From NCBI GenBank assembly GCA_015488115.1, contig WFOK01000063.1, positions 1-46,165 of the forward strand: DNA of 46,165 bases. The letters are read 5' to 3'. The DNA is from Mariprofundaceae bacterium (GTDB lineage: Bacteria > Pseudomonadota > Zetaproteobacteria > Mariprofundales > Mariprofundaceae). Shown here in pieces: positions 1 to 46,165 of this stretch. The notes below the pieces were generated by a model. The model did not search any database. It was not told where the DNA came from and saw nothing but the letters and a program-made list of their open reading frames with translations. The position numbers and the translations under genes are program-made. The first letter of the stretch is position 1; each line of letters begins with the position of its first letter.

Positions 1-159
1 CCCATGGGCAATCTGACCGTCACGCTGTTCAACTACGCCATGAGCCCCTATGACGATTGGCACGAGAAAGCCTGGGGAGCGGCCTTTCTGATCACGCTGG
101 CCGTTCTCACGGTCACGATCATCACGCGCCTGATGCTGCGCAAAAGGAGCAAGCATTGA
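1..159 (+). CDS. pstA: PstA, phosphate ABC transporter permease (C-terminal fragment)
   Basis: Only the last 52 codons are in the window; the gene begins upstream. PstA is one of the two inner-membrane permeases of the high-affinity phosphate importer PstSCAB. The visible end contains the family's typical loop ([16 protein letters not shown]) followed by one hydrophobic transmembrane segment (about [18 protein letters not shown]) and a basic cytoplasmic tail. Its stop codon overlaps the TTG start proposed for pstB by 4 bp, as expected for a pst operon. Identification rests on the tail sequence plus the neighbouring pstB and phoU. Confidence 0.9.
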
Positions 160-959
160 CCACGCCATCTGCCCCAACGGATCATGCATCCACGGTCTCC
201 GAGGAGATCAAGCTTTCCGTCCGGCACCTCAATTTCTATTACGGCGACAAGCAGGTGTTGTTTGACAACACGCTGGACATCGCAAAAAACAAGGTGACCG
301 CCTTCATCGGACCGTCAGGATGCGGCAAGTCCACGCATATCCGCACCTACAATCGCATGTTCGAGCTTTACAAGGGACACCGTGCCGAGGGTGAGATCCT
401 CATGGACGACATGAACATCCTGGATCCCAAGCAGATCCCGGCACTCGAACTTCGTCATCGCATCGGCATGATCTTCCAGAAGCCGACGCCGTTCCCGATG
501 TCCATCTTCGACAACATCGCCTATGGCCTGAAACTGCACACCAGGCTTGGCAAAAGGGAGATCGAAGAGCGCGTGGAACAGGCTCTGCGCGGCGCGGCCC
601 TGTGGGACGAGGTCAAGGACAAGCTGCATCAGCCCGGCACCGCACTGTCCGGTGGACAGCAACAGCGCTTGTGCATCGCCCGCGCACTTGCCAATGAGCC
701 GGAGGTCATGCTCATGGACGAGCCCTGTTCGGCTCTTGATCCGATCGCCACGGCCAAGATCGAGGAACTCATCGATGAACTCAAGCAGCGCCTGACCATC
801 GTTATCGTCACCCATAACATGCAGCAGGCCGCGCGCGTTTCGGACTACACGGCCTATTTCTATCTCGGCAAACTCATTGAGTTCGGCGACACGAAGACGA
901 TCTTTACGGCGCCAAAGAAAAAGGAAACGGAAGACTACATCACTGGACGTTTCGGATAG
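156..959 (+). CDS. pstB: PstB, phosphate import ATP-binding protein
   Basis: The ATPase that drives phosphate import through PstAC at the inner membrane. From the proposed start it is 267 aa, normal for the family. Walker [10 protein letters not shown] lies at residues 52-60, the ABC signature LSGGQ at 164-168, Walker B VMLMDEP at 184-190 and the switch His at 220. No ATG is available at the N terminus. The TTG at 156 is chosen because AGGAG lies 6 nt upstream and it overlaps the pstA stop; an upstream in-frame GTG at 57 would run deep into pstA. It is followed 16 bp later by phoU, so transport and its regulator are co-transcribed. Confidence 0.95.
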
Positions 960-975
960 GCTCGGGAGGAAAATC

Positions 976-1686
976 ATGACAGAACATACGATCAAGAGCT
1001 TCGAGGACGAACTGACAGCGCTGAAGGAAAAGGTGTTGGCCATGGGTGGGCTGGTCGAAAAGGCCATTCGCCGAGCCGTCCGCGCCCTGGCCGAACACGA
1101 CCTGAAACGCGCGCGCAAGGTCATTGAGCGTGATCGGGCCGTCAATGCCCTGGAAGTCGAGATCGACAACATGACACGCTCGCTGCTCGCACTTCGCCAA
1201 CCAGCAGCCAGTGATCTTCGTCTGGTCATTGCAACCGTCAAGATCGTCACCGACCTGGAGAGAATCGGGGATCTCGCCGAAGGGATCGCCGAGTGCGCCC
1301 TACAAGCCGCTGAACACCCACTGAACCATCATGTTGACTCCCTGCAGAATCTGGCAGAAAAAGCGATTGTCCAGCTTCAGGATGCGCTCGATGCCTTTGC
1401 GCGCAATGATGTGGCCAAGGCGCTGGATGTCATCGAGAACGATGAAAAGATCAATCGTGGCTTCCGCAGCCTGCAACGGGAGAACCTGACCTACATGATG
1501 GAGGATCCCCGCCAGATCAGCGCCGGGCTCCTGGCCTCGGCCATTGGCAAGAACATAGAACGGGTTGGCGATCATGCCGTCAACATCGCCGAGATGGTCA
1601 TCTACATCGTCAAGGGGCATGATGTGCGCCATGTCGATCATGAAACAGCCGCAGCCCTTGTCAGCGGAGAGCTCGACGAAGACTGA
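976..1686 (+). CDS. phoU: PhoU, phosphate-specific transport regulator
   Basis: PhoU (236 aa here) links PstSCAB activity to the PhoR/PhoB two-component system and keeps the Pho regulon off when phosphate is plentiful. The sequence shows two related all-helical PhoU repeats; the first has AIRRAVRALAEHD and RQPAASDLRLVIATVKIVTDLERIGDLAE, and the second repeats the pattern with NIERVGDHAVNIAEM. The ATG at 976 has GGGAGGA a few nt upstream. The gene follows pstB closely, and its 3' end is overlapped by ppx. The ERIGD and ERVGDH elements are the usual metal-binding signatures of the family. Confidence 0.95.
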   Translation: MTEHTIKSFEDELTALKEKVLAMGGLVEKAIRRAVRALAEHDLKRARKVIERDRAVNALEVEIDNMTRSLLALRQPAASDLRLVIATVKIVTDLERIGDLAEGIAECALQAAEHPLNHHVDSLQNLAEKAIVQLQDALDAFARNDVAKALDVIENDEKINRGFRSLQRENLTYMMEDPRQISAGLLASAIGKNIERVGDHAVNIAEMVIYIVKGHDVRHVDHETAAALVSGELDED

Positions 1687-3193
1687 AGGCCTTGACGATG
1701 CGTTGATCGCCGCGATCGACGTCGGTTCCAATGCCATGCGGCTTGGCATTGCGGCCTTGGATGAAAAGGCCGCGCCCAGCATGATCATGCGCCATCGCGA
1801 AGCCGTGCGCCTTGGGCATGATGCGTTCACGGCCGGAAGCTTCAGTGAGCAAACGATGCAGGAGGCTCTCCGAGCCTTCGAACATTTCCGTCGCCTTCTC
1901 GACCATCATCACGTAAGCCGCGTGCGCGCCGTGGCCACCAGTGCCATGCGCGAGGCTGCCAACGGACATGAACTGATCGCACGCATCAAGACCCATACCG
2001 GCATCCAGATTCGCATCATCAGCGGCGAGGAAGAGGCTCGTCTGATTCACACCTCGGTTGCGCGCCATATCCGGTTGCAGGACCGCTTCGCATTGTGCAT
2101 CGATATCGGTGGCGGCAGCGTGGAAGTGACGCTATGCGATGACGGCGAGGCAGTATCCTCGCAGAGCTTCAAGATCGGCACCGTGCGCCTACTTGAACTG
2201 TTGCGCCATGGCGAGGATTTCCCCCGACTGTTGCAGGAGTATCTCGACGGCACCCGAAAAAAGCTCCGCGAACAGATTGGCAGTCGCAAGCCGGACTTCT
2301 GCATCGGCACCGGGGGCAATGCCACAGCGATCGGGGATCTTGCTCACCGCATGCTGCAGACACAATCACCCCGTTCCATTCATCGACGCGAGCTGAAGCG
2401 CCTGATCCAGCGACTGAACAGCATGGATGTTGCGACCCGGATACGCAAGCTTGGTCTGCGACCGGACCGCGCCGACGTGATCCTGCCGGCTGCTATGGTG
2501 TTTCTTGAGATCATGATGCTCAGCCGCACAACTTGGCTGCATCTTCCCGAGGCCAGCCTGCTCGACGGCATCTTGATCGACATGACCGCAAGCCCGGACT
2601 ACCGATTGCGCTCTCGGCGCCGCACGCTGCTTGCCTGGGCAAGAAGCTTGAAGGCCAAGTATCATGTCGATCAGCACCACGCCGAAACCGTCGCTCGTCT
2701 CGCGCTCAGCCTGTTCGACCAGCTTGCACCCATGCACCGGCTGGATCACCGCGACCGCCTGCTGCTCGAAGTTGCCGCCAGAGTGCATGAGATCGGCATG
2801 TACATTCGCGTCGGTGGCCATCACCGCCATGCAGCCTACCTGATCATGGCTTCCCCGTTGCTGGGCCTGTCGGATGAAGAAAAAAGCGTATTGGCACAAA
2901 CGGTTCGCTATCATCGCAAGGCATGGCCCAGCCATGAGCATGAAGGCTTTCGTCAGCTATCATCGGAACTGCAGCGCAAGATCTGGATATTGAGCGCGAT
3001 TCTCAGACTGGCCATCGCATTGAACAAGGAAAGGCGCGACCGGGTTCGGCTTGTACGCGCCGATGTCGGTGCACGTCACCTGCGCCTGACGATCGAAGGA
3101 CACGGGGACATGCTGCTGGAGCGCTGGGCCGTGCTTCGCCTCCGAGATTACGTTCGCAAGGCCTTTGACCTCAAGCTCCGTCTGGAAGATTGA
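1640..3193 (+). CDS. ppx: Ppx/GppA exopolyphosphatase with C-terminal HD-like domain
   Basis: Exopolyphosphatase/guanosine pentaphosphatase family, releasing phosphate from polyphosphate chains. From ATG 1640 it is 517 aa. The ASKHA phosphate-binding motif DVGSNAMRL starts near residue 27, the catalytic-Glu motif SGEEEARL is near 128-135, and the second phosphate loop IDIGGGS is at 154-160. The C-terminal half (about 350-430) has HAETVARL and VHEIG motifs of an HD-like fold, as in long Ppx proteins. The start is uncertain: ATG 1640 overlaps phoU by 47 bp and lacks a strong ribosome site; ATG 1631 is another option. The stop lies 1 bp from the convergent ppk1 stop. Confidence 0.9.
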   Translation: MKQPQPLSAESSTKTEGLDDALIAAIDVGSNAMRLGIAALDEKAAPSMIMRHREAVRLGHDAFTAGSFSEQTMQEALRAFEHFRRLLDHHHVSRVRAVATSAMREAANGHELIARIKTHTGIQIRIISGEEEARLIHTSVARHIRLQDRFALCIDIGGGSVEVTLCDDGEAVSSQSFKIGTVRLLELLRHGEDFPRLLQEYLDGTRKKLREQIGSRKPDFCIGTGGNATAIGDLAHRMLQTQSPRSIHRRELKRLIQRLNSMDVATRIRKLGLRPDRADVILPAAMVFLEIMMLSRTTWLHLPEASLLDGILIDMTASPDYRLRSRRRTLLAWARSLKAKYHVDQHHAETVARLALSLFDQLAPMHRLDHRDRLLLEVAARVHEIGMYIRVGGHHRHAAYLIMASPLLGLSDEEKSVLAQTVRYHRKAWPSHEHEGFRQLSSELQRKIWILSAILRLAIALNKERRDRVRLVRADVGARHLRLTIEGHGDMLLERWAVLRLRDYVRKAFDLKLRLED

Positions 3194-3194
3194 A

Positions 3195-5261
3195 TCAGCA
3201 CATTTCTCCCAGCAGACGCATGAGTTCCTCTTGAGCACAAACCGGCCTGCCACGCCCCCGAACGCGGACGTAGCTTCCGTCACTGCGCAGACGCCAGGCC
3301 CCCTGGTTGTCGCGAAGATAAAGTCTGAGGCCCTGTTGCACGAGCTGACGCGCCAATTTCGGGTTCTTTACCGGAAAGCACGATTCCACCCGACGCAACA
3401 GGTTGCGAATCATCCAGTCAGCACTGGCACACAACACCTCCGGCTCGCCGCCGTTATGAAAATAGAACACGCGAGTATGCTCCAGGAACCTCCCCAGCAC
3501 CGAGCGAACCCGGATATTCTCGGAGACCCCCTTGATGCCCGGCCGCAGACAGCAGATGCCGCGCACGATCAGGTCGATCTTGACGCCGGCCTGCGAGGCT
3601 CGATACAGCGCCTTGATAATCTCCGGCTCTTCCAGGCCGTTCATTTTGGCGATAATGCGGCCAACTCCCCCGGCCCTGGCATTGGCTTCCTCGACGCGAA
3701 TGCGTTCCAAAAGACCGCTGTGCAGGGAAAACGGCGCCTGTAGCATCACCCTGAGCTTGGACACCCGCCCCATGCCTGTCAGTTGCTGGAAGATGCGGTG
3801 CACGTCCTCGCCCAGTGACCGATCGCAACTGAGCAGGCTGAAATCGGTATACAGGCGCGTTGTCACGGTATGGTAATTACCGGTTCCCAGATGCACATAC
3901 CGACGTAGTCCACGGCCCTCTCGTCGCACGATCAGCATCATCTTGCAGTGGGTCTTGTAACCAACGACACCATAGACGACCTGGACACCGGCAGCCGCCA
4001 ACCTGTCCGCTAGCTCGATGTTTTCTTCCTCATTGAACCGTGCCCGCAACTCGATCACGGCAACGACCTCCTTGTTCGCCCGGGCTGCGCGAACAAGCGC
4101 ATCGACGATCGGCGACTCGGGAACAACCCGGTAGAGCGTCTGCTTGATGGCCAGCACGTTGGGATCGACCGCCGCCTGATTGAGCAACTCGACGACCGGT
4201 TCGAAACACTGGAACGGGTGATGCAACAGCACATCGCCCTGCCGCACGATCCCGAACATGTCTCTGTCCTCGACCCTTAGTCGTTCGGGAAGCCCGGGCA
4301 CAAAGGGAGGGTATTTCAAATCCGACCGATTCACCTCATCGCAAACCCTGGCCATGCGGTAGAGGTTGACCGGACCATCGACACAGTACAGATCATCATC
4401 ATCCAGCTCGAATTCGCGCAACAAGAATTGTGCCATCGGGGCTGGGCACTTCGTTGACACCTCCAGGCGAACAGCCGCTCCAAACCTGCGCTCGAGCAAT
4501 TCGCCGGCCACGGCCTCCTTCAGATCCTCAGCCTCTTCCTCGTGCAAATACAGCTCGCTGTTTCGCGTCACGCGAAACTGATGACAGGCCCGGACCTGCA
4601 TGCCGGGAAAAAGCTCATCGACATGGGCATGGATGATCGAGGACAAGAACACATAACCGTATTCCACGCCTGAAATCTCGGCTGGCAACCGAATCACGCG
4701 AGGCAATGAGCGAGGAGCCTGCACGATCGCATATTGCATGCTCCTGCCAAACGCATCCTTGCCCTCCAGTTCGACGACAAAGTTCAGAATCTTGTTCAAC
4801 AGACGGGGAAACGGATGCGCAGGATCCAATGCAATCGGCGTCAGAACCGGCAAAAGCTCCCGGTGAAAGAAACGGGCAATCCAGACGGCCTGGGCCTCGT
4901 TCCATTCCGCTCGACGCAAGAACGCAATCCCTTCTTCCCGCAAACAGGGCAGAAGCGTATCGTTCAACAAGGCATACTGCTTTTCGACGATGGCCAGCGC
5001 TTGCCTTCGGATACGACAAAGGGTTTCCATCGCGCTCAATCCATCCGCTCCGGTGCGGCGCGAACCCGATGCGACCCGTTGCTTGAGGGCAGCCACGCGC
5101 ACCTCGAAGAACTCATCCATGTTGGAGGAACTGATGCACAAGAAACGCAGCCGCTCAAGAAGCGGAATCTGCTCATCCATGGCCAGTTCCAGCACACGAT
5201 GATTAAAGGCGAGCATGCTCAGGTCGCGATTCAGGTACAACCCGGGATCATCCAGATTCAT
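3195..5261 (-). CDS. ppk1: Polyphosphate kinase PPK1
   Basis: Makes polyphosphate from ATP reversibly, through a phosphohistidine intermediate. From ATG 5261 it is 688 aa, typical for PPK1. The start is supported by GGAGGG just upstream and by the canonical N terminus (NRDLSMLAFNHRVLELA); upstream in-frame starts lack such a site. The phosphorylated His is expected at about residue 438 (YKTHCKMML), and the second active-site His at about 595 (FLEHTRVFYF); both are present. It is convergent with ppx, so synthesis and breakdown genes face each other. A Pho-box-like repeat lies about 70 bp upstream of the start. Confidence 0.95.
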   Translation of the reverse strand: MNLDDPGLYLNRDLSMLAFNHRVLELAMDEQIPLLERLRFLCISSSNMDEFFEVRVAALKQRVASGSRRTGADGLSAMETLCRIRRQALAIVEKQYALLNDTLLPCLREEGIAFLRRAEWNEAQAVWIARFFHRELLPVLTPIALDPAHPFPRLLNKILNFVVELEGKDAFGRSMQYAIVQAPRSLPRVIRLPAEISGVEYGYVFLSSIIHAHVDELFPGMQVRACHQFRVTRNSELYLHEEEAEDLKEAVAGELLERRFGAAVRLEVSTKCPAPMAQFLLREFELDDDDLYCVDGPVNLYRMARVCDEVNRSDLKYPPFVPGLPERLRVEDRDMFGIVRQGDVLLHHPFQCFEPVVELLNQAAVDPNVLAIKQTLYRVVPESPIVDALVRAARANKEVVAVIELRARFNEEENIELADRLAAAGVQVVYGVVGYKTHCKMMLIVRREGRGLRRYVHLGTGNYHTVTTRLYTDFSLLSCDRSLGEDVHRIFQQLTGMGRVSKLRVMLQAPFSLHSGLLERIRVEEANARAGGVGRIIAKMNGLEEPEIIKALYRASQAGVKIDLIVRGICCLRPGIKGVSENIRVRSVLGRFLEHTRVFYFHNGGEPEVLCASADWMIRNLLRRVESCFPVKNPKLARQLVQQGLRLYLRDNQGAWRLRSDGSYVRVRGRGRPVCAQEELMRLLGEMC

Positions 5262-5329
5262 GCCACCCTCCATCCATGTTCCCGGTCGGGAACCCGTTGC
5301 CACGATTGGCCTAAGTCTGTCCACAAGCC

Positions 5330-5347
5330 GTGACAGCATGATGACAT
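5330..5347 (-). promoter_or_regulatory. Pho-box-like PhoB site upstream of ppk1
   Basis: Read on the minus strand (the ppk1 direction) the site is ATGTCAT-CATG-CTGTCAC. The consensus PhoB box is two 7-bp direct repeats CTGTCAT/CTGTCAC separated by 4 bp; 13 of the 14 repeat bases match. It sits about 70 bp before the ppk1 start codon, and the neighbouring pst-phoU genes are the core of the Pho regulon. PhoB binding and phosphate-starvation induction of ppk1 are inferred; no -10 was assigned. Confidence 0.65.
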
Positions 5348-5362
5348 ATTGTGGTCATGCGC

Positions 5363-5380
5363 CTGTCATCGTTATGCCAT
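5363..5380 (+). promoter_or_regulatory. Possible second Pho-box-like repeat facing the receiver-like gene
   Basis: On the plus strand CTGTCAT-CGTT-ATGCCAT has one perfect Pho half-site and one weak one (4 of 7) with the correct 4-bp spacer. It lies about 48 bp before the receiver-like gene at 5428 and only 15 bp from the stronger minus-strand site. It could make the intergenic region a divergent PhoB-controlled promoter, but the second half-site is poor. Confidence 0.3.
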
Positions 5381-5427
5381 GCTGCCCGAATATGCTGCCT
5401 GCAACAATGTTTCATGGAGGAGTGATC

Positions 5428-5931
5428 ATGTCTCCAAGTGCCCTCGTCGTCAGCCCCAGGGTCATTGCCCGTGAGCAACTGGCAAGTTTGCTGAGCATGC
5501 ATGGCTGGCAAACGACCTGCCTGCATGAATTCCCCGATTCATCCCCTGCGCCAAACAGCAAGCTCCACTGGCTCATCGTGGACATCACCCGGGAGCACCC
5601 AAAGGGCATGCTGCTGATACGCCAAATCGCCCGCCAGCCATGGTCCGGATATTTGGCCGGAATCTGCGAGGGAGGTGCAACACCGATGATGCGGGAAGCG
5701 CGATACCTTGGCATAGACGGCTTCTTTTATCTCAACCGACATGGCAAGGCCATAGATCCCCAAAGGGGACTGGCTGCTCTCCTTCTCAGCCACAAGCGAG
5801 ATCATTCATGCCTGGAACGGCGCAATGCGGACACTCCCCCCAGACGCCAGAGCACCATACCTCCCGGCAATGCCACGACGATGAGCACGAACAGCCAAAG
5901 GATGGCCATGGACGCCGCTGCCTCCGGCTGA
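5428..5931 (+). CDS. Degenerate response-regulator receiver-like protein
   Basis: A 167-aa protein starting at an ATG preceded by GGAGGAG with good spacing. Residues 1-105 look like a CheY-type receiver fold: alternating hydrophobic strands (ALVVS, WLIVDI, GYLAGI, GIDGFFYL) and helices, with an Asp at residue 52 in the phospho-acceptor place. The acidic pair expected after strand 1 is absent (ALVVSPRV), and the conserved Lys after strand 5 is missing (FFYLN). It therefore probably does not work as a normal phospho-switch. The last 43 residues are polar and low in complexity, and their DNA overlaps the 3' end of the opposite-strand membrane-protein gene by 130 bp. No output domain is seen. Function unknown; the receiver assignment is inference. 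Confidence 0.6.
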   Translation: MSPSALVVSPRVIAREQLASLLSMHGWQTTCLHEFPDSSPAPNSKLHWLIVDITREHPKGMLLIRQIARQPWSGYLAGICEGGATPMMREARYLGIDGFFYLNRHGKAIDPQRGLAALLLSHKRDHSCLERRNADTPPRRQSTIPPGNATTMSTNSQRMAMDAAASG

Positions 5932-6719
5932 CCGCCAAAGTAGGCCGCAAGACCGACGTAACCGGCCTCCCTAACGCCAAGGCCATTCAAGGACAACGGC
6001 AGGGCCGAAGCCAGCGCGACGAGACACACCAGAACGGCATAAGCGCTCCAGTCCAACTGCAGGCCAGCGGCCTGGCCGAGCCAGACATGAGCCTGCACGA
6101 CCATGAGCTGGAAAAGCACGGACGCAGGCAGGGCCAGAAGCCAGGCACGACGGAATACCTCCCCATCCAGCGGCAGTCGCTTCCAGCCCGAAAACCTTTC
6201 CGGCGTGGGAAGCCTGCAAAAGATGGGCCACCACCACGGATGCAGCAGCATGCCAAGCCAGGCCAGACCGGCAAGGGCCAACCAGGCAAGGCGCCAGCCG
6301 GCGTCTACCTCGACCAGACAGATGGTGATGGAAACAATCAACAACAGGCCGAAGACGCCGTTCAATCGCTCAAGCACGACACTGGCCGCGGCCGGCCATC
6401 CGGCATCGTTCCGATCACGGGCAAGCAGATAGCCGCGCACGATATCCCCCCCGATGATCGAAGGAAGGAACAGGCTGAGAAACATGCCCAGAAAATACAG
6501 CTGGATCTTGCGATGGGTGTGCACTTCAAGCCCCAGCCCCCTAGCGATCCAGGCCCAGCGCACGGCCGAAAGCACCTGCCCGGCCAGCAACAGAAGACAT
6601 GCGCCGGCAACATACCAGGGATTGACCCGACCAAGCTGCGCGCCAATGGCCGACCAGTCGAGTATCCAGCCAAGCAGAGCGAGCAAGGCAAGGGAAAGGA
6701 CAAGCTTGATCCAGAACAT
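5802..6719 (-). CDS. Lysylphosphatidylglycerol synthase TM-region / YbhN-type membrane protein
   Basis: A 305-aa polytopic inner-membrane protein with about 7-8 hydrophobic segments, of the UPF0104/LPG_synthase_TM family. The family hallmark around residues 70-100 (FLGMFLSLFLPSIIGGDIVR) is clear, as is the later LNGLGVREAGYVGL element. In this family some members flip or transfer lipids, and many stand beside glycosyltransferases. Here it directly follows an ArnC-like and an ArnT-like glycosyltransferase on the same strand (8-bp gap), which suggests a role in lipid-linked sugar handling or surface modification. Substrate unknown. Confidence 0.8.
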   Translation of the reverse strand: MFWIKLVLSLALLALLGWILDWSAIGAQLGRVNPWYVAGACLLLLAGQVLSAVRWAWIARGLGLEVHTHRKIQLYFLGMFLSLFLPSIIGGDIVRGYLLARDRNDAGWPAAASVVLERLNGVFGLLLIVSITICLVEVDAGWRLAWLALAGLAWLGMLLHPWWWPIFCRLPTPERFSGWKRLPLDGEVFRRAWLLALPASVLFQLMVVQAHVWLGQAAGLQLDWSAYAVLVCLVALASALPLSLNGLGVREAGYVGLAAYFGGQPEAAASMAILWLFVLIVVALPGGMVLWRLGGVSALRRSRHE

Positions 6720-6727
6720 GGGATGAA

Positions 6728-7696
6728 TCAGTCCGTAGACCGGTCGTCCCAGCCTATCCGCCGACGGATTGTGTAATATCGCCGGTTCGTGGACTCATGG
6801 TAGATGCGTGTCTGCATCTCCAGGATCAGCCCGATGCCGAACAGCAGCACGCCCGTGACAATCAGCAGTGAGCCTAGCTGCAGCATCGGACGCTGGCCGA
6901 TCTGCGCACCCCATATCAGCTTCTCCAGCGTCAGCCAGCCGTCGATGCCCAGCCCCATGGCAAGACAGAATAGGCCACCCAGGCCGAACAACTGCAGGGG
7001 ACGGTCGGTAAAGCGCTGAAAAAACAGGATCAGCAGCAGATCGACGAGCACCCTGAGCGTACGGCCGAGGCCATACTTGCTCTGTCCGAAACGTCGCGGC
7101 CGATGATGAACCACCTCCTCGGCCATGCGCACACCATACAGGTCGGCCAGCGCCGGAATAAACCGATGCTGTTCCCCGTAAAGCCGCAGATTCTTGGCCA
7201 CGTCCGCCCGCATGAGCTTCAACGGACAGCCATAATCGTGCATGTACACGCGCGTGGCCCGCCGGATCAGTGCATTTGCGATCTTCGAAGGCAGATTACG
7301 GCTCAGGCTCGAATCCTTGCGCGATTTGCGCCAGCCATTGACAAGATCCAGGTCATCCCTCCTCAATCGCTCAAGGAGCCGGGGAATATCCCCCGGATCC
7401 GTCTGCAGATCGCCGTCCATGTAAACGACGAACTCACCCCTGGCCGCCTCGAAGCCCGCGCTCATGGCCGCCGTCTGGCCAAAATTGCGCCTGAACTGAA
7501 TGCCCCGCACGCGGGGATCTTCCCGATGAGCCTCCTCAATGACCGAGAACGTCCTGTCATCCGAGCCGTCATCCACAAAGATCAGCTCATAATCATAGTC
7601 TCCCAGCTTCTCGGACACCTCTCGCACGAGCAGGGGGACATTCTGCTCCTCGCGAAAGACCGGCACGACGATGGAAATCAGTGGGCGCTCAGCCAT
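6728..7696 (-). CDS. Membrane-anchored GT2 glycosyltransferase (ArnC/GtrB/DPM1-like)
   Basis: A 322-aa family-2 glycosyltransferase of the type that moves a sugar from a nucleotide donor to undecaprenyl phosphate. The N-terminal catalytic domain has SIVVPVFREEQNV, the nucleotide-binding VDDGSDD, and the DGDLQTDP metal-binding motif; two C-terminal transmembrane segments follow (near LFGLGGLFCLAMGLGI and LGSLLIVTGVLLFGIGL). ATG 7696 is chosen because GGAGGAG lies just upstream. Its start overlaps the end of the ArnT-like gene by 8 bp. The pair resembles ArnC plus ArnT logic: one loads the carrier lipid, the other transfers the sugar to a surface acceptor. The sugar is not known. Confidence 0.85.
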   Translation of the reverse strand: MAERPLISIVVPVFREEQNVPLLVREVSEKLGDYDYELIFVDDGSDDRTFSVIEEAHREDPRVRGIQFRRNFGQTAAMSAGFEAARGEFVVYMDGDLQTDPGDIPRLLERLRRDDLDLVNGWRKSRKDSSLSRNLPSKIANALIRRATRVYMHDYGCPLKLMRADVAKNLRLYGEQHRFIPALADLYGVRMAEEVVHHRPRRFGQSKYGLGRTLRVLVDLLLILFFQRFTDRPLQLFGLGGLFCLAMGLGIDGWLTLEKLIWGAQIGQRPMLQLGSLLIVTGVLLFGIGLILEMQTRIYHESTNRRYYTIRRRIGWDDRSTD

Positions 7697-9299
7697 GGTC
7701 TCCTCCAACGGGCTGCAGACTCAGAAGAACCAGCCATTTTCTCGCATACAGGCCATGAACACGCGCATGAACAACGAGGTAGGGCATGATTTCATCCGGC
7801 AGACTGGGCAGTTCGGACTCGGGCATCACGACGGCCCGACCATGCGCAAGCCAGTCGGCCAGTTGCCGCTGGTCCCCAAGGATGGGAAGGCGGCCCCCAT
7901 GGTAGAACAGCAGGCTGGGCTGGAAATAATGGTAGACTCCCAAGGCCTCGGGGCCAAAGCCCGCTACCGTGGCTGTCCTGGCCAGCACCGGCGTGGCCTT
8001 GTGCTCATCGAATGCCGGCAGGGCCCACAGCGTCAGACTGGTGACGAACACGGCCATGCCCGTCGCAAGCGATGCCAGCATCGCGCGCCGCAGCGACACG
8101 ATGACGGCAAGAATCACGGCCAGCGCCCCCAGCAGGTAAACCCATTCCCCGGGCCATTGGCGATTCAGTGCGTAGCCACCGCCCGCGCAGATGCCAAGCG
8201 CCATGACCCCCGCTGCAACCAGCGTCCAGCGCTTCGCCTTCTGTCGCCATCTGGCATCCGCGTCACGCCACCAAAGGGCCATGAGCATGGCCGCCGCCAT
8301 GAACGACGGAAGCATGTAGTTCGGCAACTGCGTTCTGGCTATGCTGAAGAAGATCAGATAGACAAGCATCCATGACAGCAGGAATAGACGAACGGGATGC
8401 TTGCGCAAGTCTGCGGCGCGCCAGGGCCCGAACACAAGAGCAGCCAGCAACAGGCCGGTCCAGGGGAACCAGCCGGCGAGCGTGGTCAATACATAATAGC
8501 CCGGAAACCCGTGGTGACCCTGCAATGCCCCGGTAAACCTGTCGATGTTGTGATGCAGGATGAAGCCGCGAAGCCAGTCGCCGTCGGTCAGGATGCCCAC
8601 GCCGATGTACCAGGGCAGGGAGATGAGGGCCACCATGGCCAGTCCCCGGAACGGCAGGAAGAGGCGCCAGTGCCGGAACTCACCCATCAGTAGAAGAAAA
8701 GTGCCCACGATGAGCCCAGGCATGGCCACGGCCACCGGCCCCTTGGCCAGCACGCCAAGGCCGATGGCCACATAGGCGCAGACCAGCTCCTTGCTCATGC
8801 GCAAGGAAGCGGCCTGACGCTGTTCCAGATAATGGAGCAGCAACATTGGAAGAGCCGTGCCAAGGCTTAGCATCAGCAGCGGATCCGGCACGCAGGCCCG
8901 GGCAATCAGCACGATGTGCAGGGCGCTTGCAAACAGCGTACCGGCCATCAGGCCCGTGCGCATGTCGGACAGCCTGCGGGTCAACATCACGATGACGAAA
9001 ACCATGGCTGTCATGGCCAGCGCCGACGGCAATCGGGCCGTCCATTCGCTGACCCCAAACAGGGCATAGAGCGGCATCAGCAACCAGTAAAGCAGAATCG
9101 GCTTGTCATAACGAAGATCGCCATTGAAAACGGGCACCCACCAATTACGGGTCTCCAGCATTTCCCTGGCGCAAACCGCGTTGTTTGGCTCGTCAACGTC
9201 CCAGAGGGCGTGACTGCCCAGCCCGACCCAGAAATCCACGATGCAAAGCAGGCCCAAAAGCCACGGCCACCATTTCAGGAGCTCATTCCGTGGCGGCAT
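7689..9299 (-). CDS. ArnT-like polytopic glycosyltransferase (GT39/GT83, PMT fold)
   Basis: A 536-aa integral membrane protein with about 11-12 predicted transmembrane segments. Near the N terminus it has the GT-C signature DVDEPNNAVCAREML, equivalent to the DE-containing first loop of ArnT and PMT enzymes, followed by RLPSALAMT. Such proteins transfer a sugar from a polyprenyl-phosphate carrier onto lipid A, protein or other acceptors on the periplasmic side. The ATG at 9299 has AGGGG upstream and overlaps yggU by 17 bp. It is likely co-expressed with the GT2 and flippase-like genes downstream. Aminoarabinose specificity cannot be claimed, because no other arn genes are present. Confidence 0.8.
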   Translation of the reverse strand: MPPRNELLKWWPWLLGLLCIVDFWVGLGSHALWDVDEPNNAVCAREMLETRNWWVPVFNGDLRYDKPILLYWLLMPLYALFGVSEWTARLPSALAMTAMVFVIVMLTRRLSDMRTGLMAGTLFASALHIVLIARACVPDPLLMLSLGTALPMLLLHYLEQRQAASLRMSKELVCAYVAIGLGVLAKGPVAVAMPGLIVGTFLLLMGEFRHWRLFLPFRGLAMVALISLPWYIGVGILTDGDWLRGFILHHNIDRFTGALQGHHGFPGYYVLTTLAGWFPWTGLLLAALVFGPWRAADLRKHPVRLFLLSWMLVYLIFFSIARTQLPNYMLPSFMAAAMLMALWWRDADARWRQKAKRWTLVAAGVMALGICAGGGYALNRQWPGEWVYLLGALAVILAVIVSLRRAMLASLATGMAVFVTSLTLWALPAFDEHKATPVLARTATVAGFGPEALGVYHYFQPSLLFYHGGRLPILGDQRQLADWLAHGRAVVMPESELPSLPDEIMPYLVVHARVHGLYARKWLVLLSLQPVGGDHG

Positions 9300-9606
9300 C
9301 CAGCATCCCCTTCACGGCATCAAGCAGCGATGCCGGATCACCTCGCACATGAACGCGCTTCTTGCGGCTGGCATGACCGGCCGTCAGTTCAACATCGGCC
9401 TTGGCAACCCCCAGGCTCTTGGCCATGACCGCCAGGATGGCCGCATTGGCCCGTCCGTCCTGCGCGGCCTCCCTGACGGCAACCTTGACGGCATGGCCAT
9501 GAAGACCGCGCACGGCCGGCCGGCGCGCCCCCGGCTGGGCATGCACATTGATGTAGATCCCATCCTTCGTGACGTCGACAATGGAAGCCAGATCACCGGC
9601 ATCCAA
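9283..9606 (-). CDS. yggU: YggU/DUF167 family protein
   Basis: A 107-aa protein of the conserved DUF167 (UPF0235) family, function unknown. The hallmarks are visible: INVHAQPGARRPAV near the N terminus, VREAAQDGRANAAIL in the middle, and the basic stretch GHASRKKRVHV. It follows yggT and proC on the same strand, the familiar proC-yggT-yggU order of proteobacteria, with yggS at the head. Its 3' end overlaps the start of the ArnT-like gene. Confidence 0.9.
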   Translation of the reverse strand: MDAGDLASIVDVTKDGIYINVHAQPGARRPAVRGLHGHAVKVAVREAAQDGRANAAILAVMAKSLGVAKADVELTAGHASRKKRVHVRGDPASLLDAVKGMLDAATE

Positions 9607-9608
9607 GA

Positions 9609-9914
9609 CTAATTCCCCATCAGCATGTTGCGCGCCAGCATGCGCAGACTGGCCACCAGAAAGTCATCGAGGAATATGATACCCAACAGCACGAGCATCG
9701 GAGACCAGTCAATGCCGCCCCAGAACGGCAGACGGCGCCGGACCGGATAAAGAACCGGCTCGGATATCTGGATGACCATGCGCACGATCGGGTTGTACGG
9801 ATCGGGCGAGACCCAGGACAGCAGTGCCCGGACAATGATGACGATCATCATGGCCACCAGCACGAGATGCAACAACTCCGCCACGGCCTGAAAGAAATAG
9901 CCCAGGACGAACAT
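9609..9914 (-). CDS. yggT: YggT family membrane protein
   Basis: A 101-aa inner-membrane protein with two hydrophobic hairpins. It carries the family motif SWVSPDPYNPIVRMV followed by SEPVLYPVRRRLP, characteristic of YggT. Many homologues have two YggT repeats; this is the single-repeat form. It sits between proC and yggU with gaps of only 3 and 2 bp. The exact role is unsettled; links to osmotic tolerance and cell-division-region proteins are known for the family. Confidence 0.9.
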   Translation of the reverse strand: MFVLGYFFQAVAELLHLVLVAMMIVIIVRALLSWVSPDPYNPIVRMVIQISEPVLYPVRRRLPFWGGIDWSPMLVLLGIIFLDDFLVASLRMLARNMLMGN

Positions 9915-9917
9915 GGA

Positions 9918-10718
9918 CTAGCTCCCCAGTTCCACGGAGCGCCTGGCTGCCGCGGCCACGGCCGAACGCACGATCTCCGGCAGCCCCTGTTCGTACATCA
10001 CGTCAAGAGCGGCCTGCGTCGTTCCATTGGGGCTGGTGACCTGCTGCCGCAATTCACTGGGAGAGCGTCCGCTTTCAACAAGCATGCGGCCCGCACCCAG
10101 GGCCGTATGCGTCGCCAGCCGGGCGGCCGTGTCCGCTGAGAGCCCGAGCGACTGACCAGCCCCGGCCAACAGCTCCGCAAGCAGGAAAAAATAGGCCGGC
10201 CCGCTGCCGGAAACCGCCGTGACCGCATGAAGGTCCTTTTCCCTGCTGACCCAGAGCGTCTCGCCGCAGGCGCGCATCAGATACTCCGCCTTGCTCCGGC
10301 ACGCCTCATCTCCCTCGCTGTACAGGGCTGAGATGCCGGCCCCTACAAGCGCGGGCGTGTTGGGCATGACGCGGACCAGCTGGACGTCGTCACCCACCAG
10401 TTCGCGCAGGCGTTCTGTGGTCACGCCTGCGGCAATGCTGACCAGCATCTGCTCCGGACCCAGCAGATCGGACATGCCGGCCAATGCCTGCCGGACCTGC
10501 TGAGGCTTGACGGCAAGCACGATGACATCGGCCTCCATGGCCTGCCTGTTTTCGTCTGTGACCCTTATATTGTATTCGCTCCGCAGCCATGCCCGACGGT
10601 CTGCGTCCGGCTCGGCCACCAGAATGGTCTCCGACCTGTGCCCGGCGCGAATCAGGCCGGCAATCATGGCCTCGGCCATGTTGCCGCCACCGACAAAGGC
10701 TATGTTCAAGTTTTCCAT
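9918..10718 (-). CDS. proC: Pyrroline-5-carboxylate reductase
   Basis: Catalyses the last step of proline biosynthesis, reducing 1-pyrroline-5-carboxylate with NAD(P)H in the cytosol. From ATG 10718 it is 266 aa, normal for ProC. The Rossmann dinucleotide loop FVGGGNMAEAMI is at residues 8-19. The C-terminal signature is present: VSGSGPAYFFLLAELLAGAG, then the VTSPNGTTQAAL element that holds the active site. The ATG is selected by alignment to the family start; upstream codons would overlap yggS and have no clear ribosome site. It lies 13 bp after yggS. Confidence 0.95.
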   Translation of the reverse strand: MENLNIAFVGGGNMAEAMIAGLIRAGHRSETILVAEPDADRRAWLRSEYNIRVTDENRQAMEADVIVLAVKPQQVRQALAGMSDLLGPEQMLVSIAAGVTTERLRELVGDDVQLVRVMPNTPALVGAGISALYSEGDEACRSKAEYLMRACGETLWVSREKDLHAVTAVSGSGPAYFFLLAELLAGAGQSLGLSADTAARLATHTALGAGRMLVESGRSPSELRQQVTSPNGTTQAALDVMYEQGLPEIVRSAVAAAARRSVELGS

Positions 10719-10731
10719 CGCCAAGTTTCGT

Positions 10732-11427
10732 TCACCCCAGACTTGTCCTGATATCCCAGTCTCCAAACAACAATGAGCCGATGCGAACCATGGTGCCCCC
10801 CTCCTCGAGGGCGTCGCGAAAATCATGGCTCATGCCCATGCTCAACTCGGCAAGGCTCCCATCGAACAGCCCGTCCCGCAAGCGCCGCAAGCGGGCAAAG
10901 ACATCCCTTGCCTTCATGTTCAAAGGAGCCATGGTCATCAGGCCGACCGGCTGAAGCTCCGGCAGATCACCGAGCTCCTCATAAAGCCGTGGAAGTCCGC
11001 CGGGATCAACGCCATGTCGCTGCGGATCGCCACTGAGATTGACCTGGATCAGCACGGGCAGCACCCGACCCTGGACATGCCGGGCAACGGCGCGAGCGGT
11101 TTCGATGTCCTCGAGGCTGTGCCACATGGAGGCGTGACGTCCGACATATTTGGCCTTGTTTCGTTGCAGGGGGCCGATCATGTGCCAGGCGCACTGCGGC
11201 CATCGACGGCTGCGGTCCCGAAGGCGCTGCGGGCGGGATTCGGCGAAATCCGTACACCCCGCCTCGACGAGTATGTCGACGGCCTCATCAGGCGCATACT
11301 TGCTGACAGCAAGCAGGCGCGCGCCATGCTGCCGCACTTCATCGCTCAGCTGGCACCAGCGGTCAAGCAGCGCAAGCCTTGCGTCTACGCGCTGCATCGC
11401 CCGCGCCCGACGCCCGTGTATTGCCAT
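10732..11427 (-). CDS. yggS: YggS/PROSC family pyridoxal-phosphate homeostasis protein
   Basis: A single-domain PLP-binding protein that buffers free pyridoxal phosphate and affects amino- and keto-acid balance. The PLP lysine is in LLAVSKYAP (about residue 43), and the family motifs FAESRPQ, WHMIGPLQRNK and LSMGMSHDF follow; the final MVRIGSLLFG is typical. It is 231 aa from the ATG at 11427, which overlaps ugd by 43 bp; the ATG at 11397 (221 aa) is an alternative, and neither has a strong ribosome site. It heads the yggS-proC-yggT-yggU group. Confidence 0.92.
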   Translation of the reverse strand: MAIHGRRARAMQRVDARLALLDRWCQLSDEVRQHGARLLAVSKYAPDEAVDILVEAGCTDFAESRPQRLRDRSRRWPQCAWHMIGPLQRNKAKYVGRHASMWHSLEDIETARAVARHVQGRVLPVLIQVNLSGDPQRHGVDPGGLPRLYEELGDLPELQPVGLMTMAPLNMKARDVFARLRRLRDGLFDGSLAELSMGMSHDFRDALEEGGTMVRIGSLLFGDWDIRTSLG

Positions 11428-12719
11428 CCGCGGCGTCGCATCTCCTCTGGCTCATAAAGATTCCTGCCGTCAAAGAGCAGCCTGCCCCGCATCAAGCGTT
11501 CGACCTCATCCCAGTCAGGCTCGCGGAAGCACAACCATTCCGTCACCACGACAAGCGCATCTGCCTGTGGCAGGCAGGCCTCGGGTGTGGCAACGAAGTC
11601 GATACCGCTACCCTCGGGCCAGATCCTTCTGCACACACCCATGGCTGCTGGATCATGGGCGCGGATGCGCACACCGTCTGCCAGCAGGCGATCCACGACG
11701 ATGCGGCTCGGCGCCTCGCGCATGTCATCCGTGCCAGGCTTGAAGGCGAGCCCCCACAGCGCCACTCGGGGCTCATGCATGTCGCTCAGGGCCCGGGCCA
11801 CTTGCTCGGCAAAATGTGCGCGCTGCTCCTCATTGACCTCATGCACGGCATCGATCACGCGCAGAGGTACGCCCACGCTTGCGCCGGTTGATCTCAGAGC
11901 CTTGATGTCCTTTGGAAAGCAGGAGCCCCCATAACCGATGCCCGCGTACAGAAAATGCGGGCCGATGCGCGGATCCGAACCCAGCCCCCTGCGAACGGCC
12001 TCGATGTCGCCTCCCACGGCATCACACAGCCTGGCCATCTCATTCATGAAGGAAATGCGCGTAGCCAACATGGCATTGGCCGCATACTTGGTGATCTCCG
12101 CTGAACGGCGATCCATGATCAGAAGCCTGTCCCGGTTGCGGTTGAACGGCGCATACAAACGACGGAAGACCGCGACATCCTCCTGGTGCCGCACACCGAC
12201 GATGATGCGGTCTGGCTTGAGAAAATCCCCCACGGCCTGGCCTTCACGCAAAAATTCGGGATTGCTTGCCACATGAATCTCGATGGGCGGCGAACCCCGA
12301 GCCGCGAGGGCCTGATCCACAATCTGCTCCACCTTCTCCCCGGTGCCTACCGGCACCGTGGATTTCGTCACCAGCAGACATGAACGCCCCACATGCTGGG
12401 CCGCTTGCCTGGCTGCCTCCAGCACATGCGTCAGATCCGCAGAACCATCCTCGTCGGGTGGGGTGCCCACGGCCAGAAAGATCACCTCGGCATCGGCCAG
12501 GCCCTCGGCGTAATCATGGGTGAAGCGCAGACGACTATTGCGGAGGTTGCGCATCACGATCTCGTCAAGCCCGGGTTCGTGAATGGGCATGATGCCCTCT
12601 TCAATCCCAGCCAGCTTCTCACGATCGCAATCAATGCCCCAGACATGCTGGCCGACCTCGGCCAGACAGGCGGCCGTGACCAATCCCACATATCCCGTGC
12701 CGATCACCGCGATGCGCAT
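11385..12719 (-). CDS. ugd: UDP-glucose/UDP-sugar 6-dehydrogenase
   Basis: Oxidises UDP-glucose (or a related UDP-hexose) to the uronic acid, with two NAD+ per turnover, supplying precursors for LPS or exopolysaccharide. It is 444 aa from ATG 12719, which has GGGAG 7 nt upstream. The N-terminal NAD loop IGTGYVGLVTA is at residues 5-15, the catalytic Cys motif GGSCFPKD is in the middle, and the C-terminal UDP-binding domain includes ALWGLAFKPGTDDMREAPS. It is 4 bp after recR. It may serve the glycosyltransferases nearby, but the final sugar is not known; UDP-ManNAc dehydrogenase is a less likely alternative. Confidence 0.9.
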   Translation of the reverse strand: MRIAVIGTGYVGLVTAACLAEVGQHVWGIDCDREKLAGIEEGIMPIHEPGLDEIVMRNLRNSRLRFTHDYAEGLADAEVIFLAVGTPPDEDGSADLTHVLEAARQAAQHVGRSCLLVTKSTVPVGTGEKVEQIVDQALAARGSPPIEIHVASNPEFLREGQAVGDFLKPDRIIVGVRHQEDVAVFRRLYAPFNRNRDRLLIMDRRSAEITKYAANAMLATRISFMNEMARLCDAVGGDIEAVRRGLGSDPRIGPHFLYAGIGYGGSCFPKDIKALRSTGASVGVPLRVIDAVHEVNEEQRAHFAEQVARALSDMHEPRVALWGLAFKPGTDDMREAPSRIVVDRLLADGVRIRAHDPAAMGVCRRIWPEGSGIDFVATPEACLPQADALVVVTEWLCFREPDWDEVERLMRGRLLFDGRNLYEPEEMRRRGWQYTGVGRGRCSA

Positions 12720-12723
12720 GCCG

Positions 12724-13329
12724 TCACTCCCAAACCACGCGCTGATCAATCGCGCGTTGCAGCGTGTATTCGTCGAGATATTCCAGCTCTCCACCCTCGG
12801 GCACACCGCGCGCGATCCGTGAGATCCTGGGCACGCGCCCATGAAAGCGACGCGCCAGATAATGCGCTGTGGCCTCGCCATCCACGGTCGCGCTCGTGGC
12901 CAGGATCAATTCCCGCGCCCCCTGTTCAATGCGTCGGTCCAGCGTCCCGATGCGCAGGCTCTCGGGCATCATGCCATCGATCGGGCTCAGGCGACCGTGA
13001 AGCACATGATAGCGGCCAGCGAAGCCTCCGCCCCGTTCCATGATCAGCACATCCACCGGTTGTTCAACAACGCAAATCAGCCCCCCATCCCTGCGCTCAT
13101 CAGCGCAAATGCTGCAGCAGCTTCCCTCGGCAAAGGCACCGCACTGATCACAAAAACCCACCTTCTCATGCAGTTCCTCCAGCATCCGGGCCAATGCACG
13201 GGCCTCATCCTGGGAGCGCTGCAACAGATGCAGGGCCAGTCGCATGGCGCTTTTGGGGCCGATGCCGGGCAACGTTCCCAGGGCCTCAATGGCCGCAGCC
13301 AGCGCCGGAGGCATGCCGGCATGACCCAT
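12724..13329 (-). CDS. recR: Recombination protein RecR
   Basis: RecR works with RecF/RecO to load RecA at gapped DNA. It is 201 aa. The helix-hairpin-helix ALGTLPGIGPKSAMRLA is near the N terminus, followed by a four-Cys zinc finger (CDQCG...CCSIC) and a Toprim domain starting near ICVVEQPVDVLIMER. The start ATG overlaps the ybaB stop (TGATG), suggesting translational coupling in the standard dnaX-ybaB-recR order. Confidence 0.96.
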   Translation of the reverse strand: MGHAGMPPALAAAIEALGTLPGIGPKSAMRLALHLLQRSQDEARALARMLEELHEKVGFCDQCGAFAEGSCCSICADERRDGGLICVVEQPVDVLIMERGGGFAGRYHVLHGRLSPIDGMMPESLRIGTLDRRIEQGARELILATSATVDGEATAHYLARRFHGRVPRISRIARGVPEGGELEYLDEYTLQRAIDQRVVWE

Positions 13330-13643
13330 CAAAGACTGAACCCTGGCGGCAAGGGCATGCCGGCCATCAGCTCCTGCTGCTTGCGCTTGCTCGCCTCGGC
13401 CAGCGAGGCTGCGGCCGCATTGCAGGCAGCAACGATCAGGTCCTCGATCAATGACTTGTCGTGCTCCTGCCAGACGGCATCATCGATCTCCACCCGGCGC
13501 ACCAGATGGTCGCCGCCCAACGTGACCCGAACCATGCCGCCACCGGCCTCACCCGTCACCTCCATGGCGGCCAGCTCCTGCTGGAGCTTTTGCAGATTTT
13601 CCTGCATCTTTCTGGCCTGTTGCATCATCTTTCCAATGTTCAT
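13329..13643 (-). CDS. ybaB: YbaB/EbfC nucleoid-associated protein
   Basis: A small (104 aa) DNA-binding protein that forms dimers and associates with the nucleoid. Sequence hallmarks are MMQQARKMQENLQKLQQEL (the N-terminal helix) and VRVTLGGDHLVRRVEI. The start overlaps the dnaX stop by 4 bp (ATGA), and its stop overlaps the recR start, giving the conserved dnaX-ybaB-recR operon. Confidence 0.95.
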   Translation of the reverse strand: MNIGKMMQQARKMQENLQKLQQELAAMEVTGEAGGGMVRVTLGGDHLVRRVEIDDAVWQEHDKSLIEDLIVAACNAAAASLAEASKRKQQELMAGMPLPPGFSL

Positions 13644-15274
13644 CGCTCTTCTCCATTGCCTTGTTCGCGATCATCCTGCACGCCCGCAGGGAGCACCTTG
13701 ACCAGTTCCGCATCCAGCTTCTCCCTCAGCAGACGCACATGGGGATCCTGCTCGGCCACTCTGCGCAGCCGCTCCTCCTCCGCCTGAATACGGCGCTGCC
13801 GCTGCTCGGAAAGGCTTTCCCCCGAGCCATGCTGCCTCCGTTCCCAGAACACCTCTCGACCAAGCCAGGCCTCAAACTCCCCCCGGTCAGAAACGGAAAG
13901 CTGCCGCTCCTGAAGCGGACTCAACTGCAGCCTTACCCGCTCCCCGAATTCCGTGCACACTACATGCTCCAGTATGGCCGCAATGCCGGGACGGACCCCC
14001 GCATAGGCCTCGACGGCTTCGGCCCAAGCGGAGAAAGCTGGTGCATCATGCCGATCGAGAGGAAGTTTATGCTTCGCCGCGGGCTTCGCTTCTCCATCCC
14101 CCCCTTCCGCAGTGGAGGATGCAGCGGCACGTTGCTTCGCCGGGGGAGGCGGGTGCCTAAACGCAGGCATCGACGGTTGCTGTTCATCGAGAAGGTTCAA
14201 GCCAGCAAGCCGCAGCAGGAGCATTTCGCCACCAAGCCCCTCATCCAGCACATCGAAATCCCGCATGCCCTGAACAAGCACCTGGTAGCGAAGGTCCAGC
14301 CAGAGCCAGCTCATCCCCTCAGCCTGCGAATCCAGCCACTGACGCACGGGCTCATCCAGATCCTCATGCACGAGCCCGCGATCGACGATGGAACAGCCAA
14401 GGCGATGCCACAGCGAGGCAAGCGACTGCAACATGGCGCGAACGCTATGCCCCGCCTTCTGAGCCTCCCTCAGCAGGTGCACCGCTTCCGCTCCCCTGCC
14501 CGCAAAAAGAGCCTCCGACAGCCGACAACTCAGATCGTCTTCCACAAGCCCGAGTGCTTGGCGGACATCCCCCAACCGCCAGGCACCGTTCCCGTAAGCC
14601 AGCAGCCTCTCGCCAAGCGACAAGGCATCGCGCACGCTGCCTCCGGCAGCGCGCGCAATGGCCTGCAATGCCTCTTCATCATGCATGATGCCTTCGCTTT
14701 CCGCCACCTGCTTCAGGTAGGCCTGGATCTCCATCACGCCCAGCCGTCTGAGATCAAAGCGCTGACAGCGCGAGCGAACCGTCACCGGCAGTTTCTCGGC
14801 CTCCGTCGTGGCCAGAATGAACACAGCCCACTCGGGCGGTTCCTCGAGGGTTTTCAGCAATGCGTTGAAGGCGCTGCGGGAAAGCATGTGCGCCTCGTCA
14901 ATGATGTAGACCTTGTAACGCGTGGAGGCCGGAGGGTAACGGACGCCATCAATAATCTCGCGAATGTCGTCCACGCCCGTATGGCTGGCCGCATCCATCT
15001 CCTGCACATCAAGCAGGCTGCCATCGAAGATGCCCTGACATGAGGCACACTGCCCGCATGGCTCGCCATCCCCTGCAGCCTCACAATTGATGGCCATCGC
15101 CACCAGGCGAGCCAAGGTCGTCTTGCCTACGCCGCGAATGCCGCAAAACAGATAGGCATGAGCCAAGCGTCCCTGGGCCAGCGCGTTGCGCAGCGTGCGA
15201 ACCACGATGTCTTGGCCGACAAGATCGGCGAACTTTCTCGGCCTCCAACGACGCGCCAGCACAAGATAGGACAT
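13640..15274 (-). CDS. dnaX: DNA polymerase III subunits gamma/tau
   Basis: The clamp-loader ATPase and organiser of the replisome. It is 544 aa. Walker A GIRGVGKT is near residues 45-52, a zinc module follows (C-x8-C-x2-C-x2-C in INCEAAGDGEPCGQCASC), Walker B is VYIIDEAHM, and the SRC motif is TVRSRCQRF. The C-terminal third is less conserved, with a Lys/Ala/Pro-rich linker and a tau-type domain ending in an acidic tail. No A-rich slippery heptamer was seen where the E. coli gene frameshifts, so a separate gamma form is not predicted by that route. Confidence 0.95.
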   Translation of the reverse strand: MSYLVLARRWRPRKFADLVGQDIVVRTLRNALAQGRLAHAYLFCGIRGVGKTTLARLVAMAINCEAAGDGEPCGQCASCQGIFDGSLLDVQEMDAASHTGVDDIREIIDGVRYPPASTRYKVYIIDEAHMLSRSAFNALLKTLEEPPEWAVFILATTEAEKLPVTVRSRCQRFDLRRLGVMEIQAYLKQVAESEGIMHDEEALQAIARAAGGSVRDALSLGERLLAYGNGAWRLGDVRQALGLVEDDLSCRLSEALFAGRGAEAVHLLREAQKAGHSVRAMLQSLASLWHRLGCSIVDRGLVHEDLDEPVRQWLDSQAEGMSWLWLDLRYQVLVQGMRDFDVLDEGLGGEMLLLRLAGLNLLDEQQPSMPAFRHPPPPAKQRAAASSTAEGGDGEAKPAAKHKLPLDRHDAPAFSAWAEAVEAYAGVRPGIAAILEHVVCTEFGERVRLQLSPLQERQLSVSDRGEFEAWLGREVFWERRQHGSGESLSEQRQRRIQAEEERLRRVAEQDPHVRLLREKLDAELVKVLPAGVQDDREQGNGEER

Positions 15275-15389
15275 TGTCAGGACTCTACAAACCGAACCTT
15301 GATCAACAAGTCAAAACCGGATGACCGGGCCGGCCACCGCCATGGCGCCGAGCGCGATCGCCTGCACGCCCGGCGACCATTCCGCAGTA
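15275..15389. other. Gap between dksA and dnaX
   Basis: This 115-bp stretch between the dksA stop and the dnaX start was read on both strands. No gene, tRNA or clear terminator hairpin was seen. It would hold any dnaX promoter, but no convincing -35/-10 pair was found. Confidence 0.4.
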
Positions 15390-15761
15390 TCAATCCACAC
15401 GCGTGCGTTCTTCCTGCTCCTGCTGCTGCTTGCAGTCGATACACAGCGTGGTGACAGGACGTGCCTGCAACCGCTTGATGCTGATCCTGCCGCCACAGGA
15501 TTCACAAATGCCAAACTCGCCATTCTTGATGCGCTCCAGGGCCTGGTTGATCTTCCTGATCAGCTTGCGCTCGCGGTCCTTGATGCGCAGATCAAAGCTG
15601 CGATCCGCCTCGATGGTGGCCTGATCGGCCGGATCAGGGTAAGTGTACTGGTCCTGTTCCTGCAGTGCATGGATGTTTTCGCTCTGACCCATTTCAAGCT
15701 CATCGCGCCATGCAATCAACTGCTTTTCAAACTCGGCCAATTGCTTCTTCGTAAGCGGCAT
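15390..15761 (-). CDS. dksA: RNA polymerase-binding transcription factor DksA
   Basis: DksA binds the RNA polymerase secondary channel and, with ppGpp, controls rRNA and amino-acid promoters. From ATG 15761 it is 123 aa; GGAGG lies 8 nt upstream, whereas ATG 15776 lacks a site. The coiled-coil region with acidic tip residues lies at about 30-75 (PDPADQATIEADRSFDLRI), and the complete four-Cys zinc finger is CESCGG...CIDC. It is followed by 115 bp with no recognised feature before dnaX on the same strand. Confidence 0.93.
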   Translation of the reverse strand: MPLTKKQLAEFEKQLIAWRDELEMGQSENIHALQEQDQYTYPDPADQATIEADRSFDLRIKDRERKLIRKINQALERIKNGEFGICESCGGRISIKRLQARPVTTLCIDCKQQQEQEERTRVD

Positions 15762-15853
15762 GGAACCAACCTCCATTTTGAAGGGCGCCGACCAGCCGGC
15801 CCCCTGTATCCCAAAAAGGCGCGAACCTTAGCGTTTCGATGCTTGAGTGTAAA

Positions 15854-16510
15854 TCAGCCTGCCTGCCCGAGCAATCGATAAAAATGCCCCATCCATAGCG
15901 CGGACAAGTCGCTCATGCCGGGGCTGACACCCCAATCCGTCATGCGGTCAACACCCTGCCCCAATCCGCAAGGATTGATGGCCTCAAACCAGGCACGCTC
16001 AACATGGATGTTCAGGGCCAGCCCGTGGTAGGCCACCCCCCGTGCCACGCGAATGCCAAGCGCCGCGATTTTCCCCCTGGGGGTCCATACGCCCGGCATA
16101 CCGCAGCGACGACCCGCATCAATGCCGAATCCGGCAAGCAGGACAATACAGCTTTCCTCGAGCATGTGCACATAAGCCTTCACGCCCAAGCCGCGCGCGC
16201 GCAGATGAAGCACGGGATAGAGCAACAGTTGTCCCGGGCCATGAAACGTGGTCTCCCCCCCGCGGTCGGTGCGCACAAACGGCGCATGCAAACGACGAAG
16301 CCGATTGTCGACGCCCCGGCGCCCGGTCGTGTAAACGGGTTCATGCTCGCAAAACCAGACCACCTCGGAGCCGGTGTCCGAGGCCACATCGTGCGCGCGT
16401 TGCCGCAACTGGCGCCACATCCCCATATAGCCCCTGCGACCCAGCCATGCCCATTCCATGTCGTCCTGGCTCAAGGCAAACATCTCCCGGCAGCCCCGCG
16501 CCAGCATCAT
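15854..16510 (-). CDS. lipB: Octanoyl-[acyl-carrier-protein]:protein octanoyltransferase LipB
   Basis: Transfers octanoyl groups from acyl-carrier protein to the lipoyl domains of 2-oxoacid dehydrogenases and GcvH, the first step of lipoate synthesis. It is 218 aa. The signature RGGETTFHGPGQLLLYPVL is present, as are the catalytic Lys (RGKIAALGI) and the Cys nucleophile (AINPCG). Its start overlaps the nagZ stop by 4 bp, and three ATGs lie close together; the first is used here. lipA is not in the window. Confidence 0.93.
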   Translation of the reverse strand: MMLARGCREMFALSQDDMEWAWLGRRGYMGMWRQLRQRAHDVASDTGSEVVWFCEHEPVYTTGRRGVDNRLRRLHAPFVRTDRGGETTFHGPGQLLLYPVLHLRARGLGVKAYVHMLEESCIVLLAGFGIDAGRRCGMPGVWTPRGKIAALGIRVARGVAYHGLALNIHVERAWFEAINPCGLGQGVDRMTDWGVSPGMSDLSALWMGHFYRLLGQAG

Positions 16511-17394
16511 GGGCGAAGATGCGCATACATCAGGCGCACGCCCTCGGGCTGACAGATCAGCAACACATCACAGCCAGCCGACAGGGCCGAGGCCGCGGCA
16601 TCCACGGGATCCTCTCCGACGCCGCGCATGCACAGATCATCGCTCCAGACATGTCCTGAAAACCCCATCTGTCCGCGCAGCACTTCACGCAACCAGAACG
16701 ATGAGCAGGTCGCCACGGCCTCATCGACCTGATCATAGACCACATGCGCCGTCATCACATGATGCAGGCCGCCCCCGATCAGCCGCGCAAACGGCTGAGC
16801 CTCGCGTAAAATGGTGTCCAGTGAGGCATGAACATGCGGAACGGCCACATGCGAATCCGCATCCGCCCGTCCATGGCCGGGAAAATGCTTGCCCACGGCT
16901 TCAATGCCGGCCTGCGCATAGCCCTCCAAAGCGGCCTTGCCCAAGGCCTCAACGACTTCCGGATCCTCATCGAAGGCCCGGTCCCCGATGATCGCATCGC
17001 CTTCGGGAAGAAAAAGATCAAGAACCGGTGCGCAATTGTGCGTGAACCCCATCTCCTTGAGCGCCATACCCGTTCGCAAGGCATCCTCGAAAACCAGCCT
17101 TCGGGTCGCCTCGGCATCACGGCGGTACCGCCTGCCATAAACCCGTGCAGGCACCCTGTCGCTGAACGGCGGCCAGGGGAACCGATGCACGCGCCCGCCC
17201 TCTTCATCGATGGCGACCCATGTCGGCTGGCCCGTGCATTGCCGCACCTCATCAATCAGGGCGCACACCTGGGGCGTGCTACCGATGTTGCGGGAAAAAA
17301 GGATAACGCCCAGGGGCGGCATCTCGCCCAGCCAGGTGCGCTCATCGGGCGTCAATACCTGCCCTTCCAATCCGATGACCAATGATCGCTGCAT
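16507..17394 (-). CDS. nagZ: NagZ, beta-N-acetylglucosaminidase (glycoside hydrolase 3)
   Basis: A cytoplasmic enzyme of cell-wall recycling that removes GlcNAc from anhydromuropeptides. From ATG 17394 (GGGAGGA 4 nt before) it is 295 aa, a little short for the family. The GH3 motif KHFPGHGRADADSH is at residues 169-182, the nucleophile Asp lies in VWSDDLCMRG, and the substrate-side VAIDEEGGRVHRFP is at 60-72. It overlaps lipB, and lies 28 bp after the dppC-like permease. The neighbouring peptide permease could import cell-wall peptides; that link is inference. Confidence 0.9.
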   Translation of the reverse strand: MQRSLVIGLEGQVLTPDERTWLGEMPPLGVILFSRNIGSTPQVCALIDEVRQCTGQPTWVAIDEEGGRVHRFPWPPFSDRVPARVYGRRYRRDAEATRRLVFEDALRTGMALKEMGFTHNCAPVLDLFLPEGDAIIGDRAFDEDPEVVEALGKAALEGYAQAGIEAVGKHFPGHGRADADSHVAVPHVHASLDTILREAQPFARLIGGGLHHVMTAHVVYDQVDEAVATCSSFWLREVLRGQMGFSGHVWSDDLCMRGVGEDPVDAAASALSAGCDVLLICQPEGVRLMYAHLRP

Positions 17395-17422
17395 GATTTC
17401 CTCCCGGCGAACCTTTCGCAAA

Positions 17423-18214
17423 CTACCCGGAGCGCCCCTGGACATCCAGGCGGTCGCGCAAGGCATCGCCCATCAGGTTCACGGCCATGACCAGAGAAAA
17501 CAGTGCCAGCCCCGGCCAGACCACGAGCCAGGGATGCACCAGCATGACCCGCGCGCCCTCCCTGATCATGCTGCCCAAGGAGGGGTCGGGCGGCTGGACG
17601 CCAAGGCCCAGAAAGGAAAGGCCGGCCTCGCCTATCATGACATTGGCGAGCCCGAAGCTGGCCTCGACCAGCACCGGCGCGGCAATATTGGGCAACAGGT
17701 GCCGCCATGCCAGATGCGCAGGGCCCATGCCTGCGGCTATACCGGCCTCAACGAACGGCGCATGATGCAGGGCCTGGACCTGAACGCGCGCAAGCCGGGC
17801 AAATCCGACCCAACCCACGACGGTCAGGGCGAGGATGAGGTTGTCAACCCCCGGACCAAGCATGGCCGCCAGCGCAATGGCCAGCAACATGCCTGGAAAG
17901 GCCAGAACGATATCCGCCATGCGCATGATCAGCGCATCAAGCCAGCCGCCTTTCCAGCCGGACAGCAGCCCCAGGACGATCCCGATCAAGCCAGATGCCG
18001 CGACCACGCCCATGCCAATGCCTAGGGAGAGCATGATGCCCCTGGCCAGACGAGCGAGAACATCGCGGCCCAAATCGTCACACCCCATCCAGTGGAGCGT
18101 GTCCGGTCCCGCCCATACCCGGTCCAGGTCCACGACATTGGCATCCTGGCCCTGAACGAGGGCCAGGATCACGAAGCCAAGCGGCGGAAACAGCCAGGGC
18201 AGCGCGCTACGCAC
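17423..18214 (-). CDS. dppC: Dipeptide/oligopeptide ABC transporter permease (DppC/OppC-like)
   Basis: A 263-aa inner-membrane permease with about 5-6 transmembrane segments. The family's inner-membrane signature is visible in LMRMADIVLAFPGMLLAI-like form, followed by the EAA-loop region EAGIAAGMGPAHLAWRHLLPN and LSFLGLGVQPPDPSLGSM. The GTG at 18214 is proposed as start: it overlaps the dppB stop by 8 bp and has GAGGG upstream. Only the two permeases are here; the binding protein (A) and the ATPases (D, F) must be elsewhere or lost. Substrate unknown; peptides, or nickel as in NikC, are possible. Confidence 0.85.
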   Translation of the reverse strand: MRSALPWLFPPLGFVILALVQGQDANVVDLDRVWAGPDTLHWMGCDDLGRDVLARLARGIMLSLGIGMGVVAASGLIGIVLGLLSGWKGGWLDALIMRMADIVLAFPGMLLAIALAAMLGPGVDNLILALTVVGWVGFARLARVQVQALHHAPFVEAGIAAGMGPAHLAWRHLLPNIAAPVLVEASFGLANVMIGEAGLSFLGLGVQPPDPSLGSMIREGARVMLVHPWLVVWPGLALFSLVMAVNLMGDALRDRLDVQGRSG

Positions 18215-19157
18215 GACGCACCCTCGGATCAAGCCATGCGACCAGAAGGTCGGCAAGCAGATTGGCCGCAATGTAAAAAAGGGCGATGACGAGCACGCAT
18301 CCCTGCACAAGCGGATAATCCCTGCGCTGAATGGCCTCAAGGGTCAACAGCCCCAAGCCAGGCCAGTCAAACACTGCCTCCGTGATGACCGCCCCGGCAA
18401 GCAGACTGCCCAGTTGCAGTCCCAGCATCGTCACCACCGGCATGGCCGCCAACCGGGCTGCGTCCCGCCACCACAGGCGCCACTCTGAGGCACCGAAGGC
18501 CCGCGCCGTTCGGCAACTCCCGCCATGCATGGCCTCCAGCCAGGCAGAGCGCATCATGCGTGAAAGCATGGCCGCCATGGCCGTTCCCAGCGTGATGGCA
18601 GGCAGCACCATGCTGGCCGGCTCATCCATGCCTGACACCGGGAACCAGCCGAGTTCAACGGCAAAGACCAGCATCAGCATGGGACCAAGCCAGAAATTGG
18701 GCACGGACACTCCGGCCAAGGCAAAGGCCATGGCGAAGCGATCAGCCTTGCCTCCAGCATGCCTTGCCGCGACATATCCCAGTGGAAGAGCCAGCAACAT
18801 GGCCAAAAGCAGGGCCGCTGCGGCCAGGATCATCGTCGCCGGAGCGCGTCCTGCGATATGCTCCAGAACTGGCCGCCCATCGATCAGGCTGACGCCCCAG
18901 TCACCGTGCATCACGCCCAGGCAGTATGCCTGATATTGCGACCAGAGGGGCTGATCCAGATGAAGCGCCTGCCTCAGGGCCTCACGATCGGCCGGCATGG
19001 CCGACTCACCCAACAAGGCCTCCACCGGATCACCCGGAACCATGTGCAGAAGCAGAAAGACAACGGTCACCACCCCCCACAGAGTCGGAAGCAACTGAGC
19101 CAGACGTCCGATCAAAACGTTCATCCACATTCCGCCAATGCTAACCCCAAGGCCCAC
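18207..19157 (-). CDS. dppB: Dipeptide/oligopeptide ABC transporter permease (DppB/OppB-like)
   Basis: A 316-aa permease with about six transmembrane segments and the typical N terminus RLAQLLPTLWGVVTVVFLLL followed by MVPGDPVEALLG. The C-terminal half carries ITEAVFDWPGLGLLTLEAI, a hallmark of DppB/OppB. The GTG at 19157 is favoured by a strong ribosome site (GGGGAGG, 5 nt away); ATG 19130 or 19124 are possible alternatives. It pairs with the overlapping dppC-like gene downstream. Nothing else of the transporter lies next to them. Confidence 0.85.
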   Translation of the reverse strand: MGLGVSIGGMWMNVLIGRLAQLLPTLWGVVTVVFLLLHMVPGDPVEALLGESAMPADREALRQALHLDQPLWSQYQAYCLGVMHGDWGVSLIDGRPVLEHIAGRAPATMILAAAALLLAMLLALPLGYVAARHAGGKADRFAMAFALAGVSVPNFWLGPMLMLVFAVELGWFPVSGMDEPASMVLPAITLGTAMAAMLSRMMRSAWLEAMHGGSCRTARAFGASEWRLWWRDAARLAAMPVVTMLGLQLGSLLAGAVITEAVFDWPGLGLLTLEAIQRRDYPLVQGCVLVIALFYIAANLLADLLVAWLDPRVRRA

Positions 19158-19259
19158 GCTTTCCTCCCCTCAAGACGGGCAGGCCGGTTGGAACGCACAT
19201 GGGCCGCACCATTCCCCTGTCCACAGATCCGCGGCTCGTCAACGATTCCCGCCCATCGC

Positions 19260-19287
19260 TTGACAGTTCATCCTCATGCCTGAAAAT
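19260..19287 (+). promoter_or_regulatory. Candidate sigma-70 promoter for the small zinc-finger gene
   Basis: A perfect TTGACA (19260-19265) is followed after 16 bp by GAAAAT, which matches the -10 consensus at four of six positions. It lies 37 bp upstream of the start codon at 19324, giving a short leader. The spacing is one base under the ideal 17. Promoter activity is inferred only. Confidence 0.45.
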
Positions 19288-19323
19288 GCGCCCGCTTTTT
19301 TGGTCATTCACGGAGTTGCCAAC

Positions 19324-19494
19324 ATGTCACAGTCAGCCATCAAAACGACCGAAGAGATCGTCTCATGTTCCGACAATGGCCAGCATCCCTTGGTCTATAT
19401 CAGCCTGAAGAATGGATCGGGACGGTGCCAGTATTGCGGTCAGCTCTTCATCAGAGAGGAAGCCGCATCCGAGCAGAGTCAGCAGGCAGCCTGA
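19324..19494 (+). CDS. Small CHCC-type zinc-finger protein
   Basis: A 56-aa protein with the pattern of the zf-CHCC family (related to the NDUFS6/complex I accessory domain): Cys at VSCSD, then NGQHPLVYISL containing the His, then GRCQYCGQLF with the last two Cys. The start ATG 19324 has GGAG 8 nt upstream and a perfect -35 box before it. An in-frame ATG at 19276 would extend it by 16 residues but lies in the promoter. The stop is 1 bp from the convergent rlmB stop. The role is unknown; homologues in proteobacteria are widely conserved and unstudied. Confidence 0.8.
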   Translation: MSQSAIKTTEEIVSCSDNGQHPLVYISLKNGSGRCQYCGQLFIREEAASEQSQQAA

Positions 19495-19495
19495 T

Positions 19496-20230
19496 CTAGG
19501 AAGAGCGCTGGCGCACAAGCTCGAAAAGCGCCACCCCAACAGCCACGGAAACATTGAGCGACTCCACGGATCCCGGCATGGGAATACCAACCCTCTGATC
19601 ACTGGTCTCCCGCACGAGTCGCCGAACGCCTTTTCCTTCCGAGCCCGCCACCAGTGCGACAGCTCCCCCAAGCGAAACCTCATAGAGGGATGAGCCCGAC
19701 TCCCCGCAAAGGGCAATAACCCAGAATCCCTTTTCCTTCAAGGACCGCAGGGCGCGAACCAGGTTTCCAACCTCGAAAACGGGGATGCGAGCGAGCGCCC
19801 CGCATGCACTCTTGGCCACGATCGGGGAGTGCACATTGGCCGAATGATGCCGCGGAACGATCACCGCGCTGCAGCCGGCCGCCTCGGCCGTGCGAATGCA
19901 GGCGCCAAGATTATGCGGGTCAGTGACCTGGTCGAGAACAAGCACGACCGGCTGTTTCGCCAGATCCAGCCTCTCAAGCCAGGATGAAAAGTCCGCGGCA
20001 TCCTGCTCACAGGCCCGAAGCCTGGCAACAACGCCTTGGTGCCTCGCCCCTTCGACCAGGGCATCCAGGGCCTCGCGTGGGCGGAACGCGACTCGGATAC
20101 GCTCCTTTCTCGCCAGGTGAATCAACTCGTTGATGCGCGGATGATGCTTGCCCTTCTCGATGAACAGTTCCTCAACCTGGCCCGAATCCATCGCATGCCG
20201 AACCGCATGGATGCCAACCACCATGCTCAT
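19496..20230 (-). CDS. rlmB: 23S rRNA (guanosine-2'-O-)-methyltransferase RlmB (TrmH/SpoU family)
   Basis: Methylates the 2'-hydroxyl of a conserved guanosine in domain V of 23S rRNA using S-adenosylmethionine. It is 244 aa. The N-terminal substrate-binding domain begins VVGIHAVRHAM, the SpoU core has VLVLDQVTDPHNLGACIRTAEA, and the SAM-knot motifs ALVAGSEGKGVRRLV and IPMPGSVESLNVSVA are intact. The ATG at 20230 has no good ribosome site of its own and no in-frame start upstream; it overlaps the end of a short leader ORF. Confidence 0.93.
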   Translation of the reverse strand: MSMVVGIHAVRHAMDSGQVEELFIEKGKHHPRINELIHLARKERIRVAFRPREALDALVEGARHQGVVARLRACEQDAADFSSWLERLDLAKQPVVLVLDQVTDPHNLGACIRTAEAAGCSAVIVPRHHSANVHSPIVAKSACGALARIPVFEVGNLVRALRSLKEKGFWVIALCGESGSSLYEVSLGGAVALVAGSEGKGVRRLVRETSDQRVGIPMPGSVESLNVSVAVGVALFELVRQRSS

Positions 20231-20256
20231 CGACGATCACCATGTTGCAGCATCAT
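20227..20256 (-). CDS. Nine-codon leader ORF overlapping the rlmB start
   Basis: On the minus strand a strong ribosome site GGAGGAACA is followed by two ATGs and a 9-codon ORF (MMLQHGDRR) that ends in TGA overlapping the rlmB ATG (ATGA). rlmB has no visible ribosome site of its own. This arrangement suggests translational coupling: ribosomes ending the leader restart on rlmB. The peptide has no obvious attenuation codons. Whether it is translated is unproven. Confidence 0.4.
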   Translation of the reverse strand: MMLQHGDRR

Positions 20257-20288
20257 TGTTCCTCCATTCTCCATTCTTGCAGTCATGA

Positions 20289-21188
20289 TCAGGCAGCCCG
20301 GCAGACCCTGTTCCGGCCGGTGCGCTTGGCTTGATAGAGTGCCCCATCCGCCGCCTCGATCAGGGCTTCCGGCTGACTGCGCTCCTCACTCAGGCCGGCT
20401 ACCCCGATGGACACAGAACAGCGAAATGTGCTCTTCCCGTACCGGAGCTCCGACTGCTCCACCTGAAGCCGCAGGCGTTCGGCACAATGCATCGCATCTT
20501 CGACATCGGTATGAGGCAGGATGACCACGAACTCCTCTCCGCCGAACCGGGCCGCAAAGTCCTGCTCTCGGCATGATGAAAGCAGCAGGCCGGCCACCTT
20601 CCTCAAACAGGCGTCTCCCGCCGGATGCCCATGGGTGTCGTTGATCTGCTTGAAATGATCGATATCCAACATCATCAGCGACAGGGGGTACTGGTAACGG
20701 ATTGCTCGCGCCAACTCGGCGGACAATTGCTCCTGCAGGGCATGCCGATTGTACAATCCCGTCAGGGCGTCCCTCTTGGCCAGCATCTCCAGCTCAGCGC
20801 GCGACGGAACCACATGCAACGGCAGCAAGCTAGCGATTTCCCGACATCGCACGGCATCCGCGCGGGCATGAGACAGCGGACAATACAATTCCAGCCTCGA
20901 AGCATGGCGCCTGCAACCGTAGGGCAGTTCATCAAGAAAGGAGGGAACAGGCCATGTCGGCACCCAGGGGCTGAAGTCCAGGCGCAACGCATCGCCCTCC
21001 ACGCCGATGGCGAGCCTGCCCTGAACCTTGTGAAGCATCAGCAGCCTGGCCACCTCGCTGGCCATGACCGTCACACGCACGGCTTCCAGCGGAGCGATGC
21101 CCAACTGGTCGGCGATGAACAACAGCCGGTTCCGCAGGCCGACCTGGCTGGCCGGCGCCATCAGGGGCACGCGCGTGATCAGATGCAT
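20289..21188 (-). CDS. GGDEF diguanylate cyclase with N-terminal degenerate ATPase-like domain
   Basis: A 299-aa cytoplasmic protein. Residues 135-299 form a complete GGDEF domain: DALTGLYNRHAL at 140, DIDHFKQINDTHGH at about 175-188, active-site GGEEF at 216-220, and the inhibitory I-site REQD at 207-210, exactly five residues before it, so cyclic-di-GMP synthesis with product feedback is expected. Residues 1-110 look like a worn RsbT-type ATPase domain: the helix VTVMASEVARLLML matches the N-box pattern but its Asn is replaced. The ATG at 21188 has AGGAGG 5-6 nt upstream and overlaps the phosphatase gene by 10 bp. It is the likely output of the Rsb-like genes upstream. Confidence 0.88.
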   Translation of the reverse strand: MHLITRVPLMAPASQVGLRNRLLFIADQLGIAPLEAVRVTVMASEVARLLMLHKVQGRLAIGVEGDALRLDFSPWVPTWPVPSFLDELPYGCRRHASRLELYCPLSHARADAVRCREIASLLPLHVVPSRAELEMLAKRDALTGLYNRHALQEQLSAELARAIRYQYPLSLMMLDIDHFKQINDTHGHPAGDACLRKVAGLLLSSCREQDFAARFGGEEFVVILPHTDVEDAMHCAERLRLQVEQSELRYGKSTFRCSVSIGVAGLSEERSQPEALIEAADGALYQAKRTGRNRVCRAA

Positions 21189-21763
21189 GCTTGCCTCCTG
21201 ACGACAGCGCAACTGGCATCATCGGTTTCCTTTGCGTATTGACGCATGAGGAGATCGACAACCTCCTCGCAGGAACGCTCATCCATGCCCGCAAGCGCCT
21301 CGTCCCCGAAATGGGACGACAGCCCGTCGGAATGCATGATCAGCAGATCGCCTTCGGTGAAGGGATGTCTGGCTTGTCTTGGCTCGGCCACGATGTAGCC
21401 GATGACGCCATCACGGCTGACATGTTGCCGCGCATGACGACCGGCAATGCGCACGAAGATATTGCCCACGGCGCCGCAGGTGAGGCCTTCCTCGTCGAGC
21501 AATGCACTGGCGGCCACCATGCCGCGCGACCCCCTGAACTGTCGGTGCATCTCGCGCAACAGGCATGCGGGCTCCGTCAGCGGCCTGGCCTTCAGCCAGT
21601 CGAGCACCTGGCCGGCAAGCTCGGCCGCCTCCCGTCCATGGCCGAGCACATCCACCAAGGTGACCTGAAGCCTGACTTCGCAACCCGTGATGCAGCAGAC
21701 ATCACCTGCGACCTTCTCTCCGGGCATGGGGCGCACGCGCCAGGCATACTCGAAGCCCCTCAT
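21179..21763 (-). CDS. SpoIIE/PP2C-type phosphatase (RsbX-like)
   Basis: A 194-aa single-domain serine phosphatase of the PPM/SpoIIE class. Metal-binding motifs are present: GDVCC at about 20, VDVLGHG at 37-43, HSDGLSS at 144-150 and TDDASCAVV at 180-188. In stressosome systems RsbX removes phosphate from the STAS proteins RsbR/RsbS to reset the signal; the same role is inferred here from size and location. ATG 21763 overlaps the RsbT-like stop by 4 bp; ATG 21778 is an alternative. It is second to last in the five-gene operon. Confidence 0.85.
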   Translation of the reverse strand: MRGFEYAWRVRPMPGEKVAGDVCCITGCEVRLQVTLVDVLGHGREAAELAGQVLDWLKARPLTEPACLLREMHRQFRGSRGMVAASALLDEEGLTCGAVGNIFVRIAGRHARQHVSRDGVIGYIVAEPRQARHPFTEGDLLIMHSDGLSSHFGDEALAGMDERSCEEVVDLLMRQYAKETDDASCAVVRRQACI

Positions 21764-22185
21764 GGGCAATGCTTCCATGCGCGCACCCGAACCCCCTGGC
21801 CAGGCCTGCTCTCAATCGTCACCCGATCCATGATTCGCTTGACCGAAGGCAACCCCAGTCCCAGCGTTCCCCGCGTACTGTAGCCTTCGCTCAGGGCCTG
21901 CTCGACATCCACGATGCCCGGCCCGTGATCGCAAACCTCCAGCTCGATCGTCGAGGAGGGTCCGCGTCTGCAGCGAATGAACACTTCTCCGCCACCGGCA
22001 TGATAAAGCGCATTGCGCGCCAGCTCGGACATGGCCGTGGCCACCAGAAATGCCTGCGTCATCGGAAAACCCAACGCAAGGCAGCGGCGACGGCATTCAA
22101 GAACGGCCTGTTGAACATCATCCTCGCTCCGGATACGACCACGCCATGCCTCATCGAACGCACCGGGTTCCTCATGCCCGGGCAT
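21760..22185 (-). CDS. rsbT: RsbT-like serine kinase (HATPase_c)
   Basis: A 141-aa GHKL-type ATPase similar to the switch kinase RsbT. The N-box MSELARNALYHA (Glu54, Asn58) is intact, as are the G1 box CDHGPGI (Asp86) and the G2 box GTLGLGLPSVKRIMD. RsbT phosphorylates STAS-domain scaffold proteins and then leaves them to bind a downstream partner. The start is uncertain: ATG 22185 gives the usual RsbT length and overlaps the STAS gene by 14 bp, but no strong ribosome site is seen; a longer frame begins at 22248. The partner is probably the cyclase in the same operon rather than RsbU (inference). Confidence 0.82.
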   Translation of the reverse strand: MPGHEEPGAFDEAWRGRIRSEDDVQQAVLECRRRCLALGFPMTQAFLVATAMSELARNALYHAGGGEVFIRCRRGPSSTIELEVCDHGPGIVDVEQALSEGYSTRGTLGLGLPSVKRIMDRVTIESRPGQGVRVRAWKHCP

Positions 22186-22546
22186 CGGAAAGCAGCTCGG
22201 CGATGGCCTGGTCAAGCGTGGCACACGGCCTTGCGTCCATGTCCTCAAAGCCGGTCAGCACCAGGGCACTGGCAAGTCCGGCGGAGATCCCGGTCATGCG
22301 CACGGGAACGCCGAGCGCGCGCACGGCCCTGGCCAGGCGGAAAATCTCGGCCATGACGCCATGATCCACGGCCTTTAGCTGGGCAAGGTCCAGCACCATG
22401 CCACAAACCTGAAGGCCATCCACAAGCTCGCAGACCCTGCCCGTCAGCGCAGGCATCATCGAAGTCTCGATATCTGCCGGCACGGCGAAAATGGCCAGAC
22501 CGCGAACCACGCGAATCAGATCACGCACATCGTCGCCGGCATCCAT
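22172..22546 (-). CDS. rsbS: RsbS-like STAS protein with His at the phospho-Ser site
   Basis: A 124-aa single STAS domain resembling RsbS, the stressosome scaffold that sequesters RsbT. Strand MVLDLAQLKAVD is followed by the switch loop, and VRMTGISAGLASALVLTGF matches the second half of RsbS. In known RsbS the loop reads Asp-Ser and the Ser is phosphorylated; here it is Asp61-His62. It starts 2 bp after the upstream STAS gene and has no clear separate ribosome site. Loss of the phospho-acceptor suggests a constitutive or differently controlled scaffold. Confidence 0.75.
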   Translation of the reverse strand: MDAGDDVRDLIRVVRGLAIFAVPADIETSMMPALTGRVCELVDGLQVCGMVLDLAQLKAVDHGVMAEIFRLARAVRALGVPVRMTGISAGLASALVLTGFEDMDARPCATLDQAIAELLSDARA

Positions 22547-22548
22547 GC

Positions 22549-22959
22549 TCAGCCTGCGGATTCAGCCCTGATCGAAAACCCCAGCTCCCTGAAGGCAAAG
22601 GACAGCGCATCCTTCACGCGGCCCGTGCAGGCGATGTCGGCCAAGTCGACCCCGACATTGACCAACGACTGGGCAACCGCCGGCGTCACGCCGGAAAGAA
22701 TCGTCGTGCACCCGAGCATGCGGGTGGCCTTGGTGATCTTGATGATGTGATTGGCCACGGCGCTATCGACAGCGGCCACGCCGCGAATATCGAGAATGGC
22801 AAACCGCGCCGCGGTCTGTTCGGCCCTTTCCAGTAGAACGTCCATGATGTCCTGGGCCCGCTTCGAATCCACCAAGCCGACCACGGGAAGAAACAGGATG
22901 TCATCCCACAACAGATTGACCGGATTGGCCTCGTACTTTTCCAGATCGACATTGCTCAT
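22549..22959 (-). CDS. RsbR-like STAS protein without sensor domain
   Basis: A 136-aa STAS protein closest in appearance to the C-terminal domain of RsbR. It has ILFLPVVGLVDSKRAQDIM and VDSAVANHIIKITKATRMLG, the loop Asp65-Ser66 aligning with RsbR Thr171, and AQSLVNVGVDL with Ser98 aligning with Thr205. Both positions stay phosphorylatable. The usual N-terminal globin-like sensor is missing; only about 20 residues precede the STAS fold. ATG 22959 has GGGAGGGG 5-6 nt upstream. It heads the five-gene operon and follows a 75-bp gap. Confidence 0.8.
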   Translation of the reverse strand: MSNVDLEKYEANPVNLLWDDILFLPVVGLVDSKRAQDIMDVLLERAEQTAARFAILDIRGVAAVDSAVANHIIKITKATRMLGCTTILSGVTPAVAQSLVNVGVDLADIACTGRVKDALSFAFRELGFSIRAESAG

Positions 22960-23034
22960 CAGCCCCTCCCGTTCGGCGTGCGCCGTTTTGCACATAATTC
23001 TTATCCGGCTGACGCACGCAAGACAAGCAGCATA
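22960..23034 (-). promoter_or_regulatory. Likely promoter region of the Rsb-like operon
   Basis: This 75-bp gap separates the DHH gene stop from the RsbR-like start. It contains an AT-rich patch (22993-23005) and a CGGCG-TG-CGCCG inverted repeat (22974-22985) between that patch and the ribosome site, where an operator could lie. No good -35/-10 pair can be called. Read-through from the upstream LPS genes is also possible. Confidence 0.3.
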
Positions 23035-23994
23035 TCAGCCACTGAAATGGCGACGGAAGTCCTGAATGAATGCGGAAAACATTTCCTTCGGCAGCGCGTT
23101 GATGCCGGCCGCGGCCTGGCGTCCGCCTCCGCCGGGAAAGCGCCGGCACAATGCATCGGCCCCGGTCTTCGTGGCCAATGGCGCGCGGACGCTGATGCGA
23201 TAGCTGCCATCCGGCATTTCCGTCGCCAGCGCATGGGCACGACCGGGACAGGCGCGCGCCAGTTCGTTGGCAAACACCCCGGAGACCCGCCGCGCCCAGG
23301 CCGCATCGGGAAGCAGGTACAAAGCCACGGCCTGATCCTCAAACTCCGCCACAAGCGATCGCGCCCTGCCGATGTCCTCGCGATAGCCGGCATCCAGCTC
23401 CTCATACACCCGGGACTCACGCATGAAATCGAACGGATCTGCATATGGCGCCATCGCGCGATACAGGCGCGCCGGATGACAGTGCAAGTCGTCCAGCGTC
23501 GCTCCATAGCCATTGTAATTGATCAGCGTTCCCAGATGCTTCAGTTGCTCCATGGCCACCCCGGAAAGACCCAAGCCGGCAGCCGTCCTCCTGGCCGCGT
23601 CAAAGAGATTGTCACCGAATGCGGCCACAACGGCCCAAGGACGGAAGGCCCCATGCAGATGAGCGTCGACCAGCAGGCTCGTGCAGACATCCGGCGACGT
23701 ATCGATCGTGGCGTGCAGGCTGTCATGCTCCGGTACATCGCCGGAGAAATGATGGTCGAAATAGGTAATCTCCGCACCCGCCCGCAGCAGTCTTTCCACG
23801 TCCACCCGGTTCTTGTCGAACGAGATATCCAGCACCGTCACATGATCCCCGCGCGTGGCATGCACGCGATTGAGCAGGGCAATGTCCCGCTTCACGCCGG
23901 TGACCAGTTCGGACTCGAGCGGTTCGTGCAGTCGCAACTGATGCAACGCGCACAATCCGTCAGCGTCGCCATTGAAAACATCGATATGGGGCAT
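23035..23994 (-). CDS. DHH/DHHA1-family phosphoesterase
   Basis: A 319-aa protein of the DHH superfamily (RecJ, NrnA, PDE types). Conserved metal-binding motifs are visible: NGDADGLCAL at residues 8-17, an Asp in VLDISFD at about 56, and the eponymous DHH at 80-82 (YFDHHFSG). The C-terminal DHHA1 domain ends with the substrate loop GGGGRQAAAG. Members act on short oligonucleotides, cyclic dinucleotide products, 3'-phosphoadenosine phosphate or pyrophosphate; which applies here is not known. Start overlaps the kdsB stop (TGATG). It ends the sugar operon and precedes the Rsb-like genes, so degradation of a c-di-GMP product is a speculative link. Confidence 0.8.
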   Translation of the reverse strand: MPHIDVFNGDADGLCALHQLRLHEPLESELVTGVKRDIALLNRVHATRGDHVTVLDISFDKNRVDVERLLRAGAEITYFDHHFSGDVPEHDSLHATIDTSPDVCTSLLVDAHLHGAFRPWAVVAAFGDNLFDAARRTAAGLGLSGVAMEQLKHLGTLINYNGYGATLDDLHCHPARLYRAMAPYADPFDFMRESRVYEELDAGYREDIGRARSLVAEFEDQAVALYLLPDAAWARRVSGVFANELARACPGRAHALATEMPDGSYRISVRAPLATKTGADALCRRFPGGGGRQAAAGINALPKEMFSAFIQDFRRHFSG

Positions 23995-24734
23995 CAGTCT
24001 CCTCCTGTGTCGCGAGCACGGCGCAGCAAGGCACGCACCTTCTCCAGATCCTCGGGTGTATCCACGCCGTGCGATTCGAAGTCCCCGACGGTCACGGCGA
24101 TGTCATATCCGTGATGCAATACCCGCAATTGCTCCAGTTGCTCGGCCCTTTCGGCATCGCAAGCCTCCAGCGATGGATAGATGAGCAAAAATTCCCTCCT
24201 GTAGGCATAGAGGCCGACATGCCGCAGCGCGGACACCGGGGCCGATTCATCCCGCCGATAGGGGATGGGCGCGCGGCTGAAATACATGGCGCGACCTCGC
24301 GCATCGCAGACGAGCTTCACGACATGCGGATTGTCCAAATCCCGGGATGTGGCCGGATGCGCGAGCGTGGCCATCGGCAGAAAGGGATCCTCGGCAAAGG
24401 GACCAATGACCGCGCGGATGGCCCCGGGGTCGATCAGCGGCTCGTCGCCCTGGACATTGATGATGATGTCCGCGGACATGTCCCGCGCCGCCATCGCAAG
24501 ACGCTCGCTTCCGCTTGAACAATCATCCGGCGTCATCACAACGCCGGCGCCGTGCCGTTCGGCCACGCGGGCGATCTCCTCGTTGTCCGTGGCCACGAAC
24601 ACCGGCCCGAGTTCTGCGGCCCTGGCCCGCTCGATGACATGCGCCAGCATCGGCTTGCCGTCCAGTTCGGCCAGCGGCTTGCCGGGAAGGCGCGTTGATG
24701 CCATGCGCGCGGGGATGCCGATCGCAATGTTCAC
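23994..24734 (-). CDS. kdsB: 3-deoxy-manno-octulosonate cytidylyltransferase (CMP-Kdo synthetase)
   Basis: Activates Kdo with CTP to make CMP-Kdo for the LPS inner core, in the cytosol. It is 246 aa. Motifs include IPARMASTRLPGKPLAEL at the nucleotide-binding start, VATDNEEI, NVQGDEPLI with the metal-binding Asp, and RHVGLYAYRREFL. The start overlaps the heptose-kinase stop by 4 bp, and its stop overlaps the DHH start. It indicates an LPS-bearing outer membrane. Confidence 0.95.
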   Translation of the reverse strand: MNIAIGIPARMASTRLPGKPLAELDGKPMLAHVIERARAAELGPVFVATDNEEIARVAERHGAGVVMTPDDCSSGSERLAMAARDMSADIIINVQGDEPLIDPGAIRAVIGPFAEDPFLPMATLAHPATSRDLDNPHVVKLVCDARGRAMYFSRAPIPYRRDESAPVSALRHVGLYAYRREFLLIYPSLEACDAERAEQLEQLRVLHHGYDIAVTVGDFESHGVDTPEDLEKVRALLRRARDTGGD

Positions 24735-25651
24735 TGCTGCCTCCCGATCTCATCCCAACTCGCCGTTGCGGTCCCAACCTTGCCCACCACCACGCCCGCG
24801 GCGCAATTGGCCAGCCTGGCAGCTCGCAGCGGATCATCGCCCCTTGCCAGACAAGCCGTGAACACGGCGATCACCGTATCCCCGGCGCCGGTCACATCGA
24901 ACACATCACGGGCAGCCGTCGGAATATGATGCGATTCGGCCCCATCGTACAGAGTCATGCCGCGCTCCGAGCGCGTGATCAGCACATAACGCAGGCCAAG
25001 CCTACGGTGCAGCTCCGCCGCGATGCGCGCCACGTGCTGATCCTCGTTGAGCGGATCCATGCCAGCCATGGCCGCCGCCTCGGAAAGATTCGGCGTGATC
25101 ACCGTGGCCCCATGATAAGCATCGGTATGCTCTGGCTTCGGATCGACGGCAATGACGCCCCCTTTCAGTCGTTCGATCAGCCTGCGAATGAATGCCGGCG
25201 TCAGCACACCCTTGCCGTAGTCGGATAGGATGGTGGCCTGGGCCTGCGGTGCCAATTCCTCCACGCAGGCCATCAGCCGTTCATGGCTTTCCCGCGAGGC
25301 AGGCTGGGTCCACTCGCGGTCATAGCGAACGACCTGTTGGTGGCGCGCGATGATGCGCGTCTTGATGGCCGTGGGACGCTGGTTGGTCTTCGTGATCACG
25401 CCCCGATCGTCCGAATCGAGCTCCCCCAAGCGCTGACGAACCCAATCACCGGGCTCGTCATCGCCGACCAGCCCGAGCATGGCGGAACGAACACCCAATG
25501 CATGCAGATTCCGGACCACATTGGCCGACCCACCCAGGCGCCGGTCGATCCTGTGGACCGAGACCACAGGAACCGGAGCTTCGGGGGAGATGCGCGTCAC
25601 ATCGCCCCAGATGAACTCATCCACAATGATGTCGCCGATAACAAGAATCAT
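24731..25651 (-). CDS. rfaE1: D-glycero-beta-D-manno-heptose-7-phosphate kinase (HldE N-domain type, RfaE1)
   Basis: A 306-aa PfkB-family kinase that phosphorylates heptose-7-phosphate in ADP-heptose synthesis for the LPS inner core. The N terminus VIGDIIVDEFIWGDVTRISPEAP is the family hallmark; the sugar-binding GGSANVVRNL and the catalytic DVTGAGDT motif are present. It is the stand-alone kinase; the adenylyltransferase half (RfaE2) of the fused E. coli HldE is not attached here. Overlaps by 4 bp with both neighbours, so it is firmly in the operon. Confidence 0.92.
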   Translation of the reverse strand: MILVIGDIIVDEFIWGDVTRISPEAPVPVVSVHRIDRRLGGSANVVRNLHALGVRSAMLGLVGDDEPGDWVRQRLGELDSDDRGVITKTNQRPTAIKTRIIARHQQVVRYDREWTQPASRESHERLMACVEELAPQAQATILSDYGKGVLTPAFIRRLIERLKGGVIAVDPKPEHTDAYHGATVITPNLSEAAAMAGMDPLNEDQHVARIAAELHRRLGLRYVLITRSERGMTLYDGAESHHIPTAARDVFDVTGAGDTVIAVFTACLARGDDPLRAARLANCAAGVVVGKVGTATASWDEIGRQQ

Positions 25652-27066
25652 CGCCTCCTCCCCGCCGGCCCTTCCTCATGAGCATACAGGTACATGTCAT
25701 CCCCGCGCACGGTCCACGAACGAACGAGCCTGCCCAGGGAAGGCATTTCCCGCTCGGTCAGGACATAGACCCTTTTGTCCCGTTTCGGACTGAACCATCG
25801 GACATACCCCCGGTCGGGACGCCAGACATCGATGTAGGCGATCACCGCCAGCCCCGTGGCCACGTCATTGAGCGTGCGCAATGGAGCGTCCTTTGTCAGC
25901 GCCATGATTTCCCTGGCCACGGCCTGCTGATCATGGCCTGGACGCCAATCCTTGACGTAGGGCAAGGCCAACAGGCTGTAGGGGATCTTGAGCAGCAGCA
26001 CAAGCCCGATGAGCATCATGCCCTGTTTCAGATGTTCACGGGAAAGCTGCCGCAGCATTCTGGCAAGCAGCAGGGCGGCAAGTCCGTAAAGGGGTACGAG
26101 ATAGCGTGGCGTGGCCCCGGCTGAGACCCAAAACGGCATGAAGCATGCGAGAAGAACCGTCGCCAGCGTCACAAGCTCCGCGTTCCACGTCGGTAGCCAT
26201 TTACGGCGCCAAACCAGCCAGAGCAGGAACAAGGACACGGGCATGGCCCTGAAGGCGAACACCAGTGGATACGTGACCCAGTGAAACAAGTAGTCCAGCA
26301 GGCCAAAGCCCGCAAAATTGCGCATGGCGTCACGAAAGGTCGTCAAGGCCGTGTTTTCCCCCGATGGCACGACAAGCACCTGCCAGGCCATGGGCACGGA
26401 CAAGGCCAGCAGACCTGGAAACAGCCAGGATGGGCGCAAGATCATCCGCCAGCACCGGTAGCGCCAGACAAGCACGCCACCGGCCAGTCCATACAAGGCA
26501 TAGGCCGTGATGTTCTTGGTCAGGAAAGCGAGTGAGATGGCCAGCAATGAGGCAAGAAACCATGCCGCCCGCCGATCATGGATGCCCCGCCACAACAACA
26601 CAATGGCAGCCAAAATGAAGCTCCCGAACATGGCATCCACGTACCCCAGCCAGCCATACCAGAAGGACACCTCGCCCAGGGAAAGGTAGACCAGGGCTGC
26701 AAGCCAGCCGATGTTTCTCTGTTGCGGCCAAAGCCAGCTGGCGGCCCAGCCGACGAAACCGGCGGCCAGCCAGCTTGAGAGGACCGATGCCATACGGATC
26801 GAAAGATCGACATGCTCCCAGCCGATCAGCATGCTGATCGCCATGACAGGCCAATGCCACAGCGGAGAATGAGGCCAGACTGCCCCATAGATCGATGGGT
26901 GCAGCCAATCGTCGCGCACAAACATTTCAAACGACTTGATGGCCATCAGGCCTTCTTCGCCAATATACTGCACGAAAGGAAGCGGCAACAGCATGAACAG
27001 CGCGGCTGTCAGCGTCAGGACCTTCAGAAACACTGGAGCGTCCGCTTGCTCGAATAAACGCCTCAC
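25648..27066 (-). CDS. Polytopic glycosyltransferase (ArnT/PMT, GT-C type)
   Basis: A 472-aa membrane protein with about 11-12 hydrophobic segments. After the first segment the loop YIGEEGLMAIKSFEMF holds the acidic residues expected of GT-C enzymes, and the AAALVYLSLGEV-like central part is typical of the PMT/RfaB-independent family of lipid-linked sugar transferases. The GTG at 27066 overlaps the upstream stop as GTGA and has GGAGAG upstream; this start is preferred over a GTG at 27105. It is part of the LPS operon, so it probably adds a sugar to an LPS or glycan precursor in the periplasm. Acceptor and sugar unknown. Confidence 0.75.
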   Translation of the reverse strand: MRRLFEQADAPVFLKVLTLTAALFMLLPLPFVQYIGEEGLMAIKSFEMFVRDDWLHPSIYGAVWPHSPLWHWPVMAISMLIGWEHVDLSIRMASVLSSWLAAGFVGWAASWLWPQQRNIGWLAALVYLSLGEVSFWYGWLGYVDAMFGSFILAAIVLLWRGIHDRRAAWFLASLLAISLAFLTKNITAYALYGLAGGVLVWRYRCWRMILRPSWLFPGLLALSVPMAWQVLVVPSGENTALTTFRDAMRNFAGFGLLDYLFHWVTYPLVFAFRAMPVSLFLLWLVWRRKWLPTWNAELVTLATVLLACFMPFWVSAGATPRYLVPLYGLAALLLARMLRQLSREHLKQGMMLIGLVLLLKIPYSLLALPYVKDWRPGHDQQAVAREIMALTKDAPLRTLNDVATGLAVIAYIDVWRPDRGYVRWFSPKRDKRVYVLTEREMPSLGRLVRSWTVRGDDMYLYAHEEGPAGRRR

Positions 27067-28487
27067 GCGGCCGGCTCTCCATGCTTCCGGCACGAGACAA
27101 TCCACATGCAGGTCCAGAGCGAATTCATGCGCTCCACGCGCAGGCCCAAGGCACCCAGATGGGCCAACAGTTCGTCCCGCGTATAGGCATGCGCGATCGG
27201 CGGCAGATGCAGCACATGCCTGCGAATCGGCAAACCGATGGAGGTTCTCAGCAGAGAAACCGGTGAAGGCCTCTTGGGGAACGTGAACACCAGCAGGCCA
27301 TCCTGGCGCAACAGCCGCCTCATTTCCTTCAAGGCAAGAACCGGATCGGGCACATAATCCAAAACGCCCATGGAAATGACGAGATCGAAGCGTTCGCTGG
27401 CGAATGGAACGGCCTGGGCATCGCCCTGAACCAGGTACCAGTCGGCCAGCATCCTCCGCTTCATGTCGTCGGCCTTCTTTAGCATGTTGAATGAGTAATC
27501 CATACCACTTGCCCGGCCGACCCGCTCACGAAGAAACGCCAGATGCACGCCGGATCCGCATCCGATGTCCAGCATCTCATCAAAGCTGCGCTCGCCGAGC
27601 ATGCGCAGAAGGATCTCGCTGCGTTGCCGGAGGAACCGGCCGACAATCCTTCCGCCCAGCGATGGATCATCCTCATAGAAGCGGGCAAAGGTCTCGGGCC
27701 TCTGATGCCAGTATGCACCCATGTCATCCCGATGCCGGAGACCATCCGGGGATGCATCAGCCGATTCGCGGCGCAAGCGTTCCTTGAATGCACGCAGGCT
27801 CCGGAAATAGGCAATCGTGTCTCTGATCACCCGCACCGTGCTGCTCTTGTCCACCCTGCGCAGAAACAGGCATGGAAGTTCAACGATCTTCAATCCCGCC
27901 AGATGCGACAGATAAGTGATTTCGGTATCCCAGAACCAGCCGGTATCCCGGCAACGCTCGAGCACGGGCAAAACGGCCTGTCGGCGGAAGAACTTGAAAC
28001 CTGCCTCGGAATCCCGGACCGGAGCGTCGATCATCCACCTTGCCAGCATCCGGTAGCCAAGGCTCAGCAAATGGCGCACCAGCACGACAGGATGGGGACG
28101 AAGCTTGTAGACCCGATGGGCGACAACCATGTCCGCCTGCTTGCGTCGCAAAAGATCGAGCGCCGGAGGGATGTACCAGGCGCTGATTTCCAGATCGATA
28201 TCGAGAAAGCCAACCACATCGCCCCGCGCAAGCTTCATGCCCTCTTGAACGGTCGCACCCCTTCCGCGGTTGATTTCATGAAAGCGGAGCTGCACATCCT
28301 CCCTGCCGTCAAGCAGCTCGCGCAGGATCTGTGGCGTGCCGTCGCTGGATGCGTCATCAATGACGATGAGCTCGTAGCGCAGACCAAACGCCCGCAGTAC
28401 GCGTTCCAGTTCAGGAAGGCTTTGCCGAAGATGCTCGGCTTCGTTAAAGCATGCTATGACGACCGAAAGGTCGATGTTTTCCCTCAT
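27063..28487 (-). CDS. Fusion of GT2 glycosyltransferase and SAM methyltransferase
   Basis: A 474-aa two-domain protein. Residues 1-245 are a family-2 glycosyltransferase with VVIACFNEAEH, VIDDASSDGT (about 43-51) and the FLDIDLE metal motif (about 94-100); this part resembles dolichyl-phosphate glucosyltransferase-like enzymes. Residues 290-465 are a class I methyltransferase with the SAM loop LDIGCGSGVHL (306-316), the acidic GMDYS motif and the VLDYVPDP strand. The start ATG 28487 is favoured by an AGGCGG site; GTG 28493 would overlap the aminotransferase stop. Such fusions suggest that a transferred sugar or its lipid carrier is also methylated; that is inference. Confidence 0.8.
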   Translation of the reverse strand: MRENIDLSVVIACFNEAEHLRQSLPELERVLRAFGLRYELIVIDDASSDGTPQILRELLDGREDVQLRFHEINRGRGATVQEGMKLARGDVVGFLDIDLEISAWYIPPALDLLRRKQADMVVAHRVYKLRPHPVVLVRHLLSLGYRMLARWMIDAPVRDSEAGFKFFRRQAVLPVLERCRDTGWFWDTEITYLSHLAGLKIVELPCLFLRRVDKSSTVRVIRDTIAYFRSLRAFKERLRRESADASPDGLRHRDDMGAYWHQRPETFARFYEDDPSLGGRIVGRFLRQRSEILLRMLGERSFDEMLDIGCGSGVHLAFLRERVGRASGMDYSFNMLKKADDMKRRMLADWYLVQGDAQAVPFASERFDLVISMGVLDYVPDPVLALKEMRRLLRQDGLLVFTFPKRPSPVSLLRTSIGLPIRRHVLHLPPIAHAYTRDELLAHLGALGLRVERMNSLWTCMWIVSCRKHGEPAA

Positions 28488-28489
28488 GT

Positions 28490-29686
28490 TCACCGCCTGT
28501 AATAACGAAAAACCTTGTGAACGGCCTCGATGACATCATCCACATCGCGATCCGCAAGCCTTGCGGAAAGCGGCAGACTCAGGGTGCGCTCCGAGATCCA
28601 GGTCGCATGCGGAAAGTCGCTCGCATCCAGTCCGTAGGTATCCCGGTAATAGGGGTGCAGATGCAGACCGATGAAGTGAATACCCGTTCCGATGTTCTCC
28701 TGATGCAGCGCCTGCATGAACTGATCCCGGCTACATCGCAGGGCATCCAGATCAAGCAGCAGCGTATAGAGGTGGCGGGCATGCACATCGCCGGCTCGCA
28801 CCGGCGCCGGAAGATGCACGGGAAGATCGGCAAATGCAGCATTGTAGCGCTCCCAGATCTGGCGTCTTCTCTGCAGATAGCGTTCCAGCCGGGGCAGCTG
28901 GTGCAGACCCATCGCCGCCTGCAGGTCCATCATGTTGGCCTTGTAGCCCGGAGCCAGCACCTGGTAATGCCTGAAGCCTTCATCGCTGTATCGTCGCCAT
29001 GCCCCGCGCGACAGGCCGTGGAGGGCCAGCATCTGGACCTTCTCAGCCCAATCACGATGCCGGGTTGTAACCATGCCGCCCTCTCCAGTGACGAGATTCT
29101 TGGTCACATAAAACGAAAAGCACGTCGCATCTGAAATGCTGCCGATCTTCCGACCCTGACAACCCGCCTCGATCGCATGTGCCGCGTCCTCGATGACCAC
29201 AAGCCCATGCGCCCTGGCCAGGGGAACGATGCGCTCCATCTCACACGGCCTGCCCGCCATGTGAACCGGGATCACGGCCTTGGTTCGCTCCGTCACGGCC
29301 TGCTCGATGCTTGCGGGGGTCATGTTCATCGTTTCCCGGTCGACATCAACGAAGACCGGCCTGGCGCCCGCATGAATCACGGCATTGGCCGTGGCGCAGA
29401 ATGTCATGCTCGGAACAATGACCTCATCGCCAGGCCCGATGCCCGCGGCCAGCATCGTCAGGTGCAAGGCTGCCGTACAGGAATGCAGGGCAACCGCATG
29501 ATCGCTCCGCGTGTAAGTCCTGAACATGTCCTCGAAGCGCGCGACCTTGGGCCCCGTGCCAATCCAGCCCGAACGCAGGCTGTCCACGACCTCGTCAATT
29601 TCCGCCTGCTCGATCATGGGCGAGCCGAACACCAGGTAATGTTCCCGAACCGGGGGCGCGTTATCGTATGCGATTGTCACAATCAT
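28490..29686 (-). CDS. DegT/DnrJ/EryC1-family sugar aminotransferase
   Basis: A 398-aa PLP-dependent enzyme that adds an amino group to a keto-sugar nucleotide. The PLP Lys is in SFYVTKNLVTGEGGM (Lys196), Asp167 lies in IEDAAHA, and the substrate-end motifs GYKANMMDLQAAMGLHQL and GIHFIGLHLHPYY are present. The overall pattern is close to ArnB- or PseC/FdtB-like enzymes, but the actual sugar cannot be named. ATG 29686 has CAGGAG upstream. It opens the LPS operon and is divergent from a GT2 gene across a 104-bp gap. Confidence 0.88.
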   Translation of the reverse strand: MIVTIAYDNAPPVREHYLVFGSPMIEQAEIDEVVDSLRSGWIGTGPKVARFEDMFRTYTRSDHAVALHSCTAALHLTMLAAGIGPGDEVIVPSMTFCATANAVIHAGARPVFVDVDRETMNMTPASIEQAVTERTKAVIPVHMAGRPCEMERIVPLARAHGLVVIEDAAHAIEAGCQGRKIGSISDATCFSFYVTKNLVTGEGGMVTTRHRDWAEKVQMLALHGLSRGAWRRYSDEGFRHYQVLAPGYKANMMDLQAAMGLHQLPRLERYLQRRRQIWERYNAAFADLPVHLPAPVRAGDVHARHLYTLLLDLDALRCSRDQFMQALHQENIGTGIHFIGLHLHPYYRDTYGLDASDFPHATWISERTLSLPLSARLADRDVDDVIEAVHKVFRYYRR

Positions 29687-29790
29687 CAGCTCCTGAATCT
29701 GGCCGCATGCAGCGCATGCTAGCGGGCCACCAGAAAAAGTAGAGACCCATTGGTTGGCAAGCCCTGCACGATGCGCAATCATGGCCAGCC

Positions 29791-30672
29791 ATGTTCTTCG
29801 TCATGCCCCATCTGCGCGCGTGCGACTCCCGTGCCAGGGCATATTTTCGCGCGGCCATCGAAAGCCTGCGCGCACAGACGGATCCAGACTGGCAGCTTGT
29901 CATCGCCGATGACGGCTCGCCACCGACCGTTCAGCGGGAACTGCGGGAACTGGAGGCAACGGATCCCCGCATCCATGTGCTGCTTGGCCAGCGGAATCTC
30001 GGCCCCGGATACCGTCGCAATGAAGGCATCCTACATGCCGCCCGCGCCGGTGCCCAGGCCATCCTGTTTCTCGACGCTGACGACGAGGCTCACCCGGAAA
30101 GGGTTCGCCTGACCAGAAGGATCTTCATGGATGAAACCTACGTCGACGTCATTTACTCCCCGTTTCATGTCATGGATGAAAAAGGGGAGAACGTCCCGCA
30201 TGACGAGCTGACGCCTTCCATCCGCCAGATCGTGGATAACTACCGCCAGCACCCGCCGGAAGGAACGGGGTTATGGCGGACCTTCGGCCTGGAAACGGGA
30301 TACCTGAACCTGACCTCGGCCACCTCGGTGCGCATCGCGCTTGCCCTGCGCCAGCCCTTCCCCAAACACCGCGTGTCCGAGGACCTTCACACCTGGCTCC
30401 GCTATGCGGCAGATGGAGGCTTCTTCCGTTTCGCACCCGAGATCCCGGCCCGCTACCGCATCCCCAGATCAAACGGATCCCATTCTCGCGCCAAGCTCGG
30501 GCGCGCCTTTTATCTGCACAAGGCGCGCGTGGACCGGGAAGGCTTCGAGATGGCCTTGGAAATCGCCCGACGCCGCGGGGAAATCACCACTGCCCAGATA
30601 CCCGAACTTCGATCAGCCTTTGAGAAGAAGCTGCGCCGCCTGCTGTCGGAAGAACGGATATACCTGAGCTGA
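29791..30672 (+). CDS. Family-2 glycosyltransferase
   Basis: A 293-aa cytoplasmic GT-A glycosyltransferase without transmembrane segments. It shows IESLRAQTDPDWQLVIADDGS (the fold's first nucleotide-binding stretch), GPGYRRNEGIL, and the metal-binding LFLDADDEAHPERV. It probably adds a sugar to an LPS core or surface glycan, given the opposing LPS operon. No convincing ribosome site precedes ATG 29791, and no other start improves on it. Its stop faces the recQ stop 7 bp away. Confidence 0.75.
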   Translation: MFFVMPHLRACDSRARAYFRAAIESLRAQTDPDWQLVIADDGSPPTVQRELRELEATDPRIHVLLGQRNLGPGYRRNEGILHAARAGAQAILFLDADDEAHPERVRLTRRIFMDETYVDVIYSPFHVMDEKGENVPHDELTPSIRQIVDNYRQHPPEGTGLWRTFGLETGYLNLTSATSVRIALALRQPFPKHRVSEDLHTWLRYAADGGFFRFAPEIPARYRIPRSNGSHSRAKLGRAFYLHKARVDREGFEMALEIARRRGEITTAQIPELRSAFEKKLRRLLSEERIYLS

Positions 30673-30679
30673 GCAGGAT

Positions 30680-32845
30680 TCAGGCCACGCCGATGGCCTC
30701 GCGCCATGCCAGGAGCAGGCGAAACTCCTCGTTCGTCGTCTCGATCGACAAGTCCTGCTTGATTTCGGACAGGGATGCGTAGGGATCGGCGTCGTCCAGC
30801 TCCTGCATCAAGGTGTCGAACTTGTCGCCGAAATAGGCCGGCACATCTATGTAATGGGCGGCCCGAATCAGGGCGATGTAATGATTCAGCACCGTGGCCT
30901 TGCTGATCCCCTGATGTGCGGCATTCTCCTCGACGCTCATGCCCTTGCGGTAAAGCGAATAGGTATAGGCCTGGTTGTCATTGACCGGAGGACCCTTGGC
31001 GATGAGCTTGGGTATGTCCTGATCCGCCTGCTCCTCCGCATCAGGCGATTCGGCCACATGCTCGCGGATCAGTGCAAGCAGTCGCTCACCGTAGGCATCC
31101 AGCTTGTGCTGACCCAGGCCGCTGATGCGCGAAAGTGACGCCATGTCCTGCGGCTTCACCTGGCTCATTTCTGTCAGCGTGACATCACTGAACAGCACAT
31201 GCGGGGCCATGTCTTCCTCATCGGCAAGCTGCTGACGCAGTTCGACGAGCTTGTTGAACAGGGCCTCATCCTTCGCCTTGCCAAGCCGCCTGAGCTCGCG
31301 GCGGATGCCGGGCTTGTACCGTGCCAGAATGATCGGCTCTCCGGAGACGCCGATCTTTTCCGCCTTCTTCGTTGGCCGCATGGCCGCGCGCCGGGAAATG
31401 TCCTGCACGAAATAGCCATGATGCACTAGCTGGCGCAGGATGGATGTCCACTCATCGGCATTGATATCATGACCGCGGCCATAGCTCTTCAGCTTGTCAT
31501 GACCCTGTTCGCGAATGCGCGCATTGTTCGAGCCGCGCAGCACGTCAATGACATAGCCCATGCCATATTCGCCATTGAGTTCGCGGACACACTGCAGGGC
31601 CAGCTCGGCCAGCTCGGTAGCGTCATAGGTCTCCGGAGGATCGAGGCAGATGTCACAGTTGCCGCAATCCTCTTCCAGGGCCTCGCCAAAGTAGCCCAGC
31701 AGCACCCGGCGCCGGCAGGTCAGCGCCTCGGCAAAGCCGACCATGCCGTTGAGCTTGTGCACCTCCACGCGACGTTGCTCGGGGTTCTCGACATTCTCGA
31801 TGAGACGGCGCACCAGATTCACGTCACCGGAGCCATAAAGCAGCAGGGCCTCGGACTCGAGGCCGTCACGGCCGGCGCGCCCGGTTTCCTGATAGTAGGA
31901 TTCGATGCTCTTGGGCAGGTCATGATGGATGACGAACCGCACGTTGGGTTTGTCCACCCCCATGCCAAACGCAATCGTTGCCACGATGACCTTCACCCTG
32001 TCGCGCAGAAAGTCATCCTGCACCTTTTCCCGCGTTCGCCCTGGCATGCCGGCGTGATAGGCGGCGGCACGAATGCCGTGTCGCTGCAGATTGACCGCGA
32101 GATCCTCCACGCGCTTGCGCGACAGGCAATAAATGATGCCCGAGGCCTTGGGCCAACCCTCCAGAAACTGCAGGATCTGGGTCAGGGGCTGGCGCTTTTC
32201 AGCCACGAGGTAGCGAATGTTCGGTCGGTCAAAGCTGGCCACGAACCGGCGGGCCTTCTCCAGTTTCAGTCGTTTCGTGACATCTTCCCTGGTGTGCTCA
32301 TCGGCCGTGGCCGTCAGGGCAAGCATGGGAACATGCGGGAAATGTTCGCGCAACTCGCCCAGTCGCACGTACTCGGGCCTGAAGTCATGCCCCCATTGCG
32401 ACACGCAATGGGCTTCATCGATGGCAAACATTGCAATCTTGACCTGCTCCATCTTCTGCATGAACGATTTCGACAGCAGACGCTCCGGGGCAACATACAG
32501 CAGATCGAGCTCGCCGGAGGCAAAACGCTCCAATACTTCCTTGGCCTGTGTGGCCTTCAGCGAGGAATTGTAGTAGGCCGCCCTGACACCACAGGCTGTC
32601 AGGCTGTCCACCTGATCCTTCATCAGCGAGATCAGCGGAGAAACGACGATGCCGGTTCCGTCGCGGAGAAGGGATGGTATCTGATAACAGATCGACTTTC
32701 CTCCCCCTGTGGGCATGAGCACGAATGCATCCCGCCCCTCGAGCAGGGTCATGATGATGTCCTCCTGCATGGGCCGGAAGGCCGTATAACCAAAAACATC
32801 ATGCAGGGTCTTGTAAGCTTGTTCCCTAAGCTGCTTGTTTGTCAT
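30680..32845 (-). CDS. recQ: ATP-dependent DNA helicase RecQ with C-terminal HTH-like extension
   Basis: A 3'-5' helicase acting in recombination and repair. It is 721 aa, about 110 longer than E. coli RecQ. Visible are Walker A MPTGGGKSICYQIP near residue 44, the DEAH box DEAHCVSQWGHDFRPEY, the zinc-binding Cys cluster (CRRRVLLGYFGE...CGNCDIC), a winged-helix RQC region and an HRDC-like domain. The last 90 residues include SVEENAAHQGISKATVLNHY, a helix-turn-helix of the type found in Bacillus-like RecQ proteins. ATG 32845 is the only sensible start; AGGAG lies 14 nt upstream, an unusually long spacing. Confidence 0.93.
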   Translation of the reverse strand: MTNKQLREQAYKTLHDVFGYTAFRPMQEDIIMTLLEGRDAFVLMPTGGGKSICYQIPSLLRDGTGIVVSPLISLMKDQVDSLTACGVRAAYYNSSLKATQAKEVLERFASGELDLLYVAPERLLSKSFMQKMEQVKIAMFAIDEAHCVSQWGHDFRPEYVRLGELREHFPHVPMLALTATADEHTREDVTKRLKLEKARRFVASFDRPNIRYLVAEKRQPLTQILQFLEGWPKASGIIYCLSRKRVEDLAVNLQRHGIRAAAYHAGMPGRTREKVQDDFLRDRVKVIVATIAFGMGVDKPNVRFVIHHDLPKSIESYYQETGRAGRDGLESEALLLYGSGDVNLVRRLIENVENPEQRRVEVHKLNGMVGFAEALTCRRRVLLGYFGEALEEDCGNCDICLDPPETYDATELAELALQCVRELNGEYGMGYVIDVLRGSNNARIREQGHDKLKSYGRGHDINADEWTSILRQLVHHGYFVQDISRRAAMRPTKKAEKIGVSGEPIILARYKPGIRRELRRLGKAKDEALFNKLVELRQQLADEEDMAPHVLFSDVTLTEMSQVKPQDMASLSRISGLGQHKLDAYGERLLALIREHVAESPDAEEQADQDIPKLIAKGPPVNDNQAYTYSLYRKGMSVEENAAHQGISKATVLNHYIALIRAAHYIDVPAYFGDKFDTLMQELDDADPYASLSEIKQDLSIETTNEEFRLLLAWREAIGVA

Positions 32846-33027
32846 AGACTGAGTGTTTTCTCCTGATCTTTCTTGCGCACATTTACCGCGCCAGGCCACT
32901 TGGGGCACATCGCCGATAACCAAGCCCCGGCGGCGCTTCGTTCCTATTTATTAATATGTCAGCATGACGGGCTGCACATTGCAAGCTTTTCGATTGCATC
33001 GAACGAATTTGGCTTCATGATTCACTC
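32846..33027. promoter_or_regulatory. Divergent recQ-hemD control region
   Basis: A 182-bp gap between divergent recQ and hemD, the longest in the window. It contains an AT-rich run (TATTTATTAATATG, 32944-32957) that could hold a -10 element for either direction, and a perfect inverted repeat TTCGAT-TGC-ATCGAA (32989-33003) about 25 bp before the hemD start. No LexA box was seen. No complete promoter could be assigned. Confidence 0.4.
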
Positions 33028-33816
33028 ATGGGCACGGACCGACCACTGGAACGCAAGACCATCCTGATCACGAGAGAGCGGCAGCAGCAACTCCCGCTTG
33101 CCCAAAAGGTCCGTGCCAGGGGCGGCATACCCTTGGCCTTCCCATGCCTCGAACTAGAGCCCAAGCTGGACAACATCCAAAAGGCCATTGCCAAGCTCCG
33201 CAAGGGCGATCATGTCATCTTCACGAGCAGCAATGGCGTTCATTGCTTCTCGCGTGCATGCGACAGGCTTCCCTCCGAGGTGCTCGCCGACATGCATGTC
33301 TGCGCTGTCGGCAGTCAGACAGCCAAGGCCCTGGCCGAGATCGGCATTGAATGCGCCATCGTCGGCGATCCACCCTCGCAGAAGGGGCTGATCCGCGCCT
33401 TCGAGCAGACCGGCATGCCGCGACGCGCGTTTTTCTTCCGGGCTGAAAAGGGATCGGACCAGCTCATCCGTTTCCTGCGCGAGCATGGCTGCGAGACGCA
33501 TCTGATCGTCGCCTATCGCATGCGGTGCCCGGCCTCCGATGCCGGTCCCATCGTGGACATGATCAAGCGGGGCGAAATCGATGCCGTGCTGCTCGGCAGC
33601 GCGCTGACCGTCCATCATTATGCCCATCGCATTGGCAACCCCGAGTTGGCGAGCCGTCCCGTCCTTGCCGTCATCAGCGAACAGGCGGCGGAACAGGCCA
33701 AGCGCGACGGGCTGCGCGTGCAGGTCGTCGCCAAAACTGCTAGTTTCGACGCCATGCTGGATGCACTTGAAGACCATTTTGCACAACAGGAGCGAAAAGA
33801 CCATGGCACTGCCTGA
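33028..33816 (+). CDS. hemD: Uroporphyrinogen-III synthase
   Basis: Cyclises hydroxymethylbilane to uroporphyrinogen III, the branch point of haem and sirohaem. It is 262 aa. HemD is poorly conserved, but the two-domain pattern is clear: [17 protein letters not shown] at the start, [24 protein letters not shown], and the second-half [13 protein letters not shown] and the [13 protein letters not shown] helix. ATG 33028 has no clear ribosome site. It overlaps hemB by 14 bp. The usual partner hemC is not upstream. Confidence 0.85.
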
Positions 33817-34792
33817 ATTGATCATCCGTCCGCGCCGCCTGCGAAAGACCGCGACGATCCGGTCCATGGTGCGGGAAACCAGCCTGAGCGTCAGCGATTT
33901 GATCTATCCAGTCTTTGTCGATGAATCCATCGATGCCCCGGTTCCCGTGGCCAGCATGCCGGGCGTATCGCGCATTCCATTGCATGACGTGGGCAGCATT
34001 GCGCGCGAGGCCCATGGCCTCGGCATTCCCGGCATCATCCTGTTTGGCATACCCAAACACAAGGACGCGGTGGGTTCCTCCGGCTGGGCGACCGATGGCA
34101 TCGTGCAGCGCGCTATCCGCGAAGCCAAGGATGCCTGTCCCGATCTCTGCGTCATTGCCGATACCTGCTTCTGCGAATATACGGACCATGGTCACTGTGG
34201 CGTGTTGGACGGACATGAAGTCCTCAATGACGCCACGCTGGTAAACCTGCAGCGAGAGGCCGTTTCCTACGCCGAGGCAGGCGTCGATATGGTGGCCCCA
34301 TCCGGCATGATGGACGGCATGATCGCCGCCATCCGCAGCGCGCTTGATGAGGCGGGATTCCACGATCTGCCGATCATGTCCTATGCCGTGAAATATGCCT
34401 CGGCCTATTTCGGCCCGTTCCGCGATGCCGCTGATTCCACACCGGCCTTTGGCGACCGGGCAAGCTATCAGATGGATCCGGCCAACAGGCGCGAGGCCAT
34501 CAGGGAGGCGCTCTTGGATGTCGCCGAAGGTGCGGACATGCTGATGGTCAAGCCGGCGCTGGCCTACATGGACATCATTCGCGAGGTCAGGAATGAAACC
34601 CGCCTGCCGCTGGCCGTCTACAATGTTTCCGGCGAATACGCGATGATCAAGGCCGCCGCGGCCAATGGATGGATCGACGAGCGGCGCGTGGTCATGGAAA
34701 CCATGCTCTCGTTCAAGCGCGCTGGAGCCGATCTGATTCTCACCTATCACGCCCTTGATGTCGCGCGATGGCTAACACAGACGCATCAATGA
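33803..34792 (+). CDS. hemB: Delta-aminolevulinic acid dehydratase (porphobilinogen synthase)
   Basis: Condenses two aminolevulinic acids to porphobilinogen. It is 329 aa from ATG 33803, with AGGAG 10 nt upstream. The zinc triad is present: Cys122, Cys124 and Cys132 in [14 protein letters not shown], so this is the zinc-dependent type. Catalytic Lys197 ([16 protein letters not shown]) and Lys250 ([10 protein letters not shown]), which forms the Schiff base, are intact. It overlaps hemD by 14 bp and is followed directly by hemX. Confidence 0.97.
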
Positions 34793-35781
34793 ACGAGAAA
34801 GCGGAGACCGCCTCCAAGCCGGAGACGAAAGCAAACGCCACGCCAACAAACCGGCCACGCGGAAACGGAAAAAGGCGCAGATGGCCGTTCCTGCTATTGC
34901 TGCTGTTTCTTGTCGCTGCCGCAGGAGTACTGGTCTATCGCCAATTCCCCTTGGGCGGCACCATGCCTTCCCCTGCGCCTTCATCGAAATCCGTGGCAAA
35001 GGTGATTCACGCGCCGCCGGCAGCCCTTTCCCACCCCGAGAAGCACGCGCAGCCATCCGACAACGTGCCCGAGAAGCATGCGTCCCAAAGGCAAGACCAT
35101 ACCACTGGGGCAAGCACGGCACTCTCGGCTGGCTCGCCGAGCCCCGAAGCGACAGAAGCCATGATGCAGGCCATGGACGCGCTGCGCGCGCAAATTGCAT
35201 CCCTGCAGCAACAACTGGAAGACATGCAGCAAGGCATGCTCAGGCAGCAGCGCATGCAACTGGAGCTCAGATTGCGCTGGATTGCCGATCCGGCCAGCCG
35301 GCTGCCGGATATGGCCATGGCCTGGCAGGAAATCGCGCTGCTGCCGATGCTGGACGAGGAAAGACGTGGCGTGGCCGAAAAGATGCATGCGCTGGCTGAA
35401 CAAGACAGCATGAAGCTGATGCAGTTGCGCAAGCACCTCGCCCAACTGGCCGAACGATTGGCCACCCCCGTTTACGAGGATGTGCTGCCCAGGCCCGAAC
35501 AGGCTTGGCTGGCATGGATCGTGGGACAGTTTCACCTGCGCAAGGCGCCGGATGCAGAGCTGCGGGAACGCTCCAGCTTGCGCGAGGAAATCCTGGACAT
35601 TCAGGGTCGGCTGGCCGCCGAGCAATGGCCCGAGCAGCAGCACTGGCAGCGCATCCGCGCGCGACTCGTGCTGCTTGACAGCGACGGGCAAGTCGCCTTT
35701 CCGGAGAGCTTCGATGTCTTCAGGCAGCACAAGCTCGAGATGCGACAGACCGCGCAACAATGGATGGCTGGAGGATCATGA
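34789..35781 (+). CDS. hemX: HemX-like membrane-anchored protein
   Basis: A 330-aa protein with a short basic cytoplasmic N terminus, one transmembrane segment (about residues 33-52), a Pro/Ser/His-rich linker and a periplasmic coiled-coil-prone domain (from about 118: [20 protein letters not shown]). The pattern matches HemX, encoded between hemD and hemY in many proteobacteria; it is not a proven methyltransferase. ATG 34789 overlaps the hemB stop as ATGA; ATG 34768 is an alternative. Its stop overlaps hemY. Confidence 0.75.
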
Positions 35782-36950
35782 TGCCGATCATGCTGTGGCT
35801 CATGCTGGGACTGGCTGCGACCATGATGCTGACCCTGTTTCCCGAGGTTGCATCCCAGACGCTGCGCATCGAGGCCTTCGGCTGGGTCTTCGAAACCCGA
35901 CAGGGGGCCTTTGTCATTGCCCTGCTCGCGCTGCTTCTCGTGGCCCATGTCCTCACCTGGCTGCTGCGCATCATCATGCATGGTCCCGGACATGCCTGGC
36001 GCTCCCTGAGCCTGAGCAGCAGGAGGCGCGAGGAAAAACGGCTTCAACAGGCCCTGGCGGATTGCATCAACATGCAGCACGACTGCGGGCGCAAGGCGCT
36101 GCAGCGCAAATGGCGCATGCTTCCGCGATGGCTTGCTGCATTGCTGGCCACGCTTCCCATCCCTCCTCATGAGCAGCGCCTGAAACAGGATGGGGACTTC
36201 CCACTGCGAATCGCCCTGGCCGCACGCATTGCGAGCGAGCCAGATGCCGACCCGAAACCCGATCTCGCCCTGAAGAAGGTGCTTGTACAGGCATGGAGCA
36301 AGGCTTACCCGAAATCACCGCTTGCACGATTGAGAATGGCCGAGACCTTGCAGGAGGAGGGCTCATGGCGCGAAGCCGTGGATATCTGGGAACTGCTTCG
36401 ACGCGAAAAGCATCTCTCGCAGCAGGCCGCCGCACTGCGCCTCGTTCCGGCCTATTGCCGGCTGGCCGATCTCGAACCGGAAAAACGCGCCATGTGGCTG
36501 CAGAAGGCGTATGAGCTGGCTCCGCATGATGAGCAATTGGCAATCGCATTGGGCAGGGCATGGCTTGAACAAGGTGAGGACGCCCAGGCCACGAGACTGT
36601 GGATGCGCTTCATCGAGAAGCATGCAGGCATGCATGTCGCCGCTGCCCTGCTCGACAAATGGCGAGCCGAGGCCCTTGCCCACTACAGGCGCCTTGAACG
36701 CGTCAGAAGCAAGGAGGCCAATGCAGCCATGCTGTGGCTGAAGGCCGAGCTGGCTCAGGCCGCGGGCCTTGACGGCCTGGCCGATGAACATATCAGAACG
36801 CTGATCGAACGCCATGCATGCAAGGAGGGCTGGCAAAGCCTTGCGCGCTGGCAAATGCAAAAAGGTGATTTTCGTCAGGCCTGTGAAAGCTTCAGCAAGG
36901 CAATCGAGACGGCTTCAAAGACTGGACATCATGAGCAACAGCAGCTATAA
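35778..36950 (+). CDS. hemY: HemY-like protein with two TM segments and TPR-type repeats
   Basis: A 390-aa inner-membrane protein of the proteobacterial HemY family (not protoporphyrinogen oxidase). Two N-terminal hydrophobic segments (about 5-22 and 43-62) precede a helical TPR-like domain, with repeat-like stretches LRMAETLQEEGSWREAVDI, LALGRAWLEQGEDAQATRLW-type and SLARWQMQKGDFRQACESF. Such proteins are thought to scaffold late haem-synthesis enzymes. ATG 35778 overlaps the hemX stop; a second ATG at 35781 is better spaced from GGAGG. It ends the haem operon before tandem hairpins. Confidence 0.82.
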   Translation: MMPIMLWLMLGLAATMMLTLFPEVASQTLRIEAFGWVFETRQGAFVIALLALLLVAHVLTWLLRIIMHGPGHAWRSLSLSSRRREEKRLQQALADCINMQHDCGRKALQRKWRMLPRWLAALLATLPIPPHEQRLKQDGDFPLRIALAARIASEPDADPKPDLALKKVLVQAWSKAYPKSPLARLRMAETLQEEGSWREAVDIWELLRREKHLSQQAAALRLVPAYCRLADLEPEKRAMWLQKAYELAPHDEQLAIALGRAWLEQGEDAQATRLWMRFIEKHAGMHVAAALLDKWRAEALAHYRRLERVRSKEANAAMLWLKAELAQAAGLDGLADEHIRTLIERHACKEGWQSLARWQMQKGDFRQACESFSKAIETASKTGHHEQQQL

Positions 36951-36960
36951 AGAGGGTATG

Positions 36961-37010
36961 AACGGCTCTCTTGAGCCGTTGACGGCCGCCGACGGGCGGC
37001 CGTCCTTTTC
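36961..37010 (+). terminator. Tandem perfect hairpins after hemY
   Basis: Two back-to-back perfect inverted repeats: AACGGCTC-TCTT-GAGCCGTT (36961-36980) and GACGGCCGCC-GACG-GGCGGCCGTC (36981-37004), with only CTTTTC after the second. They look like a Rho-independent terminator, but the U tract is short. The second ends 19 nt before the Rieske gene start, leaving no room for a promoter between. Confidence 0.6.
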
Positions 37011-37022
37011 GGGCATGCACCC

Positions 37023-37403
37023 ATGCATGTTCTAGCCTGGCAGACGCTGCCCGCGCCACGAGAGCATCAGGCGGCAACCTTCGATTTCGTGCATCTGTAT
37101 GCGACAACGACCAAGCGCCAACTGGAGCTCCTGGAGTCAGGTTTTGCCATCCGGTTCGAAGGCCGCATTTATGTCTATCGCAATCAATGCCCGCATGCCG
37201 GCAGCCCGCTGGACTGGCAGCCCGGCCAGTTCTTTGATGAAGAAGGCCTGCACCTCGTCTGCCATACGCATGGTGCCCGGTTCCACCCCGCCACCGGGGA
37301 GTATCTGAGCGGCCCTTCATGTCCTCATGGACTCATGCGCCTTCCGTTCGCCCTCGATGGGGAGTTGCTCCGGGTGCCGGCAAGGCTTGCGGGGATTCAG
37401 TAA
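37023..37403 (+). CDS. Rieske [2Fe-2S] ferredoxin-like protein
   Basis: A 126-aa single-domain Rieske protein. The cluster ligands are present: Cys56 and His58 in NQCPHAG, and Cys80 and His83 in LVCHTHGARF, with the usual flanking sequence SPLDWQPG. No signal peptide or membrane anchor is seen, so it is probably a cytosolic electron carrier. It is similar to ferredoxins of dioxygenase systems or to NirD, but no partner oxygenase is adjacent. No ribosome site is visible at ATG 37023. Its stop overlaps the convergent dehydrogenase gene by 7 bp. Confidence 0.85.
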   Translation: MHVLAWQTLPAPREHQAATFDFVHLYATTTKRQLELLESGFAIRFEGRIYVYRNQCPHAGSPLDWQPGQFFDEEGLHLVCHTHGARFHPATGEYLSGPSCPHGLMRLPFALDGELLRVPARLAGIQ

Positions 37404-38062
37404 GGGATCAGGCTGCCGTCAAAGGCGACAAAAGCGCCCGGGTCATAATCGCGGGCACGCCCGATGACATCGACCATGCCCGCAACAGAAGTCTGAACAT
37501 CGATAAGCCCCTGATGGGCCGTCATGTCCGTTCGCACCCATCCTGGATGCAAGGTGATGACATGCACATCCCGCGGAGCGAGATCAAGAGCCATGGATCT
37601 GGACACCATGACAAGCGCGGCCTTGGCTGCCCGATAGGCATAAGTGCCCCCGCTGCTGTTGTCGGTCACGGAACCCATCTTGGAACTGACATTCGCGATG
37701 ACCGCGCCCGGCCTGAAGCGATCAAGCAAATGCTGAACAACCCGCAGCGGCCCGATACAATCGATATTGAACACCTCCAGCATCGTCGCCGGTCGCACGC
37801 GATCCAAAGACTGCTCGCTCTTGGGCGGGCCATAAATGCCCGCATTGTTGATGAGCAGATCAACGGCATCGGGCAAATCCCCAACGGGCCCATCATCGCG
37901 GCCAATATCCCAACGGACCTTGTGCAAGGCCTGTTCATCGATGTCGGCAAGCGCGCCGGCCTCGCTTCTGAAACAGGCCCAGACCTCCGCGCCGAGGCCC
38001 AGATATTGTCGCACAAAGCCAAGGCCTATCCCCCGATTACCGCCTGTGATCACGACATTCAT
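37397..38062 (-). CDS. Short-chain dehydrogenase/reductase (SDR family)
   Basis: A 221-aa NAD(P)-dependent oxidoreductase. The cofactor motif TGGNRGIG is near the N terminus, NNAG is in the middle (LLINNAGIYGP), and the catalytic Tyr/Lys motif YAYRAAKAAL follows with an upstream SS pair. The substrate is not known; the pattern is close to the carbonyl-reductase/CsgA-like SDRs. ATG 38062 has GAGAGG upstream; a GTG at 38065 would add one codon. Convergent with the Rieske gene. Confidence 0.87.
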   Translation of the reverse strand: MNVVITGGNRGIGLGFVRQYLGLGAEVWACFRSEAGALADIDEQALHKVRWDIGRDDGPVGDLPDAVDLLINNAGIYGPPKSEQSLDRVRPATMLEVFNIDCIGPLRVVQHLLDRFRPGAVIANVSSKMGSVTDNSSGGTYAYRAAKAALVMVSRSMALDLAPRDVHVITLHPGWVRTDMTAHQGLIDVQTSVAGMVDVIGRARDYDPGAFVAFDGSLIPY

Positions 38063-38162
38063 CACGCACCTCTCGGACTGAAAGCTGAGCGCACTCTCTT
38101 TCCGGAACGGGGGTAAAGCAACAACTCAGCATGCGACTGCATATGGTGTAGGGTTGCAAGCC

Positions 38163-38579
38163 ATGAACACATGGCATGATCGACGCACGCTGCTGCGGCA
38201 TCTGTTGGGCCGGCCGGCCGACCGCTTCCTGCTGGTCCTGCTTCTTGGCGGCACCATGGCCCTGTGGCTTACCCTGCGGACCTTCGTCGCCGATGACCGA
38301 CCCATGGTCGAGGTCTATCACCATGAACGGCTCCTTGCCATCTATCCCATCCCCGAAGGAAGCGAGGAAATCCGCTTCATTGCGCACGGGGATCTCGGGC
38401 CCAGCGAGATCCTGATCTCGGGCGATGGCGCCCGCATCTCCAGCTCGCCCTGCCAAAGCAAACGGTGCGTGCTGTCGGGCACACACAAGCATCTCGGGGA
38501 CATCATTGCCTGCGTGCCCAACGGCATTCTGGTGCGCATCGGCTCGGCCCGGGCCGGTTTCGATGGCATAGCCGAATGA
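38163..38579 (+). CDS. NusG domain II-containing membrane protein
   Basis: A 138-aa protein with one N-terminal transmembrane segment (about residues 22-40) and an extracytoplasmic NusG domain II-like fold: VEVYHHERLLAIYPI, then SPCQSKRCVLSG with two Cys and the ending ACVPNGILVRI. This family commonly stands beside Gx-type or Rnf/ApbE-linked membrane proteins. Its stop overlaps the next gene by 4 bp. The start is moderately certain: ATG 38163 has only a weak ribosome site, and TTG 38154 is another option. Function unknown. Confidence 0.8.
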   Translation: MNTWHDRRTLLRHLLGRPADRFLLVLLLGGTMALWLTLRTFVADDRPMVEVYHHERLLAIYPIPEGSEEIRFIAHGDLGPSEILISGDGARISSSPCQSKRCVLSGTHKHLGDIIACVPNGILVRIGSARAGFDGIAE

Positions 38580-39097
38580 ACGTCCTGACCAGGCCCTCAC
38601 GGGAACAGTTGACGGCTCAAGGGCAATGGCTGGCCCTGCTGCTGCTGGCCACGGCCCTGCATGTCCTCGAGGCATCTTTGCCCAGCCTCGGGCCATGGTT
38701 CAAACCGGGACTGGCCAACATGGTCACACTGGTCGCCCTCGCCTTGCTGGGGCCAAAAGCCGCCTTCAATCTCGCACTCTGGCGCGTGATTCTCGGAAGC
38801 CTGTTCATCGGCACGCTACTGACCCCCACCTTCATCATGAGCCTGAGCGGAGCGGTCGCGGCCGCCATCGCGATGCTGCTGGCCCACCGGCTCTTGCCAT
38901 GCCTCAGCCTCGTGGGCGTGAGCCTGCTAGGCGCCATGGCTCACATGCTCGCCCAATTTGTCGTCGTCGAGCAATTGTTCATCCAGCAAGCAGCCATCTA
39001 CCTGCTGTTGCCAGTCCTGCTGCTGCTGTCGGCCATGACGGGCTGGATCAATGGTGCACTCGCAAGCTATATTGCCGGGCGAATCCGCCATGCTTGA
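38576..39097 (+). CDS. Gx transporter / heptaprenyl diphosphate synthase component I-like membrane protein
   Basis: A 173-aa membrane protein with about five hydrophobic segments. The family element PWFKPGLANMVTLVALALLGPKAAF and the following WRVILGSLFIGTLLTPTFI are characteristic of the Hpre_diP_synt_I/Gx family. Despite the old name, such proteins look like ECF-type small-molecule transporter components. Overlaps the NusG-domain gene by 4 bp and the TonB-like gene by 8 bp, so the three are probably co-translated. Confidence 0.82.
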   Translation: MNVLTRPSREQLTAQGQWLALLLLATALHVLEASLPSLGPWFKPGLANMVTLVALALLGPKAAFNLALWRVILGSLFIGTLLTPTFIMSLSGAVAAAIAMLLAHRLLPCLSLVGVSLLGAMAHMLAQFVVVEQLFIQQAAIYLLLPVLLLLSAMTGWINGALASYIAGRIRHA

Positions 39098-39986
39098 CCA
39101 AAACCCCAAGGAAACCACCCGCCTGTCACTGTCCTTCCTGGCATCCGTCCTGCTGCATGCGCTGCTGTTCCTGCTGGTCGGCATCACCCATGTCCAACAA
39201 AAAACCACCCCTCCGATGCCTCGCACGATGGATGTCGTCATGCTTGACCAGAAGGTGGAACCCAGCAAAACGCCACCCAAGGATGCAAAGGCCATAGCCA
39301 ACAGGAATGCCAGGGGCGGCGACGCGCGCGCCAGGGACAGGGTCACGCGCACCGCGAAGGCCCCGCCCGCCGCAAAGCCCCGCAAACCGCAAACGCCCGT
39401 TCCGCAGCCGGGCCGACGCCCCAAGCCCGCCCTGCCTTCAAACCCGATGCAGACGCGGCTTTCCAGGGCCGCCAAGCGCCCATCCCCCAAGCCGAAAAAA
39501 CGGGCGACAAGCAGGCCGGCTCCCAAGACGCTTCCGAGAACGCCCTCCCTGGAGGAGCTCATGCCCAGCGCCGTTGATCTTGCCCAGATGTCTCGACGAT
39601 ATGAGCGGGAGCGCCGCATGAGGCAGTTGCATGCGAAAGAGGCGGACATTCCGATCAATACCAGGGAGGCCAAATACGCCCCCTATGCCCAGCAACTCGT
39701 GCAGGCCCTGGAAGAGCAATGGCGTCCCGGTCAGGCCGACTACAACAAGTTCACTGACGACCAGCGCCGGGCCGTCATCCGACTGACCATCGAAAAGAAC
39801 GGAGACCTTGGCGGCGTCGAGATCCTGCGCCCGAGCCCCATTCCGGAAATCAATGAAAGCGCGATAAGGGCCATCCATGATGCATCCCCATTCCGGCCGC
39901 TCCCCCGCTCATGGGGCCTGGACCGCGTGAGCTTCTATCTGACATTCGAGGTCGTCAATGACAGGTTCGTCTTCCGCACCATGTGA
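39090..39986 (+). CDS. tonB: TonB-family protein
   Basis: A 298-aa inner-membrane energy transducer of the TonB/TolA type. One N-terminal transmembrane helix (about 13-32), a long Pro/Lys/Arg-rich periplasmic linker (about 60-150) and a C-terminal TonB-like domain from about 205 (YAPYAQQLVQALEEQW, IRLTIEKNGDLGGVEILRPS). The linker is very basic, with repeated Ala-Pro-Lys patterns. No exbB or exbD is adjacent. It overlaps mutY by 29 bp. TolA is an alternative. Confidence 0.82.
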   Translation: MLDQNPKETTRLSLSFLASVLLHALLFLLVGITHVQQKTTPPMPRTMDVVMLDQKVEPSKTPPKDAKAIANRNARGGDARARDRVTRTAKAPPAAKPRKPQTPVPQPGRRPKPALPSNPMQTRLSRAAKRPSPKPKKRATSRPAPKTLPRTPSLEELMPSAVDLAQMSRRYERERRMRQLHAKEADIPINTREAKYAPYAQQLVQALEEQWRPGQADYNKFTDDQRRAVIRLTIEKNGDLGGVEILRPSPIPEINESAIRAIHDASPFRPLPRSWGLDRVSFYLTFEVVNDRFVFRTM

Positions 39987-40980
39987 GGCCCTTCCCGTCT
40001 GGTACGGGAAACGGGCGCGCGATCTGCCATGGCGTCGCACGCGCGACCCCTATGCGGTCTGGGTTTCGGAGATCATGCTGCAGCAAACCCAGGTCTCGAC
40101 CGTAATTCCTCACTACATCCGCTGGCTTGAAACCTTTCCTGACCTCCACGCCCTTTCCCGGGCCCCCGAAGATGCGGTTCTGAAGGCCTGGCAAGGACTG
40201 GGGTATTACCGTCGGGCCCGCTGGCTGCACATGGCGGCCCGTCGCATCATGGAACAGCACCATGGAATGTTTCCGACAAGCCTCGACGAGATCCAGGCAC
40301 TGCCGGGCATCGGGCGCTCAACGGCGGGAGCCATCGCCTCGATCTGCTTCGAGATCCCGGCACCCGTGCTGGACGGCAATGTGCGACGGGTGCTGCATCG
40401 CTGGACCGGCAAGGATGCGATGGCGGACCGCGAGCTCTGGCGGCTGGCCCAGGCATACATCGACAACAGCGACGACCCTGGCACCTGGAACCAGGCCATG
40501 ATGGAACTGGGCGCAACCGTTTGCACCCCGAAGGCGCCGAAATGCGATGCTTGCCCGGTGCATGGGCACTGCGCATCAGCGGGAAGGCGGGATCTATCCG
40601 AAAAAGAGCGCGGACGGCGCAAGAGGACGCGCCCCATCGATCTGCACTGGCGTGTCCACCTTCACCTTGACCCAAACCGTGGACTCTGGCTCGTCAAGCG
40701 CCCCGACCAGGGCATCTGGTCAGGCCTCTGGTCACCCCCGATCACCGAAATGGAGCCGACGGCGCGCGCCCAGCCCGATCATGTCCATCTGCTCACGCAC
40801 CGCAGACTCCATCTTTATGCAAGCCTCGAGGCGGACCCGCCGGAACAGCAGGTTGAAGGGGCATGGGTACACACCACGGTCCGGCATGCCCTGCCAACGG
40901 GCATCGTGCAACTGCTCAGGCGCCGCCGACTGCTTGACGCCGATGGACAACGCATCCATGCCACCGGAGCATCGTCATGA
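39958..40980 (+). CDS. mutY: Adenine DNA glycosylase MutY
   Basis: Removes adenine mispaired with 8-oxoguanine. It is 340 aa. The catalytic Glu38 is in VWVSEIMLQQTQVSTV, the helix-hairpin-helix LPGIGRSTAGAI is at about 115-126, Asp139 is in VLDGNVRRVLHR, and the [4Fe-4S] cluster is ligated by Cys189, 196, 199 and 205 (C-x6-C-x2-C-x5-C). A C-terminal NUDIX-like recognition domain (about 225-330) follows, with GLWLVKRPDQGIWSGLWSPP. The start overlaps the TonB-like gene by 29 bp, and the stop overlaps ggt. Confidence 0.96.
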   Translation: MTGSSSAPCEALPVWYGKRARDLPWRRTRDPYAVWVSEIMLQQTQVSTVIPHYIRWLETFPDLHALSRAPEDAVLKAWQGLGYYRRARWLHMAARRIMEQHHGMFPTSLDEIQALPGIGRSTAGAIASICFEIPAPVLDGNVRRVLHRWTGKDAMADRELWRLAQAYIDNSDDPGTWNQAMMELGATVCTPKAPKCDACPVHGHCASAGRRDLSEKERGRRKRTRPIDLHWRVHLHLDPNRGLWLVKRPDQGIWSGLWSPPITEMEPTARAQPDHVHLLTHRRLHLYASLEADPPEQQVEGAWVHTTVRHALPTGIVQLLRRRRLLDADGQRIHATGASS

Positions 40981-42629
40981 AGCACTGGCTATCCGTACTG
41001 ATCTTCTGGCTGGCCACTGGCGCACAGGCTGCTACGCTCGAACAGGCTGCTACGCTCGAACAGGCTGCGGTCGTGGCTGCGCGTCCCGAAGCGGCGGCTG
41101 CCGGCGCCGCCATGCTCCAGGCCGGCGGCAATGCCTTTGACGCAGCCGCCGCCACGGCGCTGGCCCTGGGAGTCGTTGAACCCGCTTCCTCCGGTTTTGG
41201 CGGCGGAGGCTTCTTCCTGCTGTATATCGCCAAGGACGATCGTTTCATCATGCTCGACGCCCGCGAAACCTCCCCGAGGCTGGCCGAACACGGCGAGATC
41301 TATGCCCGGCAGTCAAGCATGGATGGCCCGCAAGCGGCTGGGGTGCCGGGTTTGCCGGCGGCCGTGGCCGCCCTGGCCACCCGATACGGCAGGCTGGGGC
41401 TGAAGCAGATTGCCGCCCCGGCCATCCGGCTGGCCAGGCAGGGTTTCAGGGTCAGCCCGAGGCTGGCGCGGTTGATCGCATGGCGCAGATCGGTGTTCAA
41501 TGCAACGGCAAGACGCCTGTTCGACAAGAAGCTTGGCGATATCATCACCCAGCCGCAATTGGCGCACACGCTGGAGCGTTTCGCGGAACAAGGGGCAAAG
41601 GATGTGTATGAGGGCGAGATCGCCGGGCGGCTTGTCGCTGACCTCAAGCGGGATGGCGGCCTGATTCGGGAGGACGACCTGGCCGCCTATCGCCTGATCG
41701 AACGCGCTCCCGTTTCTTTCGACTATCAGGGATTCCGTATCGTTTCGGCGAGCCTGCCATCCTCGGGCGGCATGACGCTCGCCCACATCCTGGGCCAACT
41801 GAGGCATGATGACCTGGCGGCTCTGTCTGCCGTGGACCGCGTTCACCTGCTGGTCGAGGCCATGAAGCGTGCCTACCGTGACCGCAACAGCTATCTGGGG
41901 GATCCCGATTTCGTTCACATCCCGGAGGATTACCTGGACCCCAAGCGCCTTGCGCGACTGCGCGCGTTCATACGCATGGACCGTGCCACGCCCGCAGCGG
42001 AATTGCGCGGCATGCTCGAGCCTTCCGGAGAGGCCGCCAACACGAGCCATTTTTCGATCATTGACCATGAGGGCAACATGGTCTCGGCCACGCTGTCCAT
42101 CAATTATCCGTTCGGATCGGGCTATGTGTCACCGGCCACTGGCATCCTGCTCAACGATGAAATGGACGATTTCGCCACCCGTCCCGGCAAGCCGAACGCC
42201 TATGGCCTGATTCAGGGAAAGGCCAATGGCGTGGCCCCCGGCAAGCGCATGCTGTCCTCCATGACGCCCACGATCATCATCGGCCCGAAAAGAGCCTTCA
42301 TCGTCGGCACGCCGGGCGGTTCGCGCATCATCTCCATGGTCCTGCTGGCTGGTCTCGGCTTCATGCTGAACGAGACCCCACCGGAGCAATGGCTGAATGC
42401 GCCGCGTTTTCATCACCAATACCTGCCCGACGTCGTTCAGCATGAGCCCGGTGCATTCCCTCCAGACATGGCCAGGGAACTGGAAAAGCGCGGACATGTT
42501 CTCAAGGCGCTTCCACGCCCCTACGGCAACATGCAGGCCATCCTGATCGACCGGGAAACGGGACATGTCACCGGCCTGACAGACAGCCGGGGTGAAGGCG
42601 CAGCCATCATTGTGCCAGCGAACCCATGA
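40977..42629 (+). CDS. ggt: Gamma-glutamyltranspeptidase
   Basis: A periplasmic N-terminal-nucleophile hydrolase that cleaves glutathione and other gamma-glutamyl compounds. It is 550 aa, with a Sec signal peptide at about 1-18 (MKHWLSVLIFWLATGAQA). Autoprocessing is expected at Thr356 (NTSHFSIID), the new N terminus of the small subunit. Oxyanion-site glycines are in TPGGSRI, and the substrate-binding SSGGM is at about 260. It starts inside the mutY stop. An in-frame 18-bp tandem repeat lies just after the signal peptide. Confidence 0.94.
   Translation: MKHWLSVLIFWLATGAQAATLEQAATLEQAAVVAARPEAAAAGAAMLQAGGNAFDAAAATALALGVVEPASSGFGGGGFFLLYIAKDDRFIMLDARETSPRLAEHGEIYARQSSMDGPQAAGVPGLPAAVAALATRYGRLGLKQIAAPAIRLARQGFRVSPRLARLIAWRRSVFNATARRLFDKKLGDIITQPQLAHTLERFAEQGAKDVYEGEIAGRLVADLKRDGGLIREDDLAAYRLIERAPVSFDYQGFRIVSASLPSSGGMTLAHILGQLRHDDLAALSAVDRVHLLVEAMKRAYRDRNSYLGDPDFVHIPEDYLDPKRLARLRAFIRMDRATPAAELRGMLEPSGEAANTSHFSIIDHEGNMVSATLSINYPFGSGYVSPATGILLNDEMDDFATRPGKPNAYGLIQGKANGVAPGKRMLSSMTPTIIIGPKRAFIVGTPGGSRIISMVLLAGLGFMLNETPPEQWLNAPRFHHQYLPDVVQHEPGAFPPDMARELEKRGHVLKALPRPYGNMQAILIDRETGHVTGLTDSRGEGAAIIVPANP
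41025..41068 (+). repeat. 18-bp tandem repeat in ggt
   Basis: Two perfect copies of an 18-bp unit (CAGGCTGCTACGCTCGAA) followed by 8 matching bases. In frame it encodes AATLEQ twice, right after the signal peptide of ggt. Being a multiple of 3 it keeps the frame, so copy number could vary without harming the enzyme. Confidence 0.9.
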
Positions 42630-42976
42630 TTGCCTTGCTCGATGGTCTCCGGCGCCATTGGCTGAGCATCAGCGCCATGCTGCTGACCGGCATCACGCTG
42701 ATGTCCCTGTGGCCCAGCCCGCCGAGCGCCCCGGGCGGAGACAAGCTGCATCACGCGCTCGCCTATGGCGCTCTGGCCCTGCCTGCGGCACTGGCCCGTC
42801 CAAGGCATGCATGGATCCTTGTGGTTTACCTTGGCTGGAGCGGCGCCATTGAGCTGATCCAGCCATACGTCCATCGGCAGGGCGAATGGGCGGACTTGGC
42901 AGCGAATGCCACGGGCCTCGCCCTTGGCTGGCTGTTGGGCATGTGCCTGGCCCGGCCGGGCCTCAGGGGGAAATGA
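42626..42976 (+). CDS. VanZ-like small membrane protein
   Basis: A 116-aa membrane protein with about four hydrophobic segments. It carries the family motif DKLHHALAYGALALP and a later QGEWADLAANATGLALGWLLG, typical of VanZ-like proteins. The family is named after a teicoplanin-resistance accessory but is widespread; the role here is unknown. Start overlaps the ggt stop by 4 bp, so it ends this operon. Its 3' end overlaps the convergent deacetylase gene by 14 bp. Confidence 0.82.
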   Translation: MIALLDGLRRHWLSISAMLLTGITLMSLWPSPPSAPGGDKLHHALAYGALALPAALARPRHAWILVVYLGWSGAIELIQPYVHRQGEWADLAANATGLALGWLLGMCLARPGLRGK

Positions 42977-43931
42977 GCGTCTGGTCGCCGATCTGCTCCA
43001 GCACGGCGCACCAGGCGGCCGCCAGATTGCTTCGATTGTATCCCCCTCCCCCGAGCGCGAGCAGTCTCCCCTGGGCATAGGTTTCGGCCAGTGCGCGCAG
43101 GCGCGAGGCCGCATGAGCATGCGCTGCGGGCGAGAAGCGAAGATGCGTGATCGGATCACCCGCAATCGAGTCGGCCCCGCACTGGAAGATGATGAATTGA
43201 GGCTCCGCTTGCGCCAGATGCTGCTCGACCTCGGCCCAGGCACGCAGGAAGTCTTCATCATCCGCGCCGGGCGGCAACGGCAGATTGAGCATCTGGCCTT
43301 CGGCCGGACCGCGTCCCCGCTCACGGGCAAAGCCGGTGCCTGGATACAGGAAGCGACCATCCTCGTGGATGTCCGCGATCCATACGGCCGGATCATCCTC
43401 GAATGCATAGAACACGCCGTCGCCATGATGGGCGTCGATGTCCACATAGGCGATGCGCCGAAGGCCATGAACGGCCTTGAGATGTTCGATGACAATGCCG
43501 CAATCATTGAACACGCAGAATCCGGCTGCCGACGCCCGTCTAGCATGGTGCAGCCCGGCGATTGGCACCATCGCCCTACGCGCCTTGCCCGCCATCAAGC
43601 GGTCCGCAGCATCGCATACCGAACCCGCAACCGTCGCTGCCGCCTCGAACATGCCCTTGAAGGCCGGTGTGTCACCCGCATCAAGGAAGCCCTTGCCAGA
43701 GATGGACAAGGTGCGCACAAGCTCGATATGGGTCCGGTCGTGAAACCGTGCGATCAGGGATTCGTCCCCCATGACCGGCTTGGCCAGGCGCACCCGCCTG
43801 AGCAGGCCGCGCCGCTCGGCTTCACGCACAAAGGCATCCATCCGGTCCGTTCCGAACGGATGCCCATGACCAAAGCCGTATGCGGCCAGGGCCTTGCCCA
43901 GATACAGGATGACATCGCCGGTGGCCCTCAT
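42963..43931 (-). CDS. Histone deacetylase family protein (AcuC/acetoin-utilisation type)
   Basis: A 322-aa class II-like zinc-dependent amidohydrolase. Hallmarks: GHPFGTDRM near residue 23, the active-site LHH at 127-129 (His128/129), FCVFNDCGIVI, and the metal-binding YVDIDAHHGDG (Asp164, Asp166, His168). In bacteria such enzymes deacetylate acetylpolyamines, acetyl-CoA synthetase or short acetylated substrates; the substrate here is unknown. The ATG at 43931 overlaps the stop of the small upstream gene (ATGA), which fixes the start; upstream in-frame sequence is non-coding for this protein. Confidence 0.9.
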   Translation of the reverse strand: MRATGDVILYLGKALAAYGFGHGHPFGTDRMDAFVREAERRGLLRRVRLAKPVMGDESLIARFHDRTHIELVRTLSISGKGFLDAGDTPAFKGMFEAAATVAGSVCDAADRLMAGKARRAMVPIAGLHHARRASAAGFCVFNDCGIVIEHLKAVHGLRRIAYVDIDAHHGDGVFYAFEDDPAVWIADIHEDGRFLYPGTGFARERGRGPAEGQMLNLPLPPGADDEDFLRAWAEVEQHLAQAEPQFIIFQCGADSIAGDPITHLRFSPAAHAHAASRLRALAETYAQGRLLALGGGGYNRSNLAAAWCAVLEQIGDQTLISP

Positions 43932-44116
43932 TGGCCGTGCGCCCAAAGCGCATAGACCCAGAAGCCGAAGACCAGGCTGGTCAACAGGCCAAGCGTCGCC
44001 AGCCAGGCCATGGCCCGCACGGCATGCGGCTTGCCGGCCTGATGCGCCTTCCAGCCGAACCAGATCGCAAACGCGGTCAGTGGCAGAGAAAACATGATGA
44101 AGATCAGCAACAGCAT
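43928..44116 (-). CDS. Small two-TM membrane protein
   Basis: A 62-aa protein with two hydrophobic stretches (about 3-21 and 37-58) separated by a basic loop (GWKAHQAGKPHAVRA). It overlaps the deacetylase gene by 4 bp (ATGA), so the pair looks translationally coupled, which supports that it is real. No ribosome site is clear at ATG 44116. No family was recognised. Confidence 0.6.
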   Translation of the reverse strand: MLLLIFIMFSLPLTAFAIWFGWKAHQAGKPHAVRAMAWLATLGLLTSLVFGFWVYALWAHGQ

Positions 44117-44176
44117 GGTAAGATGCTATGCCTGCATGCACAAAATGCCAAACAACCCCGGCATCCGGAGTCACCC

Positions 44177-44617
44177 ATGATGAACCTTCTGCGATCCATC
44201 CGGCGAGCGGCTGCAGCCGATCCCCGGAAACGGCAGCAGCACGAGCCGTCACTGGCCATCGCGGTCCTGATGATCGAACTCATGCGCATGGATGGTCATG
44301 AGCATGAGCGCGAACTGGCGCGCCTTCTTTCACTGCTGCAGCAGCGCCTCGGCCTTGATGACGTGAACCTGCGCAGGCTCGTCGAGCGCGCAAGACAGGA
44401 AGCCAGCATGGCCCTGGATATCCAGCAATTCACTCGCTCCATCGTCGCCGAATTCGACACGGAGGAAAGAATCGGCATGCTTGCTGACCTGTGGCGCCTT
44501 GCCCTGGCGGATCAGCACCTCGATCCCCGCGAGGAACAACTGCTGCGACGCATCGGTGAACTGCTCGGACTTTCCCATCGTCAGTTCATTCGCGCCAAGC
44601 TGGCCGCCGCCTCATGA
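44177..44617 (+). CDS. TerB-family (tellurite resistance-like) protein
   Basis: A 146-aa all-helical cytosolic protein. The repeated TerB-type acidic EF-like segments are seen: LMIELMRMDGHEHEREL near residue 32 and LWRLALADQHLDPREEQLLRRI near 105, a pattern of the COG4103-like TerB family. CGGAG lies 6-7 nt before ATG 44177. It is divergent from the small membrane gene across 60 bp. Family members are often uncharacterised; a tellurite phenotype should not be assumed. Confidence 0.82.
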   Translation: MMNLLRSIRRAAAADPRKRQQHEPSLAIAVLMIELMRMDGHEHERELARLLSLLQQRLGLDDVNLRRLVERARQEASMALDIQQFTRSIVAEFDTEERIGMLADLWRLALADQHLDPREEQLLRRIGELLGLSHRQFIRAKLAAAS

Positions 44618-44772
44618 GCGCGCCCCCGCACATAAACCCGGCGCAACAACACACCAGGGACTGAAACAAACCAACCTCCTGCCCATGGCCTTGCCGGGCC
44701 CGCTTTTGTGCGACCGCATTTGTCGCATCAAGGCCCAGACTATGCACACGACCCGATTCGTAGGAGGAAACG
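44618..44772. other. Gap between the TerB-like and AAA+ genes with nested inverted repeat
   Basis: A 155-bp non-coding stretch. A nested inverted repeat lies at 44696-44736: outer GGGCC/GGCCC and inner TGCGAC-CGCATTT-GTCGCA (44709-44727). It may act as a terminator for the TerB-like gene (TTTT follows the outer left arm) or as a structured leader for the ATPase. No clear promoter was called. Confidence 0.35.
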
Positions 44773-46165
44773 ATGAGCAGGACTGCATGCCCCATCATGG
44801 CCACCACCGATGGCAGGCTGGACTCCGAGGATCATGACCAGCTTTTCCACCCCCTCATCGCGACATGGATGCTACGCATGCTGCTCGGCCGGAATGAAAC
44901 ATTCCGGAAATTCTTTTCGCCTGAAACCGGCTTCTCGGATGCTGACATGGCCGCGTTTCTCGGCCTTGAAGCGCATGCAAGCAGCCACCTTAAACCGGAG
45001 GAAATGCGAGACATCATGCGCAACCGTCTCGCCGACCTCGAGCAAGGCGCGAGCATCCCGTTCCATCTTCGGCGCAACCTGGAATTCCTGTCGCGGCCTC
45101 TGGCCCTGAGCCCGATGGACTGCCAGATACTGGCCTTCGCCTTGTTGCTGGAACGCTACAACCCCTTGTCCGAATGCCTGAACATGACGCCGCGGAACAC
45201 CAAGACGCAATTGCAACAGACATTGGCGCTGGCCTTCAACGAAACGCCTCACGCCATCCGCGGGTCGCTGTCCCCTCACGGCACGCTTCGCCAGGCGGGG
45301 CTGCTCAAGCTTGAACGCTGTCTTGGACTGAGCCTCGAATTGATGGACGAGTTGAAAGAGGCGTTGCTGGCCGAAAACCGAAGCGAAAAGGATCTGTTGC
45401 AGCATTTTCTCGCGCTCGCGCCCGAACCTGCGCTCGCGCCAGAGCACTACCCCCACGTCCGCAAGGACGTGGACATCATCCAGCGCCTGCTCGCGGCCAG
45501 CATCGAACACAAGGACAAGGGCGTGAACATCCTGCTCTATGGGCCGCCGGGCACGGGCAAGACCGAACTGGCCCGGCTGCTGGGCAGACAGCTCAAGGTC
45601 AGCCTGTTCGAGGTGAAAACGGAAGACGGGGATGGCGACCCGGAGGGGGGTTACGGACGTCTGGTGGGATACCGGCTCAGCCAGCAAATTCTTGCCAATG
45701 GAAGAAACATCATCGTTTTCGATGAAGTGGAGGACATCTTCCCCGCTCGCGCCTATTCATTCCTTGGCATCGAGCAGAAATCGGCCCAAAACAAGGGATG
45801 GATCAACCGCGCGCTGGAGGAAAACCCGGTGCCGACCATCTGGATCTGCAATCAAATCGCGCATATCGACCCGGCCTTCCTGCGCCGCTTCGACTATGCG
45901 CTCGAACTGACCACGCCGCCGCGTTCGGTGCGGCTGGGAATCATCCGCGAACGGCTGGCGGACACGCCGGTGAGCGAAGCTTTCCTGAACCGCCTTGCGG
46001 AACATCCGCAGCTTTCGCCGGCGCAGATCGCCAAGGCCGCCCGCGCCGTCCACAGGCTGGAGGTCAATAGCCGTGCCGAGGCGGAAGCAATCGTGGAGCG
46101 CATCCTCGACCGCGGCATCCGCGCCATGGGCCAGCAGCCCCTGGAAAAGGACATCTCCGGCAACA
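44773..46165 (+). CDS. AAA+ ATPase, partial (3' end beyond window)
   Basis: An open frame of 464 codons that runs off the window. The start ATG 44773 has the very strong ribosome site AGGAGG 5 nt away. Residues 1-240 are a helical N-terminal region of unknown fold (HLRRNLEFLSRPLALSPMD). The AAA+ core follows: Walker A GPPGTGKTE at about 257-265, Walker B IIVFDEVEDIF at about 314-324, sensor-1-like TIWICNQ at about 356, and the arginine-finger stretch FLRRFDYALEL at about 370. This is the SpoVK/ATPase-of-unknown-role type, not a protease in the part visible. No partner is seen, and the C terminus is missing. Confidence 0.85.
   Translation, partial: MSRTACPIMATTDGRLDSEDHDQLFHPLIATWMLRMLLGRNETFRKFFSPETGFSDADMAAFLGLEAHASSHLKPEEMRDIMRNRLADLEQGASIPFHLRRNLEFLSRPLALSPMDCQILAFALLLERYNPLSECLNMTPRNTKTQLQQTLALAFNETPHAIRGSLSPHGTLRQAGLLKLERCLGLSLELMDELKEALLAENRSEKDLLQHFLALAPEPALAPEHYPHVRKDVDIIQRLLAASIEHKDKGVNILLYGPPGTGKTELARLLGRQLKVSLFEVKTEDGDGDPEGGYGRLVGYRLSQQILANGRNIIVFDEVEDIFPARAYSFLGIEQKSAQNKGWINRALEENPVPTIWICNQIAHIDPAFLRRFDYALELTTPPRSVRLGIIRERLADTPVSEAFLNRLAEHPQLSPAQIAKAARAVHRLEVNSRAEAEAIVERILDRGIRAMGQQPLEKDISGN

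Follow-up and report, generated by a model that had tools for sequence, protein, structure and literature searches.

The window analysed here is a stretch of 46,165 nucleotides from a Mariprofundaceae bacterium (Zetaproteobacteria; contig WFOK01000063.1), and the minus strand of its 20289..22959 region carries five tightly packed genes. The first is an rsbR-like gene (22549..22959; ATG at 22959, stop at 22549), which encodes 136 aa consisting of a STAS domain alone (Pfam, 1.1e-11) and has a Shine-Dalgarno-like sequence, GGGAGGGG, on its 5' side by direct reading. An rsbS-like gene (22172..22546) follows after a gap of +2 bp; its product is a 124-aa STAS protein (2.5e-7) with His at the Ser59-equivalent position. 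It overlaps by 14 bp with an rsbT-like kinase gene (21760..22185; ATG at 22185), whose 141-aa product matches HATPase_c (7.6e-13) and HATPase_c_2 (3.7e-12) and bears Val in place of the alpha-1 Arg. The rsbX-like gene for a PP2C phosphatase (21179..21778; SpoIIE, 2e-8) overlaps the kinase gene by 19 bp when read from the ATG at 21778, or by 4 bp from the alternative start at 21763. The last gene (20289..21188; ATG at 21188) overlaps rsbX by 10 bp and encodes a 299-aa diguanylate cyclase (GGDEF, 6.6e-51), in which an N-terminal domain of predicted GHKL fold (20766..21188, residues ~1-140/141), termed pseudo-RsbT below, precedes the GGDEF catalytic domain (20307..20780). Coordinates and Pfam matches agree for all five genes, in the order and tight packing given by the initial annotation.

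The catalytic parts of the module are preserved. In RsbT, the ATP boxes are intact (N-box SELARN, G1 DHGPGI and G2 LGLGL), and RsbX has the metal-site motifs VDVLGHG, HSDG and TDDA. The cyclase combines a GG(D/E)EF signature (RFGGEEF) with an RxxD I-site (REQD), as expected by sequence of an active enzyme, and c-di-GMP is upheld as the likely output. The proposed lack of RsbU holds both locally and genome-wide: RsbU_N (PF08673) is absent from the cyclase and from the window's genome. An RsbU encoded elsewhere in that genome was rejected on the same ground, and the other SpoIIE matches there are Stp-like PP2C phosphatases. In the corresponding search for an RsbW elsewhere, a second HATPase_c_2 match above the cut-off came up at C72:12950.

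The RsbR of the window is most similar in the PDB to the STAS domain of Vibrio vulnificus RsbR (E 1.2e-36), and both of its Ser/Thr phosphosite positions are Ser. An N-terminal sensor is found on RsbR neither in the window nor in the other four genomes with the same five-gene order, in which RsbR is likewise STAS alone, and the ~75 bp between RsbR and the upstream gene leave no room for a sensor domain. A sensor-bearing RsbR encoded elsewhere was also considered, and a search of the window's genome (98.65% complete) gave no second RsbR; these results together bear out the missing sensor domain. The remaining STAS genes of this genome encode two SulP transporters and one orphan RsbV-like protein with the canonical Ser (L024:1480-1809, in G000:C43). 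At the Ser59 position, RsbS has His in the window and H, S, R and C in the other four genomes. The altered RsbS site noted initially is thus real but not peculiar to this locus, as 14 of 19 related modules lack the phosphosite. It was not retained as the main finding because it recurs in these modules and is known from V. brasiliensis, in which the RsbS phosphosite is reported not to be conserved (PMC4976288).

The search for further genomes, as proposed initially, found the rsbR-rsbS-rsbT-rsbX-GGDEF order with STAS-only RsbR in five of the 78 genomes of the class Zetaproteobacteria, including that of the window. The chromosomal sites differ in at least three of the five: rlmB adjoins the operon in the window and in genome G003, and other neighbours are present in G001 and G091. 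Occurrence in five genomes at differing sites indicates that the operon is neither a product of chance nor a lone oddity, and this recurrence, together with gene order and Pfam matches, supports the annotation of a compact stressosome-type module of RsbR, RsbS, RsbT and RsbX (RSTX). Of 398 genomes sampled more widely across the phylum, 38 have RsbR, nearly all in frames of ~270-420 aa; short RsbRs are those of the five-gene-order genomes and G329, and G079 has a 225-aa frame with a stop. A STAS-only RsbR in all five genomes, with no other RsbR in the window's genome and a module that is rare in the sample, could be the sign of a decaying or constitutive module without input that is kept as a c-di-GMP set-point. 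This is most improbable, however, because RsbT, RsbX and the cyclase have their catalytic motifs in all five operons, both RsbR phosphosites are intact across these clearly diverged copies, and RsbX is retained. A second lineage with STAS-only RsbR is seen in a KSB1 MAG (L016:1779-3029), in which a response-regulator gene comes before it and the contig ends ahead of the output gene.

Cyclase residues 1-140 have no Pfam or NCBIfam match. In genome searches with this N-terminal part across the 398 genomes, 47 of 51 matches, RsbTs included, adjoin an RsbR gene; matches were sorted into RsbTs and outputs by frame and position. At the matched loci, the first gene after RSTX encodes a common N-terminal domain of ~110-150 residues, behind which stand different modules, namely HisKA-HATPase-REC-Hpt, HisKA-HATPase, GGDEF-EAL or GGDEF. 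Carriers include hybrid histidine kinases of Vibrio and Thalassotalea, GGDEF-EAL proteins of Zetaproteobacteria, and proteins of Bacillota and an archaeon, the last two known from MAGs and hence open to binning errors. Pfam annotates none of the output N termini in Vibrio maerlii, Thalassotalea, Xanthomonadales, Bacillota and the archaeon.

Profile comparison links these N termini. Using hhalign, the domains of the zetaproteobacterial cyclases align with the N termini of the other outputs at 98.2% (E 5.6e-14, 130 columns), with a maximum of 0.4% in 40 column shuffles. With the zetaproteobacterial cyclases left out, the profile still recovers the window's cyclase (E 3.3e-5 in a set of 1832 ORFs); its remaining matches are exclusively RsbTs, RsbT domains and outputs. 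A search for further relatives of the domain on plasmids found none, and no published description of it was found in the openly readable literature.

The output domain also aligns with the first half of RsbT (94.5% in hhalign), compared with at most 1.4% for RsbS, RsbR and RsbX and at most 0.6% in 60 shuffles. As a fold search with the whole cyclase was swamped by GGDEF matches, the N domain was modelled alone. The AlphaFold model (pLDDT 89) retrieves RsbW with a Foldseek probability of 1.00 and SpoIIAB with 0.98, after which the probability drops to 0.25; the E-values are modest (1.4e-3). A PDB sequence search with the domain alignment gave weak, unrelated matches, so that the kinship is visible by fold and profile comparison only. 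The N-box Asn, the G1 DxGxG and the G2 GxG are missing in 17 of 17 output domains, the lone regular-expression match (L062) being situated in a linker. Judged from profile and modelled fold, the output domain is a catalytically dead RsbT paralogue, a pseudo-RsbT with the RsbW/SpoIIAB/RsbT fold. The ATPase-like N terminus described in the initial annotation is consequently sustained as to its fold, with the ATP-binding residues gone, but it is a recurrent domain rather than an isolated oddity.

Outputs of some other modules begin with an intact RsbT-like domain; nine were seen, including L110:5281-7044, L116:4010-5773, L121:4889-6652 and L126:4135-5964, with Arg, N-box, G1 and G2 all complete. 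Such a domain is likely to represent an earlier stage of the pseudo-RsbT.

One residue of the kinase fold is retained throughout. In SpoIIAB, Arg20 lies 25 residues before Ser45-Glu46 (numbering from PMC10345196), and RsbW Arg23, which bonds RsbV Asp23 (PMC7340262), lies 25 residues before Ser48-Glu49. In Listeria RsbT, Glu45 is catalytic (PMC9237128), which with the same spacing places the alpha-1 Arg at position 19, and R19 of RsbT is named in the interface with RsbU (PMC12143880). The window's cyclase has Arg19 and Ser44-Glu45, and the alpha-1 Arg is kept in 17 of 17 output domains. By analogy, this position corresponds to the partner-binding position of RsbW, SpoIIAB and Bacillus subtilis RsbT. 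Invariance of Arg19 argues against the idea that the cyclase is merely co-transcribed with a decayed or unrelated N terminus while RSTX has another target, such as the orphan RsbV-like protein in G000:C43. The presence of that gene and the low identity of the domain between lineages (15-22%) are in favour of this idea, but gene order and domain are conserved across genera, unrelated output types share the domain in the same slot, and the other SpoIIE matches of the genome are Stp-like PP2C proteins; mere co-transcription is therefore improbable.

RsbT and RsbS have changed in the modules that bear the domain. The RsbT alpha-1 Arg is present in 0 of 19 domain-bearing modules, which have V, M, I, L, S or T instead, versus 22 of 22 without the domain, and the RsbS Ser/Thr site is present in 5 of 19 versus 22 of 22 (L106, a duplicate of L020, is not included in the RsbS figures). 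The first RsbR phosphosite is kept in all, and the second in 15 of 19 domain-bearing modules versus 22 of 22. In the RsbT tree, the domain-bearing modules form one clade (93/85). The changes in RsbT, RsbS and the domain are thus linked but amount to one ancient event and not many independent ones, so that the Fisher values for the RsbT (4e-12) and RsbS (3e-7) contrasts are not independent evidence. L130, L014 and L016 were left unclassified in this division. Of these, L130:5703-8852 (G329) fits neither class: it encodes a STAS-only RsbR-like protein, an RsbT-X fusion with Ile at the alpha-1 position, and a PAS-GGDEF-EAL output without the pseudo-RsbT domain.

The module shares a STAS core, a switch kinase and a feedback phosphatase with the RsbRST-RsbU-SigB system of B. 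subtilis. In that system, phosphorylation of RsbS releases RsbT, which binds RsbU_N and thereby activates RsbU. The operon in the window has no RsbU, RsbV, RsbW or sigma factor. It also lacks RsbU_N, its RsbT has lost the residue that binds RsbU, its RsbS has lost the site that governs release, and its output carries a dead RsbT with the Arg still in place. Docking of the output on STAS is the most economical interpretation. In this best reading, the output itself, rather than free RsbT, would dock on and leave the STAS core. RsbR, with STAS only, would form the core with RsbS; RsbT would phosphorylate RsbR and RsbX would reverse this; and the N domain of the cyclase, the output of the module, would dock on the STAS core, or pair with RsbT, via the Arg19 surface, which in kinases of the RsbT family ordinarily serves for partner binding. 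Docking would change once RsbT had phosphorylated RsbR, and the cyclase would thereby be switched, probably through pairing of its GGDEF domains. Docking is supported by the conserved operon and by the shared domain, which has an RsbT-family fold but no ATP boxes, together with the corresponding changes in RsbT and RsbS. In V. vulnificus, RSTX mutants and mutants of the output protein D1 are similar in phenotype (PMC10014275), which also counts in its favour. As a whole, with particle assembly, the binding partner, the sign of the switch and the input signal inferred, this explanation of the window's operon is probably correct.

The main rival is a heterodimer with RsbT. RsbT freed from the core would bind or phosphorylate the cyclase, as in Moorella, and the N terminus would be a mere landing site, e.g., for a GHKL heterodimer formed via beta-1 and alpha-1. 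The RsbT kinase is intact, GHKL members dimerise via alpha-1 and beta-1 (PMC7340262), which is the half of the fold that the cyclase domain retains, and Moorella RsbT controls its own cyclase (PMC12143880, PMC7647112). RsbU_N is absent from the cyclase and the genome, however; in 19 of 19 such modules RsbT is without the alpha-1 Arg, to which a part in binding RsbU is ascribed; and the eroded RsbS site is the one whose phosphorylation frees RsbT. Moreover, no positive interaction result was obtained for V. vulnificus RsbT and D1 (PMC9237108), which is evidence against direct pairing and not against docking on the core. Coupling of the Moorella type is thus rather unlikely.

Pairing of stressosome genes with a cyclase is itself known, as the initial annotation pointed out, although the parallel is looser than implied. 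As far as the accessible accounts describe it, the Moorella thermoacetica stressosome with MtG (Quin et al. 2012, via PMC12143880, PMC7647112) is similar in having R-, S-, T- and X-type genes beside a GGDEF cyclase and c-di-GMP as output. MtG is described as RsbU_N-GAF-GGDEF (PMC12143880), and in the window's cyclase the pseudo-RsbT domain replaces RsbU_N. The window further differs from what these accounts describe for Moorella in its RsbR without a sensor, its RsbT without the alpha-1 Arg and its RsbS with His at the phosphosite. The cyclase N terminus, and not the pairing of stressosome and cyclase, is the new element.

The Vibrio-type RSTX-D1-D2 modules (V. vulnificus, PMC9237108, PMC10014275; V. 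brasiliensis, PMC4976288) share the RSTX order, an RsbU_N-free output and an unconserved RsbS site with the window. The same N-terminal domain is present on the outputs of related modules in V. maerlii and Thalassotalea, and the comparison rests on these rather than on D1 of V. vulnificus. In the Vibrio type, RsbR has a haem globin sensor and the output is a hybrid kinase, whereas the window has neither and encodes a cyclase instead. In Pseudomonas aeruginosa SiaABCD, too, a cyclase is controlled by a STAS-like protein whose phosphorylation depends on a kinase/phosphatase couple, but the proteins are different: SiaC binds SiaD, a stressosome core is lacking, and the cyclase bears no pseudo-kinase domain. 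Judged from its genes, the zetaproteobacterial locus is best explained as a minimal stressosome with a distinct type of coupling.

What makes the locus most interesting is its pseudo-RsbT output domain, which recurs in other modules. Most downstream proteins of Gram-negative stressosomes are without RsbU_N (PMC9237108), and the domain may be the plug that links these stressosomes to their outputs, which is testable by point mutants. If so, a shared plug would explain how one core can drive cyclases, GGDEF-EAL proteins and histidine kinases. More tentatively, it is quite possible that output sequestration is the working principle of a large, ancient branch of stressosomes that spans Proteobacteria and Bacillota and perhaps extends to Archaea. 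The core would then hold or release an output bearing a dead RsbT, and RsbT would stay in place as a kinase instead of departing to activate the output.

RsbR matches of another type are present in eight further zetaproteobacterial genomes and at a second site in G091. Most of those read over their whole length carry an extended N-terminal part (RsbRD_N in the scanned ones), with GGDEF-EAL proteins, hybrid kinases or RsbU_N-GGDEF proteins as the outputs seen. At one zetaproteobacterial locus (L064:4499-9893, G092:C25), R-S-T-T'-X genes, with two RsbT-like kinases, are followed by genes for an RsbU_N-GGDEF cyclase, which is a Moorella-type cyclase in the same family, and an RsbU_N-PAS-HK-REC protein. 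RsbT-RsbX-like fusions (HATPase + SpoIIE) occur in L057, L058, L059, L060, L063 and many others, sometimes replacing separate RsbT and RsbX. Directly upstream of rsbR, L014:2543-4450 and L015:2592-4451 encode a Cache-HAMP-STAS protein (Pfam scan of the L014 copy), which is perhaps a membrane sensor feeding the stressosome.
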